From the NCBI GenBank assembly GCA_030617105.1, contig JAUWWC010000004.1, positions 1-54,985 on the forward strand: DNA of 54,985 bases. Direction: 5' to 3'. The DNA is from Candidatus Nealsoniibacteriota bacterium. Its GTDB lineage: Bacteria; Patescibacteriota; Minisyncoccia; Minisyncoccales; GWA2-38-27. The notes beneath the pieces were generated by a model, which was not told where the DNA came from, searched no databases, and saw only the letters and a program-made list of their open reading frames with translations. A program made the translations under genes and the position numbers. Positions 1 through 54,985 of this stretch are shown in pieces; position 1 is the first letter of the stretch; every line of letters begins with the position of its first letter.

Positions 1-1
1 A

Positions 2-1129
2 GAAGATTTAAAAGCTAAGAAAAATAAAGCCAGTAGGGAAATTGCTAGCTCAAAGAATAAGAAAAAGAAAGAAAAGATTATTTCTCAGATGAGAGAAATT
101 GATAAAAAAGAAGATAATCTTAAGGAGGAGTTTAAGAAAATTGAAAAAGAATTCAATGATTTAATGCTTCAGATTCCTAATTTACCTCTAGCTGATGTTC
201 CAACAGGAAAAGATGAAACTGGAAATGTGGTTTTAAGGGAAGTAGGTAAGAGGCCAGAGTTTAAATTTGAACCTCGGGATTATTTAGAAATTGCTGAAAG
301 ATTAGATTTAGTTGATATTAAAAGAGCAGCTAAGGTTTCAGGAACTAGATTTGGTTTCCTGAAAAAAGAAGCTGCTCTTTTAGAATTTGCTTTAGTTAAT
401 TTATCTTTTGATGTTTTGACTAAAGAAGGTTTTATTCCTCTAATTGCTCCAGTCATGCTCAAACCAGAAATGATGCAAGGAATGGGTTATGTTGATAGAG
501 GAGAAGATGATATTTATTTCATTGAGAAAGATAGCTTATACTTAGCTGGTACCACCGAACAGGTTATTGGGCCAATGCATGCTGACGAAGTACTTGAAGA
601 AAAAGATTTACCGAAGAGATATGTTGGTTTTTCAAGTTGGTTTAGAAGAGAAGCTGGTTCTTATGGAAAAGAAAGCTGGGGAGTCTTTAGAGTTCATCAA
701 TTTGATGGGGTAGAGATGTTTAGTTTTTGTCATCCTGGGAAATCTATTCAAGAACATAAACTTCTCTTATCATTAGAAGAAAAAATGATGAAACTTTTGA
801 AAATACCTTATCGGGTAGTTAATATTTGTACTGGTGATTTAGGTGATCCGGCTGCTGCTAAGTATGATATTGAAGTTTGGATGCCTTCTCAAGGTTGTTA
901 TCGGGAAACTCATTCTACTTCTAATTGTACTGATTTTCAGGCAAGGAGATTAAATATTCGTTATCGCGGAAAAGGTGACAAATTAAACTTTCTTCATACT
1001 TTAAATGGAACTGCTGTTGCTACTGGCAGAATAATTATTGCTATTATTGAAAATTATCAGCAAAAAGACGGAAGCATAAAGGTGCCAGGGGTTCTTCAAA
1101 AATACCTTGACTTCAAAGTCATAAAATAA
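2..1129 (+). CDS. serS: Seryl-tRNA synthetase, 5' truncated by window edge
   Basis: Charges tRNA-Ser with serine in the cytoplasm (class II aminoacyl-tRNA synthetase). The frame is open from base 2, so the start lies outside the window. The visible N-terminus is the lysine- and glutamate-rich antiparallel coiled-coil arm. The class II core follows: motif 2 is seen as WFRREAGSYG followed by VHQFDGVEMF, and motif 3 as HTLNGTAVATGR near the C-terminus. The protein ends in the usual region after ENYQQKDG. About 375 residues are visible, so roughly 40-60 N-terminal residues are probably missing, judged against family length. A factor-independent terminator follows 16 nt after the stop, so this is the end of its transcription unit. 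Confidence 0.97.
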   Translation, partial: EDLKAKKNKASREIASSKNKKKKEKIISQMREIDKKEDNLKEEFKKIEKEFNDLMLQIPNLPLADVPTGKDETGNVVLREVGKRPEFKFEPRDYLEIAERLDLVDIKRAAKVSGTRFGFLKKEAALLEFALVNLSFDVLTKEGFIPLIAPVMLKPEMMQGMGYVDRGEDDIYFIEKDSLYLAGTTEQVIGPMHADEVLEEKDLPKRYVGFSSWFRREAGSYGKESWGVFRVHQFDGVEMFSFCHPGKSIQEHKLLLSLEEKMMKLLKIPYRVVNICTGDLGDPAAAKYDIEVWMPSQGCYRETHSTSNCTDFQARRLNIRYRGKGDKLNFLHTLNGTAVATGRIIIAIIENYQQKDGSIKVPGVLQKYLDFKVIK

Positions 1130-1145
1130 ATTCTTCAATAAAAAC

Positions 1146-1178
1146 AAGCCGAGGAAATCTCACCCCTCGGCTTTTTTT
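1146..1178 (+). terminator. Rho-independent terminator of serS
   Basis: A 9-bp stem (AAGCCGAGG pairing with CCTCGGCTT) has a 10-nt loop and a run of seven T. It sits just after serS. The opposite strand has only a weak U-tract, so it is probably one-directional, although the minus-strand small-gene unit also ends here. Confidence 0.9.
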
Positions 1179-1183
1179 CTGTT

Positions 1184-1276
1184 TCATCCAGCGATTAAAA
1201 ACAAAACTGAAAACAATATTGCCACAATTACAATTATCCATTCCGGTATAGTTCCCCATATATTTTTCCGACCCAT
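1184..1276 (-). CDS. Small single-span membrane protein (30 aa)
   Basis: Function unknown. This 30-residue ORF begins MGRKNIWGTIPEW and continues as one hydrophobic helix (IIVIVAILFSVLFLIAG) to the stop. A Shine-Dalgarno-like AAAGGAAGTG precedes the ATG. It lies 20 nt downstream of another small membrane ORF on the same strand, and both follow a good promoter at 1519-1549, which supports real expression. No relatives can be recalled. Confidence 0.6.
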   Translation of the reverse strand: MGRKNIWGTIPEWIIVIVAILFSVLFLIAG

Positions 1277-1296
1277 CTTTTTTCACTTCCTTTCTA

Positions 1297-1461
1297 CTAT
1301 GGATTAGTGTTTTCCTCTTTAACCAAAACAGGCACTACCAGTATCAATGTTGCTATTCCATAACAAATCACCATCCCCCAAAAGCTTCTCATACATGCGA
1401 GAGAGAAAGCCACTCCAAATAGAAATCCTGCTCCAAATCTAGGGTCAAGTAATAGTTTCAT
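1297..1461 (-). CDS. Small membrane protein (54 aa)
   Basis: Function unknown. The 54-residue ORF begins MKLLLDPRFGAGFLFG, has two closely spaced hydrophobic stretches (about residues 8-22 and 28-45) and ends in a charged tail (VKEENTNP). A strong GGAGGTG Shine-Dalgarno lies 6 nt before the ATG. It is the first gene of a two-gene unit with the 30-aa ORF downstream. Its leader is long enough for the ribosome site, unlike the leaderless genes elsewhere in the window. Confidence 0.65.
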   Translation of the reverse strand: MKLLLDPRFGAGFLFGVAFSLACMRSFWGMVICYGIATLILVVPVLVKEENTNP

Positions 1462-1518
1462 TGTTTTCACCTCCAAATAAAGTTTTCAATGAGCATTGGT
1501 TTTTTTGAAACTTCTAAT

Positions 1519-1549
1519 ATTATATTAGCATTTAGGTTGAAGGTGTCAA
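1519..1549 (-). promoter_or_regulatory. Promoter of the small membrane-protein unit
   Basis: On the minus strand there is a perfect -35 TTGACA (1544-1549). A -10 follows as TAATAT with a 16-bp spacer or TATAAT with a 19-bp spacer. It drives the genes at 1297-1461 and 1184-1276. Confidence 0.75.
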
Positions 1550-1551
1550 CA

Positions 1552-1580
1552 TTGATTCTTGGGATAAATTTTGATATAAA
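1552..1580 (+). promoter_or_regulatory. Promoter of the envelope operon
   Basis: TTGATT (1552-1557), a 17-bp spacer and TATAAA (1575-1580) lie 11 nt before the ATG of the hydrolase. This implies a very short leader. It is back-to-back with the minus-strand promoter. Confidence 0.6.
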
Positions 1581-1591
1581 GAAAGAAAGTT

Positions 1592-2311
1592 ATGAGGTGT
1601 GTTTTAAATGGGTTAAATATTAATTACATTGTGATTGGAGGGGGGAGACCTCTCCTAATTTTACATGGCTGGGGTTCAAGAAGTAATAACTGGCAAAGGA
1701 TAGGGGAGATGTTGGCAGAAAAAGGAATAAAAGTCATTATTCCTGATTTGCCTGGTTTTGGACAGAGTGATAAACCTCCAAGGGCTTGGAATCTTGATGA
1801 TTATTGCGATTTTATTGAGGAGTTTGTTAAAGTTTTGAATTTAGAAAACTTTTCTCTTTTAGCACATTCTTTTGGCGGTGCTTTAGCAGTTAAATGCAGC
1901 TTGAAAATCCCAGAAAAAATAGATAAATTATTTTTAGTAAGTGCTGCTTGCTTTAGAAGGAAAAGCTTAAAGGTTAAGTTATTAAAATTTATTTCAAAAT
2001 TCTTTAAAATAAAAACTCCTTTTCTAAAAAAATTCTTTTATAGAAAAAGCGATTATCTTTCTACTGAAGGCGTAATGAGAGATACATATTTGAAAATAAT
2101 TGCAGAAGACCTTTCAGATATTCTTTCTCAAATTCAAATGCCGACAATTATTATTTGGGGAGAAAAAGATAATATTACCCCAATAAAACAGGCTTATCTT
2201 ATTAAATCCAAAATTAAAGATTCAAAATTAGAGATTTTACCTAGCACTGGACACAATCTTAATTTAAATGCTCAACAAAGATTAGTTGAAATAGTAAAAC
2301 AATATATATGA
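1592..2311 (+). CDS. Alpha/beta-fold hydrolase
   Basis: A cytoplasmic alpha/beta hydrolase of unknown substrate, 239 aa. The oxyanion-type HGWG is at residues 25-28. The nucleophile elbow AHSFGG puts the catalytic Ser at 93, with the acid Asp193 in IIWGEKDN and the catalytic His221 in STGHNLN, so the triad is complete. It is the first gene of an envelope operon and overlaps the next start by 4 nt (ATGA). This context suggests a role in cell-surface or lipid metabolism, but that is inference only. Confidence 0.88.
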   Translation: MRCVLNGLNINYIVIGGGRPLLILHGWGSRSNNWQRIGEMLAEKGIKVIIPDLPGFGQSDKPPRAWNLDDYCDFIEEFVKVLNLENFSLLAHSFGGALAVKCSLKIPEKIDKLFLVSAACFRRKSLKVKLLKFISKFFKIKTPFLKKFFYRKSDYLSTEGVMRDTYLKIIAEDLSDILSQIQMPTIIIWGEKDNITPIKQAYLIKSKIKDSKLEILPSTGHNLNLNAQQRLVEIVKQYI

Positions 2312-3654
2312 TAAAAATAGTTATTACTATTCTTTGGTTTTTTGTTTTTACAAAACTGCTCATTTTTTGGGTTTGGCTTTGGCAATTAAAAGAATATCAT
2401 TTAGGAAGATTTAAAGCGCATTTTGAAACGCAGAAAACAAGAAAGATAATCTTCAGTTTACACGGCGTTAGATGTCCTGAATTAACGCAAAAGGTTGCTG
2501 TTATTTTGACTATTGGTATATTTGTTGAATTTTTATTTTTGTTATTTGTTTTTAATTTTACAAATTATTTATTCTATATTTTTCTTTTAATCTCAATTAT
2601 TTTAGCCCCAATAATTATTTCTGTTTTAATATTATTTTTTCAAATCCCTGCTAATATCTTAATAAAGAGAACACTAAAGGAAGCGGAACAAAAAAGAAAA
2701 AGATTTGAAAATCTAACAGTTATCGGTATTACTGGGAGTTATGGTAAAAGTTCAACTAAAGAGTTTTTAGCAACAATTCTTTCTGAGAAGTATAATGTTT
2801 TAAAAACAAAAAGAAATATTAATGCTGAGATTGGAATTGCTCAAACAATCTTAAATGAATTAAATCCAGAACATCAGATTTTTATTGCAGAGATAGGAGC
2901 TTATGAAAGAGGGAAGATAAAGCAGGTTGCTCAAATGATTAAACCCAAGATAGGAATTTTAACTGGCATTAATGAACAGCATTTATCTACTTTTGGTTCT
3001 TTAGAAAATATTAGAAAAGCAAAATATGAATTAATAGAAGCTTTGCCAAAAGGTGGAATAGCTATAATAAAAGATAAATTAGATATACAGGCAGAGGATG
3101 TTAGGGTTGAAAGAGAATATATTTTATTTAGAATTGAATCAAATGATTTTAAAGTAAATTTGCTTGGCAGACATAATATAGAAAATATTTTATTGGCTGT
3201 TTCCTGTGCTAAAAATTTAGGAATGAGCCTGGAAGAGATTTCCAGAGCTTGTTTGAAAATTAAACCAGAGCAGGGAGGAATGAAGCTTTTGAAAAAACAG
3301 GGCTTGATTATTCTCGACGCTTCTTATTCTGCAAATCCAGACGGCGTAATTGCTGATTTAGAGTATTTGAAACTTTATCAAGGGAAAAGAGTTATTGTTA
3401 TGCCTTGTTTGATTGAATTAGGAAAAGCATCAAAACAAGTGCATAAAAGAATAGGACAAAAGATTGCTGAGGTTTGTGATCTTGCAATAATTACAACAAA
3501 AGATTATTTTAAAGAAATAAAAGGAGAAACAGAGACCGGGTCTCTGTCGCTTCTGTTGATTGAAAATCCAGAAGATATTATTGCTAAATTAAAAGAATTT
3601 TCTCCAAGTGTAATTTTATTAGAAGGACGAGTTCCTAAGTTAATATGGGATTAA
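2308..3654 (+). CDS. Membrane-anchored MurF-like Mur ligase
   Basis: A Mur-ligase family protein, 448 aa, resembling UDP-N-acetylmuramoyl-tripeptide--D-alanyl-D-alanine ligase. Unlike textbook MurF it has an N-terminal membrane part: one span at about residues 3-26 and two more at about 62-115. The ATP-binding P-loop GITGSYGKSS follows at 140-149, then the Mur central domain (KRNINAEIG, EIGAYERG) and a C-terminal ligase domain with LDASYSANPDG. Start and stop overlap both neighbours (4 nt and 10 nt), so translation is coupled. The reaction is probably ATP-dependent amide bond formation on a cell-wall precursor. Whether this is the organism's only MurF cannot be told from the window. Confidence 0.85.
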   Translation: MIKIVITILWFFVFTKLLIFWVWLWQLKEYHLGRFKAHFETQKTRKIIFSLHGVRCPELTQKVAVILTIGIFVEFLFLLFVFNFTNYLFYIFLLISIILAPIIISVLILFFQIPANILIKRTLKEAEQKRKRFENLTVIGITGSYGKSSTKEFLATILSEKYNVLKTKRNINAEIGIAQTILNELNPEHQIFIAEIGAYERGKIKQVAQMIKPKIGILTGINEQHLSTFGSLENIRKAKYELIEALPKGGIAIIKDKLDIQAEDVRVEREYILFRIESNDFKVNLLGRHNIENILLAVSCAKNLGMSLEEISRACLKIKPEQGGMKLLKKQGLIILDASYSANPDGVIADLEYLKLYQGKRVIVMPCLIELGKASKQVHKRIGQKIAEVCDLAIITTKDYFKEIKGETETGSLSLLLIENPEDIIAKLKEFSPSVILLEGRVPKLIWD

Positions 3655-4877
3655 TTAAACCAATTTCGATATCTTTATCGCCAAATATAGAAAAAGATGA
3701 TATTTGGTTGGCTTTGAAATTGCTTTTTTGTCCATGGAAATGGAAAAAAGGTGGTGCAATTGAAGAGTTAGAAAATGAGTTCAAAAAATATTTAGGAGTA
3801 AAGCATGCTTTTGCTTTTAACAGCGGGAGAACTTGTTTAATGGCTATTTTGAAATCTCTTGATTTAGAACAGGGAACCGAGGTTTTGCTTCAGGCATTTA
3901 CTTGTAATGCTGCTGTTAATCCTGTTATATGGTCTGGATTAAAGCCAGTTTATGTTGATTGCGATGAAAATACTTTTAATATTGATATAGAAGATTTAAA
4001 CAGAAAAATAACTGAAAAGAGTAGAGTAGTGATGGTTCAGCATACTTTTGGCATACCAGCTGAAATTATTAGAGAGAATAATCTAATCTTGATTGAAGAT
4101 TGCGCCCATGCTTTAGGAGCAGAACGTAATGGTCAGAAAGTTGGAAGTTTTGGTAAGGCAGGTTTTTTCAGTTTTTCCAGAGATAAGGTAATTTCTTCTG
4201 TATATGGAGGAATGGTTGTTACTAATGATGATGAATTGGCTCGTAAAATAAAGGAATATAGAGATAGCATTAAACCCCCTTCTTTATTTTGGATTAAACA
4301 ACAGTTATTACATCCCATATTTATGAGCTTGATTCTACCCAGTTATAGAATAAAAGGGAAGTATGTCTTAGTTCTATTCCAATGGCTTCATTTTATGTCT
4401 AAAGCTGTTCATTGGAAGGAAAAACAGGGCAAAAAGCCATCATATTTTCCAAAGAAAATGCCTAACGCTTTAGCTTTGCTTGCTTTGAACCAATTTAAGA
4501 AATTAGAGAGGTTTAATAAACACAGACAAGAAATTGCTAATTTCTATTTTGAGAATTTAAGAAATTTAGGATTTGAATTGCCTAAAATTCCTGAAAATAC
4601 AAAACCAGTGTTTTTAAGATTTCCAGTAAAGCATCTTAATGCTCATGATATAATTAAAAAGGCGTGGAGCAAAAACTTATTAATAGGGGATTGGTATACA
4701 AGCCTAGTAGCGCCTGATGATACAGATTTAGGTAAAGTAGGGTATAAGTTTGGTAGTTGTCCAAAGGCAGAGAAACTATCAAAGCAAACCCTAAATTTAC
4801 CAACTCACATAAACATTTCTTTAAACCAAGCTCAAAAAGTAATAGATTGCGTTAAGCCAGGCTTAACGCAAAACTAA
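3645..4877 (+). CDS. DegT/DnrJ/EryC1/StrS-family PLP aminotransferase
   Basis: A 410-aa PLP-dependent sugar aminotransferase-like protein of fold type I. It shows FNSGRTCL near residue 59, IEDCAHALGAE with Asp152 and His155, and the Schiff-base lysine in FSFSRDKVISS (Lys181). Members usually aminate keto-sugar nucleotides for surface glycans. Between MurF-like and FemAB genes it may supply an envelope sugar. It overlaps the MurF-like gene by 10 nt and ends 5 nt before the FemAB gene. The last codons lie inside a 25-nt palindrome. Confidence 0.9.
   Translation: MGLIKPISISLSPNIEKDDIWLALKLLFCPWKWKKGGAIEELENEFKKYLGVKHAFAFNSGRTCLMAILKSLDLEQGTEVLLQAFTCNAAVNPVIWSGLKPVYVDCDENTFNIDIEDLNRKITEKSRVVMVQHTFGIPAEIIRENNLILIEDCAHALGAERNGQKVGSFGKAGFFSFSRDKVISSVYGGMVVTNDDELARKIKEYRDSIKPPSLFWIKQQLLHPIFMSLILPSYRIKGKYVLVLFQWLHFMSKAVHWKEKQGKKPSYFPKKMPNALALLALNQFKKLERFNKHRQEIANFYFENLRNLGFELPKIPENTKPVFLRFPVKHLNAHDIIKKAWSKNLLIGDWYTSLVAPDDTDLGKVGYKFGSCPKAEKLSKQTLNLPTHINISLNQAQKVIDCVKPGLTQN
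4847..4871. repeat. 25-nt perfect palindrome at the end of the aminotransferase gene
   Basis: TTGCGTTAAGCC and GGCTTAACGCAA are perfect inverted copies around one central A. There is no T-run after it, so it is not a classical terminator. The core GCGTTAAGCC recurs in the tandem repeat at 35786-35821. Confidence 0.7.
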
Positions 4878-4882
4878 AAAAT

Positions 4883-5890
4883 ATGGGAATAAGAGAAATA
4901 AATAATAAAGAAGCTTGGGAAAGTTTTCTATTGGAATGTGATGAGAAGACGTTTTTGGATTCTTGGAATTGGGGAGAATTTCAAAAGAGAGAAGGGGAAA
5001 AGGTTTGGCGGCTGGGAGTTTATGATGGGAATGAGTTGGTTGGCGCGGCTTTGGTGGTGAGGGTGAAAGCGAGACGAGGAACGTTTTTGTTCGTGCCTCA
5101 CGGCCCAGTTGGAGAATCAAAGATTTTAGAAGTTCTGATTAAAAAACTAAAAGAAATAGCAAAACAGGAAAAAGCAAGTTTTATTAGAATTTCGCCGATT
5201 TGGGAGAGAAATGAAGAAAATATTAAGGCCTTTAGAAATCTCGCTTTTAGAAATGCTCCAATTCATATGCATCCAGAATTAACTTGGGAACTGGACATCA
5301 GGCCTTCTGAAGAGGAACTTTTGATGGGAATGAGAAAGACCACTCGTTATTTAATCCGTCAGGCGCAAAAAAACACAGATATTGAAATTGTAAAGACGCA
5401 AAATATTGAGGACTTGAAAAAGTTTAATGAAATTTATTGCCAAACAGCAAAACGGCATAAATTTGTGCCTTTTTCTTTGAAATATTTAGAGCACCAGCTT
5501 TGCTCCTTTTTGCCAGATAATCAGATTATGATTTTTTTAGGCAAATACAAAAAAGAAATTGCATCTGCATCTATTGCGGTTTTCTGGCAAGGGACTGGGT
5601 TTTATCATCATGGAGCTTCATTGCCAAAGTACAATAAAATTCCAGTTTCTTATCTTTTGCAATGGGAGGCAATCAAAGAAGCTAAAAGCAGAGGATGCCA
5701 AAAATATAATTTCTGGGGTATTGCTCCTGATGACAGTAAAAACCACCCATGGGCCGGTTTAGGCCTATTTAAGAAGGGTTTTGGAGGTTATAGAAAGGAT
5801 TATGTTAAGACCCAGGATTTATCTCTTTCTTGGAAGTATTGGCCAACCTATATTTTCGAAAAAATTAGGAAAATCAAGCGCAGGCTGTAA
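4883..5890 (+). CDS. FemAB-like peptidoglycan bridge aminoacyltransferase
   Basis: Members of this GNAT-fold family transfer amino acids from aminoacyl-tRNA to lipid II or related precursors. The protein is 335 aa, typical length. Recognisable stretches are SWNWGEFQKREG near the start, MRKTTRYLIRQA at about residue 150, and the C-terminal GASLPKYNKIPVSYLLQWE followed by YNFWGIAPD. It lies in the same operon as the MurF-like and FtsQ genes, which supports a role in peptidoglycan cross-bridge synthesis. The amino acid transferred cannot be predicted. Confidence 0.88.
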   Translation: MGIREINNKEAWESFLLECDEKTFLDSWNWGEFQKREGEKVWRLGVYDGNELVGAALVVRVKARRGTFLFVPHGPVGESKILEVLIKKLKEIAKQEKASFIRISPIWERNEENIKAFRNLAFRNAPIHMHPELTWELDIRPSEEELLMGMRKTTRYLIRQAQKNTDIEIVKTQNIEDLKKFNEIYCQTAKRHKFVPFSLKYLEHQLCSFLPDNQIMIFLGKYKKEIASASIAVFWQGTGFYHHGASLPKYNKIPVSYLLQWEAIKEAKSRGCQKYNFWGIAPDDSKNHPWAGLGLFKKGFGGYRKDYVKTQDLSLSWKYWPTYIFEKIRKIKRRL

Positions 5891-5892
5891 TC

Positions 5893-6636
5893 ATGAAGTA
5901 TAAATACAAGAAATCATTCAGGACAAAAAAGAAAAGATCTGTTTTTAACATATTCAAAAACAAGTTCTTTTTATTAGGTTGTTTAGCTTCAACTGTCTTA
6001 GCAGGTCTTGTTTATCTTTTTATCTTTTCTCCTATTTTTCAAATAAAAAACATAGCAGTTTTAGGAACTGAGAAAACTCCTGAACAAGAAATTAGAAATA
6101 TTATTTCAGATAATACTAAGAATATCTTTTTGTCTGATTTGAAAGAGATAGATAGAATGCTTTGCCAGAAATATCCTCAGATTGCAAAAATAGATATGGA
6201 AAGAGTGCTGCCAGATGCTTTATTAGTTCAAATTGAAGAAAGAAAACCAGTTGCTGTTTTTTCCAAAAATGAAGATTATTTCTTTATTGATAAAGAAGCA
6301 GTAATTTTTGAAAGAATCTCTGAAAGACCATCAGAAATGTTAATTATTAAAAGCGAGAGAGACATTGTTCAAAAAGAACAATTAGACCAGATTTTAAAAA
6401 TCAATTCTGAATTAACAATTCCAATTGAAGAAATTCTAATAGTTTCTGAAAAAAGATTGAATGCTAAAACTTCAGAGGGCTGGGAGATTTATTTTAATCC
6501 TGAAAGAGATTTAGACTGGCAGCTTGAAGAACTTGACATCCTTCTAAAAGAAAGAGTCCCTTTTGAAAAAAGAGGGGCTCTTGAATATATTGACTTACGA
6601 TTTGAGAAAATTTATATTTACCCTGAACACCGCTGA
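5893..6636 (+). CDS. ftsQ: FtsQ/DivIB-type cell division protein
   Basis: A bitopic divisome protein of 247 aa. A basic cytoplasmic N-terminus (KKSFRTKKKR) is followed by one membrane span at about residues 24-46 and then a POTRA domain beginning QIKNIAVLGTEKTPEQEI. A C-terminal beta region follows, with YIDLRFEKIYI near the end. The start is 2 nt after the FemAB stop. It would scaffold FtsB/FtsL/FtsW-FtsI at midcell. The sequence is divergent, so the call rests on architecture, POTRA motif and position. Confidence 0.85.
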   Translation: MKYKYKKSFRTKKKRSVFNIFKNKFFLLGCLASTVLAGLVYLFIFSPIFQIKNIAVLGTEKTPEQEIRNIISDNTKNIFLSDLKEIDRMLCQKYPQIAKIDMERVLPDALLVQIEERKPVAVFSKNEDYFFIDKEAVIFERISERPSEMLIIKSERDIVQKEQLDQILKINSELTIPIEEILIVSEKRLNAKTSEGWEIYFNPERDLDWQLEELDILLKERVPFEKRGALEYIDLRFEKIYIYPEHR

Positions 6637-6640
6637 AGGG

Positions 6641-8398
6641 TCAAGGGATATAATAAATGAAGATTGAGTTGCCGATTCGGGTTATTGGCTCATAATCGTC
6701 AAGCCAGAGATAGTAGCCAGTTAGTTGGTCAAAACCAGGAGCAGGATTTCCTTTTCCTCCTTGAAGAAGAGTTGCTGAAACTGCCAGATAACTTCCTTTG
6801 GGAAGTTCTTTTTTATTACGATCGCCCCACCAAGGAGCGTATTTTTCCTTTAGATAATATTCAGGATTGCCTCCGCCAAAATAACTAAGATAAATTTTCT
6901 CAATCTCATTTTCATCCACCCATTTCTTTAATCTTTTCAAATCCTGGCCCCAATCATAGTTTGAATCCACCACATATTTATATCCATTTTCAGGGCCCTT
7001 GGCAATTTCATTAAAATAAGTTAAGTGATGAGGCCAGACTAGGAGAGAAGAAATTATGTAAAAGCCCAAAAGCACTAAAACGAGAGAAGCTGCTATTTTT
7101 TTCCATTTTGCTATTCCTAAACTAACTAAGATATAAGTGAAAGGAAAAACAGGTAGAACATGCCTTACTCCAATGTTAAGAGCTCCTTTTATAGAAGTAA
7201 CCCAATAAATTATTAAAAATACTATCATTGAAAATTCAGTAAAATGATTCTTTATCCATTCTTTTATCCGATGAAAAGTATCTTTCCAAAAAGGCCTTTT
7301 AATTATAATCAGCCAGGCTATATATAAAAGAGCAAGTAAAGTTAAGATATGAAAAGCTAATGGCATTTTTAAAAGATAAACAAGGGGGAAATAATACCAC
7401 CAGCCTCTATTTGAAATTTCATTTAGAAAATATACAGTATTGCCGCCAGATACCCTTTGGCTAGCCATTAGAAGTCCTAAGAAATAATGGCCATAAGGTC
7501 TAAATACTGGTTTATCAGCCATCCATAGGCAAATACCTTCTAAAGTATTTATACCACCTGAAGATAAAATAGTCTCAGAATCCTGCAATTGACGTTCAGC
7601 TGGGTAATTTAAAAGATGAAACTGATAAACAGGCCAGATAAGAATTACTCCAATTATTCCTACAATTAGAGCCATAACCATATATTTCAAAATCCACCAA
7701 ATGCATTGTTTAAAACCTCTTTCTTGAAATTTTAACCAGGCATAAACAACAGTGATTACAGCAAAGAGAGGAACAAGCAGAACTAAAGAGAATTTAAGAA
7801 GTATTGATACCCCGAATATGAGCCCAGCTAAGATTATATTCTTTTTTGTAGGGTCTTTTAGAAACTTTATCCAGAAATAAGTAGCTAAAACTACTCCTAA
7901 AGCAGCTGCAACATCAGTAGTTACCAATCTTCCATGGGCTAAGAAAGTAGGGGAAAAGGAAAATAGAGTTAAAACCAAAAGAGCAACTTTATTTCCTGCT
8001 AATTCTTTTGCCCAGCGGAATATGAACCAACCTAAAAATATTAAAAGCAGAATCATTGGGATTCTTGCCCAGAATATAATCTGATCAGCATCATTCCCTG
8101 AATAGTATAGAAATTGGGAGCCAAAGGTCCACTGCTCATTAACTCCTTGGGTCCAGGAAGCATGGTCTTCTGGGAAATTCAGGTCTAAAAACAGAAGAGG
8201 AACAGCAGCTAAGTCTTTTATCAATGGTGGATGCTCTGGGTTAATGCGAAAATCCTTCTGGGTTAAATAAGAATAACCAGCTGGGATATGAGACATTTCA
8301 TCCATTGTGGCTGAATCATCTTTCATGCTGAAAAAGCAAAGCAGGAATACTATAATAAGCAGAACTCCAGCGATTAAATTTGTGAGACGATTAGACAT
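6641..8398 (-). CDS. GT39/GT-C family membrane glycosyltransferase
   Basis: A 585-aa polytopic protein of the PMT/ArnT-like class with about ten hydrophobic spans. The first extracytoplasmic loop carries the acidic pair in TMDEMSHIPAGY and then INPEHPPLIKDLA, both typical of lipid-phosphate-sugar dependent glycosyltransferases. A soluble C-terminal part has VVDSNYDWGQD. It probably transfers a sugar from a polyprenyl-phosphate donor to a surface protein or glycan. It converges with ftsQ (4 nt gap) and diverges from the GT2-GtrA gene, a likely donor-synthesis partner. Its -10 (TAGAAT) ends 8 nt before the ATG, so the mRNA is probably leaderless. Confidence 0.87.
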   Translation of the reverse strand: MSNRLTNLIAGVLLIIVFLLCFFSMKDDSATMDEMSHIPAGYSYLTQKDFRINPEHPPLIKDLAAVPLLFLDLNFPEDHASWTQGVNEQWTFGSQFLYYSGNDADQIIFWARIPMILLLIFLGWFIFRWAKELAGNKVALLVLTLFSFSPTFLAHGRLVTTDVAAALGVVLATYFWIKFLKDPTKKNIILAGLIFGVSILLKFSLVLLVPLFAVITVVYAWLKFQERGFKQCIWWILKYMVMALIVGIIGVILIWPVYQFHLLNYPAERQLQDSETILSSGGINTLEGICLWMADKPVFRPYGHYFLGLLMASQRVSGGNTVYFLNEISNRGWWYYFPLVYLLKMPLAFHILTLLALLYIAWLIIIKRPFWKDTFHRIKEWIKNHFTEFSMIVFLIIYWVTSIKGALNIGVRHVLPVFPFTYILVSLGIAKWKKIAASLVLVLLGFYIISSLLVWPHHLTYFNEIAKGPENGYKYVVDSNYDWGQDLKRLKKWVDENEIEKIYLSYFGGGNPEYYLKEKYAPWWGDRNKKELPKGSYLAVSATLLQGGKGNPAPGFDQLTGYYLWLDDYEPITRIGNSIFIYYIP

Positions 8399-8440
8399 GT
8401 TATTTTATTCTACCATTTTTTTATGTTACAATAAAACAAC
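8399..8440. promoter_or_regulatory. Divergent leaderless promoters for the GT39-like and GT2 genes
   Basis: The 42-bp gap holds a minus-strand TAGAAT (8407-8412) ending 8 nt before one ATG, and a plus-strand TG-extended TACAAT (8427-8432) ending 8 nt before the other. No Shine-Dalgarno fits in either leader. The -35 elements are poor. Confidence 0.55.
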
Positions 8441-9841
8441 ATGAATAATAAAATTCACCTTTCAGTAATCATCCCCGCATATAACGAAGAGAAAAGACTG
8501 CCAAAGACATTGCGAGAAATAAATAATTACTTAATGAAGCAAACCTATGTTTCTGAAATTATTGTAGTTAGCGATGGTTCAAGTGATAGGACTGTTCAAG
8601 TAGTAAAAGATTTGATGTCAGAGATAAGAAACTTAAAGGTTCTTGAGTTCAAGGAACGATTGGGCAAAGGTTTTGGAGTAAGAGAGGGGATATTTGAAGC
8701 CAAAGGAGAGTATAGGATTTTTACTGATGCTGATAATTCAACTTCAATTGATCAGGTTGAGAAAATGTGGCCAGAATTTGAAGCAGGATATGATATTGTG
8801 ATTGGCTCAAGGGATATTAAAGGAGCTGTTTTATCTGTGCCTCAGCCCTGGATAAGAAAAGTAGTTTTAGGAGGAGGTTTTAAATTAGTTAGAAGAATAA
8901 TTATTGGTCTTTGGGAAATTAAAGATACTCAATGCGGTTTTAAGGGTTTCAAAGAAAAAGCAGCTCAGGATATTTTTTCCAGAATCTTTATTCGTCATTT
9001 TGGATTTGATCCAGAGGTCTTAGTTATAGCAAAAAAGCTGGGCTATAAAATTAAAGAAATTCCAATAACCTGGGTAAATGACGCGCAAAGCAAAGTAAAA
9101 TTTAAAAGCATGGTTAAAATGCTTTTTGAGACATTCAAAATCAGATGGAATATGATTTCAGGAAAGTATGACCCTGTTAGAGGTTCTGGGGCAGAGCCAG
9201 TTGCCTGGAGAAAAACTGATTTGATTTCTGCTTTAATTATTGGTGAAATGGTTGCCTGGCTGGCTTTTACAATTTTAAAAACCTTAGAATTTGATACTGT
9301 TATTTACCAAACAATGATTGACTTTTTGGGCTGGAAGATTCATCTAGGTTTGCTTTTGGCAGTTATTGTTCCAATTGCAGCTGCAATTTGTCTTTATATT
9401 GCCAGTCTTTTAGGAAAAAAGGTTCCAGTTATTTTCCAGGCTGGAAAATTTGCAACTGTAGGAATTTCCAACACTTTGATTGATTGGGGAGTGCTCAATT
9501 TACAGATTCTTTTATTTGGAATCACTGCTGGCTTTTTTTATCCTGTTTTTAAAGGGGTTTCTTTCTTAATAGCCATAATTAACAGTTTTCTTTGGAATAA
9601 ATTCTGGACTTTTAAAAAAAGAGAGACTGAAAAAACTGGAACAGAGTTTTTGCAATTTTTAATAGTAAGCGGAATTGGTTTGGGAATAAATGTAGGGATT
9701 GCTTCTTTTGTAGTAAATATAATTGGTCCTCAAGCTGAAATTTCTCCCAAGATTTGGGCAACTGTTGGAGCGCTGATTGCAACTATGTTTTCCATGGTTT
9801 GGAACTTTTTAGGTTATAAATTCATTGTTTTTAAGAAATAA
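8441..9841 (+). CDS. GT2 glycosyltransferase fused to GtrA-like membrane domain
   Basis: A 466-aa fusion. Residues 1-240 form a GT-A family 2 domain of the dolichyl/undecaprenyl-phosphate sugar synthase type: SVIIPAYNEEKRLPKTL, VVSDGSSDRT and FTDADNSTS (DxD-like). From about residue 250 come hydrophobic helices, including a GtrA-like unit (FATVGISNTLIDWGVLN, FLWNKFWTFKK, GYKFIVFKK). The likely role is making a polyprenyl-phosphate sugar on the cytoplasmic face and helping flip it for a GT-C enzyme such as the divergent neighbour. The ATG is 8 nt after a -10 element. Confidence 0.9.
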   Translation: MNNKIHLSVIIPAYNEEKRLPKTLREINNYLMKQTYVSEIIVVSDGSSDRTVQVVKDLMSEIRNLKVLEFKERLGKGFGVREGIFEAKGEYRIFTDADNSTSIDQVEKMWPEFEAGYDIVIGSRDIKGAVLSVPQPWIRKVVLGGGFKLVRRIIIGLWEIKDTQCGFKGFKEKAAQDIFSRIFIRHFGFDPEVLVIAKKLGYKIKEIPITWVNDAQSKVKFKSMVKMLFETFKIRWNMISGKYDPVRGSGAEPVAWRKTDLISALIIGEMVAWLAFTILKTLEFDTVIYQTMIDFLGWKIHLGLLLAVIVPIAAAICLYIASLLGKKVPVIFQAGKFATVGISNTLIDWGVLNLQILLFGITAGFFYPVFKGVSFLIAIINSFLWNKFWTFKKRETEKTGTEFLQFLIVSGIGLGINVGIASFVVNIIGPQAEISPKIWATVGALIATMFSMVWNFLGYKFIVFKK

Positions 9842-9855
9842 AAATGTCCTCGCTA

Positions 9856-9884
9856 TTGACAAATTTAAGTAACGGGTGTATAAT
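9856..9884 (+). promoter_or_regulatory. Consensus promoter of the pilin-like gene
   Basis: TTGACA (9856-9861), a 17-bp spacer ending GGGTG and a perfect TATAAT (9879-9884). It belongs to a promoter class that recurs before several small orphan genes in this window. The leader is about 50 nt. Confidence 0.88.
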
Positions 9885-9939
9885 ACAAATAATCGTTAGA
9901 ACCTTATATTAACTATATTTGAAAGAAAAGGAGACAGAA

Positions 9940-10296
9940 ATGGAAAAGAAAGGTTTTACATTAGTGGAAATTCTGATAGTAGTCGTCATTGTGGGAATTT
10001 TGGCCGCAATTGTGGTCCCGCTCTTTATGAGGCCAGACATTATGGTCTATATTGATGAAATAAACGGAAAGAAAGAGCTTGTCTATTCAGTTTTCGATCG
10101 ATACGGCTACAAAAGACTTCGTTTTCGAGATGTTGGACTTAATGGTACCTTGGATAGCGTCGAGGATTATAACGGATTAATTTCTGAGCCAGGCATGGTT
10201 GCCGTGAGGTCGGCACCAGCAGCGAGAGTAGTGAGTTGGAACACTTGGGTGGATAGATTTGAGCAAGAAATCCGTCCAGAGGCCGTTGGAAACTGA
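9940..10296 (+). CDS. Type IV pilin-like / pseudopilin precursor
   Basis: A 118-aa secreted filament subunit. It starts MEKKG followed by the class III signal FTLVEILIVVVIVGILAAI, so the prepilin peptidase would cut after Gly5 and methylate Phe6, leaving the conserved Glu five residues into the mature protein. I chose the ATG at 9940 rather than an upstream TTG because AAGGAG lies 7 nt before it. The globular part is short and G+C-richer than its neighbours. It stands alone with its own promoter and terminator, which suggests high monocistronic expression. It may be a major pilin of CPR-type type IV pili. Confidence 0.9.
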   Translation: MEKKGFTLVEILIVVVIVGILAAIVVPLFMRPDIMVYIDEINGKKELVYSVFDRYGYKRLRFRDVGLNGTLDSVEDYNGLISEPGMVAVRSAPAARVVSWNTWVDRFEQEIRPEAVGN

Positions 10297-10321
10297 TGCG
10301 TTGGAAAATCCAGAGTTGCAA

Positions 10322-10357
10322 AGGTGTTGATCTTTAATGGTCAGCACCTCTTTTTTT
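10322..10357 (+). terminator. Terminator of the pilin-like gene
   Basis: A 9-bp stem (AGGTGTTGA with TCAGCACCT, one G-U pair) is followed by a T-run from 10351. It is 26 nt after the stop. Confidence 0.88.
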
Positions 10358-10462
10358 ATGCTTTTTTATTATCGCAATGCTTCGCAGGCGATACCGTCGC
10401 CGGCTTGAAATTACCTTAAAAAAGAGTAAAATTGAATATATAGACAGTTAAAAATAAAAATT

Positions 10463-11152
10463 ATGAAGAAGAAAATTAAAATTGTGGCCCATAGAGGAGC
10501 TTCTGGTTATGCTCCAGAAAACACATTACTAGCTTTTAAAAAAGCTATTGAGCTAGGATGTGATAAAATTGAACTTGATGTTAGATTAACTAAAGATAAA
10601 AAAGTGGTTGTTATTCACGATGATGGTGTTGATAGAACCACAGACGGAAGAGGCAAGATCGCTGAATTAACTTTAAAGCAAATTAAGAAATTTAATTGCG
10701 AAGAAAAACAGAAAATACCAACTCTTCAGGAGGTTATTGATTTGTGTAAGGGTAAAATTGATCTTCAAATAGAGCTTAAAGCTAAAGGAACGGCCAGGCG
10801 GGTTTATAATTTAATTGTTGAGAATGGTATTTTAGATAATGTTACAATAACTTCTTTTAAAATTCGGTTCCTTCAAGAAATGTCTATATTAAACAGAAGG
10901 GTTAATCTTGGATTATTGTTTGAAGAATATATTATAAGTAAAAAGATAATTTTGTGGATTATAGGGTGGTTGATAGGAATAAATTATGTTTGTCCTAATT
11001 ACCCCGTTGTTAACAAGAAAATAGTTAACCGGGCTCATAAACTGGGAATGAAAGTTTATGTTTTTGATGTAAAAAATAAAAAAGAGGGAGAGAAATTAAT
11101 TAATATGGGCGTTGATGAAATTGGCACTGACTTTCCGAAACTTTTTCTCTAA
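10463..11152 (+). CDS. Glycerophosphodiester phosphodiesterase
   Basis: Hydrolyses glycerophosphodiesters to glycerol-3-phosphate and an alcohol. The GDPD TIM-barrel signatures are clear: AHRGASGYAPENT with the catalytic HR, ELDVRLTKDKK with metal-binding Glu/Asp, and VVIHDDGVDRTTDG with the second catalytic His. The length of 229 aa is normal for the soluble UgpQ-like form, and no signal peptide is seen. It is monocistronic, with a bidirectional terminator after it. Substrate could be host- or self-derived phospholipid head groups. Confidence 0.93.
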   Translation: MKKKIKIVAHRGASGYAPENTLLAFKKAIELGCDKIELDVRLTKDKKVVVIHDDGVDRTTDGRGKIAELTLKQIKKFNCEEKQKIPTLQEVIDLCKGKIDLQIELKAKGTARRVYNLIVENGILDNVTITSFKIRFLQEMSILNRRVNLGLLFEEYIISKKIILWIIGWLIGINYVCPNYPVVNKKIVNRAHKLGMKVYVFDVKNKKEGEKLINMGVDEIGTDFPKLFL

Positions 11153-11193
11153 TTATGTTGTCAAGGGATAATAACCCAAGTTTTTAAATAAAA

Positions 11194-11224
11194 AAGAGCA
11201 AGCTTTTGCTTGCTCTTGGTTTTT
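11194..11224. terminator. Bidirectional terminator between GDPD gene and minus-strand membrane protein
   Basis: A perfect 10-bp stem (AAGAGCAAGC / GCTTGCTCTT) has a TTTT loop. The plus strand has GGTTTTT after it, and the minus strand has a better TTTTTATTT tract. Confidence 0.9.
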
Positions 11225-11248
11225 AGCGCAAAGTTTTTAGTGCAGATT

Positions 11249-12502
11249 TTAATGCTCTGCAAAGGGTTTACACACTTTTGCTTTTAAGTCCAAGAACCTT
11301 AAATGTATGGTTCTTTTTTTCTTTGGAAGAGCCGCGAGCGATGGTTCTAATCGTCTGCCAGTGCATACAACAGAAGAAAGATCTTCGTATTCTTTTTGCA
11401 GCGCAAGCTCTTTCTGAAGCCTTTCTGCCCTTTCTCGTTCTTTCATTATTTCGTATTTTGACTTACGGCGTTTACGAAGCTTACGGGACTTTACTTTTCC
11501 TCCATAAACAAAGATTTTCTCAACAGAGATAATCAAACCCCAGAAAATACCCCAGAAAACTGTAATGATTAGAAAGAGAGAAACAACAGCTGTAGTACTA
11601 AGAATCATTATTTTCGATGTGCTTACGTCGAAATCCATCCAATAAATTATCAGCAAAGGAGCAATAAAAAAGGTTAAGACAAATATGGGTGTAAATGCAG
11701 CTAAGAAAGGATACTTCTTGTTGAAAAAGATGGATCCGCTTAACTTATCAGATACTTCACCTATCTCATAAGTAAAGGGTCGGCGGACTGGAGAAAAGTT
11801 TACTCCTCTTATTCCACAAAGAAGAAGGAATAAACCGATGCTAATTGTGATTAGTTCTTTTCCGATTAACCAGATTGCTATAACAATGGGCTGTAATGAA
11901 AACGCTAATATGCAACGTTTTCTAAAATCGCACTGATCAACAGGCTTCCACCTGAAGGGTAAATTTACCCATTTGCTAAGCCATTTTGGCGGTTCTTTTG
12001 CAAAAAAGCCTTCTGCTACCTCTATTTCAAGAACACCGCCTCCATCTATTCCATCTGCATTGATAAATTTGCTAGGTTTTACCAATTTGTCTCTTTCATA
12101 GGTTAAAACATTTATGTTATAGGAATTACGGAGATAACTTGTAAGGAATGTTTCTTTGAGCCTATCAGCGTTTCCATGGATATTCCAGACAATAGTAGTC
12201 ATTATCTTGTGCAGGCCAGGTCCTTTGAATTGAATAAACTCCATCATTTGCTCCAAAGGAATAAGTTTGCGCACAACTTCTTTTCTGTGCCATTGATCCT
12301 CACCCCATTTAACCACAACTAACAGCAAATGAGGTTTTTCAACTTTTCTCGTTTTTAAATCTTCAAAAACATCTTTGTCAATACACCACCTGATTCGTAT
12401 GACCGAGTCCGTTGACTGTGTCTTTTCCAAGAAAAGACAGATTAAATCTTCTGATTTTTCTGTTTCTTCTGCAACACTTTCTTGTTCTTTTTCTTCCACC
12501 AT
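11249..12502 (-). CDS. Uncharacterised membrane protein (417 aa)
   Basis: I do not recognise a family. The N-terminal 190 residues are soluble and begin with an acidic stretch (MVEEKEQESVAEETEKSED). Hydrophobic segments lie at about residues 197-213, 216-231, 266-288 and 297-327. A strongly basic stretch (KSRKLRKRRKSK) and a charged C-terminal helix follow, consistent with a cytosolic tail. A GGAGAG Shine-Dalgarno lies close before the ATG. It is a single-gene unit between the shared terminator and the divergent grpE promoter. Confidence 0.8.
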   Translation of the reverse strand: MVEEKEQESVAEETEKSEDLICLFLEKTQSTDSVIRIRWCIDKDVFEDLKTRKVEKPHLLLVVVKWGEDQWHRKEVVRKLIPLEQMMEFIQFKGPGLHKIMTTIVWNIHGNADRLKETFLTSYLRNSYNINVLTYERDKLVKPSKFINADGIDGGGVLEIEVAEGFFAKEPPKWLSKWVNLPFRWKPVDQCDFRKRCILAFSLQPIVIAIWLIGKELITISIGLFLLLCGIRGVNFSPVRRPFTYEIGEVSDKLSGSIFFNKKYPFLAAFTPIFVLTFFIAPLLIIYWMDFDVSTSKIMILSTTAVVSLFLIITVFWGIFWGLIISVEKIFVYGGKVKSRKLRKRRKSKYEIMKERERAERLQKELALQKEYEDLSSVVCTGRRLEPSLAALPKKKRTIHLRFLDLKAKVCKPFAEH

Positions 12503-12589
12503 TTTTTGCTCTCCTAAATTTATGTTCAGTTTTAAAGGTTCTATTTACGATTTTCTATTGTAGCAAACTATTATAGATATGTCAAGGGG

Positions 12590-12618
12590 TTGACCTTTGG
12601 GCAAAGGCTGTTTATAAT
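12590..12618 (+). promoter_or_regulatory. Promoter of grpE-dnaK-dnaJ
   Basis: TTGACC (12590-12595), a 17-bp spacer and a perfect TATAAT (12613-12618). The predicted start site falls at or next to the ATG at 12626, so the message is leaderless. No CIRCE (HrcA) inverted repeat is visible. Confidence 0.85.
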
Positions 12619-12625
12619 GAGAGGT

Positions 12626-13060
12626 ATGAAATATAAGAAGAAAAAAGACGAATACTTGGAGAATTGGAAAAGAGAAAGGGCTTCTTTTTTGAATTACAAG
12701 AAAGAAGAAGCAGAAAGAGTGGGTGAGTTTGTGAAATTTGCTAATCAGGGGTTAATATTGAATATTTTAGATATTTTAGATAATATATATATTGCTGAGA
12801 AAAAACTTCCAAAAGATTTAGAGAAAAATGAATGGGTTAAGGGAATGTTAAGCATTAAAAACCAGATTTTAGATTTTTTAGAGAAGCAAGGAATAGAAGA
12901 AATAAAATGTTTAGGGAAAAACTTTGACCCTAATTTTCACGAAGCAGTAGAGATGATTGAAAACAGCTCTAAGTCTGGAATTATTATTAAAGAAATTAAA
13001 AAAGGTTATCTTTTGCACGGCAAGGTCATTAGGCCTGCCAAAGTAAAAGTCGCTAAATAA
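12626..13060 (+). CDS. grpE: GrpE nucleotide-exchange factor
   Basis: Releases ADP from DnaK. The protein is short (144 aa), with a basic N-terminal helix ([18 protein letters not shown]) instead of a long acidic tail. The dimer helix [17 protein letters not shown] and the C-terminal beta domain [13 protein letters not shown] and [18 protein letters not shown] are diagnostic. I chose the ATG at 12626: the upstream in-frame ATG at 12617 overlaps the -10 hexamer, and 12626 lies 7 nt after it. dnaK begins 2 nt after the stop. Confidence 0.92.
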
Positions 13061-13061
13061 T

Positions 13062-14939
13062 ATGGCAAAAATATTAGGTATTGATTTAGGCACCACTTTT
13101 TCAGCTACTGCTGTAATGGAAAGTGGCGAACCAAAGATTATTGAAAATAAAGAAGGGGGAAGAACCACACCCTCGGTTGTTGCTTTAACTAAGAATGGAG
13201 AAAGATTAGTTGGAATAACAGCCAGACGTCAACAAATTACTAATCCCAAGAATACTATCTTTTCTATTAAAAGATTGATTGGCCGCAGGTTTTCTGACGC
13301 AGAGATTCAAAAAGATAAAAAGCTTTTACCCTATGAGATTAAAGAAGCCAGCGATGGAGGGGTAGAGATTAAGATGGGAGATAAATGGCACAAGCCAGCA
13401 GGAATTTCAGCAATGATTTTGCAGAAGTTAAAGCAGGATGTTGAAGAAAAGATTGGACAAAAGATTACTGACGCTGTAATTACCTGCCCAGCATATTTTG
13501 ACGACTCCCAGAGAAAAGCAACAAAAGTAGCTGGAGAAATTGCTGGTTTAAATGTTAAATTAGTCATTAATGAACCAACAGCTGCTGCTTTGGCCTATGG
13601 ATTATTTAAAACAAAGGGTCAGCAGATTTTAGTTTATGATTTTGGCGGAGGAACTTTTGATGTTTCAGTTTTAGATATTCGCAAAGACCCTGATACAGTT
13701 GAGGTTATTGGTGTTGGAGGAGATACTCATCTTGGCGGGGATGATTTTGACCAGAAAATAATGGAATGGATAATTCAAGAATTTAAAAAAGACCAGGGAA
13801 TTGATTTATCGCAAGACCAATTGGCCTTGCAGAGAATTAAAGAAACTGCTGAAAAAGCAAAGATTGAATTATCAACAACCATGGAAACAGAGATTAATCT
13901 TCCTTTTGTTACTTCAGACGCTTCTGGTCCAAAACACCTTTACTTAAAATTAAGCAGGGCTAAGTTAGAAGACCTTGTAAAAGATTACATTGATAAGTCA
14001 ATTGATTTGGTAAAGGAAATCTTGAAAACAGCCAAGCTTGAACCAAAAGATATTGAGGAGATTGTTTTAGTTGGCGGCCAGACTAGAATGCCAGCAATTC
14101 AAGAAGCAGTTAAGAATCTTTTTAATAAAGAAGCTAACAAATCAATTAATCCTGACGAAGTGGTTGCAATGGGAGCTGCTATTCAAGCAGGTATTATGGG
14201 AGGCGAGGCAAAAGAAGTGCTTTTACTGGATGCTACTCCTCTTTCTTTGGGCATTGAAACATTAGGAAATGTTAACACTATTTTAATTCCTAAGAATACA
14301 ATTTATCCAACTGCTAAAACCCAGATTTTCTCAACAGCTGCTGATAATCAAACTTCAGTTGAAGTTCATGTTTTGCAAGGAGAAAGACCAATGGCGCAAG
14401 ATAACAAAACCTTGGGAAGATTTATGTTAGACGGCATTGCTTCTGCTCCTCGGGGTCTTCCACAAGTTGAAGTAAGTTTTGATATTGACAGCAATGGAAT
14501 TTTAAATGTTTCAGCTAAAGACAAAGCAACTAATAAAGAACAGTCAATTAGGATTGAGGGTTCAATAGGAATGTCAAAACAGGAAATTGAAAAGATGAAA
14601 AAAGAAGCTGAGCTTCATTCAGAAGACGACAAAAAGAAAAGAGAATTGATTGAGGCCAGGAACCTTGCTGACAATCTAATTTACAGCTGGGACAAGACAG
14701 TTAGAGATACTGGAGACAAAATAGACCAAAACCTGAAAAAACAAGTTCAAGAGAAAATAGATGAGTTGAAAAAAGTAAAGGATAAAGATAATATAGAGGA
14801 AATAAAGAGTAAAACTAATGACCTTTCTCAGACAATGCAGAAAGCTGGCGCTGAAATATACAAGAAAACATCAGAGCAGAAGCCAAAAGATGAAAAGAAT
14901 AAAGATGCTGAGGAGGGAAAATTTAAAGAGAAAAAGTAA
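13062..14939 (+). CDS. dnaK: Chaperone DnaK (Hsp70)
   Basis: An ATP-dependent protein-folding chaperone, 625 aa. The N-terminal ATPase has [46 protein letters not shown] and [11 protein letters not shown], and the interdomain linker region is [15 protein letters not shown]. The substrate domain includes [21 protein letters not shown] helical lid ends in a charged lysine-rich tail. Family length and gene order (grpE-dnaK-dnaJ) are standard. dnaJ begins 3 nt after the stop. Confidence 0.98.
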
Positions 14940-14942
14940 CCT

Positions 14943-15998
14943 ATGAAGGATTACTATCAAATTTTAGGTGTTACCAAAGATGCTTCAACAGAGGACATAA
15001 AAAGGGCTTTTCATAAATTAGCCCATAAGCATCATCCTCATAAAGGCGGTGATGAGAATAAGTTTAAAGAAATAAACGAGGCATATCAGGTTCTTTCAAA
15101 TAAAGAGAAAAGAGCCCAATATGATACGTTTGGCAGTAATGGAGATTTTAATTGGAATTGGGGAAATTCTCCATCAGGACCTAATATAGAGTTTGACTTA
15201 GGAGATTTGAGCGAGATGTTTGAGGATTTCTTTGGTTTTGGGAGAAAAGGGCGAAAAAGAAATCTTAAAAAGGGCAGAGATATTAAAATTGATATTGAAA
15301 TTCCTTTAGAAGCATGCCTAAAGAGCATTACTAAAGAAATCACATTATACGAACAGGTTGCTTGTTCTCGGTGCCAGGGAACAGGAGCTGAACCAGGCAG
15401 TTCTTTGAATGAATGTTTTTCCTGCCGCGGCACAGGCGAGGTTCAGCAAATAAAAAGGACTTTCTTGGGCTCTTTTACTCGTTGGAGTGTTTGCCCTGAA
15501 TGTAAGGGTGAAGGTCAAAGACCAGAAAAACCCTGTAATGTTTGCAAAGGAGAAGGAAGGGTCAAAGGAAAAGAAGATATTAAAATCTTTATACCAGCTG
15601 GGATTGATTCAAATCAGGTAATAAAAGTTGCTGGAAAAGGAGAAGCTGGGAAAAGAGGAGGAGAATCAGGAGATTTATACGTTAGAATATTAATAAAAAA
15701 ACATCTGCTGTTTCATAGGCAGGGAGATGATTTGTTCATTTCTATTCCTATTAGTTTTTCTCAAGCAGTTTTAGGAGATGAAATTGAAGCGCCTGCCTTA
15801 GAAGGAACCAAGATTTTGCTTAAAGTTGCTTCAGGAACAGAATCAGGCAAGATTCTAAGAGTTTCTGGCAAAGGAATTCCTCGCTTTTCTGGCTTTGGCA
15901 GAGGCAATTTATACGTTGAACTAATTGTTAAAACCCCAAAACACTTGACAAAAGAGCAAAAGATGTTATTAAAAAAACTACAAGAAGAAGGGTTGTAA
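14943..15998 (+). CDS. dnaJ: Chaperone DnaJ with HPH in place of HPD
   Basis: An Hsp40 co-chaperone, 351 aa. The J-domain is at residues 1-65, a G/F-like linker follows, and all four zinc-finger repeats are intact (CSRCQGTG, CFSCRGTG, CPECKGEG, CNVCKGEG), followed by the two C-terminal beta domains. The catalytic J-domain tripeptide HPD reads HPH (HKHHPHKGGDENKF, codon CAT). In model systems the HPD Asp is needed to trigger DnaK ATP hydrolysis. The rest of the J-domain looks functional, so this may be a lineage-specific variant rather than decay. Confidence 0.96.
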   Translation: MKDYYQILGVTKDASTEDIKRAFHKLAHKHHPHKGGDENKFKEINEAYQVLSNKEKRAQYDTFGSNGDFNWNWGNSPSGPNIEFDLGDLSEMFEDFFGFGRKGRKRNLKKGRDIKIDIEIPLEACLKSITKEITLYEQVACSRCQGTGAEPGSSLNECFSCRGTGEVQQIKRTFLGSFTRWSVCPECKGEGQRPEKPCNVCKGEGRVKGKEDIKIFIPAGIDSNQVIKVAGKGEAGKRGGESGDLYVRILIKKHLLFHRQGDDLFISIPISFSQAVLGDEIEAPALEGTKILLKVASGTESGKILRVSGKGIPRFSGFGRGNLYVELIVKTPKHLTKEQKMLLKKLQEEGL

Positions 15999-16003
15999 TA
16001 CAT

Positions 16004-16074
16004 GCCCCCATAGCTTAGTGGCAAAGCAACGGCCTTTTAAGCCGCTGACGAGGGTTCGATTCCTTCTGGGGGTA
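16004..16074 (+). tRNA. tRNA-Lys (anticodon TTT), 3' CCA not encoded
   Basis: The cloverleaf folds by eye: acceptor GCCCCCA/TGGGGGT (final G-T), D-stem GCTT/AAGC, anticodon stem CGGC/GCCG with loop CTTTTAA, T-arm GAGGG/CCTTC with TTCGATT. The discriminator is A and the next bases are CAA, so CCA must be added. It lies 5 nt after dnaJ. Confidence 0.93.
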
Positions 16075-16123
16075 CAAAGTAATATTGTTAAAAAGCTCGT
16101 TTAAATTTTAAAGGAGATAAACA

Positions 16124-16357
16124 ATGCAAATGGTACTAGATGTAAGCGCTTACGTGAAAAGGCTCAAAAAGATACTTGGCAGTCGTCCTCCAAGTGAAGT
16201 ATTTCTCTATGGACCTCCTGATAGTCCAGGCAATGGGACCATAACCTGCGCTATATTATTAGAAGAGCTCGAAAAAGAAACTTCTTTTGCTAAAGAGATA
16301 GTTCAATCTTGGATTGAAGAGTCCCTAAGACTCTGGGTATTCCGCAAGGCAAAGTAA
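16124..16357 (+). CDS. Small orphan protein (77 aa)
   Basis: Not recognised. It is a soluble, mixed-charge protein beginning MQMVLDVSAYVKRLKKIL, with a Pro/Gly-rich middle (RPPSEVFLYGPPDSPGNG) and a helical C-terminus. AAAGGAGATAA provides a strong Shine-Dalgarno 4 nt before the ATG. It follows tRNA-Lys by 49 nt and has its own terminator, like other orphan small genes of the window. Confidence 0.65.
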   Translation: MQMVLDVSAYVKRLKKILGSRPPSEVFLYGPPDSPGNGTITCAILLEELEKETSFAKEIVQSWIEESLRLWVFRKAK

Positions 16358-16393
16358 AGCAAATCATAGTTCTTTTTAATAAAAGACCTTTTG

Positions 16394-16423
16394 AGACCTT
16401 AAGCAAAGCTTGGGGTCTTTTTT
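16394..16423 (+). terminator. Terminator of the 77-aa gene
   Basis: An AGACC/GGTCT stem, extended by TAAGC/GCTTG, is followed by TTTTTT. It ends immediately before the -35 of the next gene. Confidence 0.82.
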
Positions 16424-16424
16424 C

Positions 16425-16453
16425 TTGAAAAATTTTAGTAGTGAAGGTAGAAT
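16425..16453 (+). promoter_or_regulatory. Leaderless promoter of the CYTH gene
   Basis: TTGAAA (16425-16430), a 17-bp spacer and TAGAAT (16448-16453). The ATG is 6 nt after the hexamer, where transcription is expected to begin. Confidence 0.75.
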
Positions 16454-16459
16454 AAAAAT

Positions 16460-17038
16460 ATGGATAATATTGAAATTGAAATTCAAGTTAATATTGAAAA
16501 TAGTAAACTTCTAATAGATTTTTTAGAAAAGAATGCTAACTTTAAGAAAGAAAATCACCAGATAGATGAGTATTTTTCTCCTACCCATCGTAACTTTACT
16601 GAAATTCGTCCAGTAAAAGAATGGTTAAGGTTAAGAGATTCTGGTGGCAAACACTTCATAACTTATAAGAACTGGCATTATGGTGAAGATGGCAAAAGCT
16701 CTGATTATTGCGATGAATACGAAACTAAAATAGAAGATTTAGACCAACTTAAAAAGATATTAGATATTCTTAACTTTAAACCCATTGTTAAAGTTGATAA
16801 GATAAGAAAGATTTGGATATACAAAGACTATGAAATTGCTATAGATTCAGTAAATGGGCTCGGAGATTTTTTAGAAATTGAATACATTGGAGAAAATGAA
16901 AAAGTTGAGCCTAAAAAAATTACCGAAGAAATGATAAATTTTCTTAAAGATATTGGTTGCGGAAAAATAAAGAGAAATTATGTAGGTTATCCATTTCAAT
17001 TACTATTTCCAGAAGAAGTAAAATACGAAGAACAATAA
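16460..17038 (+). CDS. CYTH domain protein (class IV adenylate cyclase / thiamine-triphosphatase-like)
   Basis: A 192-aa triphosphate tunnel enzyme. It starts with the family signature IEIEIQ (ExExK-like, with Gln for the last Lys), then WLRLRDSG, HFITYKNW, a DEYETKIED strand, VKVDKIRKIW and EIAIDSVNGLGDFLEIEY. Substrate may be ATP, thiamine triphosphate or polyphosphate-like triphosphates. It cannot be assigned. Its last 11 codons plus stop are the left copy of the 34-bp repeat that bounds the integrated element. The original downstream genes (histidine phosphatase, NUDIX) are now 16.7 kb away. Confidence 0.88.
   Translation: MDNIEIEIQVNIENSKLLIDFLEKNANFKKENHQIDEYFSPTHRNFTEIRPVKEWLRLRDSGGKHFITYKNWHYGEDGKSSDYCDEYETKIEDLDQLKKILDILNFKPIVKVDKIRKIWIYKDYEIAIDSVNGLGDFLEIEYIGENEKVEPKKITEEMINFLKDIGCGKIKRNYVGYPFQLLFPEEVKYEEQ
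17004..17037. repeat. Left 34-bp direct repeat (attL-like) of the integrated element
   Basis: Identical over 34 bp to 33688-33721. It spans the 3' end of the CYTH gene (peptide LFPEEVKYEEQ). Just upstream, this copy reads TTACTA where the right copy reads CTATTA, both encoding Leu-Leu. This suggests element-borne replacement of the gene end. Confidence 0.8.
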
Positions 17039-17039
17039 T

Positions 17040-17090
17040 ATGAAAGTTATATTTTTAGGAGTGGGGGAGGCGTTTGATTTGACAAGTTAG
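17040..17090 (+). pseudogene. Remnant start of an MBL-fold hydrolase gene
   Basis: Sixteen codons reading MKVIFLGVGEAFDLTS then stop. This resembles the first strand of RNase Z-like metallo-beta-lactamase proteins, but nothing more of the gene follows. The break coincides with a new promoter (TTGACA inside codons DLT). It is probably debris from the recombination that inserted the element. Confidence 0.45.
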
Positions 17091-17106
17091 AAATAGAAGG
17101 TAATAT
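17079..17106 (+). promoter_or_regulatory. Promoter of the 72-aa gene
   Basis: TTGACA (17079-17084), a 16-bp spacer and TAATAT (17101-17106). The -35 lies within the MBL remnant. Confidence 0.7.
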
Positions 17107-17149
17107 ATAAATAGTATTTAGTTCATTTACATTTTGAAAGGATAAAGAA

Positions 17150-17368
17150 ATGAAATGCGACCATATCTTATGCGAGTATCATTCAATAGTACATAGAACA
17201 TGCGAACAAGGACTGAATCCTAAAACCTGCGAATATACAGGATATCAAAAAGGTTATAAAAGAGGTTTTTCAGAATGCTTGTATGATTATTCCATATTCT
17301 TAATAATATGGAAGAGAATCGTAATAATATGGAAGAGAATCGTAAAGTTGATACGAAGAGTAGTATAA
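17150..17368 (+). CDS. Small Cys-rich orphan protein (72 aa)
   Basis: Not recognised. The N-terminal half has five or more Cys/His residues (MKCDHILCEYHSIVH, CEQGLNPKTCEY, SECLYD), which could bind metal. The C-terminal half has a perfect duplication IIWKRIV-IIWKRIV made by a 21-bp tandem repeat and is basic/amphipathic. GAAAGGAT precedes the ATG. It has its own promoter and a downstream hairpin before tRNA-Ala. Confidence 0.6.
   Translation: MKCDHILCEYHSIVHRTCEQGLNPKTCEYTGYQKGYKRGFSECLYDYSIFLIIWKRIVIIWKRIVKLIRRVV
17302..17343 (+). repeat. 21-bp tandem duplication inside the 72-aa gene
   Basis: Two perfect 21-bp units (17302-17322 and 17323-17343) begin AATAATATGGAAGAG. The duplication keeps frame and doubles the peptide IIWKRIV. 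Confidence 0.9.
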
Positions 17369-17388
17369 AAAAACTACTCTTCTATTTT
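17355..17388 (+). terminator. Hairpin between the 72-aa gene and tRNA-Ala
   Basis: A perfect 10-bp stem (GAAGAGTAGT / ACTACTCTTC) is followed by TATTTT. The T-run is weak. It ends just before the tRNA 5' end, so it may terminate or act as a processing signal. Confidence 0.65.
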
Positions 17389-18973
17389 AGGGCCCATAGT
17401 ATAGTGGTAAAACACGTCCGTGGCACGGACGAATCGTGGGTTCGACTCCCACTGGGTCCACCACTTGTGATTTTTTGATAGATTTCACCCCTGAAAACTG
17501 CTGATTTAAGTTAAAAATGAGGCCTAATTTAGTGGTTCCAAAACCTGTTTTTCTGTCATAGGGAATTCCGTCTGGAAATACTAACTTTTGGAACCGAGGA
17601 CGAACTTGAGGCGATAGATCAAACCATTGCCTGTCTAAGTTGCTGATAAAGTTAGTCGCATAGATTAAAGCCCCTTCAATATCAAACTGCTCTATTCGGG
17701 ATTCGCTTAATGATATTTTAGCAGCAGCAATTTCATTCTCTACTTCTTCTTTTCTTTCTTGAAATTCATCTCTTGTATAAGAACCATCTTCACGCATCTC
17801 AAAGATGCGTTTTCTTTTATCTTGAAGTACGGCTAAATATCTCTCATATTTCTTTGCATCCAGTTCAAAACTCTTACCTTTTTCTTCCCATAGATCAAGA
17901 ACAGTTGCCTTAAAGATATTAAGGAACTTTTCTTTGGGAGTGATTTTTTCTAAATACTTGAGGAATTCTTTTTCAAGGGTTTCTTTTGGAATGCTCTTAC
18001 CGAATAAGGAACATTCTTTATTATGGCAATGGTAATAGAAATATTTACCACCATTACCCCGAGAAGCACTTCCAGTTAAAGGTCTATTACATGAGGCACA
18101 AATTACTGTTCTACGTAAAGGGAAGTCCGGGTTGTATTTCTCATGCTTGTCCTTATTCGCCTTGCCAGAGCGAACGAGGCGGATTCTACGGGCTTCTTCT
18201 GGAGTGATCATAGGTTTATGTAATCCTTTTACTTCTTCGCCAGTAAAAGTATTAGGCAATATTCCTGCATAAAACTTGAGGTATTTGCCTAATATTCTAT
18301 CTACAAATTGTGTTGATGTTTTCCAGCCCCGGATTCTACTTAGCCCCCATTTATCAAGTAATCCTGCCAGTTCTACTTGAGAATAAAGTCCTTTGGCATA
18401 TTCTTTTAGGCCTTTCTGGATAATCGGGAAAGTTTTCTCATTAGGAGGATTTGGTTCGGTTTTCTTTTCTCCTCGTCTTTTGAAGTTGGTGTTTTGATAG
18501 CCGGGAGGAGCCTTCCAAGGCCAGAGACCTTGATTTATCTTAGCGCTCATGCCATCAACGCAACGTTGTGTTCGTATGGCGTTATCAAATTCTGAAAATC
18601 CTGCAAGTATTGTTTCAAATAGTTTAGTTGTTGGTTCGCTTCCGATTGGTTCTGTAACTGAATGTAGCGTAACACCATAACCTAATAATAATTTTCTAAT
18701 ATAAAAATGATCTTCGGCATTACGAGCAAATCTGTCCACTTTGGCTACCACAAAAGCATCTATTTTATCCTTATTCTTTCTACAAAATTCTATAGCTCTC
18801 AAGAATTCAGCTCTGTCAGCTGTTTTAGCTGAAGCTCCTTCTTCACGGAAAACTGCTGATACCTTAATATCTTTTTCTTTGCAATACTTATTACAAAGCT
18901 CCTCTTGAAAATCTAAAGAAGTTCCTTTTACTTGCTCATCGCTTGATACTCTTGTGTAAATAACTGCTTGCAT
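17387..18973 (-). CDS. Large serine recombinase (integrase), 3' end antisense to tRNA-Ala
   Basis: A site-specific recombinase of 528 aa. The N-terminal resolvase domain has IYTRVSSDEQVKGTS with the nucleophile Ser at residue 10, then VVAKVDRFARNAEDH. The recombinase domain follows (GLWPWKAPPGYQN) and then the zinc ribbon (CASCNRPLTGSASRG, CHNKEC) and coiled coil. I chose the ATG at 18973, directly before QAVIYTRVSS. A longer upstream frame lacks family similarity. The last 24 or so residues (VDPVGVEPTIRPCHGR and on) are an antisense reading of tRNA-Ala, as expected when an integrase gene abuts its attachment region. It is the likely integrase of the 16.7-kb element. Confidence 0.93.
   Translation of the reverse strand: MQAVIYTRVSSDEQVKGTSLDFQEELCNKYCKEKDIKVSAVFREEGASAKTADRAEFLRAIEFCRKNKDKIDAFVVAKVDRFARNAEDHFYIRKLLLGYGVTLHSVTEPIGSEPTTKLFETILAGFSEFDNAIRTQRCVDGMSAKINQGLWPWKAPPGYQNTNFKRRGEKKTEPNPPNEKTFPIIQKGLKEYAKGLYSQVELAGLLDKWGLSRIRGWKTSTQFVDRILGKYLKFYAGILPNTFTGEEVKGLHKPMITPEEARRIRLVRSGKANKDKHEKYNPDFPLRRTVICASCNRPLTGSASRGNGGKYFYYHCHNKECSLFGKSIPKETLEKEFLKYLEKITPKEKFLNIFKATVLDLWEEKGKSFELDAKKYERYLAVLQDKRKRIFEMREDGSYTRDEFQERKEEVENEIAAAKISLSESRIEQFDIEGALIYATNFISNLDRQWFDLSPQVRPRFQKLVFPDGIPYDRKTGFGTTKLGLIFNLNQQFSGVKSIKKSQVVDPVGVEPTIRPCHGRVLPLYYGP
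17390..17463 (+). tRNA. tRNA-Ala (anticodon GGC) with encoded CCA
   Basis: Acceptor GGGCCCA/TGGGTCC has the G3-U70 wobble that identifies alanine tRNAs. The anticodon stem is CGTCC/GGACG with loop GTGGCAC (anticodon GGC). The T-arm is GTGGG/CCCAC with TTCGACT. The discriminator is A, followed by an encoded CCA (17461-17463), unlike tRNA-Lys at 16004. The opposite strand is read by the 3' end of the serine recombinase ORF. Confidence 0.93.
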
Positions 18974-18978
18974 AAAAC

Positions 18979-19049
18979 TTAAAGGGACAGTCTGGTTGCT
19001 CAATCCACTTGCTCCGAAGAGTAGCCTTATCGACAGACTGCCCCTTAAA
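18979..19049. repeat. Imperfect inverted repeat upstream of the recombinase
   Basis: Arms 18979-18994 and 19034-19049 match over 14 of 16 bp (core GGGACAGTCTG with CAGACTGCCCC) around a 39-nt centre. The arms flank the start of the recombinase ATG region. It could be an operator, leader structure or recombination site. Confidence 0.6.
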
Positions 19050-19119
19050 GATAACAAGGCAAGAAAAATCTTCGGAGAATGTTATATGGATTGTGGCAAC
19101 GCTTTAATTATAACACATT

Positions 19120-19305
19120 TTATTTTTTAAATAAATCATATTTCTGTGGATAACATTTTTGGTTTTTCTTTATATTTTTATCTCGTTGCCATTTTTCAAA
19201 AATAATTTCAGCAAGTATACGAAAACTATCCCTGATTTCTTCGGCTTCTTTATCAGAAATATTCTCATCGCCTAACAGTTTTTTGATTTGCTTAATACTT
19301 AACAT
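19120..19305 (-). CDS. Small element protein (61 aa)
   Basis: Not recognised. Helical and charged, beginning MLSIKQIKKLLGDENISD and ending with a basic tail (KKNQKCYPQKYDLFKK). I prefer the ATG at 19305. It overlaps the last codons of the reading frame that continues from the upstream replication-like gene, which suggests translational coupling. A longer frame from 19332 has no ribosome site. Confidence 0.5.
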   Translation of the reverse strand: MLSIKQIKKLLGDENISDKEAEEIRDSFRILAEIIFEKWQRDKNIKKNQKCYPQKYDLFKK

Positions 19306-19384
19306 AACTTTTTGGAGGTAGAACAATAGCATGTTTGATTCTTGGCTTTACACCCTTATCAAATATTTGAGCTTTGGATCTAAT
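19292..19384 (-). pseudogene. In-frame continuation after the stop of the replication-like gene
   Basis: After the TAA at 19385-19387 the same frame stays open for 30 codons. It reads protein-like (AQIFDKGVKPRIKHAIVLPP), then stops 11 nt inside the next gene. It may be the original C-terminus cut off by a nonsense mutation. It has no good start of its own. Confidence 0.35.
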
Positions 19385-20320
19385 TTACTCATAGCATTCT
19401 TCATTTTCAAAGGAATTTATCCATTTGCCTATGATGTATTCTCCGAAGATTGTAGCGAGATTTAGCCCCATATCTTTCCGATCTTTCTCGCATTCCTCAC
19501 TGTTAAAATAATAGTCAATCAAATCAACGGCTGCCTCCGAGCTGTATTTGTCCAAAAACCCTGAGATCCGTTCATGTGCTTTTACTGATAGATCCGGGGG
19601 CTCAATCCCTTTCTTTTTTAAGACAAAGGAACGGAAATACTCCCATACATCATTGGGGTAATAGAACTCTAGTTTCTCAGAATCCTTATCTGCTTCAGGT
19701 GCAGAGCCCTCTTCCTTCCCTGCCTCGCCTTTCTCAGGGGAGGGAAAAGAAGAAGACAAGGGAGAGGAAGGAACCATTCCTCTCTCTTCTTCTTTATCTT
19801 TATCTCTCTTAGGACCTCTGCTCGGCTCAGAATCTAAATCTTTGGTTTCCCGTTCATTTTCAGGGGTTTTCGACCCTTTCAAGCTCTGCTTGGCCTTTGA
19901 AAGCTCTGCTTGTTGATCCTTATTTTTGGAAGACAGCTCTGCTGGACCTCTGCTCGAGCTCTGCTGGAAGCGGTGAGAAATATCGGTATATCGCTTATTC
20001 ATTAAAGGAAAACCTTGAAGCTCAACCTCTACCGGGCCTCTGCCTCCGCTATGCTCTTTAAACCATAACCTCTGCTTCTTTTTTAGAGAAATCATAATTT
20101 TTGTTAGTTTATTGACCAAATCTTTAGTATGAGGAAATCTACCCTTTAGTTCCTTCGCTAGAATTCCGTAATTTACCGCTACTTTTCCTGTAACTGGATT
20201 TGCTTTTAGCCATAACCATTCCCTGACTGCGTATTCGTCCCAAGAGATTTCTCCGGATTCTAATTCATATTTCCATTGGTCTACAGGAATTTTTAGAAAT
20301 CTTTCTTTTGTTTGGTCCAT
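19385..20320 (-). CDS. Putative replication / DNA-binding protein of the element
   Basis: A 311-aa protein. The N-terminal 110 residues look like a winged-helix module of plasmid or phage replication proteins (VREWLWLKANPVTGKVAVNY, GILAKELKGRFPHTKDL). Then comes a low-complexity charged Ser/Pro/Glu linker and a C-terminal helical part (YYPNDVWEYFRSFVLKKKG, IGKWINSFENEECYE). The function is inferred only from architecture and from its place next to integrase and methylase genes. The linker DNA carries four copies of AGCTCTGCT. A leader with interleaved inverted repeats lies 17 nt upstream of the ATG. Confidence 0.6.
   Translation of the reverse strand: MDQTKERFLKIPVDQWKYELESGEISWDEYAVREWLWLKANPVTGKVAVNYGILAKELKGRFPHTKDLVNKLTKIMISLKKKQRLWFKEHSGGRGPVEVELQGFPLMNKRYTDISHRFQQSSSRGPAELSSKNKDQQAELSKAKQSLKGSKTPENERETKDLDSEPSRGPKRDKDKEEERGMVPSSPLSSSFPSPEKGEAGKEEGSAPEADKDSEKLEFYYPNDVWEYFRSFVLKKKGIEPPDLSVKAHERISGFLDKYSSEAAVDLIDYYFNSEECEKDRKDMGLNLATIFGEYIIGKWINSFENEECYE
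19882..19965. repeat. Four copies of 9-mer AGCTCTGCT (iteron-like)
   Basis: Perfect copies at 19882-19890, 19902-19910, 19935-19943 and 19957-19965, with related CCTCTGCT words beside them. Spacing is about 20-33 bp. It could be low-complexity coding sequence or a replication-protein binding cluster. Confidence 0.5.
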
Positions 20321-20336
20321 ATGGATTCTAGAAATT

Positions 20337-20388
20337 AAAAAGCTGAGGAAACCAGGAGAGGAAACCTCAGCTTTTTAATCTCCTGGTT
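20337..20388 (-). promoter_or_regulatory. Leader with interleaved inverted repeats (attenuator-like)
   Basis: Four arms in order: AAAAAGCTGAGG (20337-20348), AACCAGGAGA (20350-20359), CCTCAGCTTTTT (20365-20376), TCTCCTGGTT (20379-20388). Arm 1 pairs with 3 and arm 2 with 4, so the helices interleave (pseudoknot or mutually exclusive). On the minus strand the 12-bp helix ends in TTTTT, a terminator, 17 nt before the ATG of the replication-like gene. Confidence 0.75.
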
Positions 20389-20446
20389 TAAAATAAATTT
20401 ATCGATTATTAAAGAAAGGAGACAGAACGCTGAAGTCACCCTCTGC

Positions 20447-21490
20447 TTAGTTTGCTTTTGGTTTCTTTCTGAAAATAAGCAAGTCTCGATTTACAGCAAC
20501 TAATTCTTTCTTCCTTTTACATGCTCCCATTACCTGAGGACCAACTTGTTGCGACGAGACAGGCACTGCAATCCTTCTGATTAAGCCGAATTTCTCAAGT
20601 AGTATTATCGTAAAATCAAAGGGAATATCTTTATATTGGGTTTTGATTGCCATCGGAGCGATTAGAACTGTTAAGATATTCTTTTCTTTTAAAAATTTAG
20701 AAGTCTGTTCAAATATCAGTTCCATTTCCGTAAGATAATCTTTATAAGAGAGCCGGGAAATTCCGCCATAGGCCTCTTCTTGCTGCGACCAGTATGGAGG
20801 GTCGATGAAAACTAAATCAGCTTTTTCATTGATCGGCCATTTCTTTGTAGCATCATGCTGGATAATGTCTTTTCTTACCGGTCTGGTGTCGAAGGCGATA
20901 CATTTTCTATTCATATCGTGACAAACATCTACGGTTGTACCGCCACCGGCCATTGGATCGATTACCAAGTCATTTTCTTTAGTCCAATAGTAGAGGACAT
21001 TTTGAATTATCTGACCGGGAATTTTTCCTGGAAAATCCTCAGTCCCAAATTTCTTATCGCATGAAGCGAAATTCCAAACATCAGTATAGCGAAGCCAAAT
21101 TGGATTACTATTTTTAGGTTGAGGAAGATAATAGTTGCAGATTTTATGCCAGCTAATATTCTTGCCTTCGGGGAGTTCATCGAGTTCAGGATACTTTTTA
21201 GCAAATTGAATTGCTTGTTCAATCGTTCTTTGGCTTTTATTCAAAGATGTCGCAACGCGTTGCGTTATCTTCTTTCCATAAACTTTTGCTTTCCTAAAGT
21301 TAGCATTCTCTTCCGGAATTCTTTTTCCGAGCATATGATAACCCTCAATCAAAGTCCACCGGGAAGTGAATACGGACTCTGTGATAATGGCTTGACATTC
21401 TTCGATCAGAGCCTGATACCATTCTTCGCTTTCCAACGGCGTTATAATTTTCTTCGGGGATACTTGGTTTAATGTTAGTTTGTTGCTCAT
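20447..21490 (-). CDS. DNA methyltransferase with ParB/DUF-like N-terminal region
   Basis: A 347-aa DNA methyltransferase, probably adenine-N6. An N-terminal helical region (about 1-120; MLGKRIPEENANFRKAKVYG) resembles helix-turn-helix nuclease/ParB-associated modules. Then come motif I DPMAGGGTT (179-187) and the catalytic DPPYW (230-234). I chose the ATG at 21490 (MSNKLTLNQ). The ORF extends upstream to 21586, but that part lies in the structured leader. It may be an orphan methylase of the mobile element that protects it from restriction. No partner nuclease is adjacent. Confidence 0.87.
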   Translation of the reverse strand: MSNKLTLNQVSPKKIITPLESEEWYQALIEECQAIITESVFTSRWTLIEGYHMLGKRIPEENANFRKAKVYGKKITQRVATSLNKSQRTIEQAIQFAKKYPELDELPEGKNISWHKICNYYLPQPKNSNPIWLRYTDVWNFASCDKKFGTEDFPGKIPGQIIQNVLYYWTKENDLVIDPMAGGGTTVDVCHDMNRKCIAFDTRPVRKDIIQHDATKKWPINEKADLVFIDPPYWSQQEEAYGGISRLSYKDYLTEMELIFEQTSKFLKEKNILTVLIAPMAIKTQYKDIPFDFTIILLEKFGLIRRIAVPVSSQQVGPQVMGACKRKKELVAVNRDLLIFRKKPKAN

Positions 21491-21518
21491 AGAATCAATA
21501 TTTATTACTAAAGAAAAA

Positions 21519-21575
21519 CTCTGGGCGCCTGTACCGGGAAGCCCAGAGCTAATGCCAATTGGCTTTGGTACAGGC
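21519..21575 (-). promoter_or_regulatory. Second interleaved inverted-repeat leader, ending in a terminator
   Basis: Arms CTCTGGGC (21519-21526), GCCTGTACC (21527-21535), GCCCAGAG (21541-21548), GGTACAGGC (21567-21575). Arms 1/3 and 2/4 pair perfectly and interleave. On the minus strand the 8-bp helix is followed by TTTTTCTT, then the methyltransferase ATG 28 nt later. It has the same architecture as 20337-20388. Confidence 0.78.
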
Positions 21576-21600
21576 TGATAAAACAAGCTTTATTAAAATA

Positions 21601-21632
21601 AAAAACCAGACACTATAGTGCAGTGCCTGGTT
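21601..21632 (-). terminator. Terminator overlapping the end of a 27-codon leader ORF
   Basis: An 11-nt stem (AACCAGACACT / AGTGCCTGGTT, one mismatch) reads into TTTTTTATTTT on the minus strand. The stop codon of the small ORF lies at the loop edge, so a translating ribosome would cover the stem. Confidence 0.8.
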
Positions 21633-21696
21633 CTAAATCAAAAAATCCAACGAGTTTCAGCGAGAAAGCACTAATAGTGTTTCCTCTTTTGCTCAT
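21613..21696 (-). CDS. Putative 27-aa leader peptide
   Basis: Begins MSKRGNTISAFSLKLV and ends in DLEPGTAL, terminating within the hairpin at 21601-21632. AAGGAGGT lies upstream at a rather long spacing (about 14 nt). It lies between a minus-strand promoter and the methyltransferase gene, so it fits a transcription-attenuation leader. No run of regulatory codons is seen. Confidence 0.45.
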   Translation of the reverse strand: MSKRGNTISAFSLKLVGFFDLEPGTAL

Positions 21697-21786
21697 TGGA
21701 TTGAGGCCTACCTCCTTATTGGATTAAGAACCTGATTAGAAAATCAGGAAAGAGAGAATAATATTCTAATTTTAAAAGCTATTTTT

Positions 21787-21815
21787 ATTTTAAGCGATTT
21801 AAAAAGACTTGTCAA
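21787..21815 (-). promoter_or_regulatory. Promoter of the methyltransferase leader transcript
   Basis: Minus-strand TTGACA (21810-21815), 17-bp spacer, TAAAAT (21787-21792). It starts a leader of about 290 nt containing a micro-ORF and two terminators before the methyltransferase gene. Confidence 0.8.
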
Positions 21816-21857
21816 GTGGAAAAAACGTGATAACAGATTTCCTTATCAAATCACCGA

Positions 21858-21898
21858 AAAAAAAGAAAAATCGGCAGAGCCATTTTGACCCTACCGAT
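21858..21898 (-). terminator. Terminator of the Zn-ribbon gene
   Basis: On the minus strand ATCGGTAG pairs with CTGCCGAT and runs into TTTTTCTTTTTTTTT. It lies 38 nt after the stop of the 21936-22373 gene. Confidence 0.85.
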
Positions 21899-21935
21899 CT
21901 TCTTTTTCGGCCACAAGGAGCCGTTTGCTCTATTA

Positions 21936-22373
21936 CTATTCAGCAAAAACTGTCAGCAAGTCTTCATCACAAGGCATTTTCTTTTCCGCTTCTGAAATAA
22001 AGGGTTTAGTGAAATTACATATGGGCCAGCTACTACAACCATAAAAGTGATACGGTTTGCCAGTCTTACTACTGATTCCAGATTTCTCTACAAGAGACGC
22101 TTCACATTTCGGACAGATACCGGGGTTATCTTTCTTTTCTTCTTTTTTGATCTGTTTCTTTCCGTTTCCGGGCTTGTTCTTAACTTTCTTCTCCGGTTTA
22201 TCTTCTTTGCCGTCAATCAAACTTTTCAGTTCTTGATAAGCTTTCCAAACCCGTTCTGGTGATTTATTTCTGAGAGTAATCAAAACCGATTTTGAGAGGA
22301 TCTGACCTGAAGGGCTTGAATTCGTTGTTTCAGAAAGAGACACAAAAGGATATTCTTCTGATTCTAATTTCAT
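21936..22373 (-). CDS. Topoisomerase-type zinc-ribbon protein (145 aa)
   Basis: The C-terminal half has a four-Cys ribbon (ICPKCEASLVEKSG, YHFYGCSSWPICNFTKPF) like those at the ends of type IA topoisomerases and restriction-related proteins. The N-terminal half is helical, with a lysine-rich linker. No catalytic domain is present. It is probably a nucleic-acid binding accessory protein of the element. Confidence 0.65.
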   Translation of the reverse strand: MKLESEEYPFVSLSETTNSSPSGQILSKSVLITLRNKSPERVWKAYQELKSLIDGKEDKPEKKVKNKPGNGKKQIKKEEKKDNPGICPKCEASLVEKSGISSKTGKPYHFYGCSSWPICNFTKPFISEAEKKMPCDEDLLTVFAE

Positions 22374-22394
22374 GATTTTTTAATTTGCAATTAA

Positions 22395-22454
22395 AAGGCC
22401 AGGAGTCGACCTTTCTTACAACCTCCCGGCTTAATTTAGACCTCACAAGGAAGG
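22395..22454 (-). promoter_or_regulatory. Possible third interleaved leader, upstream of the Zn-ribbon gene
   Basis: On the minus strand AAGCCGGGAG pairs with CTCCTGGCCTT (one bulge) and is followed by TTAATT. A weaker CCTTCCTT / AAGAAAGG pairing interleaves with it (one mismatch). The arm order matches the two strong examples. Confidence 0.4.
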
Positions 22455-22461
22455 CCTGTTT

Positions 22462-22689
22462 TCATCTGACTCTAACAGCATTTTCTTTAATTTCTTTCAC
22501 ATACACATCACCACATTCTCCTTTCGGCACAATTGGGCTTTTAACCAAGCAAAACCATCGAGCAAAGAGTTTGTCATCATCTCTTTGCCATTTCTTCAAG
22601 ACGAACCATTTCCAGCTTCTGTCAGGAGTTTGCCAGACTTCATAAGCGTTTCTAGGTTTTACTGTTTTAGCGCAAAGATTCTTTCTCAT
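22462..22689 (-). CDS. Small plasmid/phage-type protein (75 aa)
   Basis: Basic, Trp-rich: NAYEVWQTPDRSWKWFVLKK, LFARWFCLVKSP, GECGDVYVKEIKENA. I recall similar proteins as uncharacterised genes on plasmids and integrated elements, but no function is known to me. A short A+T-rich hairpin with a T-run precedes the ATG. Confidence 0.6.
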   Translation of the reverse strand: MRKNLCAKTVKPRNAYEVWQTPDRSWKWFVLKKWQRDDDKLFARWFCLVKSPIVPKGECGDVYVKEIKENAVRVR

Positions 22690-22747
22690 GAATCTAAAAA
22701 GACTTCCTAAATAAGAAGCCTTGATTTAATACTTCCAGAATGCGGTT

Positions 22748-22948
22748 TTACTGATTGGTTCTTTCTTTTTCCCGCTGTCGCTCAATCGCCTCTTCTAAAT
22801 CCGCAATTGAGCAGCCAATTTCTCTAGTCTGTTTTTGCAGGTAGTCCGCAATCGCCTGCCTGCACTGGCGTACAATAGGCCCCTTTGCAGCATATTCTCT
22901 CAGACGCCATAGATCAGATAATTGTTCTTTAGGAATAATCAAATACAT
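22748..22948 (-). CDS. Small ribbon-helix-helix-like protein (66 aa)
   Basis: A short strand (MYLIIPKEQL) followed by two charged helices (LREYAAKGPIVRQCRQAIAD, IADLEEAIERQREKE) suggests a CopG-like DNA-binding fold, although the match is loose. It starts 10 nt after the stop of the 119-aa gene, so they are probably co-transcribed. Confidence 0.5.
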   Translation of the reverse strand: MYLIIPKEQLSDLWRLREYAAKGPIVRQCRQAIADYLQKQTREIGCSIADLEEAIERQREKERTNQ

Positions 22949-22958
22949 AGTTTTAGAA

Positions 22959-23318
22959 TTAATAAATTATGGCTAAAATAGTTAAGACAAAAATTGAAGC
23001 CAGGATTATAATTCGAATAAGCTTATAATTCACACGCCTTCTGTCTTTAAACTCTTTGACAATTTCATTTATCGTTGGCTTTGGACCATCAACAAGGAAA
23101 TGGGTCTTAACACAGTCCGGAACTCTATCTTCATGCCTCCTTAGAGCCTGCAGTCCTTGGTTATAGAGATAAGTCTTCTGTTCCCTCAATTCAGCCTTTC
23201 TATCAGGATTCTTTACTTTCTTATTAAGCGAATCTAAACGCTTTATCTCTTTTTTCTGATCCAATAAGAAATCGCTAATCGTGTACAATATTATTGGGAA
23301 AATCATAGGTTTAAGCAA
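22959..23318 (-). CDS. Tail-anchored small element protein (119 aa)
   Basis: Not recognised. A charged helical region with coiled-coil character (DQKKEIKRLDSLNKKVKN) is followed by a C-terminal membrane span (LIRIIILASIFVLTILAIIY). The start could also be the internal Met at 23306. It is the first gene of a minus-strand unit with the 66-aa gene. Confidence 0.5.
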   Translation of the reverse strand: MLKPMIFPIILYTISDFLLDQKKEIKRLDSLNKKVKNPDRKAELREQKTYLYNQGLQALRRHEDRVPDCVKTHFLVDGPKPTINEIVKEFKDRRRVNYKLIRIIILASIFVLTILAIIY

Positions 23319-23323
23319 TTAAA

Positions 23324-23381
23324 CTTTTTTAACCTTGGCCCCGACCTTTAAGAATTAAAAAAGCCAAAGTTTCAATTTTGG
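23324..23381 (-). promoter_or_regulatory. Leader structure before the 119-aa gene
   Basis: On the minus strand CCAAA...TTTGG forms a hairpin followed by CTTTTTT, a terminator-like element. Downstream GCCAAGGT and TTAAAAAAG can pair with ACTTTGGC and CTTTTTTAA in interleaved order. Less convincing than 20337 and 21519. Confidence 0.35.
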
Positions 23382-23480
23382 TTGAGATAAAATGCTATCA
23401 ATCGTGGTAAACGATATCTGCTCTCTCTTCTTTATTGGTAATAGAGGAAGTTAATTATGCCTTTCCCCTTTTCTCAGAAT

Positions 23481-23504
23481 ATAGTACCTTTTTTAATAGT
23501 ACCT
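23481..23504. repeat. Direct repeat ATAGTACCT x2 (possible operator)
   Basis: Copies at 23481-23489 and 23496-23504, 15 bp apart, next to a minus-strand TTGACC (23507-23512). The spacing would put two repressor monomers close to one face of the helix. Confidence 0.45.
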
Positions 23505-23728
23505 CTGGTCAAATCCAAAATTTCAAAACTTGTCTAAAAAAAATCCTCTTATTAAAAAAAGATTATGTTATTTCTTTTTAAAAAATAAAAACGGGCCTTT
23601 TTCCTGGATTCGTCTCAACACGAACTGAATTCGTGTTTAAAAAGTAAAATAATTTAAGGGATTTTAAGGTCTAAATGATACCCTGAGAAATAAGGTTTTA
23701 AGCTAAAACTAGTGGGAGTTTGGGTGTT

Positions 23729-23773
23729 TTAGAGTGGAGAGATACTCTCTCTATCTCTAAGCTTGTTTTTTTT
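23729..23773 (+). terminator. Terminator upstream of the 307-aa membrane gene
   Basis: TTAGAG...CTCTAA with inner AGAGA/TCTCT pairing is followed by TTGTTTTTTTT. No gene ends here, so it may end a short RNA or act as an attenuator. Confidence 0.6.
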
Positions 23774-23801
23774 GTTGGTTTATGCTATTATGTAAAATCA
23801 A

Positions 23802-23822
23802 GTTAAGAAATTGTTTCTTAAC
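23802..23822. repeat. Palindrome GTTAAGAAA-TTG-TTTCTTAAC
   Basis: A perfect 9-bp inverted repeat with a 3-nt centre, 40 nt before the next ATG. It is a candidate operator or leader hairpin. Confidence 0.65.
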
Positions 23823-23861
23823 AAATGCAACTTTAAAACTTCATATTAAAAGGAGAAGATT

Positions 23862-24785
23862 ATGGAAGCGAAAAAGATTACGATTGCTTGTTTTGTTGGC
23901 GGAGCTCTTTGCGTTGCTGTTGCTTTGATGTGTGCTCCAATGTTCTGGTGGTTAGGGTTGTTAGCAGGAATGGCAGGCGGTTATCTTAGCTATGAATTCC
24001 GAGAAGTGCTACGGGCAATTCCAATAGCGTGGCGTAAAAGTCGTAGAGGTGTTAGTAATTGGTGGTTGGATACAGACAAGGAAATCAGAAAATGGTTTGC
24101 AGAATCACATCCTATTACCTATTCTTATATGATAATCTTTATCATAATGACTTTAGCGACAGCAACAATAATAGAGATGAAAGAGCCAACGGGTTTGGAA
24201 TTCAGATTTTGGGAGATCATTGAGAGTTTCCTTATTGTCTTTATCTTCGCAACGTTTACTTCCTTCTCTTCGCTACCTATTTTTGGATTAGTCGTTCTTC
24301 TTGCCTTTATTGGTGCAAGGATTGGAGAAAAATGCTTCTGGTTTCCATTTTCTTGGATCGAAAATAAAGAAGCTAAAAAGAAAGCTAAACAACTCCAACA
24401 AGCAGGTTATTCCAAAGCAGCGCTAACGAGGAAGAATTTCTCACGTTGGGTTGTCAAAGGAATTGCTTTAACCATACTATTTTTTGTCTGGACGATGTGG
24501 AAGTACCTAGCTATAGGAATTTGGCTTTTGCTTTGCTTTTGGGGAAGATCTGGATGGGAGTTTTTCAAGCTCATCCATTCAAAGAAACGAGTGCTTTGTG
24601 CAATTGACGGAACAATCGGAGGAGCTATGGCATTTTTCTGCTTCGCCTCCGTATCTCTGACATTTCCTCAGCAAATATTAGTCGTATTCTTTGGAGGACT
24701 TCTTGGTGCAGTAATCGGCGTTCTCAACTATGAGATTGTCTCCAAACGAGTTCTGCATTTAGCTCCAGCAGTAAACAACACATAA
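23862..24785 (+). CDS. Polytopic membrane protein of unknown function (307 aa)
   Basis: Not recognised. Hydrophobic segments lie near residues 8-22, 25-45, 82-102, 118-150, 198-228 and 245-290, with charged cytoplasmic loops (WRKSRRGVSNWW, ENKEAKKKAKQLQQAGYSK). A strong AAAGGAG precedes the ATG. It has its own terminator 25 nt after the stop. It is the first plus-strand gene of the element. Confidence 0.75.
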   Translation: MEAKKITIACFVGGALCVAVALMCAPMFWWLGLLAGMAGGYLSYEFREVLRAIPIAWRKSRRGVSNWWLDTDKEIRKWFAESHPITYSYMIIFIIMTLATATIIEMKEPTGLEFRFWEIIESFLIVFIFATFTSFSSLPIFGLVVLLAFIGARIGEKCFWFPFSWIENKEAKKKAKQLQQAGYSKAALTRKNFSRWVVKGIALTILFFVWTMWKYLAIGIWLLLCFWGRSGWEFFKLIHSKKRVLCAIDGTIGGAMAFFCFASVSLTFPQQILVVFFGGLLGAVIGVLNYEIVSKRVLHLAPAVNNT

Positions 24786-24809
24786 TTGTTCAAGCTCAAA
24801 AAAGAGCTT

Positions 24810-24850
24810 AAAGGATATAGAAGAAATAAATAACTTCTATGTCCTTTTTT
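24810..24850 (+). terminator. Terminator of the 307-aa membrane gene
   Basis: A 14-bp stem (AAAGGATATAGAAG / CTTCTATGTCCTTT, one G-U) is followed by TTTTTTC. Confidence 0.9.
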
Positions 24851-25036
24851 CTTGAATAAGAAAAAGAAAGTAATATGAGAGTTATAGCGATCTCATAGGT
24901 TAGTTATTAGTTAGTTGTTAGTTAGTTGTTAATGTAATTTGAGAGTCTTTAAGCATAAACATACCTAAGGTTTATAGGGTTTAAAGGAAAAACAGAGAGG
25001 CAAGAGAACCTCTTTTTCTTTTTTCTGGGTTTTGAC

Positions 25037-25065
25037 TTGAAAAATATTAACTCATTTGTTAATAT
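25037..25065 (+). promoter_or_regulatory. Promoter of the structured-RNA leader
   Basis: TTGAAA (25037-25042), a 17-bp spacer and TAATAT (25060-25065). Transcription would begin about 26 nt before the structured region. Confidence 0.6.
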
Positions 25066-25097
25066 AGAATTAGAATTAAATAGCCTAAGTCCTTTAT

Positions 25098-25193
25098 GGA
25101 TATGGCATAAAAACCGGTGAAGGACAGACAGCTCCTCGTTCAGAGCACCTTCACCGGTCATATCCCGAAAGGGGTATGGGTAGCGAAAGCTAT
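25098..25193 (+). ncRNA. Candidate structured RNA / cis-regulatory leader
   Basis: Helices: GGATATG (25098-25104) with CATATCC (25159-25165), enclosing an 11-bp perfect stem ACCGGTGAAGG (25113-25123) with CCTTCACCGGT (25148-25158). Inside is GCTC/GAGC. Two GAAA-tetraloop hairpins follow: ATATCCC-GAAA-GGGGTAT (25160-25177) and GTAGC-GAAA-GCTAT (25180-25193). The outer helix and the first GAAA hairpin share bases, so they are mutually exclusive, as in a switch. No known riboswitch class is recognised. Small membrane-protein genes follow. Confidence 0.6.
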
Positions 25194-25235
25194 CGCTGGC
25201 GGGGAGCTTTGTGTTTTCCAGGCCAGCAAACAGAC

Positions 25236-25391
25236 ATGTCTCCTAATATGAGAGTATCTTTCATAATCTTAAAACTTCCTCTTGTATATTTATTTATAGC
25301 CAGCTTGATAGATCATGAATATTTCTCTGCCGTGATAATCGCCTTATTGTTCTTAGGAGTCTGTGTAATGGAAAAGCATTGGAATAGATAA
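25236..25391 (+). CDS. Small membrane protein (51 aa)
   Basis: Function unknown. It begins MSPNMRVSFIILKL, has two hydrophobic stretches and ends MEKHWNR. Start codon is uncertain (25236 or 25248) because no clear Shine-Dalgarno exists. An upstream open part overlaps the structured RNA and is unlikely to be coding. Confidence 0.45.
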   Translation: MSPNMRVSFIILKLPLVYLFIASLIDHEYFSAVIIALLFLGVCVMEKHWNR

Positions 25392-25407
25392 TTAAAAGAC
25401 AATTAAC

Positions 25408-25611
25408 ATGATATTGATACCTGTTCCCTCTTGGTTTATAAAACTTGTAATTGCCGCATTCATTTTAGGAGCTGTACCTCTCCTGTTGGCTGAATGGCTT
25501 GTTGAAGGAGGAATAGATACCTTGATGGGTAAAATAGTATTTGTCCTCGGGATCACTATAGAGGTGACTCTGATTTTCTTCCTGGTTGACAGGATGACTA
25601 AGAATAAATAG
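25408..25611 (+). CDS. Small two-span membrane protein (67 aa)
   Basis: Function unknown. Two hydrophobic segments (VIAAFILGAVPLLLAEWL and FVLGITIEVTLIFFLV) are separated by a short loop, with a basic end. It is 16 nt after the preceding small gene and 25 nt before the next, probably one transcript. Confidence 0.55.
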   Translation: MILIPVPSWFIKLVIAAFILGAVPLLLAEWLVEGGIDTLMGKIVFVLGITIEVTLIFFLVDRMTKNK

Positions 25612-25636
25612 AAAAAATCTAAATCTAAATAAATCT

Positions 25637-25885
25637 ATGACTGAATTTATAGGAGGAATAGTAATATTAATCATTCCGTTATTGATAGTTTTTATCTTGC
25701 TCATTAAATGGCAAAGAGATTATAAGGCAACAAAGAAAATTCTTGTTTTGTATGATAAAAGAACAAAGTATTGGATTATTTTTCTTATAGTTTCACTGGC
25801 TATAATGTTTATAATTGCTATCCGGTTAGATTATTCTGTACCGATTCAACTTAAACAATGGAATCCCAATGCCTGGCACGGCTAA
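25637..25885 (+). CDS. Small two-span membrane protein (82 aa)
   Basis: Function unknown. Hydrophobic at about residues 4-24 and 48-67 (IIFLIVSLAIMFIIAI) with a basic loop between (KWQRDYKATKK). It is the third of three consecutive tiny membrane ORFs between the structured RNA and the defence-like cluster. Confidence 0.55.
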   Translation: MTEFIGGIVILIIPLLIVFILLIKWQRDYKATKKILVLYDKRTKYWIIFLIVSLAIMFIIAIRLDYSVPIQLKQWNPNAWHG

Positions 25886-26004
25886 ATTATTAACTCATAC
25901 AGCTTCAGAAATTCCAGATGCAGGAATTCAATAATAATGGTTGTCAATCAATCTATTAAATATCGCCAGGCGAAATCTTATCGGTTTCGTCTTTTAATTT
26001 TGGC

Positions 26005-26033
26005 GTGACAAACTATGACATTTGGTATATACT
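26005..26033 (+). promoter_or_regulatory. Leaderless promoter of the defence-like cluster
   Basis: GTGACA (26005-26010), a 17-bp spacer and TATACT (26028-26033). The ATG of the HTH gene is 6 nt after the hexamer. Confidence 0.7.
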
Positions 26034-26039
26034 GAAAAT

Positions 26040-26219
26040 ATGGATAAGCTATTTACCCTCAAAGAAACAGCTAAGCTATTGCGAGTCAGTGAACGCACCA
26101 TAATGCGCTATCTTAAATCCGGGAAGTTAAAAGCTTCGAAACTTGGTCAGTGGAGAATTAAAGAAAGAGAGCTTAATGAGTTTTTAAATCAATATTCTAA
26201 CTCAAAGAGGAAAAAATAA
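26040..26219 (+). CDS. Excisionase/MerR-type helix-turn-helix protein (59 aa)
   Basis: A DNA-binding protein: LFTLKETAKLLRVSERTIMR then YLKSGKLKASKLGQWRIKE is the classic excisionase-family winged HTH. I chose the ATG at 26040 because it lies 6 nt after the -10. An upstream non-ATG start would overlap the promoter. It is the first gene of the cluster and ends 1 nt before a methyltransferase, so it may act like a controller (C) protein of restriction systems or as the element's excisionase. Confidence 0.85.
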   Translation: MDKLFTLKETAKLLRVSERTIMRYLKSGKLKASKLGQWRIKERELNEFLNQYSNSKRKK

Positions 26220-26220
26220 T

Positions 26221-27273
26221 ATGGTGTCAAATTTAATGACAAATATAAAATTTGAAAAGATTGATAGTGTCAACAATCCTAATTCTATTCATGGAATATA
26301 CCCGTATAGGGGTAAAATATCTGCTATTGATGTAGAACAAGTAATCAGACAGCTTCCCAGGAAAGGTATTTTATTAGATCCTTTCTGTGGATCAGGAACA
26401 ATAGTTTATGAAGCACAAAAAAGAGACATTAAGGCAATTGGTGTAGAATTAAATCCACTTGCTGTAGATATTGCTAGAGCAAAAATATATCTTGATTCAA
26501 AAGCCAATGTTATTAAAGAGGCCGAACAGATTATTAAAAAAGCGAAAGCAATAAAACAATTTAAAAAAATGCCTCAACAGGCATTGAGACATTTTCATTT
26601 TGAAACCGCTGAAGAGATTATGCGAGTAGCGAAATTTTTTAATGAGATGTCCGATTACCTAAAAGCAGTATTTTATGGAAGCGTAGCATTAGCTGCAAGA
26701 GGATGTAACGGTTATAAGTGGACTTCGAGTACAGTTGGGAAAGATATAAATCCTAAAATCAAAATTGATTTCTATAAAAAATTTATTTATAAGACAAAGA
26801 AACATTTTCATCCAGTGGAGCATAATGGAAGCGAGATATTCTTTCATGATGCCCGGAAATTAACAGAAATATTACCTAGGAACTCGATAGATTATGTATT
26901 TACTAGTCCTCCGTATTTCGACTGCTTAAACTATACTGCCTATTATGCGAAGATTATTTATACGATTTTTGGACAAGATAGGCTACGCATTAAAAATTCG
27001 CTTATACAAAATTACAGTGCATATATTGATGATATGAAGACGGTACTGGATGAATTAAATGCTGTTTGCAAGAAGGGAGCGTTAATTATTTTTGTAGTCG
27101 GTGATAAAAAAGTTCATGGCAAGACCATCAATGGAGGACAGTTTTTTAAAAAAATAAGTCCGTTTGAGCGGTGCCGGATTGTTGAGCGCGAATATACAGG
27201 AAGTAGCTCGCAAATATTCGATAAATTAAATAAGACAAAGCGTAAAGAGCAAATAATAATTTGGGCAAAATAA
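26221..27273 (+). CDS. DNA methyltransferase (motif I first), cluster M1
   Basis: A 350-aa SAM-dependent DNA methyltransferase. Motif I LLDPFCGSGT is at 51-60, the acidic motif II follows in GVELNPLAVD, and the catalytic TSPPYFDCLNY lies about 170 residues later. An N4-cytosine or N6-adenine target cannot be told apart. The motif order differs from the next gene, so the two are not recent duplicates. Two methylases side by side are typical where each strand of an asymmetric site is modified separately. Confidence 0.9.
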   Translation: MVSNLMTNIKFEKIDSVNNPNSIHGIYPYRGKISAIDVEQVIRQLPRKGILLDPFCGSGTIVYEAQKRDIKAIGVELNPLAVDIARAKIYLDSKANVIKEAEQIIKKAKAIKQFKKMPQQALRHFHFETAEEIMRVAKFFNEMSDYLKAVFYGSVALAARGCNGYKWTSSTVGKDINPKIKIDFYKKFIYKTKKHFHPVEHNGSEIFFHDARKLTEILPRNSIDYVFTSPPYFDCLNYTAYYAKIIYTIFGQDRLRIKNSLIQNYSAYIDDMKTVLDELNAVCKKGALIIFVVGDKKVHGKTINGGQFFKKISPFERCRIVEREYTGSSSQIFDKLNKTKRKEQIIIWAK

Positions 27274-27282
27274 CTAAAAATT

Positions 27283-28134
27283 ATGGAAAAAGGTAAGAAA
27301 AAAAATGAACTTAATATTGCAGGAGCAAAAATCTATATAAAAGATGCTCGAAAGATGACAGAGCTACTAGATGAAAGCGTGCATCTTGTTATTACCAGTC
27401 CTCCTTATTGGACATTAAAGGATTATAAGAATGATAATCAAATAGGTTTTGGGAGTAGATCGTATAAAGAATACATCAATAATCTTAATAAGGTCTGGAC
27501 CGAATGTGTCCGAGTGTTAGTTCCCGATGGAAAAGTATGTATTAACATTATGCCTTTTCTTCTAACAGGAAAAAATGCAAGGTTTGATCGGAGAGAGACA
27601 AGGCTTGTTCTGAGTGATTTAGATCAGTTTATGAATAGTACTAAGCAGATGTATCATTTCGGATTGTATATTTGGGACAAAAGAAAGATTGCGAGATTTA
27701 GTTCTTTTGGCAGTTATCCCTATCCTCCAAACATATTTTCGACTTACCCGTACGAATGGATCTTTATTTTTTCTAAAAAAGGCAAACGGCCGCCTGCTAA
27801 CAAGGAAAATAAAGAACTGTCCAGAATTACCCATAAGGAGTGGGAAGAGTGGGCTATAAATTCTATTTGGGAAATGCAACCCGCAAAAGCTAAATCAGAA
27901 AAGCATCCAGCACCATTTCCAGAGGAACTTCCTTATAGGCTTATTAAGCTATACAGCTTTGTTGGGGATACAGTTCTAGATCCTTTTTTAGGCACTGGTA
28001 CTACTGCAAAAGTTGCCTTAGATTTAAATAGAAAAGCGATAGGATATGAGATAAACAAAAAATATCTATCACTAATAAAGAGGAAGCTTTCTAAAACCAC
28101 CAATCGATCTAATCAGGACCATGAAGTTTTTTAA
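27283..28134 (+). CDS. DNA methyltransferase (beta-type motif order), cluster M2
   Basis: A 283-aa DNA methyltransferase with the catalytic TSPPYW at 38-43 before motif I DPFLGTGTTA at about 233-242, the beta-class order. TSPPY often indicates N4-cytosine or N6-adenine specificity. It starts 9 nt after M1, and its last 14 nt overlap the next gene, so the operon is tight. Confidence 0.9.
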   Translation: MEKGKKKNELNIAGAKIYIKDARKMTELLDESVHLVITSPPYWTLKDYKNDNQIGFGSRSYKEYINNLNKVWTECVRVLVPDGKVCINIMPFLLTGKNARFDRRETRLVLSDLDQFMNSTKQMYHFGLYIWDKRKIARFSSFGSYPYPPNIFSTYPYEWIFIFSKKGKRPPANKENKELSRITHKEWEEWAINSIWEMQPAKAKSEKHPAPFPEELPYRLIKLYSFVGDTVLDPFLGTGTTAKVALDLNRKAIGYEINKKYLSLIKRKLSKTTNRSNQDHEVF

Positions 28135-28633
28135 GTTACCACAAAAAGTGAACGTTGCAATTCGAGCAAACATTGATAATCTGCTCAAGGGGAAATTTGA
28201 TGGCTCTTATTCAGATTTTTTAGTTAGAAATTTGAATACAAAAAGAGACTTGATTATCTTTACTGCACATTACATAAGTAGTAGAAGTAAATATGTCTAT
28301 TCCGTAGAGGCAAAATATTTTTATGGGCATAGAGCCAAAAGAATCGATGCTGTGTTTTATAAAAAGGGTGAATTATTTTTATTTAAATTTGTAAATAATA
28401 AGTCTACTTTAAACAAAAAAGCGTTGGGGTTGGACTTACTACTTACTGATATGACTAGATGCCATCAAAATATTACCATAACAGGATGTCTGATTCTTAG
28501 CTTTGATTTCAGAGAGGACATCTTACGAAACACTCAACAACGTCTTTTAAACAACATCATATTTATCAAGAAGGATAAGATTTTTGCTACAAAGAAAATA
28601 GATTCAATTTTAGATTTAGCAATAAATTTATAG
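28121..28633 (+). CDS. Unknown cluster protein, possibly nuclease-like (170 aa)
   Basis: Not firmly recognised. The segment SVEAKYFYGHRAKRIDAVFY followed by a strand LFLFKF resembles a PD-(D/E)XK core (Glu, Asp, then x-K), but the usual acidic residue before Lys is Phe. It could be a degenerate nuclease subunit or DNA-recognition protein. Overlap with M2 and a 3-nt gap to the next gene show it is part of the same operon. Confidence 0.55.
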   Translation: MKFFKLPQKVNVAIRANIDNLLKGKFDGSYSDFLVRNLNTKRDLIIFTAHYISSRSKYVYSVEAKYFYGHRAKRIDAVFYKKGELFLFKFVNNKSTLNKKALGLDLLLTDMTRCHQNITITGCLILSFDFREDILRNTQQRLLNNIIFIKKDKIFATKKIDSILDLAINL

Positions 28634-28636
28634 AAT

Positions 28637-29821
28637 ATGGCTTTTCTAATAAACAGGACGCCTCCGGCACGTTTGAGGTGTTTACAATATCTTCTACAAC
28701 TAATAGATAAAAAATTTGGAAAACACTCTTTTTTCATGGGCAGCGTTATGTTTGATAGAAGTTCAATGAATATTCATAATTTTTGTAAATTACTCATTGA
28801 AGATAAAAGTCTTAACATTAAATACTGCCCCTTTTTAAAGAACCCATTGAGTAAGGCCGGATGTTATTTAACGCAGGCGATTGATAGTGATACAACCAAA
28901 AAGAAAGAGATTAGTAATGCTGTTAACGCCCTTGACGCTCTAGGCTTTATTAGAAGAGAAGGACGAGAATTACAAATTACTGATCTCGGTTTAGAATTCG
29001 CGAGAGCCGATTTTAAGACTCAACAATGGCTCCAAATTATTAGAAAAGCAACTTGTAATTATGGAACAATGGTTGGTCTGTTGTATCAGATTTATAAAAA
29101 AGACGCAGAATTTGACGTATCAAATTTGATTGTTGGTTATCCTAACACAGAAGAGATAGTGAGAATAAAAGGAAAAGCTGTAGAAATTTCCAGTGGTTCA
29201 AAAAGGGATTCAAATACGCGAACAAAATCTTGTCTTCTTGCTTGGGCTACAACTGCTGGATTCATTATCCCTGCATCGCTTATAGGGAAAATAGCGCCTG
29301 ATAAAGCCCACATTGACACAGATGCCTATATTATTCATTCGACCAGAAATGATAGGATTTATAGAAAGGGTGCTTTTCCAAATATTTTTGATAGAAATTT
29401 TATTACAGAAATTCCACTAGACTACAATAATTTAACTAAGAATGTAAGAGCATTAAGAGAGCATAGGCAAGAGGTTTTGAGGCAAGAAACCATGAAATGT
29501 GATGATGTCATTAAAAATCGCAGGCTTGCTATTCTTTACAGCCTTAATAAAGCCTTTCAGGAGAATAAATTACTTAATCTAGAGAGTCTAAAGGAAAAGT
29601 TGTTTGTAAAGCCAGAGTGGTTTGTTGTTAGCAAAGAAGATTTTAATGAAGTGATAGATGTTGAAATAGAAATTGCTTTTATAGCGGGAATTCCCTTTGA
29701 GGTTGAGTCAGGAAAATATTTAAAACCAATAACAGGTCTTAAAGAGTCGGTCCTAATAGCTAACGCACCTTCTCAAGTTATTTCTTACCTTTCCTCTCTG
29801 GTAGAGGAGATTCTTTTATGA
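28637..29821 (+). CDS. Unknown cluster protein with winged-helix segment (394 aa)
   Basis: No family recognised. Around residues 85-120 a winged-helix-like stretch (LDALGFIRREGRELQITDLG) is seen, like those in restriction-enzyme recognition domains. The remainder is mixed alpha/beta without obvious nuclease motifs. It may be the DNA-recognition or structural subunit for the following nuclease. Its stop overlaps that gene's start (ATGA). Confidence 0.6.
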   Translation: MAFLINRTPPARLRCLQYLLQLIDKKFGKHSFFMGSVMFDRSSMNIHNFCKLLIEDKSLNIKYCPFLKNPLSKAGCYLTQAIDSDTTKKKEISNAVNALDALGFIRREGRELQITDLGLEFARADFKTQQWLQIIRKATCNYGTMVGLLYQIYKKDAEFDVSNLIVGYPNTEEIVRIKGKAVEISSGSKRDSNTRTKSCLLAWATTAGFIIPASLIGKIAPDKAHIDTDAYIIHSTRNDRIYRKGAFPNIFDRNFITEIPLDYNNLTKNVRALREHRQEVLRQETMKCDDVIKNRRLAILYSLNKAFQENKLLNLESLKEKLFVKPEWFVVSKEDFNEVIDVEIEIAFIAGIPFEVESGKYLKPITGLKESVLIANAPSQVISYLSSLVEEILL

Positions 29822-30804
29822 AACAAAAATTACGCAAAAACCAAATTGATAATTGTATAAAATTACAAATTGATCGCTGGGGTTATTTACGGGACTTTCT
29901 TCAGAATAAAAGTAGCGAAAAAAGAACATTTTCAATTATTCCTCAAATTGGTTGTATCTCAATCCAAGGAGACAGTTTAATTATTGATGAAACAAAATGT
30001 ATCAAATGTCTGTTTTGTATTACGGGATGTCCAAATACGATAATAATTGATAAGAACTTTAACTTTCTTCCGGCAGAAAAAGGATCTTACGTTAAAAATG
30101 AATTTATAACTGATTACGCTAATAGAATATTTAAAGGTTCTTTGATTACTAGCCCTACTATAGAGGGCCTTAACACAGAGAAGAGATTTAGTTCATTAAG
30201 GGAGTTTACTGAAAGAGATGAAACACAACATATTTCTATTTGGGCGGCAAGGCTCCTACATTATTTATCTGATGATAAAGAGGCTCGCCTGGGATTAGAA
30301 GTAGGTATGTTAATCCAAGAAAAAGATAGGGGAGGCAGAATGGATATCTGTATGTTGTCTAATAACAAAAACCTTTTTATTACTGAAGCAAAAGTGAGTT
30401 TTGAGAAGATGATGCAAGAAGGAAGATATTTGGATCAAATTCTATCCTATCGCAAAGAAACTGAGGAAACCCTTAATAGCTTAAATTTATCTAATTATAA
30501 CCAATATATTTTTCTTTTAATTGATGGGAAAGAAAGTAATTTACTTTATCCCTCTCACAAAGATTGTACCTCTAATGTTGGAGATCAATCTGAACATTTT
30601 TATGAGGTTTTGAAAAAATACAAGATTTTTTTCATTTCCTCCCAAGCTTTATGGGGTTTAGCGCTGAAGAAAATGTTTGTAGATGAAGAGGCGTATTCTC
30701 TAGAAAAGGTATTTAATAAAATTTATCAAAAAGAAAACCTTGGTTTACTTTCCGTTGGTATTATCTCAAATACCAGTGGGATTTATAAAATTGAATACTT
30801 ATAA
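29818..30804 (+). CDS. Ferredoxin-type Fe-S domain fused to PD-(D/E)XK nuclease
   Basis: A 328-aa protein. Residues 61-72 carry CIKCLFCITGCP, the CxxCxxCxxxCP motif of 4Fe-4S ferredoxin domains, preceded by ISIQGDSLIIDETK. A PD-(D/E)XK core follows: Glu161 (GLEVGM), Asp176 (GGRMDICML), Glu190-Ala-Lys192 (FITEAK) and a RecB-type QxxxY (Gln207, Tyr211). The nuclease is therefore probably active. Known Fe-S nucleases (Cas4, AddB) use scattered cysteines. A compact ferredoxin motif before the core is unusual. It is likely the effector of the cluster. Confidence 0.75.
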   Translation: MKQKLRKNQIDNCIKLQIDRWGYLRDFLQNKSSEKRTFSIIPQIGCISIQGDSLIIDETKCIKCLFCITGCPNTIIIDKNFNFLPAEKGSYVKNEFITDYANRIFKGSLITSPTIEGLNTEKRFSSLREFTERDETQHISIWAARLLHYLSDDKEARLGLEVGMLIQEKDRGGRMDICMLSNNKNLFITEAKVSFEKMMQEGRYLDQILSYRKETEETLNSLNLSNYNQYIFLLIDGKESNLLYPSHKDCTSNVGDQSEHFYEVLKKYKIFFISSQALWGLALKKMFVDEEAYSLEKVFNKIYQKENLGLLSVGIISNTSGIYKIEYL

Positions 30805-30873
30805 TCATTAGCGCTTATACAACTATTTAAAGAAATAATTAAGACTTAGAGAAATTTTTAAAAGAGAATTCAA

Positions 30874-30915
30874 ATGACAAAAGAAGAAAAAAATAATTCA
30901 GCATTCTATGCCTGA
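30874..30915 (+). CDS. 13-aa upstream ORF overlapping the PHP-ATPase start
   Basis: MTKEEKNNSAFYA with AAAGAGA before its ATG. Its stop codon overlaps the first codons of the PHP-ATPase (8-nt overlap), which itself has no ribosome site. Translation coupling is plausible. Confidence 0.4.
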   Translation: MTKEEKNNSAFYA

Positions 30916-33676
30916 GAAAAATAATAAAATTAAATACCTTAGAGGGTCCGAATGGAGAAAGTGGGACTTACATATCCATTCTGATGCTGGTTCGCCTGAA
31001 CAAATTGTAAATAGATTAATAGAAAAAGAGATTTCTGTTTTTTCTATAACCGACCACTGTAGCGTTGATAGAATAGATGATTTTTGGGAAATGGTAGATC
31101 GGAAACAAAGACAAAACCAAGAGATACATTTTTTACCCGGTATTGAACTTAGAACAGACAAAGGTAAAAAATCTGTTCATCTGATTGGTATTTTTCCATT
31201 ACAGGATAAAGATGGTAATCAAATTAATTCAAACTATTTAAAGCAAAATTTGTTATCTAAAATTGGTTGTAGCGACACAGATATTATCATTGCTGGTAAA
31301 AAAGTGCTAAGAGAAGGAAAAACCAAAGAAGAATATATAAAAAAGGGCTATTTGGAAAAAACGGTAAATTTTGAGAAGGCTGCTAAGCAAATAAAACTAT
31401 TAGGTGGTATTACAATTGTTCACGCTGGAACAAAGAGTAGTGGTATAGAGACCGAGATGAGCCATGCCAAAAGCAAAGAGAACTTCGAATTGCTTAATTC
31501 CTTGGGACATACTAAAAGAGATTTAATGGAAAAATACATTTTAGTATGTGAATTACCAAACTGGAATGATTCAAATTTAAATGAAAAAAACTTTTATCTA
31601 AAGCAATTTGAAAAACCTTCGATTGTTTGTTCAGACAGTCATAAGCTATCTACTATCGGCACGAGATACACATGGATAAAGGCTGACCCTGTTTTCGAAG
31701 GATTGAGGCAAATTATTTATGAACCAGAGGAGCGGATTTATGTAGGAGAAGGAGACCCTCGTAAATTTACTTATAATGTTTTTGAATCTCTTAGACTAAA
31801 AGATGACGTTGCTAAAAAATTCTTTATTAGAAAAAATAAAAATATTTTTTTAAACCCGGGCTTAAATGTTTTAATTGGTTCAAGAGGATCAGGTAAATCA
31901 GTGTTACTTGACTCTATTGCGCTTGCGTCAAACCGACAAAAAGTTAATCCGGTTTCTTATGTTTCAAGTTTTCTAAAAAAACATAAGAAGTCGAGCCTTT
32001 CTTGTTATATTAATACGCAGGGAGGGGCAGAAGGGCAGATTGTAAGTTATAGTTGGTCTGGTGAAAAGCAAACAGAGTGTTTTCCATTTGAATACTTTCC
32101 TCAAAAAAAGATCGGGAAATTAGCAGAAGCAAGAACTCTCGAAGAAAAAGAAGAGCTGAGTGCTTTTATTCATAAACACATATTCATGGAGGTGGCAAAA
32201 GACTCTTTAGAAAAGATCGACAACATAAGAAGGGAAACTTTATCAAGTCTTGAGCATAACGGACGAAATGTTAAAGATCAAGAGAACATAATTATCACAG
32301 AGGAAAAAATCGGTACTCAGTTAAATAATCTAAAAAAACAGTTAAAATCTTATGATCGTAAAGAGTTAAGGGAAATGTATAAAAAACGTTCTCAAACAAT
32401 GGCATTACAAGAGATATTTTCCCAAAATATAAGTAATCTAGAAAGAAAAATTAAAGAATATAAGAATCTTTTAAGACAATTTAATCCTTCTGAGTTAATT
32501 AAAATTAAGACTATCCTCGACAGTGGGAACAATTTTGTATCTAAAGAACTAAAAGAAGATTTCAAACGGGAAATAGACGGTATTATACCAGAACTAAAAA
32601 GTTCTTTTAATGCCCCAACATTATTACTCGATAAAATTAAAACTGTAGTCCAATCCTATGAAGGAAAATTGAATTTAAGCGAAACATTAAGGAATATAGA
32701 AAAGGAGATTCAAGAAAAATCTAAACAATTAGGAATCAAACTTAGCGAACAGCTCAATGAGACGGTTCGTAAAATTCAGGGTAAAATAACCGAATTAGAC
32801 GTGAAAAAAGAAACAATCATAGAGGCAAAAGAAAAGAAAATTGAATTAATAAAACAACGAAAAGAATTATTAGACATCTATATAGAAGAATTAAATAATA
32901 CAGAAAAACTTTTGAAAAAGGCTTTTGATTTATTTTGTGAGCAAGATGGCAAAGTTCTAAAAGGTTCGATAAAAATTGATTTTTATAGAGATATTAGTAA
33001 TGAAGATTACATTATGATTATTGAAAAAAATAAAACAATGACCGATGAAGACAGTAGTAGGAAATTCCCGGGGCCTCAATTACACCGAATCTTTGAGGAA
33101 AAAGAAGACATTCAAGATATCATAAGGGCATTTAGAGAGAGGAACTTTAAACCTTGGGAGAAGATAAAAGAAGTAGCATCAAGAACTGTAAACTATTTGG
33201 AGGCGATCGAAAATACTGAAGAGATCGCGATGCTTCTTGAAGAAACCCTTCCTTCCTTAAAAGCAACAATAAAATGGAAAGATAAAAGAGGTGATTATAA
33301 ACCATTACCCGAATGTTCTGTGGGCGAAAGAAGCACCGCAGTTTTAAGTATTATTTTAGCATCAGGTAGATCTCCTTTGGTGATCGATCAACCAGAAGAG
33401 GATCTAGATAATTTCTATATATTCAAACGCCTGGTGCCGATCATTAAAACTGTAAAAAAACGAAGGCAACTAATATTTGCGACCCATGATGCCAATATTG
33501 TAGTTAATGCTGACGCTGAATTGATTTTAATTTTAGAATCTCCAGATGGGAAACATGCGGAAATCAATCTTGCAACAATTGAAAACACGGAGAAAAGAAA
33601 CGATATTATAAACATACTTGAGGGAGGGGTAGATGCTTTCGCAAAACGGGAGAAAAAATTAAAAACTCTTGAGTAA
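30908..33676 (+). CDS. PHP-domain / SMC-like ATPase (TrlF-like)
   Basis: A 922-aa two-part protein. Residues 15-260 form a PHP metallo-hydrolase: DLHIHS (His22, His24), ITDHCS (Asp49, His50), IVHAG (His172), CSDSHK (Asp243, His245). Then comes a RecF/SMC-type ATPase: Walker A GSRGSGKS (324-331), a long coiled coil (about 400-740), signature SVGERS (804-809), Walker B LVIDQPEED and switch ATHD (858-861). All key residues are present. The organisation matches PHP-ATPases annotated as TrlF-like, often near defence genes. A role in sensing DNA or processing nucleotides is inferred. Confidence 0.87.
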   Translation: MPEKNNKIKYLRGSEWRKWDLHIHSDAGSPEQIVNRLIEKEISVFSITDHCSVDRIDDFWEMVDRKQRQNQEIHFLPGIELRTDKGKKSVHLIGIFPLQDKDGNQINSNYLKQNLLSKIGCSDTDIIIAGKKVLREGKTKEEYIKKGYLEKTVNFEKAAKQIKLLGGITIVHAGTKSSGIETEMSHAKSKENFELLNSLGHTKRDLMEKYILVCELPNWNDSNLNEKNFYLKQFEKPSIVCSDSHKLSTIGTRYTWIKADPVFEGLRQIIYEPEERIYVGEGDPRKFTYNVFESLRLKDDVAKKFFIRKNKNIFLNPGLNVLIGSRGSGKSVLLDSIALASNRQKVNPVSYVSSFLKKHKKSSLSCYINTQGGAEGQIVSYSWSGEKQTECFPFEYFPQKKIGKLAEARTLEEKEELSAFIHKHIFMEVAKDSLEKIDNIRRETLSSLEHNGRNVKDQENIIITEEKIGTQLNNLKKQLKSYDRKELREMYKKRSQTMALQEIFSQNISNLERKIKEYKNLLRQFNPSELIKIKTILDSGNNFVSKELKEDFKREIDGIIPELKSSFNAPTLLLDKIKTVVQSYEGKLNLSETLRNIEKEIQEKSKQLGIKLSEQLNETVRKIQGKITELDVKKETIIEAKEKKIELIKQRKELLDIYIEELNNTEKLLKKAFDLFCEQDGKVLKGSIKIDFYRDISNEDYIMIIEKNKTMTDEDSSRKFPGPQLHRIFEEKEDIQDIIRAFRERNFKPWEKIKEVASRTVNYLEAIENTEEIAMLLEETLPSLKATIKWKDKRGDYKPLPECSVGERSTAVLSIILASGRSPLVIDQPEEDLDNFYIFKRLVPIIKTVKKRRQLIFATHDANIVVNADAELILILESPDGKHAEINLATIENTEKRNDIINILEGGVDAFAKREKKLKTLE

Positions 33677-33687
33677 ACAGAAGCTAT

Positions 33688-33721
33688 TATTTCCAGAAGA
33701 AGTAAAATACGAAGAACAATA
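33688..33721. repeat. Right 34-bp direct repeat (attR-like)
   Basis: Identical to 17004-17037. Read as protein it gives LLFPEEVKYEEQ then TAG, a displaced CYTH C-terminus with synonymous Leu codons upstream. The host genes that presumably followed CYTH begin 6 nt later. Confidence 0.8.
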
Positions 33722-33726
33722 GATAT

Positions 33727-34251
33727 ATGAAAATATATTTTGCAGCTCACTCAACATCAAAAGATAATGAAGCAGAAATTTCATCTGGATGGAAAGATGT
33801 TGAGTTATCTGAATTAGGTATTCAGCAATCCAAAGAATTAGGGAGGAGATTTAAAGATATTAAAATAGATTTAATATGTTGTTCTGATTTAAAAAGAGCA
33901 CTTAATACAGTAAAAATAGCCTTCAAGGATAAATATCCCCTTATCATAGATAAAAGGCTGAGAGAGCTTAATTACGGTGATTTAAACGGTAAATTAAGTA
34001 AGGTTGTGGGTCATACGAAGAAAGAAAGAATAAAAGAACCATTCCCTAATGGAGAAAGCTATGAGCAAGCTATGGTGAGAGTTCACGAATTTTACAAAGA
34101 GTTAAAAGAAAACCATCCAGAGAAGACGGTTTTGGTAGTTGGACATCGTGCTACTCAATTTGGTTTAGATACTTTAGTTAATAATAAAACGCTTGAAGAA
34201 TTATTAAGTGTGCCATTCAAATGGCAACCGTACTGGGAGTATGAGTTTTAA
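33727..34251 (+). CDS. Histidine phosphatase family protein with altered RHG motif
   Basis: A 174-aa phosphoglycerate mutase-like fold. The N-terminal signature is FAAHSTSKDNE instead of xxRHGxTxxN: the phospho-accepting His is kept, while Arg and Gly are replaced. The second catalytic His is in VVGHRATQFG and the acid in NGESYEQ. Function could be a phosphatase with relaxed activity. It probably formed an operon with the CYTH gene before insertion of the element. Confidence 0.82.
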   Translation: MKIYFAAHSTSKDNEAEISSGWKDVELSELGIQQSKELGRRFKDIKIDLICCSDLKRALNTVKIAFKDKYPLIIDKRLRELNYGDLNGKLSKVVGHTKKERIKEPFPNGESYEQAMVRVHEFYKELKENHPEKTVLVVGHRATQFGLDTLVNNKTLEELLSVPFKWQPYWEYEF

Positions 34252-34269
34252 ATAAATTATTAAAATAAT

Positions 34270-34755
34270 ATGTCTAAAAGAGATTATTCACAAACATTCG
34301 GAGTAGTTGGAGCAATTATAGAAAAAGAAGGCAAGATTCTTTTAGTTAGAGAAACTAAAGAGATAGCTAAAGATTTATGGAGTCATCCAGCCGGGTGGAT
34401 TGAGGTAGGAGAAAATCCTTTTGACGCTATAAAGAGAGAGGTTAAAGAGGAAACAGGGTATGATTTTAGCCCAATCCATATCATCGGCATTTATTCTCTT
34501 TATAAAAAGCACCTTAAAGAAAAGTTTGATATAACGCCGCACCCAATTAAAATTATTTTTACTGGCGAAATATCCGAAAATAGCACAGGTGAATTAGCAA
34601 AAGACGTTTCTGAAAACAAGTGGTTTTCGCCTGAAGAAATATACCAAATGGATAAAAATACTTTGCGAGATATTGATATTAAACAAATGGTTAAAGATTA
34701 TTTTGTTGGCAGAAAGTATCCTTTAGAATTATTAACTCATATTGTAAGTGAATAA
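34270..34755 (+). CDS. NUDIX hydrolase
   Basis: A 161-aa nucleoside-diphosphate-X pyrophosphohydrolase with a complete Nudix box: GWIEVGENPFDAIKREVKEE then TGY (G-x5-E-x7-REUxEExGU). Substrate unknown. The stop overlaps or abuts the next start. Confidence 0.93.
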   Translation: MSKRDYSQTFGVVGAIIEKEGKILLVRETKEIAKDLWSHPAGWIEVGENPFDAIKREVKEETGYDFSPIHIIGIYSLYKKHLKEKFDITPHPIKIIFTGEISENSTGELAKDVSENKWFSPEEIYQMDKNTLRDIDIKQMVKDYFVGRKYPLELLTHIVSE

Positions 34756-34756
34756 A

Positions 34757-35185
34757 ATGAAAATAACACTTTGTGGAAGCATAAAATTTGCAAATAAATT
34801 AGTTGAAACTTATCATCAGCTTGAGAAATTAGGTCATCAGCCTGCAATGCATAAAGACATGTTTAAGGTTGCTGATGGAACGGCTCCAGAAATAGAGGAA
34901 ATGAAAAATGGAACAGAGCACTACGAAATTAAAAGAAAATACGGATATATCAAATGGTGGTACGAATCCATTAAAAATTCAGATGCAGTTCTTATCTGTA
35001 ATTTTGATAAAAAGGGAATTAAGAATTATATCGGCGGTAATACATTGGTAGAAATTGGATTTGCTCACGTTAACGATAAAAAGGTATTTTTATTAAATGA
35101 TATTCCAGAAAATCTGTCTTATCTTGATGAAATAAAAGCAATGACAGATGTTGCTTTAAATGGAGATTTGAGCAAGATTAGCTGA
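34757..35185 (+). CDS. Nucleoside 2-deoxyribosyltransferase-like protein
   Basis: A 142-aa protein starting MKITLCGSIKFANKLVET, with a central SDAVLICNFDKKG and GGNTLVEIGFAHVNDKKVFLL, the pattern of the nucleoside 2-deoxyribosyltransferase/Toprim-like superfamily. The ATG at 34757 directly follows the NUDIX stop. A GTG at 34748 would add three residues. It may act in nucleotide salvage together with NUDIX. Confidence 0.75.
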   Translation: MKITLCGSIKFANKLVETYHQLEKLGHQPAMHKDMFKVADGTAPEIEEMKNGTEHYEIKRKYGYIKWWYESIKNSDAVLICNFDKKGIKNYIGGNTLVEIGFAHVNDKKVFLLNDIPENLSYLDEIKAMTDVALNGDLSKIS

Positions 35186-35306
35186 TTTTAACTGCTGCCA
35201 AAGCTGTAATTCCTTTATAATCTGGTTCCAACTGAATCTCACGAAGTCCACCAAATCCGATTTTCGTCGTTTTTTGTTTGACATGTTTAAATAATGGGTG
35301 TATCAT
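35178..35306 (-). pseudogene. Remnant C-terminus on the minus strand
   Basis: 42 codons whose second half reads protein-like (KIGFGGLREIQLEPDYKGI) and ends 8 nt inside the converging gene. Its ATG falls within a plus-strand promoter, so it is probably a leftover gene end. Confidence 0.3.
35278..35306 (+). promoter_or_regulatory. Promoter of the 96-aa orphan gene
   Basis: TTGACA (35278-35283), a 17-bp spacer ending GGGTG and TATCAT (35301-35306). It shares TTTAAATAATGGGTGTAT with the promoter at 35941. Confidence 0.85.
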
Positions 35307-35311
35307 ATGGA

Positions 35312-35330
35312 TATAGTTCGTTAAGTAAAA
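35312..35330 (+). repeat. 19-nt leader motif shared with another gene
   Basis: TATAGTTCGTTAAGTAAAA lies just after the -10. An identical 19-mer lies at the same place in the minus-strand leader at 45082-45100. Confidence 0.8.
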
Positions 35331-35360
35331 AATAATGAAAATTTTGAAAGGGAAAATAAA

Positions 35361-35651
35361 ATGAAGTTTAATGAATTAAAGAAAAAAGTTGGAATTAGTT
35401 TAGCAATTGTAATTTGTCAAGAGAAGCTATCCACGAAGATCTGGAAGAGTTTATCTCCCGATAATTTAGTGGGGGCTTATGAAGAAGATCGCAGTAGATT
35501 CAGTTCGCCTACCGGAGACATGGGAAAAGAAATAATTTTAGCTAAGATAAAAGAGCTAAAGTTAATAAAAACCTTTGACCAATGGGAGAGAGTTTTCATT
35601 AAAACTTCTAGAGGAAACACTCTGCAAAAGATGGCCTTAGCTGAAATGTAA
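35361..35651 (+). CDS. Orphan protein (96 aa), probably shortened by a nonsense codon
   Basis: Not recognised. Soluble, beginning MKFNELKKKVGISLAIVI, with a KTFDQWERVFIKTSRG segment near its end. GAAAGGGAA precedes the ATG. The frame continues past the TAA for 37 codons with a related segment KTFDQYLTVFKKAP, so the ancestral protein was probably 134 residues with a C-terminal duplication. Confidence 0.6.
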   Translation: MKFNELKKKVGISLAIVICQEKLSTKIWKSLSPDNLVGAYEEDRSRFSSPTGDMGKEIILAKIKELKLIKTFDQWERVFIKTSRGNTLQKMALAEM

Positions 35652-35765
35652 AAATTAGCAAAAACTTTTGACCAATATTTGACAGTTTTCAAAAAAGCCC
35701 CTGCAAGTAGTGGATACAAAGAAACATTCTGGGGAAAAATGTCAAAGCTGGTAACTATCGAATAA
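35652..35765 (+). pseudogene. In-frame continuation of the 96-aa gene after TAA
   Basis: Reads KLAKTFDQYLTVFKKAPASS, then a Gly/Lys-rich end, to TAA at 35763-35765. It has no start or ribosome site of its own. The similarity of KTFDQ-x3-VF-x-K to the preceding segment shows an internal duplication. Confidence 0.5.
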
Positions 35766-35785
35766 ACAAGAAAATAGTTTCAAAT

Positions 35786-35821
35786 CGCGTTAAGCCTAAG
35801 TTACGCGTTAAGCCTAAGTTA
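35786..35821 (+). repeat. 18-bp tandem repeat x2
   Basis: Two perfect copies of CGCGTTAAGCCTAAGTTA. The second copy forms the left arm of a terminator. Confidence 0.9.
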
Positions 35822-35838
35822 AACACTTGGGCTTTTTT
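35810..35838 (+). terminator. Terminator of the 96-aa gene
   Basis: A 10-bp stem (AAGCCTAAGT / ACTTGGGCTT, one G-U) is followed by TTTTTT. Confidence 0.88.
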
Positions 35839-35873
35839 ATACAAGAACTTTCTCATTCTGGCAAAATCGCTTG

Positions 35874-35941
35874 ACCCCGTTAGAGATAGGTTGCTATTGA
35901 CAACCGTCATACGCCTTTGGCGTATTATCTCTAAACGGGGT
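35874..35941. promoter_or_regulatory. Three-way-junction inverted repeat abutting a promoter
   Basis: The outer stem ACCCCGTT-AGAGATA (35874-35888) pairs with TATCTCTAAACGGGGT (35926-35941, one bulge). Inside are GGTTG/CAACC (35889-35905) and TACGCC/GGCGTA (35910-35924). The last base of the outer stem is the first base of the -35. A simpler version occurs at 45910-45942. Confidence 0.7.
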
Positions 35942-35969
35942 TGACATATTTAAATAATGGGTGTATGAT
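35941..35969 (+). promoter_or_regulatory. Promoter of the 70-aa orphan gene
   Basis: TTGACA (35941-35946), a 17-bp spacer ending GGGTG and TATGAT (35964-35969). Confidence 0.85.
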
Positions 35970-36016
35970 AGAGATAGTTATTTTAAGAGATCAGTTAAAT
36001 TAAAAGGAGAACAGAA

Positions 36017-36229
36017 ATGAAATTAGAATTAGACCCAATAGACCTCAAACCTAAGTATCAAACCAAAGATAACAAAGGAGGAATTGATCAAAAATGCAAC
36101 ACAAGAGATGTAACATTCGACAAACTTAATGAACAAGCTCAGTGTGCCGTTCGTGCCGTCGGAAGAGCAACATTTCATGCGTGGGACAAACGGACATACA
36201 ATGCGGTTTATCCTCCCAAAGAGCAGTAA
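36017..36229 (+). CDS. Orphan small protein (70 aa)
   Basis: Not recognised. Soluble and charged, beginning MKLELDPIDLKPKYQTKDN, with two Cys (QKCNTRD, AQCAVRAVG). A strong AAAGGAG lies 8 nt before the ATG. It has its own promoter and terminator. The region 52-70 (FHAWDKRTYNAVYPPKEQ) is aromatic. Confidence 0.65.
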   Translation: MKLELDPIDLKPKYQTKDNKGGIDQKCNTRDVTFDKLNEQAQCAVRAVGRATFHAWDKRTYNAVYPPKEQ

Positions 36230-36247
36230 AGCAGTAATGTTCTCACC

Positions 36248-36292
36248 AGCCACTTCTCTCTTTATCATAATATTGAGTAGTGGCTTTTTTTT
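36248..36292 (+). terminator. Terminator of the 70-aa gene
   Basis: AGCCACT pairs with AGTGGCT over a 24-nt loop and is followed by eight T. Confidence 0.8.
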
Positions 36293-36348
36293 ATACCTTA
36301 GTAAATTGCTGAAAGAATTGTTTTTTGATAGAATGAATAAAATAAAAA

Positions 36349-36419
36349 AATCGTTGCGTTTCGCGCAACGATTACAAAAATTTTAAAGAGATTGGGTTTT
36401 CAATCTCTTTTGTTTTTTT
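36349..36419 (+). other. Two consecutive hairpins, the second a terminator (possible small RNA)
   Basis: AATCGTTGCG/CGCAACGATT (36349-36373) is a perfect 10-bp stem. AAAGAGATTG/CAATCTCTTT (36385-36410) is another, followed by TGTTTTTTT. Only a 17-codon ORF lies here, so a small non-coding transcript is possible. Confidence 0.5.
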
Positions 36420-36478
36420 GGAAAGGGGAGTATGAAATCAACTTAGGTTGACAAAATATATTTTTTTGCTTCCTTACA

Positions 36479-36550
36479 TTACGTGACTGCCAGCAAAGCT
36501 ACCACTGCAACTGCAATTGCAAATAAACATTTCTTTAACATCTTCTTCAT
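36479..36550 (-). CDS. Tiny hydrophobic peptide (23 aa)
   Basis: MKKMLKKCLFAIAVAVVALL then AVT. It looks like a bare signal peptide. AAGAAAGGTAA precedes the ATG. It is the second ORF of a short minus-strand transcript. Confidence 0.45.
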   Translation of the reverse strand: MKKMLKKCLFAIAVAVVALLAVT

Positions 36551-36617
36551 TTACCTTTCTTATTTTTCGCCTAGGCTCAAACATGCCTGAGCTGCACAAT
36601 CAGCAGGCAAAATTTAA

Positions 36618-36698
36618 TTAGTCGACTCCAGCGGGTATGCCTGCTTTACTTCCTGCTTGAGCCGGGACAACAACTTCTTGTAAAGGTACAGCATCCAT
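36618..36698 (-). CDS. Tiny Ala/Val/Pro-rich peptide (26 aa)
   Basis: MDAVPLQEVVVPAQAGSKAG then IPAGVD. A very strong AAAGGAGGTG lies upstream (36735-36744), but 36 nt away, so the start codon it serves is unclear. Confidence 0.35.
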   Translation of the reverse strand: MDAVPLQEVVVPAQAGSKAGIPAGVD

Positions 36699-36791
36699 CT
36701 ATATGTTCTGGAAATATGATTTTTTGTTTTGCCTCACCTCCTTTCGTTTAAGAGTTGATTTCAAAACTCCCCGTAACAAGGTGCTAACTTT

Positions 36792-36820
36792 ATTTTATCT
36801 TTAATAAAAATCTCTGTCAA
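36792..36820 (-). promoter_or_regulatory. Promoter of the tiny-peptide transcript
   Basis: Minus-strand TTGACA (36815-36820), 17-bp spacer, TAAAAT (36792-36797). Confidence 0.75.
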
Positions 36821-36867
36821 AAAGTTTTCCACAGGGAAAGCTTTTTTTTAATGGTATAATAAAATAT

Positions 36868-37119
36868 ATGGGTAATATAAACAGAAAACAATTATTATTG
36901 ATTGTTATTTTTGTGATTGTTGTTTTAGCCGTGGCTGGTGGAGGTTACTATTACGGACACAAACTTGGTTATGAGGAAGGAGTAGAAATAGGGAGAGTGG
37001 CTGCTCAAGTAGAAGCAGGAGATGTTGTTTCTAATCCAATGGAAAACATGCCTTCAACCAATCCCTTTGATGAGATAGTTAATCCTTTTGATGAGGCGTA
37101 TCAAAATCCATTTGAGTAA
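36868..37119 (+). CDS. Small membrane-anchored protein with NPFDE repeats (83 aa)
   Basis: One N-terminal membrane span (LLLIVIFVIVVLAVAGGG) follows a short basic start. The outside part is acidic, with repeated NPFDE/NPFE motifs. TATAAT (36855-36860) ends 7 nt before the ATG, so it is probably leaderless, although the -35 is weak. The Cys-repeat secreted protein follows 15 nt later, perhaps co-expressed. Confidence 0.7.
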   Translation: MGNINRKQLLLIVIFVIVVLAVAGGGYYYGHKLGYEEGVEIGRVAAQVEAGDVVSNPMENMPSTNPFDEIVNPFDEAYQNPFE

Positions 37120-37134
37120 GACGCAAATAAAAAT

Positions 37135-37857
37135 ATGAAGAAATATTTTATTATAATATCTTTATCTTTGTTTGGTCTTTTCGCAGTTTTGGTTTTGGCT
37201 CAAGATGAAATTAATTATCCAGTTCCTGAGCTTGGGAATTGCGGGAGTCAAGAAGAATGTAAGATTTATTGCGATGATATTTCTCATCTTGAGGAATGTA
37301 TTATTTTTGCTGAAAAACATAATTTAATACCTGCAGAGGAACTTGAAGAAACTAAAAAGGTGCTCGTTGCTATTAAAAGAGGGGTAACGCCGCCTCCTTG
37401 CAATACCAAGGCAGAATGTGATATTTACTGCTCTGAGCCAGAACATATGGAAATGTGTGTTGTTTTTGCTGAAGAAGCAGGTGTTCTTTCTCCAGAAGAA
37501 CTTGAGGAAGCGAAAAAAGTATTATCAGGAATTAAAAAAGGAGCAAAGCATCCGAATTGCCGCGGGAAAGCAGAATGTGATATTTATTGCTGTGGACCAG
37601 CGCATATGGAAGAGTGCGTTAGCTTTGCTGAAGCAGCTGGCCTTATTTCTGCAGCTGAAGCAATTATGATAAGAAAAACTGGTGGAGAATCGCCAGGTGG
37701 ATGCTGCGGGAAACAGGCCTGTGATGCTTATTGCGATGACCCAGCCCATATGAAAGAATGTATTGAGTTTGCAAAAAAATATGGTCTTATGCCAAAAAAA
37801 GAAGCAGAGATGGCCCTTAAAATGCTTGAAGCTGGTTTGACTGGAGGACCAGGCTGA
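37135..37857 (+). CDS. Secreted Cys-repeat protein, N-terminal part (stops at in-frame TGA)
   Basis: A signal peptide (YFIIISLSLFGLFAVLVLA then QD) is followed by repeats of about 40-50 residues with the pattern C-x5-C-x3-C-x8-C (e.g. CGSQEECKIYCDD, CNTKAECDIYC, CRGKAECDIYC, CCGKQACDAYC). Four repeats precede a TGA at 37855-37857 that replaces the second Gly of the conserved GPGGC seen in later repeats. The frame continues for four more repeats. The product would be a cell-surface, disulfide-rich helical-repeat protein. Function unknown. Confidence 0.8.
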   Translation: MKKYFIIISLSLFGLFAVLVLAQDEINYPVPELGNCGSQEECKIYCDDISHLEECIIFAEKHNLIPAEELEETKKVLVAIKRGVTPPPCNTKAECDIYCSEPEHMEMCVVFAEEAGVLSPEELEEAKKVLSGIKKGAKHPNCRGKAECDIYCCGPAHMEECVSFAEAAGLISAAEAIMIRKTGGESPGGCCGKQACDAYCDDPAHMKECIEFAKKYGLMPKKEAEMALKMLEAGLTGGPG

Positions 37858-38721
37858 TGCAAGGGTCAGGAAGAATGCGATGCTTATTGCAATGATTTGT
37901 CTCATATGCAAGAATGTATTGACTTTGCTGTAAAAGCTGGTTTTATGACTGAAGAAGAAGCAGAAAATGCTAAGAAGATGGCTGAAATGGGACTTACTAC
38001 TGGGCCTGGTGGATGTCAAAGCAAGGAAGAATGCGATGCTTATTGTCAGAACCCAGATAATATGGAGGAGTGTATAGAATTTGGAGAAAAAATGGGAATG
38101 ATTAGTCCAGAAGAAAAAGAAATGATGATGCAGGGCGGGCCAGGTGGTTGTATGGGTAAAGAAGAATGTGAGACATATTGTAAAGATCCTAATAATGCTG
38201 AAGAATGTATTAAATTTGGTGTAGAACAGGGCTTTATGACTCCTGAAGAAGCAGAAGAAATGTTAAAAGGCATGCATGGACCTGCTCCAGAAGGAGAAAT
38301 GCCTCCAGGCGAGATGCCTGGTCCAGAAGAAGAATTTTACGGACCTGGTGGCTGCAAAACCCCAGAAGAATGCGAAGAATACTGCTCAAAGCCAGAGCAC
38401 TCTGAAGAATGTCAGCAATTTAAAATTGAAACCCATCCAGCAGAACCTCCAGAAGGAGAATATATGCCTCCTGCTGGGGAAACAGAACCTTACAAAGATG
38501 AATTTCATGAGGGAAAGCCGCCAGAAGAATATATAGCGCCAGAAGAATATATAGCGCCTCCTGAAGAGGAAAAACCACTTGAAGAAAAGCCAATTATTGA
38601 AGAAACAACTCCTCTTAAGGAAAGATTCTCCTCTTTTGCTAGAAAAATAGGTCTTCGTTCAATTAAAACAGAAAACACTAATGTCTTTCTTGAAGCAGTA
38701 AGAAGGGTGTTGAGAAAATAA
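37858..38721 (+). pseudogene. Cys-repeat protein, continuation after in-frame TGA
   Basis: Same frame as 37135-37857. Four more repeats (CKGQEECDAYC, CQSKEECDAYC, CMGKEECETYC, CKTPEECEEYC), then a Pro/Glu-rich low-complexity region with EEYIAP repeats and a basic C-terminal helix (RSIKTENTNVFLEAVRRVLR). There is no proper start: the first internal start-like codon is TTG at 37897 inside a repeat. It is either a nonsense-broken gene, a sequence error, or a read-through. Confidence 0.7.
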
Positions 38722-38774
38722 AAGATCGCATATTTATCATTGAAAAACAATGAGAAAATTCTCGTTGTTTTTAT

Positions 38775-38803
38775 TTGATTTGCTAATTGATTTTTGCTAT
38801 AAA
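38775..38803 (+). promoter_or_regulatory. Leaderless promoter of the S41 protease gene
   Basis: TTGATT (38775-38780), a 17-bp spacer and TATAAA (38798-38803). The ATG at 38810 is 6 nt after the hexamer. Confidence 0.7.
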
Positions 38804-38809
38804 GATATA

Positions 38810-39982
38810 ATGTCGTTGTTTAAGAAGATTGTTTTAATAGTGGCTGTTTTTGCTGTTTTTGGTCTTGGGTTTTTGGTTGGAAAAAATACAGTTGTTTGTA
38901 AATTCTGCGCTCCAGAAGATCTTGATTTTTCTCTTTTCTGGGAGGCATGGCATAAGATTCAGCAAGAATATGTTAGTCCTGGAGACATTAATATTCAAGA
39001 GCTAATTTATGGGGCAATTTCTGGGATGGTAGAATCAATAGGAGACCCATATACTGTATTTTTTAATCCAGGAGATACTAAGAAATTCTTAGAAGATATA
39101 GGCGGTGAATTTGAAGGGGTTGGAATGGAGATTGGCATAAGAGAGAGCCAGCTTCAAGTTATTGCTCCCTTAGAAGGAACTCCTGCTCAAAAAGCTGGGC
39201 TTAGGCCAGGTGATATAATTATAAAGATAGATGGTGTTTCAACTATAGATATTACTATTGAGGAAGCAGTAACTCTTATTCGTGGGCCAAAAGGAACAGA
39301 AGTAACATTAACTATTATGCGGGATGAATGGGATACTTCTAAGGACTTTACTATTAAAAGAGCGGTTATTGAGATTCCTTCTTTGAAATGGGAGCTAAAA
39401 CAAGAAAACATTGCATATATCAAGCTTTATCACTTTTCTGAGAAAGTTGACCAAGATTTCACAGAAATGGCAACCCACATCTTAAAAAGCCCAAGTGAAA
39501 AGATAATTTTAGATTTAAGAAATAATCCTGGAGGTTATTTGGAAAAAGCTCAAGATATTGCTGGCTGGTTTTTAGAAAAAGGACAAGTCGTGGTTATTGA
39601 AGATTTTGGCAAGGAAGAAGAACAAGTGGTGTATAAAGCCAAGGGTAATTCTAAGTTTTTAGATTATCCAGTCGTGATTCTAATCAATCAGGGTTCAGCT
39701 TCTGCTTCTGAGATTTTAGCTTCAGCTCTGCGTGATAATCGTAATATAAAGATAATTGGGGAAACTTCTTTTGGAAAAGGCTCTGTTCAGAAGTTAGAAA
39801 GCTTAAGAGATGGTTCCAGTTTAAAAATTACAATAGCTAATTGGCTAACACCTAAAGGCGAGTTGATTACCGATAAAGGTTTAGAGCCAGATATTAAAGT
39901 AGAAATGACAGGAGAGGATTATGAGCAGGATAGAGACCCTCAGCTTAAAAAAGCCCTTGAAATAATAAAAGGAGTAGAGTAA
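38810..39982 (+). CDS. C-terminal processing protease (S41 family, CtpA/Prc-like)
   Basis: A membrane-anchored periplasm-side serine protease, 390 aa. The N-terminal span is VLIVAVFAVFGLGFLVG. A PDZ domain (GVGMEIGIRESQLQVIAP, GLRPGDIIIKIDG) and a tail-specific protease domain follow, with the catalytic Ser in NQGSASASEILA and the catalytic Lys in SFGKGSVQK. I chose the ATG at 38810 because it follows a promoter by 6 nt. A longer frame to 38750 would include the promoter. Processes exported proteins or cell-wall enzymes. Confidence 0.93.
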   Translation: MSLFKKIVLIVAVFAVFGLGFLVGKNTVVCKFCAPEDLDFSLFWEAWHKIQQEYVSPGDINIQELIYGAISGMVESIGDPYTVFFNPGDTKKFLEDIGGEFEGVGMEIGIRESQLQVIAPLEGTPAQKAGLRPGDIIIKIDGVSTIDITIEEAVTLIRGPKGTEVTLTIMRDEWDTSKDFTIKRAVIEIPSLKWELKQENIAYIKLYHFSEKVDQDFTEMATHILKSPSEKIILDLRNNPGGYLEKAQDIAGWFLEKGQVVVIEDFGKEEEQVVYKAKGNSKFLDYPVVILINQGSASASEILASALRDNRNIKIIGETSFGKGSVQKLESLRDGSSLKITIANWLTPKGELITDKGLEPDIKVEMTGEDYEQDRDPQLKKALEIIKGVE

Positions 39983-39993
39983 GATAAAACAAT

Positions 39994-40443
39994 ATGAGGA
40001 TAATTCTTCTCCAAGATGTAGAGAATGTGGGAAAGAAATACGAAATCAAAGATGTAAAAGATGGCTATGCCAGGAACTTTTTGATTCCAAAGGGTCTTGC
40101 CAAGCCAGCAACAAAGCAGGTTTTGGAATGGGTTGAAAAGCAAAAAGAGATTGAAAAGCAAAAAGTTGAAGAAGAATTAAAAGGGATTCAAAAAAAAGCC
40201 TCAAGCATTGATGGATTAGAAGTAATAATCTTTGTTAAGGTCGGGGAAGAACAAGAGTTATTTGAAAAAATAAATACTCAGAAAATCTCTGAAAAATTAA
40301 AGGAAATGGGATTTGCAGTTAAAAAAGAGCAGATTGATTTAGCTGAACCTATTGGAGAACTGGGTGAATTCCCAATAAAGGTTAAATTTGAACATAATTT
40401 AGAATCTGAAATAAGAGTAATTATTACAGAAGAGAAACAATAA
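39994..40443 (+). CDS. rplI: 50S ribosomal protein L9
   Basis: 149 aa. It begins [20 protein letters not shown], then [17 protein letters not shown], the N-terminal rRNA-binding domain, followed by the long connecting helix ([17 protein letters not shown]) and a C-terminal domain. Its TAA overlaps the ATG of pyrG by 1 nt. Confidence 0.96.
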
Positions 40444-42062
40444 TGGCAAAATACATTTTTGTTGCAGGTGGCGTAATGTCTGGCATTGGAAAGGGGATAG
40501 CAGTATCTTCAATTGGCAGAATTTTAAAAAGCAAAGGATTTAGGGTTACTGCGATTAAGATTGACCCCTATATCAATGTTGATGCTGGAACTATGAATCC
40601 TATTGAGCATGGAGAGGTTTTTGTAACTGATGATGGGATTGAATGCGATCAGGATGTAGGAAATTATGAAAGATTCTTAGATGAAGATATTTATACAGAT
40701 AACTATATAACTACTGGCAGGGTTTATCAGGCAGTAATAAACAGGGAAAGAAACTTAGAATATGATGGCAGGTGCGTAGAAGTGGTTCCTGATATTCCTA
40801 ATGAAGTAATTTCCAGAATTAAACGAGCAGGAAGAAAAACAAAATCTGAGTTTGTATTAGTAGAAATAGGGGGGACAGTAGGGGAATATCAAAATATGCT
40901 ATTTCTGGAAGCTGCCAGAATGCTCAAATTAAGCCATCCTAAAGATGTGCTTTTTATTTTGGTAAGCTATCTTCCTGTGCCTAATATGATAGGAGAGATG
41001 AAGACAAAGCCAACGCAGTACGCTGTTAGAACCTTGAATTCAGCTGGTATTCAACCAAATATAATTCTGGCGCGTTCAGCAGTTGCTTTGGATGAAATCA
41101 GGAAAAAGAAAATATCAGTTTTCTGCAATGTTGCTCCGCAAGATGTTATTTCAGCTCCAGATATTGAAACAATCTATGAGGTTCCTCTTAATTTTGAAAA
41201 AGAAAATTTAGGCAATCGAATTTTAAAGAAATTAGATTTAAAGATAAAAAAGAAAAAAGACCTAAGGGATTGGAGAAAATTAGTAAAAACAATAAAGAAC
41301 GCTAAAGAAACAGTTAAAATTGGCATTGTGGGAAAGTATTTTGAAACAGGTAAATTCTGTTTAATGGACTCATACATATCAGTAATTGAAGCAGTAAAGC
41401 ATGCTTCATATTTTTTTAATAAGAAGCCGGAGATTTTCTGGCTGTCGGCAAGTAAATATGAGAAAAAACCTGTTCAAGTTGAAGAATTGAAGAAATACGA
41501 CGGCATTATTGTTCCAGGAGGCTTTGGAAATAGAGGAATAGAAGGGAAAATAAAAGCAATTAAATTCTGCAGGGAAAATAAAATCCCTTTTTTAGGACTT
41601 TGCTTGGGAATGCAATTAGCAGTAGTTGAGTTTGCCAGGAATGTTTGCAAATTAAAGAATGCGGGTTCAACTGAATTCTCAAAAACCAAAGAACCTGTAA
41701 TTGATGTTATGCCAGAGCAAAAAACTCTTTTAAAAGAAAAGAAATACGGTGGAACAATGAGATTAGGCGCATATAAATGTAAAATAAAGCCCAAGACAAT
41801 TAGTGCCAGGGCCTATGAGAAATCAACAGTATCTGAACGTCATCGCCACAGATATGAATTAAATAACGATTATAAGGAGATACTGGAAAAGAACGGATTA
41901 GTAATGGCAGGAAAGAATCCTGAGAAAGATTTAGTAGAGATAATTGAAGCTGAGAATCATCCCTTTTTTGTGGCTACTCAATTCCATCCAGAATTTAAAT
42001 CAAGGCCCTTAAGGCCTCATCCATTGTTTAGAGAATTTATCAGAGCCAGCATCAAAACTTAG
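40443..42062 (+). CDS. pyrG: CTP synthase
   Basis: Makes CTP from UTP, ATP and glutamine. 539 aa, standard length. The synthetase domain begins KYIFVAGGVMSGIGKGIAVS with the P-loop and IKIDPYINVDAGTMNPIEHG. The glutamine amidotransferase domain has the nucleophile Cys in FLGLCLGMQLA and the catalytic His/Glu in THFHPE-type VATQFHPEF. Translationally coupled to rplI, an unusual pairing. Confidence 0.98.
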   Translation: MAKYIFVAGGVMSGIGKGIAVSSIGRILKSKGFRVTAIKIDPYINVDAGTMNPIEHGEVFVTDDGIECDQDVGNYERFLDEDIYTDNYITTGRVYQAVINRERNLEYDGRCVEVVPDIPNEVISRIKRAGRKTKSEFVLVEIGGTVGEYQNMLFLEAARMLKLSHPKDVLFILVSYLPVPNMIGEMKTKPTQYAVRTLNSAGIQPNIILARSAVALDEIRKKKISVFCNVAPQDVISAPDIETIYEVPLNFEKENLGNRILKKLDLKIKKKKDLRDWRKLVKTIKNAKETVKIGIVGKYFETGKFCLMDSYISVIEAVKHASYFFNKKPEIFWLSASKYEKKPVQVEELKKYDGIIVPGGFGNRGIEGKIKAIKFCRENKIPFLGLCLGMQLAVVEFARNVCKLKNAGSTEFSKTKEPVIDVMPEQKTLLKEKKYGGTMRLGAYKCKIKPKTISARAYEKSTVSERHRHRYELNNDYKEILEKNGLVMAGKNPEKDLVEIIEAENHPFFVATQFHPEFKSRPLRPHPLFREFIRASIKT

Positions 42063-42075
42063 CCCGGCTAAGTTT

Positions 42076-42348
42076 TTACTCTACATTTACAACTTTAGCT
42101 GTTCGTTGAGATTTATCAAAACGTTTTATCCGTTTTGTTTTAAATTTAATTAAACCTTTTTTTGTTGCGTAGAGAGTATCGTCGTTTCCTCGTTTTACAT
42201 TTTTCCCAGGCAAAAACTTTGTTCCTCGCTGACGAACAATTATCATTCCTGGCTTAGTTTTTTGTCCTTCAAAAAGCTTAACGCCAAGATATTTTGGTCT
42301 AGAATCTCTTCCTAATTTTGTTGCTCCTTTTGCTTTTGTTTTAGCCAT
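42076..42348 (-). CDS. rpmA: 50S ribosomal protein L27
   Basis: 90 aa. [20 protein letters not shown] then LGVKLFEGQ and [19 protein letters not shown] are diagnostic. It lacks the long cleaved N-terminal extension of Firmicutes. It converges with pyrG (13-nt gap). Its promoter predicts a leaderless mRNA. Confidence 0.96.
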
Positions 42349-42356
42349 ATTTTTTT

Positions 42357-42385
42357 ATGTTATCAAAAATACAAACATTGGTCAA
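42357..42385 (-). promoter_or_regulatory. Leaderless promoter of rpmA
   Basis: Minus-strand TTGACC (42380-42385), 17-bp spacer, TAACAT (42357-42362). The ATG is 8 nt after the hexamer. The promoter lies inside the divergent 39-aa ORF. Confidence 0.7.
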
Positions 42386-42476
42386 ACGTTATAAACGTGA
42401 TATAATTCTATTTATAACAGTTTTCTTAATTTCTTTACTATCCTTTGCTATTGGATATATAATAAAGAATTTTTAA
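42357..42476 (+). CDS. Small single-span membrane protein (39 aa)
   Basis: Begins MLSKIQTLVKRYKRD then ILFITVFLISLLSFAIGYI, a basic helix plus one span. I recall similar tiny proteins near rpmA in CPR genomes, but the function is unknown. There is no clear ribosome site. Its first 29 nt are also the rpmA promoter. Confidence 0.5.
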   Translation: MLSKIQTLVKRYKRDIILFITVFLISLLSFAIGYIIKNF

Positions 42477-42559
42477 TTTCCAATTTTTAAATTCAAGAAT
42501 ATATATTTATACATTAACGAATCAAGGTTCTGACGAAATCAGGTTCTTATTTTTAAAAT

Positions 42560-43501
42560 ATGCGAGTTGCAATAATTGGTGGAGGTATATCTGGATTATA
42601 CTTAGCATGGAAGCTCTCCGAGAAAAAACATGATGTAACTGTTTTTGAAAGAAAAAAAGAAATTGGCAATGATGTCTGTTCAGGCCTTTTTTCTAAAAGA
42701 ATCCTTGATTTTATACCTCAAAGCCAAAAATTAATAGAAAATAGAATAAACCATGTTTTTCTTCATTTCCCTAAAAAAACAATTAGGGTTGATTTTTCTA
42801 AAGATTTCTTTGCAATGAGCCATTTTGAATTAGATAGATTAACAGCTGATTTAGCTCAAAAAGCAGGAGCTGAAATTATTTTAAATCATAATGTTTCTTT
42901 TTTGCCTGAAGGATTTGATAAAACAATTGGATGTGATGGGATTAATTCTATTGTTAGAAAAAGCTTAGGCCTTCCAGAACCCAAATATAGGTTAGGTATT
43001 TTAGGATTTGTACATAAACACTGTTCTGAAAATTATGTGGAAACCTGGCCAGTTAAAAATGGTTTTATCTGGAAAATTCCAAGAGGTTCTAAAATAGAAT
43101 ATGGAATAATGGCAAATCCTGAACAAGCTAATAAAATATTTGATGATTTCTTAAAAAACAAGAAGATTTCTCTTGAAAAGAAATCTAAATTAATTGCTCA
43201 GGGTTTAATAATACCATCAAATTCTTCAATTACTTTATGCGGGGAAGCTACTGGTTTAACAAAGCCATGGTCTGGCGGGGGAGTGATTTGGGGATTATTA
43301 GCAGCTAATATTCTTTTAGAGACATTTCCTGATTTTCTAAAATACAAAAGAGCTTTGAAAAGATTTTTTGTCCCAAAAATCATTTTTTCTAAAACAGTAG
43401 TTAAATTAGTTTATTTCTTAGGATATAAAATGCCCTGGTTATTATTAAAAAAAACCAGAATGGAATCTGATTTTTTAATAAAGAGGAAAGAGAACCTTTA
43501 G
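42560..43501 (+). CDS. FAD-dependent oxidoreductase, geranylgeranyl-reductase-like
   Basis: A 313-aa flavoprotein. The Rossmann dinucleotide motif is VAIIGGGISGLYLAWKLSEK, followed by VTVFERKKEIGNDVCSG (GGR-family C-S-G), FDKTIGCDGINSIVRK and the second FAD motif LCGEATGLTKPWSGGG. The family reduces isoprenoid double bonds of lipids or quinones. Its proximity to uppS (isoprenoid carrier) fits a polyprenyl role, by inference. Confidence 0.88.
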   Translation: MRVAIIGGGISGLYLAWKLSEKKHDVTVFERKKEIGNDVCSGLFSKRILDFIPQSQKLIENRINHVFLHFPKKTIRVDFSKDFFAMSHFELDRLTADLAQKAGAEIILNHNVSFLPEGFDKTIGCDGINSIVRKSLGLPEPKYRLGILGFVHKHCSENYVETWPVKNGFIWKIPRGSKIEYGIMANPEQANKIFDDFLKNKKISLEKKSKLIAQGLIIPSNSSITLCGEATGLTKPWSGGGVIWGLLAANILLETFPDFLKYKRALKRFFVPKIIFSKTVVKLVYFLGYKMPWLLLKKTRMESDFLIKRKENL

Positions 43502-43504
43502 AAG

Positions 43505-43546
43505 CCTGTTTACGTACAACAGGAGGAAAGGAAGGAGCAGACTTCT
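43505..43546. other. Hairpin cluster between the reductase and uppS
   Basis: CCTGTT-TACGTAC-AACAGG (43505-43523) lies within a purine-rich stretch. Outer AGAAG/CTTCT pairing competes with it. There is no T-run. Meaning unclear. Confidence 0.35.
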
Positions 43547-43588
43547 AAGTGGGGTGGTTCTCTTCCCTCAAGGTAAATGATGACTCAC

Positions 43589-43617
43589 TTGAAAAAGATC
43601 TATCTTTATCTTATAAT
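43589..43617 (+). promoter_or_regulatory. Promoter of uppS
   Basis: TTGAAA (43589-43594), a 17-bp spacer and TATAAT (43612-43617), 11 nt before the ATG, so the leader is only a few nt. Confidence 0.75.
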
Positions 43618-43628
43618 ACCTAAATATA

Positions 43629-44324
43629 ATGTCAACCCCAAAAATTCCATTTCATTTAGGAATCATTATTGATGGAAACAGAAGATGGGCAAAGAAAAAA
43701 GGCCTGCTTTCTTTTGAGGGCCATAGAAAAGGATTAGATAATGTTGAAAGAATAGGGGAGAGGTGTAGAAAACAAGGAATAAAGATTCTGACTCTTTATG
43801 TTTTTTCTACTGAAAACTGGGAAAGGTCTAAAAAAGAAGTAAAATATTTAATGAAGCTTTTTGAGGGGGTTCTAAGTAAAAAGAATATAAAAGAACTTGT
43901 TCAGAAAAATATAAAACTGCAAGTAATTGGTCAGAAAGAAAGATTGTCTCAATCACTTCAAAAAAAGATAAAACAAGGAGAAGAATTGACAAAAAACAAC
44001 AAAAAAGCAATTTTGAATTTATGCATTTCTTATGGCGGCAGACCAGAAATTGTTCAGGCAGTTAGAAATATTATTAAGAAAGGACTTTCTGTTAATGAAA
44101 TTAGCGAAGATTTAATTAGTAAGAATCTTTGGACAGCTAATTTACCTGAACCGGATTTTATCATCCGAACTGGGGGAGAACAACGCCTTTCCAATTTCTT
44201 AATTTGGCAATCTGCTTATTCTGAGTTTTACTTTACTAAAAAACTCTGGCCTGAATTCACTGAAAAGGACTTAGATGAAGCACTTTTAGATTTCTCTCAT
44301 CGCCACCGAAGATTCGGAAGATAA
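43629..44324 (+). CDS. uppS: Isoprenyl transferase (undecaprenyl diphosphate synthase)
   Basis: Makes the cis-polyprenyl diphosphate carrier of cell-wall and glycan synthesis. 231 aa. The catalytic Asp15 lies in IIIDGNRRWAKKKGL. FEGHRKGLDNV, LTLYVFSTENWERSK, LNLCISYGGRPEI and the C-terminal DFIIRTGGEQRLSNFLIWQS are all diagnostic. Supplies lipid carrier to the MurF-like, GT2 and GT39 enzymes in this window. Confidence 0.97.
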   Translation: MSTPKIPFHLGIIIDGNRRWAKKKGLLSFEGHRKGLDNVERIGERCRKQGIKILTLYVFSTENWERSKKEVKYLMKLFEGVLSKKNIKELVQKNIKLQVIGQKERLSQSLQKKIKQGEELTKNNKKAILNLCISYGGRPEIVQAVRNIIKKGLSVNEISEDLISKNLWTANLPEPDFIIRTGGEQRLSNFLIWQSAYSEFYFTKKLWPEFTEKDLDEALLDFSHRHRRFGR

Positions 44325-44349
44325 CTCTTTAAATTTTTAAATTAAATAA

Positions 44350-44377
44350 TAAAAAAGGCGATCCATTTGAATCGCCT
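44350..44377 (-). terminator. Terminator of the beta-barrel-like gene
   Basis: AGGCGAT/ATCGCCT stem. On the minus strand it is followed by TTTTTT. It may also weakly stop uppS transcription. Confidence 0.8.
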
Positions 44378-44405
44378 GTAGTTAATTTTCTGAGCTTTCG
44401 CAATT

Positions 44406-45050
44406 TTAGAATCTATATTCTAAACCAATGCCTATGGCATCATCTGTCTTGCGAAAACCTTTCATATAGTCGTTAACACGATACTCAACCACAAAGTAAA
44501 GATTTTCTCTTATCTTTGCTCCTACCTGAAGTTCCAACATATAAGTAGTGTCGGGTCTATCTGAATCATGTTTCCAAAGGTCTAAATCTCCCCATCCTTC
44601 GACAAAGAACCTTTCGGAGATATCTTTGTAGAAAGAGACACCGATTTGACCCCCTTTATTATCAGAACGATAAGGAAGAAAGTTAAACTTTACTCCACAG
44701 TCTTCAAGAATTGGCGGACGATAGCTTATGCCCAATCTTCCCAGAGAATCTATCTGAGACCCAGCATCTAACTCTGCCATTATTCCCCATTCTTTCCAAA
44801 ACTCATAGGTAAGACTGGTTTCTCCATAAAAGTCAGTGAAATTAGTTTCACTGCCTCCTTCTTCTGAAATAAAGTCTACAAATCCGAATATGTTGAAGTT
44901 ATTCGGAAGAGACTTAAATCCTGTGAAGGTGGTAACGCTTGGTTCTTCTGAAACACCCGCATAAACTCCCATCTTTAAGAAGTCTTGGGCTTTTGCGGAA
45001 ACTGAAAACAAAATTATTACCGCAATAATCATAAATAGCTTTTCTTTCAT
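44406..45050 (-). CDS. Secreted beta-barrel-like protein (214 aa)
   Basis: A signal peptide (KLFMIIAVIILFSVSAKAQ) is followed by alternating amphipathic strands rich in aromatic and Gly residues (FNIFGFVDFIS, TSLTYEFWKEWGIMAE, LYFVVEYRVNDY). The end is IGIGLEYRF, with a terminal Phe as in outer-membrane barrels. CPR bacteria are thought to lack a typical outer membrane, so the location is puzzling. It has its own strong promoter and terminator. Confidence 0.7.
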   Translation of the reverse strand: MKEKLFMIIAVIILFSVSAKAQDFLKMGVYAGVSEEPSVTTFTGFKSLPNNFNIFGFVDFISEEGGSETNFTDFYGETSLTYEFWKEWGIMAELDAGSQIDSLGRLGISYRPPILEDCGVKFNFLPYRSDNKGGQIGVSFYKDISERFFVEGWGDLDLWKHDSDRPDTTYMLELQVGAKIRENLYFVVEYRVNDYMKGFRKTDDAIGIGLEYRF

Positions 45051-45081
45051 TTTCTTACCCTTTCATAAAGTTTTCCATTTC

Positions 45082-45100
45082 TTTTACTTAACGAACTATA
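45082..45100 (-). repeat. 19-nt leader motif identical to 35312-35330
   Basis: Minus-strand TATAGTTCGTTAAGTAAAA begins 7 nt after the -10, the same spacing class as at 35312. The coding regions downstream are unrelated. Confidence 0.8.
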
Positions 45101-45107
45101 CGATTCA

Positions 45108-45136
45108 ATTATACACCTACTTTTCAAAATTGTCAA
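45108..45136 (-). promoter_or_regulatory. Promoter of the beta-barrel-like gene
   Basis: Minus-strand TTGACA (45131-45136), a 17-bp spacer ending AGGTG and TATAAT (45108-45113). Confidence 0.87.
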
Positions 45137-45170
45137 GCTTTTATGAATTATTTGCATTTTTTTTGTTTCA

Positions 45171-45207
45171 AAATGATACAATTAAGTAAAATAAATGATA
45201 CAATTAA
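45171..45207. repeat. 15-bp direct repeat, two copies 22 bp apart
   Basis: AAATGATACAATTAA at 45171-45185 and 45193-45207. Two helical turns apart on one face, between divergent promoters, so it could be an operator. Confidence 0.65.
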
Positions 45208-45287
45208 TTTAATTTTGTCAAGAGTAGAGAAGGGGATTGTGAGGGTTTTGAAAAGAAATTAAATCCCCGAAATTTACCCCAAAACGC

Positions 45288-45315
45288 TTGACAAATTCTA
45301 CCAGTATGATATAAT
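45288..45315 (+). promoter_or_regulatory. Promoter of the 96-aa two-span gene
   Basis: TTGACA (45288-45293), a 16-bp spacer and TATAAT (45310-45315). Confidence 0.83.
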
Positions 45316-45406
45316 GTAGGTAGAAAATAAAAACAGATTTATTTCTTGCTATTTAACCAGTTTAATTAGTTCATTGGCAATTTAATTAAAGAAAGCGAGG
45401 TGTAAA

Positions 45407-45697
45407 ATGTCTGAGAAAAAACAGACGGCAAAGAGTATTTACCTTTTTGGTGAGTCCGTCACTATTTGTATCATGACGGTGATGTTCATCGGAGGTATGG
45501 CCCTCGGGCTCAGTATGGGGCAGGGTTCTTTTCCCGGGAGTATTGGAACGGGTCCTCTTCCCAAAATGATCGGAATGGTGCCCACGATTGCTATCGTGGC
45601 AGCCGGTTTCGTAGCTTTGCTCCTTTTTATCATCGAGTGGTACTGCAGTCATGTTCGTATCAGGGCGCATTACGACAGGGACGTTGAGCAAGACTAA
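45407..45697 (+). CDS. Orphan two-span membrane protein (96 aa), G+C-rich
   Basis: Not recognised. Hydrophobic at about residues 18-37 (TICIMTVMFIGGMALGLSMG) and 58-78 (VPTIAIVAAGFVALLLFIIE), with a Gly/Pro-rich loop and a charged end (RIRAHYDRDVEQD). GCGAGGTG lies before the ATG. Its base composition is visibly G+C-richer than its neighbours, which hints at acquisition. Own promoter and terminator. Confidence 0.7.
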   Translation: MSEKKQTAKSIYLFGESVTICIMTVMFIGGMALGLSMGQGSFPGSIGTGPLPKMIGMVPTIAIVAAGFVALLLFIIEWYCSHVRIRAHYDRDVEQD

Positions 45698-45724
45698 CTT
45701 CAGTTTGACTGTCCGTGACACCAA

Positions 45725-45760
45725 GGCTCGTTTGGGTTAAATCCTGTACGAGCTTTTTTA
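45725..45760 (+). terminator. Terminator of the 96-aa two-span gene
   Basis: GCTCGT/ACGAGC stem with a 16-nt loop, followed by TTTTTT. Confidence 0.8.
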
Positions 45761-45779
45761 AGACAAAAAAAACACCACA

Positions 45780-45795
45780 CTGAAAAATTTTTCAG
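45780..45795. repeat. 16-bp perfect palindrome CTGAAAAATTTTTCAG
   Basis: Lies in a gene-free stretch (45761-45905). Candidate protein-binding site. Nothing else is seen there. Confidence 0.5.
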
Positions 45796-45909
45796 CAAGA
45801 ATTTTTTGACCTTGAAAAGGAAATTTCTAAAAAATTGGAATCCTAAAAGCCTTTTCTTAGCGATGAAACCAATTAAAAAAGAGATCTGAGGTGTGAATAA
45901 CTGCTCTTG

Positions 45910-45942
45910 ACCCTGTTAGAAGTTATCCACTTCTAACGGGGT
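45910..45942. promoter_or_regulatory. Inverted repeat abutting a promoter (second copy of the module)
   Basis: ACCCTGTTAGAAGT (45910-45923) pairs with ACTTCTAACGGGGT (45929-45942) over 14 bp. As at 35874-35941, the right arm's last base begins the -35 TTGACA. Confidence 0.7.
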
Positions 45943-45969
45943 TGACAATAGTTCTGGCTGGTATATGAT
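45942..45969 (+). promoter_or_regulatory. Promoter of the 41-aa acidic gene
   Basis: TTGACA (45942-45947), a 16-bp spacer and TATGAT (45964-45969). Confidence 0.75.
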
Positions 45970-46027
45970 ATTTACAATATTTAAAAAAGGTTGATTCTTT
46001 TGTAAATATTAGCAAATTAACAATAAA

Positions 46028-46153
46028 ATGCTGCAAGAGAAATTAAACTTTTATAATTATGATGAATTAAATGAAACAGATGAGTCGGATGAAGTAGATA
46101 AATATAATATAGAGGAGAGAGAAGAATTAGAATACGACGAAGAAGAACACTAA
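46028..46153 (+). CDS. Tiny very acidic protein (41 aa)
   Basis: MLQEKLNFYNYDELNE, then Asp/Glu-rich to the end (EREELEYDEEEH). It has no strong Shine-Dalgarno but sits exactly between a promoter and a terminator. It could be a nucleic-acid mimic or disordered binder. Function unknown. Confidence 0.55.
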   Translation: MLQEKLNFYNYDELNETDESDEVDKYNIEEREELEYDEEEH

Positions 46154-46186
46154 AAAAAGAGCGCCATCATTGGCCCTCTTTTTATT
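46154..46186 (+). terminator. Terminator of the 41-aa gene
   Basis: AAAAAGAG-GCC pairs with GGC-CCTCTTTTT (internal mismatch), directly after the stop. Confidence 0.7.
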
Positions 46187-46190
46187 TCGC

Positions 46191-46219
46191 TTGACAAGTT
46201 TTGATAATTGGTGTATACT
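46191..46219 (+). promoter_or_regulatory. Promoter of the 118-aa orphan gene
   Basis: TTGACA (46191-46196), a 17-bp spacer ending TGGTG and TATACT (46214-46219). The 120-nt leader has small hairpins (CTCG/CGAG at about 46245 and ACCTT/AAGGT at about 46262-46280). Confidence 0.83.
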
Positions 46220-46342
46220 ACAGATAGTAACTTGAAATAAGAACCTCGCCTTCGACGAGAACCTTGATTCGCTAAGGTATAAATATATAATCCTGAAATT
46301 GAAATTAAGTAAAAGTAATTAATAACAAGAAAGGGGAACGAG

Positions 46343-46699
46343 GTGAAACCTAAAGACATTGTAAATAAGATAGCTAAAAGCACAGAATATTGCAGATTGG
46401 TTGAGCTTTGGAGCTCGGAAAATGGTAATGGTGAACAGCTGCCATCCGAGAAGATTGTTAAAGTGTTTCAGATTCTAAGCAGAAGAATAGACCATGAAAA
46501 GAAATCTCTTCTTTGTAGTTTTGGATTAAGACCGCAAGCAAATATAATTACTTTCAAAGTGCCGCAACACGTCCAAGTTGCAAAAGATGAATTTGACGAA
46601 GAAGTAAATAAACAAATGCCTGTTTTTATTGATTTAATGGGCTTTATGCCAATCCGACTAATGAATGTAATGCCAATCCAAGTTTCTAGTTCAGACTAA
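46343..46699 (+). CDS. Orphan protein (118 aa), GTG start
   Basis: Not recognised. Soluble, MKPKDIVNKIAKSTEYCRL at the start, a helical middle and a Met-rich end (LMGFMPIRLMNVMPIQV). AAAGGGGAACGAG precedes the GTG. Own promoter and terminator. Confidence 0.65.
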   Translation: MKPKDIVNKIAKSTEYCRLVELWSSENGNGEQLPSEKIVKVFQILSRRIDHEKKSLLCSFGLRPQANIITFKVPQHVQVAKDEFDEEVNKQMPVFIDLMGFMPIRLMNVMPIQVSSSD

Positions 46700-46715
46700 A
46701 AAGGCAGTTATATAT

Positions 46716-46745
46716 AGACCCAAGCAAAACCTTGGGTCTTTTTAT
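46716..46745 (+). terminator. Terminator of the 118-aa gene
   Basis: AGACCCAAG/CTTGGGTCT stem, CAAAAC loop, TTTTT. Confidence 0.9.
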
Positions 46746-46798
46746 TGTGCGACATTTTATGAAATTTACGATGAGTGTGAGTTATCCACCTCTTTTGA

Positions 46799-46831
46799 TA
46801 AAAAAACGCTTAAAATGGCTCTCAGAGCGTT
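46799..46831 (-). terminator. Terminator of the recombinase/nuclease-like unit
   Basis: AACGCT/AGCGTT stem. On the minus strand it is followed by TTTTTT. Confidence 0.7.
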
Positions 46832-46901
46832 AAAATAGCAATTCTAGACTATTTTCTAAAAAATTTCCCTTTTATTTTCCCTTAAATAGGGGAGTGGGTT
46901 A

Positions 46902-47447
46902 TTATTTTTTAGTGAATTCTATTAGTTTATGGTCGTCAGGAATAATCAAATAAACAGAGTGCCTCATCGTCTTTAGGTTAAGCCAAAGTTTAAAGAAAGA
47001 GGTTGTTCCTACCTCGATTAATAAATCTGGTTCACCTTTTTTATAAACCCCCAAATCGGCACGACCTTGATGTAAATCTGGCTCCCGAGCCACCTGATAA
47101 CCTAGACGTAAAAAGTGATTCTCGATTTTTTCCATAGTCTCTCTATGCCAATCTGAACCGTGATGCATTTTCTTCCTATTCTTTCTGTTAGTTTTACTTT
47201 TATCAAGCCAAAAGCTTTTTAATCCCGAGGATTTTCTGATTTGCCTAGCTTTAACTTGTCCTGAAACAATTAAAATAGCAATCCTTCGAAGGAAGCACTC
47301 CCGACAGCCCATAGGAGCACTTTTTTCTTTATTGGAAAAAGTATCTATGGCGCCTCGTAGCCAATCCATTTCTTCTTTAATCTTTTTCTCTACTATATCC
47401 CAATCTTTCCAAGGTAAGGCTTTTGATTTGCTGGATAGAGAAGGCAT
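46902..47447 (-). CDS. Restriction-nuclease-like protein (181 aa)
   Basis: The C-terminal half resembles a PD-(D/E)XK fold: WHRETMEKIENHFLRLGYQV, GRADLGVYKKGEPD, then LLIEVGTTSF. Asp and Glu are present, but the lysine of ExK is Gly (EVG), so activity is doubtful. The N-terminal half is basic with a CRECFLRR motif. It starts 4 nt after the tyrosine recombinase and so is co-transcribed, perhaps aiding chromosome or element processing. Confidence 0.6.
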   Translation of the reverse strand: MPSLSSKSKALPWKDWDIVEKKIKEEMDWLRGAIDTFSNKEKSAPMGCRECFLRRIAILIVSGQVKARQIRKSSGLKSFWLDKSKTNRKNRKKMHHGSDWHRETMEKIENHFLRLGYQVAREPDLHQGRADLGVYKKGEPDLLIEVGTTSFFKLWLNLKTMRHSVYLIIPDDHKLIEFTKK

Positions 47448-47451
47448 ATTT

Positions 47452-48396
47452 TTATTCTTTTAGAGGATGGTATTTACGATGGATTTTTTCAGCGAAACGA
47501 TCAGATGCATTTACATAGCGCGTGGTGGTATCTAAAGACTCATGTCCTAATAATATCTGAAGCGCTGCCACGCTTGCGCCGCTTTCAGCCATATAGGTTG
47601 CAAAGCCGTGACGGATGCCATGGCAAGAAATAGGAATGTTTAAACCAAGTAATTCCCGATATCTTTTAACTTTTTCCTGTAAATAATTTGGAGAGATTTT
47701 TTTATTTTTATCACGAATATTTTTTCCTCTATAAGGGATGAAAAGGTGAGGGGACTTTGTTGTTCCACGTACTTCCAAATAGTTTTTTAGATGTTTTTTA
47801 GCTCTTGGAGTTAAATAAACAAATCGCTCTTTCCTTCCTTTACCCATGATAAAAACACGCCCAGTTTTATCAATTCGCTCTTTTCTAAAATTTATAAGTT
47901 CGGAGATTCTCATTCCTGTAGAGAATAACATTTCCAGCATTGCTCGATTTCTTAAAGCAATAACATTATTTTTTTCAAATTGAGTAGGAGATTCAATTAA
48001 TTTCACTATTTCTTCAAATTCTGAAACCCGAGGGTGTTTCCGTTCAGTTTTTACTAATCCAATGGCCTCAGGAGAAACAGGGGCTTTGTAGTCCATATCG
48101 ATTAAAAATTTCAGATAAGAGCGGACAACAGATAACATTCTATTTATTGAATAGCTGCTAAGTCGTTTTTTTCCTTTCTGAAATCTTGGTGTTTCTCGAT
48201 CTTGAGAAGTTAGATAAGCTTTATAATTAAGAATAGTTTTTTTATTAATTTTCTCAAAATCAATATTTATTTCCCTTAAGAAATTTTGAAACACTTCCAA
48301 ATCTCGCTCGTAATTATAAAGAGTTTCTTCTGAACGATTGTTTGTTTGAAGATTTAGAAAAAAATCATCTAAATAGGGAAGTTGTATCTTCTGCAT
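47452..48396 (-). CDS. Tyrosine recombinase, XerC/XerD-like
   Basis: A 314-aa integrase of the Xer type. The SAM-like N-terminal domain is at 1-100. Catalytic residues are Arg in STGMRISEL, Lys in MGKGRKERFVYL, His-x-x-Arg in CHGIRHGFATYM, His in LLGHESLDTTTRYV and the Tyr nucleophile in RYVN. Length fits chromosome-dimer resolving Xer rather than phage integrases. It is the only tyrosine recombinase in the window. Confidence 0.92.
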   Translation of the reverse strand: MQKIQLPYLDDFFLNLQTNNRSEETLYNYERDLEVFQNFLREINIDFEKINKKTILNYKAYLTSQDRETPRFQKGKKRLSSYSINRMLSVVRSYLKFLIDMDYKAPVSPEAIGLVKTERKHPRVSEFEEIVKLIESPTQFEKNNVIALRNRAMLEMLFSTGMRISELINFRKERIDKTGRVFIMGKGRKERFVYLTPRAKKHLKNYLEVRGTTKSPHLFIPYRGKNIRDKNKKISPNYLQEKVKRYRELLGLNIPISCHGIRHGFATYMAESGASVAALQILLGHESLDTTTRYVNASDRFAEKIHRKYHPLKE

Positions 48397-48483
48397 ATTG
48401 TTATGAGTGTAAGGGTTATTATACTCACTTCTTTATACTTAATAATAACGCTCTCCCCTAACCCCTGTCAAGTGGAAAAAAAG

Positions 48484-48511
48484 AAAAGCCCATAAGATAC
48501 CTTACGGGCTT
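48484..48511 (-). terminator. Terminator of the Clp N-domain gene
   Basis: AAGCCCATAAG/CTTACGGGCTT stem (one mismatch). On the minus strand it runs into TTTTCTTTTTTT. Confidence 0.83.
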
Positions 48512-48521
48512 GTTGTGGAAA

Positions 48522-49289
48522 CTATTCTTTATCTCTGTACCAAACTGTGATTTTGGTAATGATAAGCGGAGTTTTTAAATTTCTAAAAGGTTCTATAGGA
48601 CATTCTGTCGCCTGAACGAATTCTTTATCGCTGAGAAATTTTGCGATTGCCTCTTTTACTTCCTCGTCAGACATAGAACCCCTTGGTGTTGTCTTTTGTA
48701 TTTCTTGGACCCCGGCCCCTGTTTCTTGAATTATAAATTCTTGCTTCTCAAAAAATTCGCATTTAACAGGTCTTTGTTTTTTCTTTGTTGCGAGCTTTTT
48801 GATTTTATGTTTCTTTTTCTTTTTGGCAACTCCTAATAAATTCAAAACTTCAGCTCGGGCTTTTTTGATCGTTATACCCAAACTCCGTAATATTTTGTCT
48901 GCTGTAGTATTCTTATATCCTTTTGTACCAATAGGAGGTCTACGGAGCAATCCAAGTAATAAATGTTCAGTGCCAACATAATTATGATTTAGACTGCGGG
49001 CTTCTTCTATGGCATACTCGATCGCTCTTTTTGCAAAGGGAGTTTGAGGAAGTCTACGCATACTCATTATAATATCAGGACCTTGTTTGATTCTTTTTTC
49101 AACCTCTGTCCTTGCTTTTAATAAATCAATATTAAGATTTTTAAGAGCTGTAGCCCCTATTCCTTGACCTTCTTTAAGTATGCCCAGAAGAACATGTTCA
49201 GTGCCTATGTATTTGTGATTGAAGCGCTGAGCTTCTTGATCCGCTAAGGCCATTACTTTTCGTGCTCTATCTGTAAATCTTTCAAACAT
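48522..49289 (-). CDS. Stand-alone Clp N-terminal domain protein (255 aa)
   Basis: Two ClpC/ClpA-type N-domain repeats: FTDRARKVMALADQEAQRF with YIGTEHVLLGILKEG, and FAKRAIEYAIEEARSLN with YVGTEHLLLGLLRR. No AAA+ ATPase follows. Instead there is a basic linker (KKKKKHKIKKLATKKK) and an unrecognised C-terminal segment. It may be a substrate adaptor or regulator of a Clp protease. AAAGGAG precedes the ATG. Confidence 0.85.
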   Translation of the reverse strand: MFERFTDRARKVMALADQEAQRFNHKYIGTEHVLLGILKEGQGIGATALKNLNIDLLKARTEVEKRIKQGPDIIMSMRRLPQTPFAKRAIEYAIEEARSLNHNYVGTEHLLLGLLRRPPIGTKGYKNTTADKILRSLGITIKKARAEVLNLLGVAKKKKKHKIKKLATKKKQRPVKCEFFEKQEFIIQETGAGVQEIQKTTPRGSMSDEEVKEAIAKFLSDKEFVQATECPIEPFRNLKTPLIITKITVWYRDKE

Positions 49290-49353
49290 TTGTTTCTCCT
49301 TTCATTCAGTTATTCTGTTTTTATTTTATTTACAAAGAGCTTAACATATTAGC

Positions 49354-49382
49354 AGTCTATCATATATCTAAAAATCCGTCAA
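49354..49382 (-). promoter_or_regulatory. Promoter of the Clp N-domain gene
   Basis: Minus-strand TTGACG (49377-49382), 17-bp spacer, TAGACT (49354-49359). It overlaps the end of the preceding gene. Confidence 0.55.
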
Positions 49383-49771
49383 TAAATGAGTTCTTTGAAG
49401 CGCTGCCATAGAGATTTACCTGCTTTTGGAATCTCTTCTTTCATTTCTTGTGTTTCCTTTTTAAATTCCTCTTCAACTTCTGGTTTTCTTTTTTCAACTT
49501 CTTTTCCTAAAAGAGATAATATACTATTCCAAATACTTTTAAACCATGGTGAAACATAATTTAGCATTTTTTTCCAGAAAACAACAGCTTCCTGCCAGAC
49601 ACTCTTAAATGTTTCTGGAAAACCAGTTAAAATCCTCTGACCTAATGATTTTGCTTCTTCTAAGGTCTCTGGCGCTTGCACAGGAGTTTCTTGCGCTAAA
49701 ACAGAAAAACTAAAACTCAATAAAAACCCCATGGTTATTAAAAATATTAAAAAAGAAAACAAATGTTTCAT
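49379..49771 (-). CDS. Secreted protein of unknown function (130 aa)
   Basis: A signal peptide (LFSFLIFLITMGFLLSFSFS then VLAQE) is followed by a helical, Trp-rich mature part (TFKSVWQEAVVFWKK, NYVSPWFKSIWNSILSLL) and a charged tail. It overlaps the gltX stop by 4 nt. Confidence 0.7.
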   Translation of the reverse strand: MKHLFSFLIFLITMGFLLSFSFSVLAQETPVQAPETLEEAKSLGQRILTGFPETFKSVWQEAVVFWKKMLNYVSPWFKSIWNSILSLLGKEVEKRKPEVEEEFKKETQEMKEEIPKAGKSLWQRFKELIY

Positions 49772-51312
49772 AATAGTTCTCTTGCCTCTTTGAGGCGCTT
49801 TAGGGTTTTTTCTTTTCCTAAGATTTCAGCGATTTCAAAAGGACCAGCTGAGGCCTCTTTTCCTGTTAGAGCTGCTCTTAAAGGCCATAAAATCTTTCCC
49901 CTGTCCCCTATCTTTTCTGCTTCTAATGTTAAAATATTCTCTAAACTCTTCTTTGTCCAATCCTTGTCTTTTATTTTAGACAACACTTCTGTTAATCTGT
50001 CAAGGGAACTCTCAATCTCTTCATCTGTCATATCTTTCCATTGAAGAAGTTTTTTATCATACCTTAATTCATCTTTGAAAAAGAAATCAGTTAATTCAGT
50101 AATTTCTGAAAGTTTTTTCAACCGTTCTTGATAAATAGCAATAATGTTTTTAAGATAATCAAAACCTACTTTCTCTTTTGTTTCATTAACCTTATAATCC
50201 TGGGTAATACTCATCCCTCCATAAGCCGGAGGATACTGCTCTGTTTTAAAAACTGGCTCTATTAATCCCTCTTGGATTAAGTAAGGGAGGCATAACTCGG
50301 TTAATTTTTCAGGAGATTTCTGACGTATGTAAAAGCCGTTTAGAAAGTCCAATCTTTTAATATTAAAAACTGCTGCTCCTTTCTGAACTCTTTCTATTGA
50401 AAACTCCTTAATTAAAGAAGCTAAGGAATAAACTTCCCTTTCAGTTCCTGGATTCCATCCAAGAAAAGCTAAAAAGTTAATTAAGGTTTCTGGCAAATAA
50501 CCTTGTTTCTTGTATTCTCCTATGGATACTGCTCCATGCCTTTTGCTTAATTTACTTTTGTCTGGTCCTAAAATTAAAGGCAAATGCGCATATTCTGGTT
50601 TAGGAAAACCAAGAGCTTTTTGCAAGAGAATCTGGATTGGGATATTAGGTAAAAGATCTTCTCCTCTAATTACATGGCTGATTTTCATTTCAAAATCATC
50701 TACTACAACAGCAAAATTATACAAAGGACTCTTCAAATCTTTAGCAATAGCAGTATCACCAATTAAACTACTATCAAACTCTATGTTTTTTCGTACCATG
50801 TCCTCAAATGAAACCTTTTTTGCTGGAATCTTAAATCTTATAATACACTTTTGGCCTTGAGCTAATTTGTTTTTAACTTCTTTTGAAGAAAGATTAGAGC
50901 ATTTTCCATTATAGCGAGCTGGTAATCCCCTGCTCATTTGTTCCTGCCTTTGCGCTTCTAATTCTTCTTCTGAGCAAAAGCAGTAATAAGCTTTGCCTTG
51001 TTTTAATAGCTTCTCTAAATACTTTGCGTAAATATCACGCCTTTCACTCTGCTTGTATATATCCTCATCCTTTTCAATTCCCATGTATTTTAAGTTTTCA
51101 ATAATATCTTTTTCAAATTCTGGCTTAGACCTTTCAACATCAGTATCCTCAATTCTTAGAATAAAACTACCCTTACTTTTCTTGGCAAAAATATAATTAA
51201 AAAGCGCAGTTCTAGCACTGCCAATATGAAGAAAACCAGTTGGAGAAGGAGCAAATCTTGTCCTGACCTCCCCTGGTTTAATAAACTTAAATTTCTCAAT
51301 AATCCCCATCAT
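49768..51312 (-). CDS. gltX: Glutamyl-tRNA synthetase
   Basis: A class I synthetase, 514 aa. VRTRFAPSPTGFLHIGSART holds the HIGH-type motif (HIGS), ILRIEDTDVERS follows, and KLSKRHG (KMSKS motif) lies near residue 260. No gln-type (glnS) features, so it may also misacylate tRNA-Gln if a GatCAB amidotransferase is present. Start may be the second Met. Confidence 0.97.
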   Translation of the reverse strand: MMGIIEKFKFIKPGEVRTRFAPSPTGFLHIGSARTALFNYIFAKKSKGSFILRIEDTDVERSKPEFEKDIIENLKYMGIEKDEDIYKQSERRDIYAKYLEKLLKQGKAYYCFCSEEELEAQRQEQMSRGLPARYNGKCSNLSSKEVKNKLAQGQKCIIRFKIPAKKVSFEDMVRKNIEFDSSLIGDTAIAKDLKSPLYNFAVVVDDFEMKISHVIRGEDLLPNIPIQILLQKALGFPKPEYAHLPLILGPDKSKLSKRHGAVSIGEYKKQGYLPETLINFLAFLGWNPGTEREVYSLASLIKEFSIERVQKGAAVFNIKRLDFLNGFYIRQKSPEKLTELCLPYLIQEGLIEPVFKTEQYPPAYGGMSITQDYKVNETKEKVGFDYLKNIIAIYQERLKKLSEITELTDFFFKDELRYDKKLLQWKDMTDEEIESSLDRLTEVLSKIKDKDWTKKSLENILTLEAEKIGDRGKILWPLRAALTGKEASAGPFEIAEILGKEKTLKRLKEARELL

Positions 51313-51334
51313 ATTTTAATATACCACAGAACAT

Positions 51335-53188
51335 TTATCTCGTAAAATACCATTCAAGCACTTCTTTTGCTGCTGGCAGGGCAACGACCATAGCTTCTTT
51401 TACATTCTCAATCATAATTGTTAAGACAATTTCAGGGTCTTCATAAGGACCGAAAACAGTTATCCAGTTATGATAATAATCAGGTTTTGGCGTCTGAGCT
51501 GTTCCAGTTTTGGCAGCTACTCCAACTGGCAGAGAATTCAATAAAACAGCTGAAGCATAAGGACTTCCCTGTCCTGTTACAGCCATTCTCATTCCTTGCC
51601 TAACAATCTCAAGGTTTTCTGGGTTAATAAAGTTTTGTCTTAGAATCTCAGGTCTAATTTCTTCAATTAGATTCTTCTTGCTATCTACGATCTCTTTAAC
51701 AACTTTTGGCTTATACAAAGTTCCTTTATTAGCTATAGGTATAAAAGAAGCAGCAACTTGAAGAGGTGTTACTGAAATATCACCCTGTCCAATAGAAAGA
51801 TTGTATGTATCACCATCCCACCAATTCTCTTTTTTAACTTCTTTTTTCCAATCAGGAAAAGGAATAAGGCCTTTAGCTTCTGCTGGAAGGTCAATGCCTG
51901 TCTTGCTTCCCCATCCAAAAAGTTCAAGATATTTTTTAATTCTTGAGGGTCCTAATCCTTCTTGGTTTTTATACCCTCCTCCAATTGTATAGAAATAAAC
52001 ATTACAGGATTCAGCAATTGCCTTTCTCATATCAGTTAAACCATGAACTCGCCAATCTTGTTTTTCAGTACTAGTTTCTGGATCATATCTATGGGGAATA
52101 ATAATCTTTCCTTGACAATTAATTTTCTTTAAAGGAGAAATTATTTCTTCTTCTAAAACAGCTGAAGCAATTAAAGGTTTGATAGTAGAGCCAGTTGGAT
52201 ATAGGCCAGAGATTGCTCTGTTAAAAAGTGGTTCTTGAGGATTAGTTAAAAGATTAGCAAGAGCTTCCTGGTCAGCTCCCTTACTAAACAGATTATTATC
52301 ATAAGTAGGAATACTAACTAAAGCCATTACTCCTCCTGTTTTTGGATTTAAAGCAACACCAACTGCTTTCTCAGCCCCTGTATTTTGAAGAATGTTTTTA
52401 AGAACTTGTTCAATTTTCTTTTCTAAACCCGAATCCAGCCACAAAACTAAACTCTTTCCGGATTCTGGCAGAGAAATTATTTCTTTTGATAATAAATTTC
52501 CAAAAGCATCTCTTTCAATTCTGGTTTTTCCTGGGTTTTTTCTTAAAACCTCTTCATATGACTTTTCAAGACCGTCTCTGCCAACGTATTCTTCATCACT
52601 TACCTTACCAGTATATCCAAGAATATGGGAAAAAGTTGAACCTTGTACATAATATCTAACTTCATTACGTTTAATCTTAAAACCAGGCAAGTCATCAATC
52701 TTTGTCTCAAGTAAAACCAATGTCTGGTGGTCAAGATTATCATAATTACCTTTAGTAATTTCTTCCACCTCTTTTAAAACCCGCATCTTTTCTGACTCAT
52801 CTTCAGGAAGTTTATCTCTGTCTAAAATCAAATCAAAACTTGGTTCATTAAAAACTAATTGCTCGCCCTGGCTGTCATAGATTACTCCACGCACTGCTAT
52901 GACTGAATGGAATATAAATTTGTTTTGATTGGCTAAGGCAGAATATTTTTCATTCTCTAAAATCTGGAATTGAAACGTTTTAGCCAAAAGAAAAAAAAGA
53001 AAGACAATAAAAAAAAGCAGAATGGCTTTAAGGATTTTTCTTGAAACAGGAACTTCTAATTTTTTCTCTGACATACCAAGTTCTGCTTCTTTTTCCTGAG
53101 CAAGCTGGTCTAAGAAAACTTCTTGCGGCTCAATATCTTTCTGAGGCTTCTTTCTCTTAAATTTTATCAACGAACGGAATCCGAACAT
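51335..53188 (-). CDS. mrdA: Penicillin-binding protein 2 (elongasome transpeptidase)
   Basis: A cell-elongation peptidoglycan cross-linker of 617 aa. One N-terminal span at about 50-70, a PBP dimerisation domain (IAVRGVIYDSQG), then the transpeptidase with catalytic Ser334 in PTGSTIKP, SCN at 394-396 and KTGTAQTP from 560. It overlaps mreD by 32 nt, in a shape operon. Confidence 0.96.
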   Translation of the reverse strand: MFGFRSLIKFKRKKPQKDIEPQEVFLDQLAQEKEAELGMSEKKLEVPVSRKILKAILLFFIVFLFFLLAKTFQFQILENEKYSALANQNKFIFHSVIAVRGVIYDSQGEQLVFNEPSFDLILDRDKLPEDESEKMRVLKEVEEITKGNYDNLDHQTLVLLETKIDDLPGFKIKRNEVRYYVQGSTFSHILGYTGKVSDEEYVGRDGLEKSYEEVLRKNPGKTRIERDAFGNLLSKEIISLPESGKSLVLWLDSGLEKKIEQVLKNILQNTGAEKAVGVALNPKTGGVMALVSIPTYDNNLFSKGADQEALANLLTNPQEPLFNRAISGLYPTGSTIKPLIASAVLEEEIISPLKKINCQGKIIIPHRYDPETSTEKQDWRVHGLTDMRKAIAESCNVYFYTIGGGYKNQEGLGPSRIKKYLELFGWGSKTGIDLPAEAKGLIPFPDWKKEVKKENWWDGDTYNLSIGQGDISVTPLQVAASFIPIANKGTLYKPKVVKEIVDSKKNLIEEIRPEILRQNFINPENLEIVRQGMRMAVTGQGSPYASAVLLNSLPVGVAAKTGTAQTPKPDYYHNWITVFGPYEDPEIVLTIMIENVKEAMVVALPAAKEVLEWYFTR

Positions 53189-53468
53189 ATCTTTTAAAGA
53201 TTAATTTTATAAAAATTGCTGATCCTACTAAGATTAAAATATAAAAACCAATAAAGTGATTAGAAAATATATCTAAAAAGAATCCTGCAATAAGAGCATT
53301 TGCTATTCCAAAATAATTCCTTTTTTTCTCCAAAACGTTCCAAGCAATCACTAAAATCAAAACAATATTTGGAACCGCACCAAATACAGTAAAATGAACC
53401 AAAAAACTAGTTTGGAGCAAAACTAAAAAATAGAAAACAATAATTGAAATTAAAATCTTTTTAAGCAT
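53157..53468 (-). CDS. mreD: Rod-shape protein MreD
   Basis: A short (103 aa) polytopic protein with about four spans (KKILISIIVFYFLVLLQTSF, NIVLILVIAWNVL and others). Identity rests on the mreC-mreD-mrdA gene order, hydrophobicity and size. It is shorter than the usual 150-170 aa. The start overlaps the mreC stop by 1 nt. Confidence 0.8.
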   Translation of the reverse strand: MLKKILISIIVFYFLVLLQTSFLVHFTVFGAVPNIVLILVIAWNVLEKKRNYFGIANALIAGFFLDIFSNHFIGFYILILVGSAIFIKLIFKRYVRIPFVDKI

Positions 53469-54265
53469 TAAAATTCTAAAATAATAAGAAGAATCTCTGT
53501 TTGCGAGATATCAAAAAATGGTTCAATTTCTGCCTGCTGAAAAGGCTCAACATCGCTTTTCTTGATTTCTTTGACTTTGCCAACCAAAAGTCCTTTTGGG
53601 AAAATTCCTCCAAGAGCAGTAGTTACAATAATATCTCCTTGAGACAGGTTTTCTTCGCGAGGAATAAGGTCAAACAAAATTCTTAAACTCCCTTGCCCCC
53701 TCACAACTCCGGAAATATCCTTTTCTTCTTTTTGTATTTTAGCGTCAAAAGAACTCTCTTTATGGAAAATAAGTATTACTTTTGAGAAATTCTCATAAAC
53801 TTGGCTAATCTTTCCCACTAAAACTCTTTGTTCAGTAATTATTGGCATTGCTTGTAAAATACCTTGTTCAGAACCTTTATCAATTAAAATAAAATCTTGG
53901 GAAATATCTTTGCCAATTATTTGAGCTAAAGCAAGTTTAAAATCTTTTTGAAGCTCAAGATTTAATGCCTGCCTTAAACTTTTATTTTCTTCTTTTAAAT
54001 CTTTCAAAGCAACAATCTGACCAAGCAGTTCTTGATTTTCAAGTTTAAGTTCATCTAATTCTTGTTTTAATATTTTTACTTGCACAATGCTTTGTAAAGA
54101 ATCAGAAGTGCTCTCCCCTGCTCCCCAAAGAACTTTCTGAATCGGAGCAGAAAACCAATAAAAAAACTCTCTTACTTCTTTCTGGAAAAAATTCAATAAA
54201 AAAACAAGCAAAACTACCATAACAACTGTTATCAAAATCTTGTTTTTCTTAAAAGAGAATCTCAT
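53468..54265 (-). CDS. mreC: Rod-shape protein MreC
   Basis: A 265-aa bitopic elongasome scaffold. N-terminal span (ILITVVMVVLLVFLLNFF), a coiled coil (LKQELDELKLENQELLGQI) and the beta-barrel domain (LAQIIGKDISQDFILIDKGS). mreB is not in the window. It has its own promoter 13 nt upstream. Confidence 0.93.
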   Translation of the reverse strand: MRFSFKKNKILITVVMVVLLVFLLNFFQKEVREFFYWFSAPIQKVLWGAGESTSDSLQSIVQVKILKQELDELKLENQELLGQIVALKDLKEENKSLRQALNLELQKDFKLALAQIIGKDISQDFILIDKGSEQGILQAMPIITEQRVLVGKISQVYENFSKVILIFHKESSFDAKIQKEEKDISGVVRGQGSLRILFDLIPREENLSQGDIIVTTALGGIFPKGLLVGKVKEIKKSDVEPFQQAEIEPFFDISQTEILLIILEF

Positions 54266-54278
54266 GATTATTATGCTT

Positions 54279-54307
54279 ATTTTACCTTTTATTTAGATTT
54301 TTAGCAA
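54279..54307 (-). promoter_or_regulatory. Promoter of the mreC operon
   Basis: Minus-strand TTGCTA (54302-54307), 17-bp spacer, TAAAAT (54279-54284), giving a leader of only about 6 nt. Confidence 0.55.
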
Positions 54308-54313
54308 AAACCC

Positions 54314-54342
54314 TTGACAAAGGTTTTAATATATGATAAAAT
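54314..54342 (+). promoter_or_regulatory. Promoter of the micro-ORF transcript
   Basis: TTGACA (54314-54319), a 17-bp spacer and TAAAAT (54337-54342). It overlaps no gene. Confidence 0.8.
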
Positions 54343-54403
54343 TGAAACAGCACAATTCACAACATATAACCCCAAACGAGCCCATGAAAGGAGGTGATTA
54401 TCT

Positions 54404-54451
54404 ATGTATGTGAGAAGTTCGCGTGAATCTCTTAATTTATTGTCGATCTGA
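54404..54451 (+). CDS. Micro-ORF with maximal Shine-Dalgarno (15 aa)
   Basis: MYVRSSRESLNLLSI. AAAGGAGGTGAT, a full-length complement of the usual 16S 3' tail, lies 6 nt before the ATG. An overlapping 9-codon ORF starts at 54384. Likely a leader or signalling peptide, or part of a regulatory RNA. Confidence 0.45.
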   Translation: MYVRSSRESLNLLSI

Positions 54452-54512
54452 TACAACTCGGCGCCGGCCTGGGGACCATAACGATGGTCACCTACGGAAA
54501 AAGGAGTGAAAA

Positions 54513-54536
54513 ATGCTCAAAAACCAATTTTGGTAA
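54513..54536 (+). CDS. Micro-ORF (7 aa)
   Basis: MLKNQFW, preceded by AAAAAGGAGTGAAAA. It follows a GGACCAT-AACG-ATGGTC hairpin (about 54474-54490). Function unknown. Confidence 0.35.
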   Translation: MLKNQFW

Positions 54537-54591
54537 ATAAGTGGATGGTTTGACAATTAAATTGAGGTCAACCGACACGAGCAGAAACCAA

Positions 54592-54626
54592 AAGTCCCTT
54601 TGAGGAAATCAAAGGGGCTTTTTTAT
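54592..54626. terminator. Terminator between micro-ORF transcript and rRNA operon
   Basis: A 12-bp stem (AAGTCCCTTTGA / TCAAAGGGGCTT, one G-U). Plus strand followed by TTTTTT, minus strand by a shorter TTTT. It lies just past the 5S 3' end, so it probably serves both sides. Confidence 0.88.
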
Positions 54627-54633
54627 TTATTAT

Positions 54634-54757
54634 GACCACTATAAGAGAGCTACCTACTTTCGCCCAAAAGGACTATCATCGGCCTTAAGAGATTTCACTT
54701 CCGAGTTCGAAATGGGATCGGGTGGAGCACTCTCAGTATAACTCCCTTATAGTAGCC
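54634..54757 (-). rRNA. 5S ribosomal RNA
   Basis: On the minus strand the conserved core CCCGATCCCATTTCGAACTC then GGAAGTGAAA and GGCGAAAGTAGG is clear. The ends GGCTACTATAAG and CTTATAGTGGTC pair as helix I. The 5S lies about 25 nt downstream of 23S. Confidence 0.93.
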
Positions 54758-54781
54758 ACAATATATTACTAGCATTAATTG

Positions 54782-54985
<204 letters not shown>

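Follow-up and report, generated by a model that had tools for sequence, protein, structure and literature searches.

Organization of the mobile element and its methyltransferase gene

The window analyzed here, a 54,985-nucleotide stretch, comes from a small host genome (0.54 Mb, 17 contigs), probably of Patescibacteria type as judged by its size and gene content, and contains an integrative element that begins in a tRNA-Ala gene (positions 17390-17463). A serine recombinase gene (17387-19057, minus strand) is located at the tRNA-Ala end of the element. Its open reading frame reaches antisense into the tRNA gene (17387-17463), marking the integration site, and no second copy of the tRNA was found for the other end. 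The element also has minus-strand genes for an N6/N4 DNA methyltransferase of 347 amino acids (20447-21490; Pfam PF01555, 1.1e-21; PADLOC MTase_II), a 311-aa protein and a Zn-ribbon protein, along with a 70-aa ORF and small ORFs. We noticed no cognate endonuclease adjoining the methyltransferase. Two more DNA methyltransferase-like genes lie side by side next to the element (26221-28134), with defence-like ORFs downstream.

The recombinase and the 70-aa ORF are common to related elements in other genomes. On the far side of the element, Rfam identified a LOOT RNA (RF03000; 25082-25194, plus strand), and two of the related elements also have one beside the recombinase (L047, 5305-5427; L050, 6347-6466). 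Its presence in these three elements suggests that LOOT is a cargo or border part of such integrative elements.

Relatives of the methyltransferase were rare. Each matched either the N-terminal or the catalytic part of the protein, and none was preceded by a leader like the one described below. The N-terminal domain by itself was found as stand-alone ORFs at three loci (L014, L024 and L011), again with no such leader. Because the homologous N-termini start near the methyltransferase ATG, the leader region itself is probably not coding.

Promoter-like sites and tandem terminator-like hairpins upstream of the methyltransferase gene

The methyltransferase gene is separated from the Zn-ribbon gene by 445 nt, which contain, in order on the minus strand, a promoter-like site, a structured stretch of ~185 nt and a 57-nt feature. 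The strongest promoter-like site, TTGACA-17-TAAAAT (21787-21815, minus strand), was assigned by consensus match only (11/12). The structured stretch (21602-21786, minus strand; z = -5.3), a putative leader or non-coding RNA, was found in a terminator scan to end in two tandem terminator-like hairpins, CTCGTTGGATTTTTT and AACCAG..CTGGTTTTTT. A weaker promoter-like site, TTGATT-18-TATAGT (21612-21641, minus strand; 9/12, also by consensus match only), might drive transcription of the methyltransferase mRNA from ~30 nt ahead of the 57-nt feature.

A similar layout to that of 21602-21815 was found before a primase gene in L047, the related element of genome G025 (5053-5254, minus strand). There, the site TTGACA-16-TATTAT is accompanied by hairpins, the string GAAACACTA-TTA and two tandem terminators (ACTGGG..CCCAGTTTTT and AACCGG..CCGGTTTTTT). 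The match of a covariance model of the upstream RNA to this region was modest (15.8 bits, E 0.004 in 74 kb), and it was the best match there and syntenic. The two elements probably share this leader or small RNA and its tandem terminators. It lies before the replication or methyltransferase operon of the element and is possibly a small RNA or an antitermination leader.

Two interleaved inverted repeats precede the methyltransferase gene

The 57-nt feature (21519-21575) lies on the minus strand, as do all genes nearby, and is read from 21575 to 21519. It consists of two inverted repeats in the order A-B-A'-B'. Arm A, GCCUGUACC (21567-21575), is followed by an 18-nt linker, AAAGCCAAUUGGCAUUAG (21549-21566), arm B, CUCUGGGC (21541-21548), a 5-nt linker, UUCCC (21536-21540), arm A', GGUACAGGC (21527-21535), and arm B', GCCCAGAG (21519-21526), such that the RNA reads 5' to 3' GCCUGUACC-18 nt-CUCUGGGC-UUCCC-GGUACAGGC-GCCCAGAG-UUUUUCUUU and the spacing is A(9)-18-B(8)-5-A'-0-B'. 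The A/A' repeat (GCCTGTACC/GGTACAGGC; 21527-21535 and 21567-21575) matches at 9/9 positions with its arms 31 bp apart, and the B/B' repeat (CTCTGGGC/GCCCAGAG; 21519-21526 and 21541-21548) at 8/8 positions with its arms 14 bp apart. Both helices are GC-rich and they use no common bases. A' abuts B' and lies inside the 14-nt loop of B:B'. The sequence after B' is TTTTTCTTT; a U-tract, UUUUUCUUU (21510-21518), lies immediately 3' of B', and the methyltransferase ATG is 28 nt past B'. These findings confirm the observation in an earlier note on this DNA, which had described two perfect, interleaved helices of 8 and 9 bp ahead of the methyltransferase, one of them with a U-tract.

The arrangement is rare. 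With arms of at least 8 nt, at least 5 G/C and a span of at most 70, there was one case in the 55-kb window and none in 60 dinucleotide shuffles. The shuffle mean was 0.017 at a looser setting (arms ≥7, ≥4 G/C), and it rose to 0.72 once AT-rich arms of 8 were admitted. The rarity is therefore due to the GC-rich arms. In a scan for the architecture (A, B, A', B', a junction of 0-2 nt and a span of at most 160), the feature was the only site in the window, with a shuffle mean of 0.15.

The B:B' helix has 8 bp, six of them G-C pairs, and with UUUUUCUUU directly behind it has the GC-rich hairpin and U-tract of an intrinsic terminator; its 14-nt loop exceeds the maximum loop of the terminator scan. 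It would rank as the third terminator in a row, after the two upstream on the same strand. The feature might thus be an ordinary constitutive terminator, the last in a row that shields the methyltransferase gene from the small RNA upstream, with the second helix as decoration or a by-product of the origin of the hairpin. The two terminators upstream, the tandem terminators of L047 and the position of the U-tract directly 3' of B' all favor this explanation. A constitutive terminator, however, would have no need for a perfect, GC-rich 9-bp A:A' helix that stabilizes a competing fold and is unexpected by chance, and we regard this alternative as somewhat unlikely, albeit the strongest of those considered.

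The arms could instead act in DNA. The 18-nt linker contains a perfect 10-bp palindrome, GCCAATTGGC (21554-21563), and the palindrome or the arms could be an operator bound by a protein, possibly by the methyltransferase itself through its N-terminal domain, for autoregulation. Other elements encode that domain in ORFs of its own, and it could bind DNA. M.SsoII and M.EcoRII each have a single repeat that serves as a DNA operator. The likeness to these systems is the presence of inverted repeats before a methyltransferase gene; the locus here differs in having two interleaved repeats and a U-tract. Both M.EcoRII and M.SsoII are listed as autoregulating methyltransferases (PMC3874152), which is a point in favor of an operator. 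In contrast, no further copies of the arms or the palindrome were found in the window above chance, giving no support for a regulon-type operator; an operator would not usually consist of two dissimilar, interleaved repeats with arm spacings of 31 and 14 bp; and the U-tract would be left unexplained. We consider an operator to be unlikely.

Folding of the leader RNA

We compared the calculated energies of the alternative folds. The nested fold with the A hairpin (-27.1 kcal/mol) was more stable than the best fold that keeps B:B' (-20.9 kcal/mol), and in the nested model A:A' was formed at >99% once A' was transcribed. The A:A' helix is complete before B' is transcribed. Within the A hairpin, the competitor of B is a stretch of the 18-nt linker, AAGCC, that pairs with the last bases of B (GGCUU).

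With A' positioned inside the B:B' loop, the simultaneous formation of both helices would make a pseudoknot. Nested-fold programs cannot score pseudoknots, and we used textbook nearest-neighbour stacking energies plus a penalty. The resulting estimate of -29 to -31 kcal/mol is competitive with -27.1 kcal/mol; it is rough and rests on an assumed penalty of ~9.6. By geometric judgement, the 5-nt linker can span the deep groove of the 9-bp helix, and the 18-nt linker can span the 17-bp stack.

The earlier note had interpreted the repeats as a terminator and anti-terminator. The U-tract hairpin and a more stable, blocking fold agree with this, but the two helices share no bases and are not the mutually exclusive arms of a classical attenuator. 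The note had also proposed that the second helix sequesters the arms of the first or forms a pseudoknot. An A:A' pseudoknot is possible, and the nested A hairpin also holds part of B.

Search for homologous leaders

We found no second copy of the methyltransferase leader in ~600 related genomes, IMG/VR, phages and plasmids. The covariance-model search covered 246 genomes from the order and 380 from the phylum, in partly overlapping draws. BLASTN of the leader against related genomes, phages and plasmids gave only short chance or terminator matches, and scanning IMG/VR for exact copies of A'B' or of the upstream RNA gave none. Searching IMG/VR for the Zn-ribbon and 311-aa proteins also gave no matches. 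Consistent with the statement in the earlier note that the leader belongs to no recognized riboswitch class, none of the 4227 covariance models of Rfam 15 scored above its gathering score, and nothing relevant appeared at E ≤10.

The weak covariance-model matches (L028 and L030-L034) were coding sequence or differently nested hairpins. With the single-sequence model R1, matches in L031-L034 were rejected as lying inside coding genes. The R1 match in L030 had an apparently compensated B:B' and was rejected because it folds into ordinary nested hairpins within a palindromic repeat. The L030 locus, in another genome, has large palindromic repeats at 1438-1648 and 2581-2762 (TACTTTGAATTA...TAATTCAAAGTA) that are MITE-like. 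Pairing of the leader in trans with the upstream RNA, the LOOT RNA or the recombinase leader described below was not convincing; pairing with the recombinase leader was reached in 3% of shuffles, which preserved mononucleotide composition only.

The lack of homologues neither supports nor refutes a switch. The terminator-like hairpin, the blocking alternative and the pseudoknot are all possible from the sequence, and the "RNA switch" of the earlier note is plausible and partly supported, although no homologous leader was found.

A conserved pseudoknotted RNA in the recombinase leader

Scanning the relatives for interleaved repeats revealed a second leader with interleaved helices, in front of the recombinase gene of the same element (18978-19100, minus strand). 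The architecture scan of the relatives' loci recovered three such recombinase leaders and one unrelated match. The RNA is 119-125 nt long and occurs in five elements, immediately before the recombinase gene; the other copies are L047 2100-2223 (minus strand), L048 2316-2438 (plus), L050 10717-10841 (plus) and L064 1503-1621 (minus). L064 comes from another part of the phylum and has a different serine recombinase, and thus the leader precedes two recombinase types. There was no Rfam match for this RNA.

In the window, the predicted structure includes an outer helix P1 (19096-19100/18995-18999), P2 (19069-19077/19012-19020), a P3 hairpin (19050-19059/19025-19031) and a pseudoknot (19034-19040/18988-18994), all on the minus strand. 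The pseudoknot forms between strand Y, in the P3 loop, and strand Y', which follows P1 without a gap; in the window, 4 nt separate Y' from the ATG. P1 of L048 has 14 perfect pairs. In L049 (~2410-2460, minus strand), a simplified form is found before a related recombinase, with the Y/Y' hairpin (AAAAGGGGCGGTTCCAGAAGGACCGTCCC) but not P1-P3.

When the five sequences were aligned by sequence only, 87.5% of cells paired. Both-sided changes were found in 12 of the 29 pairs, four of them in the pseudoknot, and covariation was present in every helix (P1, P2, P3 and the pseudoknot). None of 500 shuffles equalled this number, a comparison that favors the structure in that it was derived from the same five sequences. 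When the partners were slid by 1-3 columns, at most five pairs had both-sided changes. Together, the five sequences provide good evidence that the recombinase leader is a real RNA, and we propose that it is a structure acting at the level of translation.

The two leaders have several properties in common: the order A-B-A'-B', the 0-nt junction between A' and B', the location in the leader of a mobile-element gene, and the minus strand. They differ in that there is no sequence similarity, the recombinase leader is longer (119-125 nt) with the extra helices P2 and P3, and its Y' ends beside the start codon with no U-tract, whereas the methyltransferase leader has one. The recombinase model R3 matched 18978-19100 and did not match 21519-21575. 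As judged by these sequence comparisons, the methyltransferase leader is not a member of the recombinase-leader RNA, but it could operate as a smaller version of that RNA.

The shared topology raises the possibility that the methyltransferase leader also acts on translation, with a pseudoknot before the start codon that limits ribosome access and a U-tract that is incidental; in the recombinase leader of the window, 4 nt lie between the last paired base and the ATG. In the methyltransferase leader, however, 28 nt separate the end of B' from the ATG, and no Shine-Dalgarno-like sequence was seen in or near B'. We regard control of translation as improbable, more so than an operator.

Proposed mechanism and comparison to known systems

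The sequence and the complementarity of its arms, the U-tract, the rarity of the arrangement, its place before the gene and the calculated nested energies are established; we infer an action at the RNA level, termination by B:B', antitermination by A:A' and the existence of a trigger. We tentatively favor, at somewhat short of an even chance, the interpretation that the 57 nt are a cis-acting attenuator in the 5' leader of the mobile-element DNA methyltransferase. B:B' and the U-tract would form an intrinsic terminator with A' in its 14-nt loop. Arm A, made first, would take A' before B' exists, forming a 9-bp helix that could stack on B' across the 0-nt junction, and the AAGCC of the linker would hold the GGCUU end of B within the A hairpin. 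This early fold would hinder or delay B:B', and polymerase would read through into the methyltransferase gene. If A were kept from A' by a ligand, a protein, a trans RNA or a changed transcription speed, B:B' would close and transcription would end. By analogy with the guanidine-IV riboswitch discussed below, A:A' would correspond to read-through and B:B' to termination.

The recombinase leader is a precedent for such an attenuator, in the same element, with the same strand order and 0-nt junction, and covarying. Against an attenuator, B:B' is short (8 bp) and its 14-nt loop is long for a terminator, no homologous leader was found, and two stronger terminators lie just upstream, so that B:B' may be simply a third. 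By itself, the methyltransferase leader is an orphan candidate attenuator.

The nearest published mechanism is that of the guanidine-IV (GGAM-1) riboswitch, in which pairing with the terminator loop hinders the terminator stem and causes read-through (PMC7736828, PMC11611296, PMC10907184). In both cases, the loop of a terminator hairpin with a U-tract pairs with a strand located further upstream, a likeness of topology drawn here from complementarity only. The methyltransferase leader differs in that its upstream strand provides the 5' half of a 9-bp helix, the 3' half of which adjoins B', whereas guanidine-IV forms a loop-loop kiss, and the genes differ as well (a DNA methyltransferase as opposed to a sugE-type transporter). 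Intrinsic (Rho-independent) terminators with attenuation similarly have a GC-rich stem and a U-tract before a gene; unlike an ordinary intrinsic terminator, the 14-nt loop of B:B' includes a strand whose complement lies beyond the hairpin. The SAM-II/SAM-V and preQ1-I H-type riboswitches have a short two-helix pseudoknot in the mRNA leader (PMC10907184), as the methyltransferase leader would. They differ from it in loop lengths (the methyltransferase leader has a long first linker and a 0-nt last linker, and no Rfam match), and they regulate mostly by occlusion of the ribosome site.

A broader possibility is that the element carries a shared, undescribed device, consisting of pseudoknotted leaders with abutting 3' strands, conserved and covarying on the recombinase and in a minimal, terminator-linked version on the methyltransferase, by which integration or excision and DNA modification answer one signal. 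We consider this proposal doubtful, at about the level of the operator. Should the attenuator work in the way described above, it would add to the natural examples of regulation by a pseudoknot that involves the loop of the terminator itself, here in a mobile element of the Patescibacteria type, for which RNA regulation is little known. The recombinase leader is the stronger lead and merits separate study: it is an undescribed, covarying, pseudoknotted RNA that could control whether the element moves.
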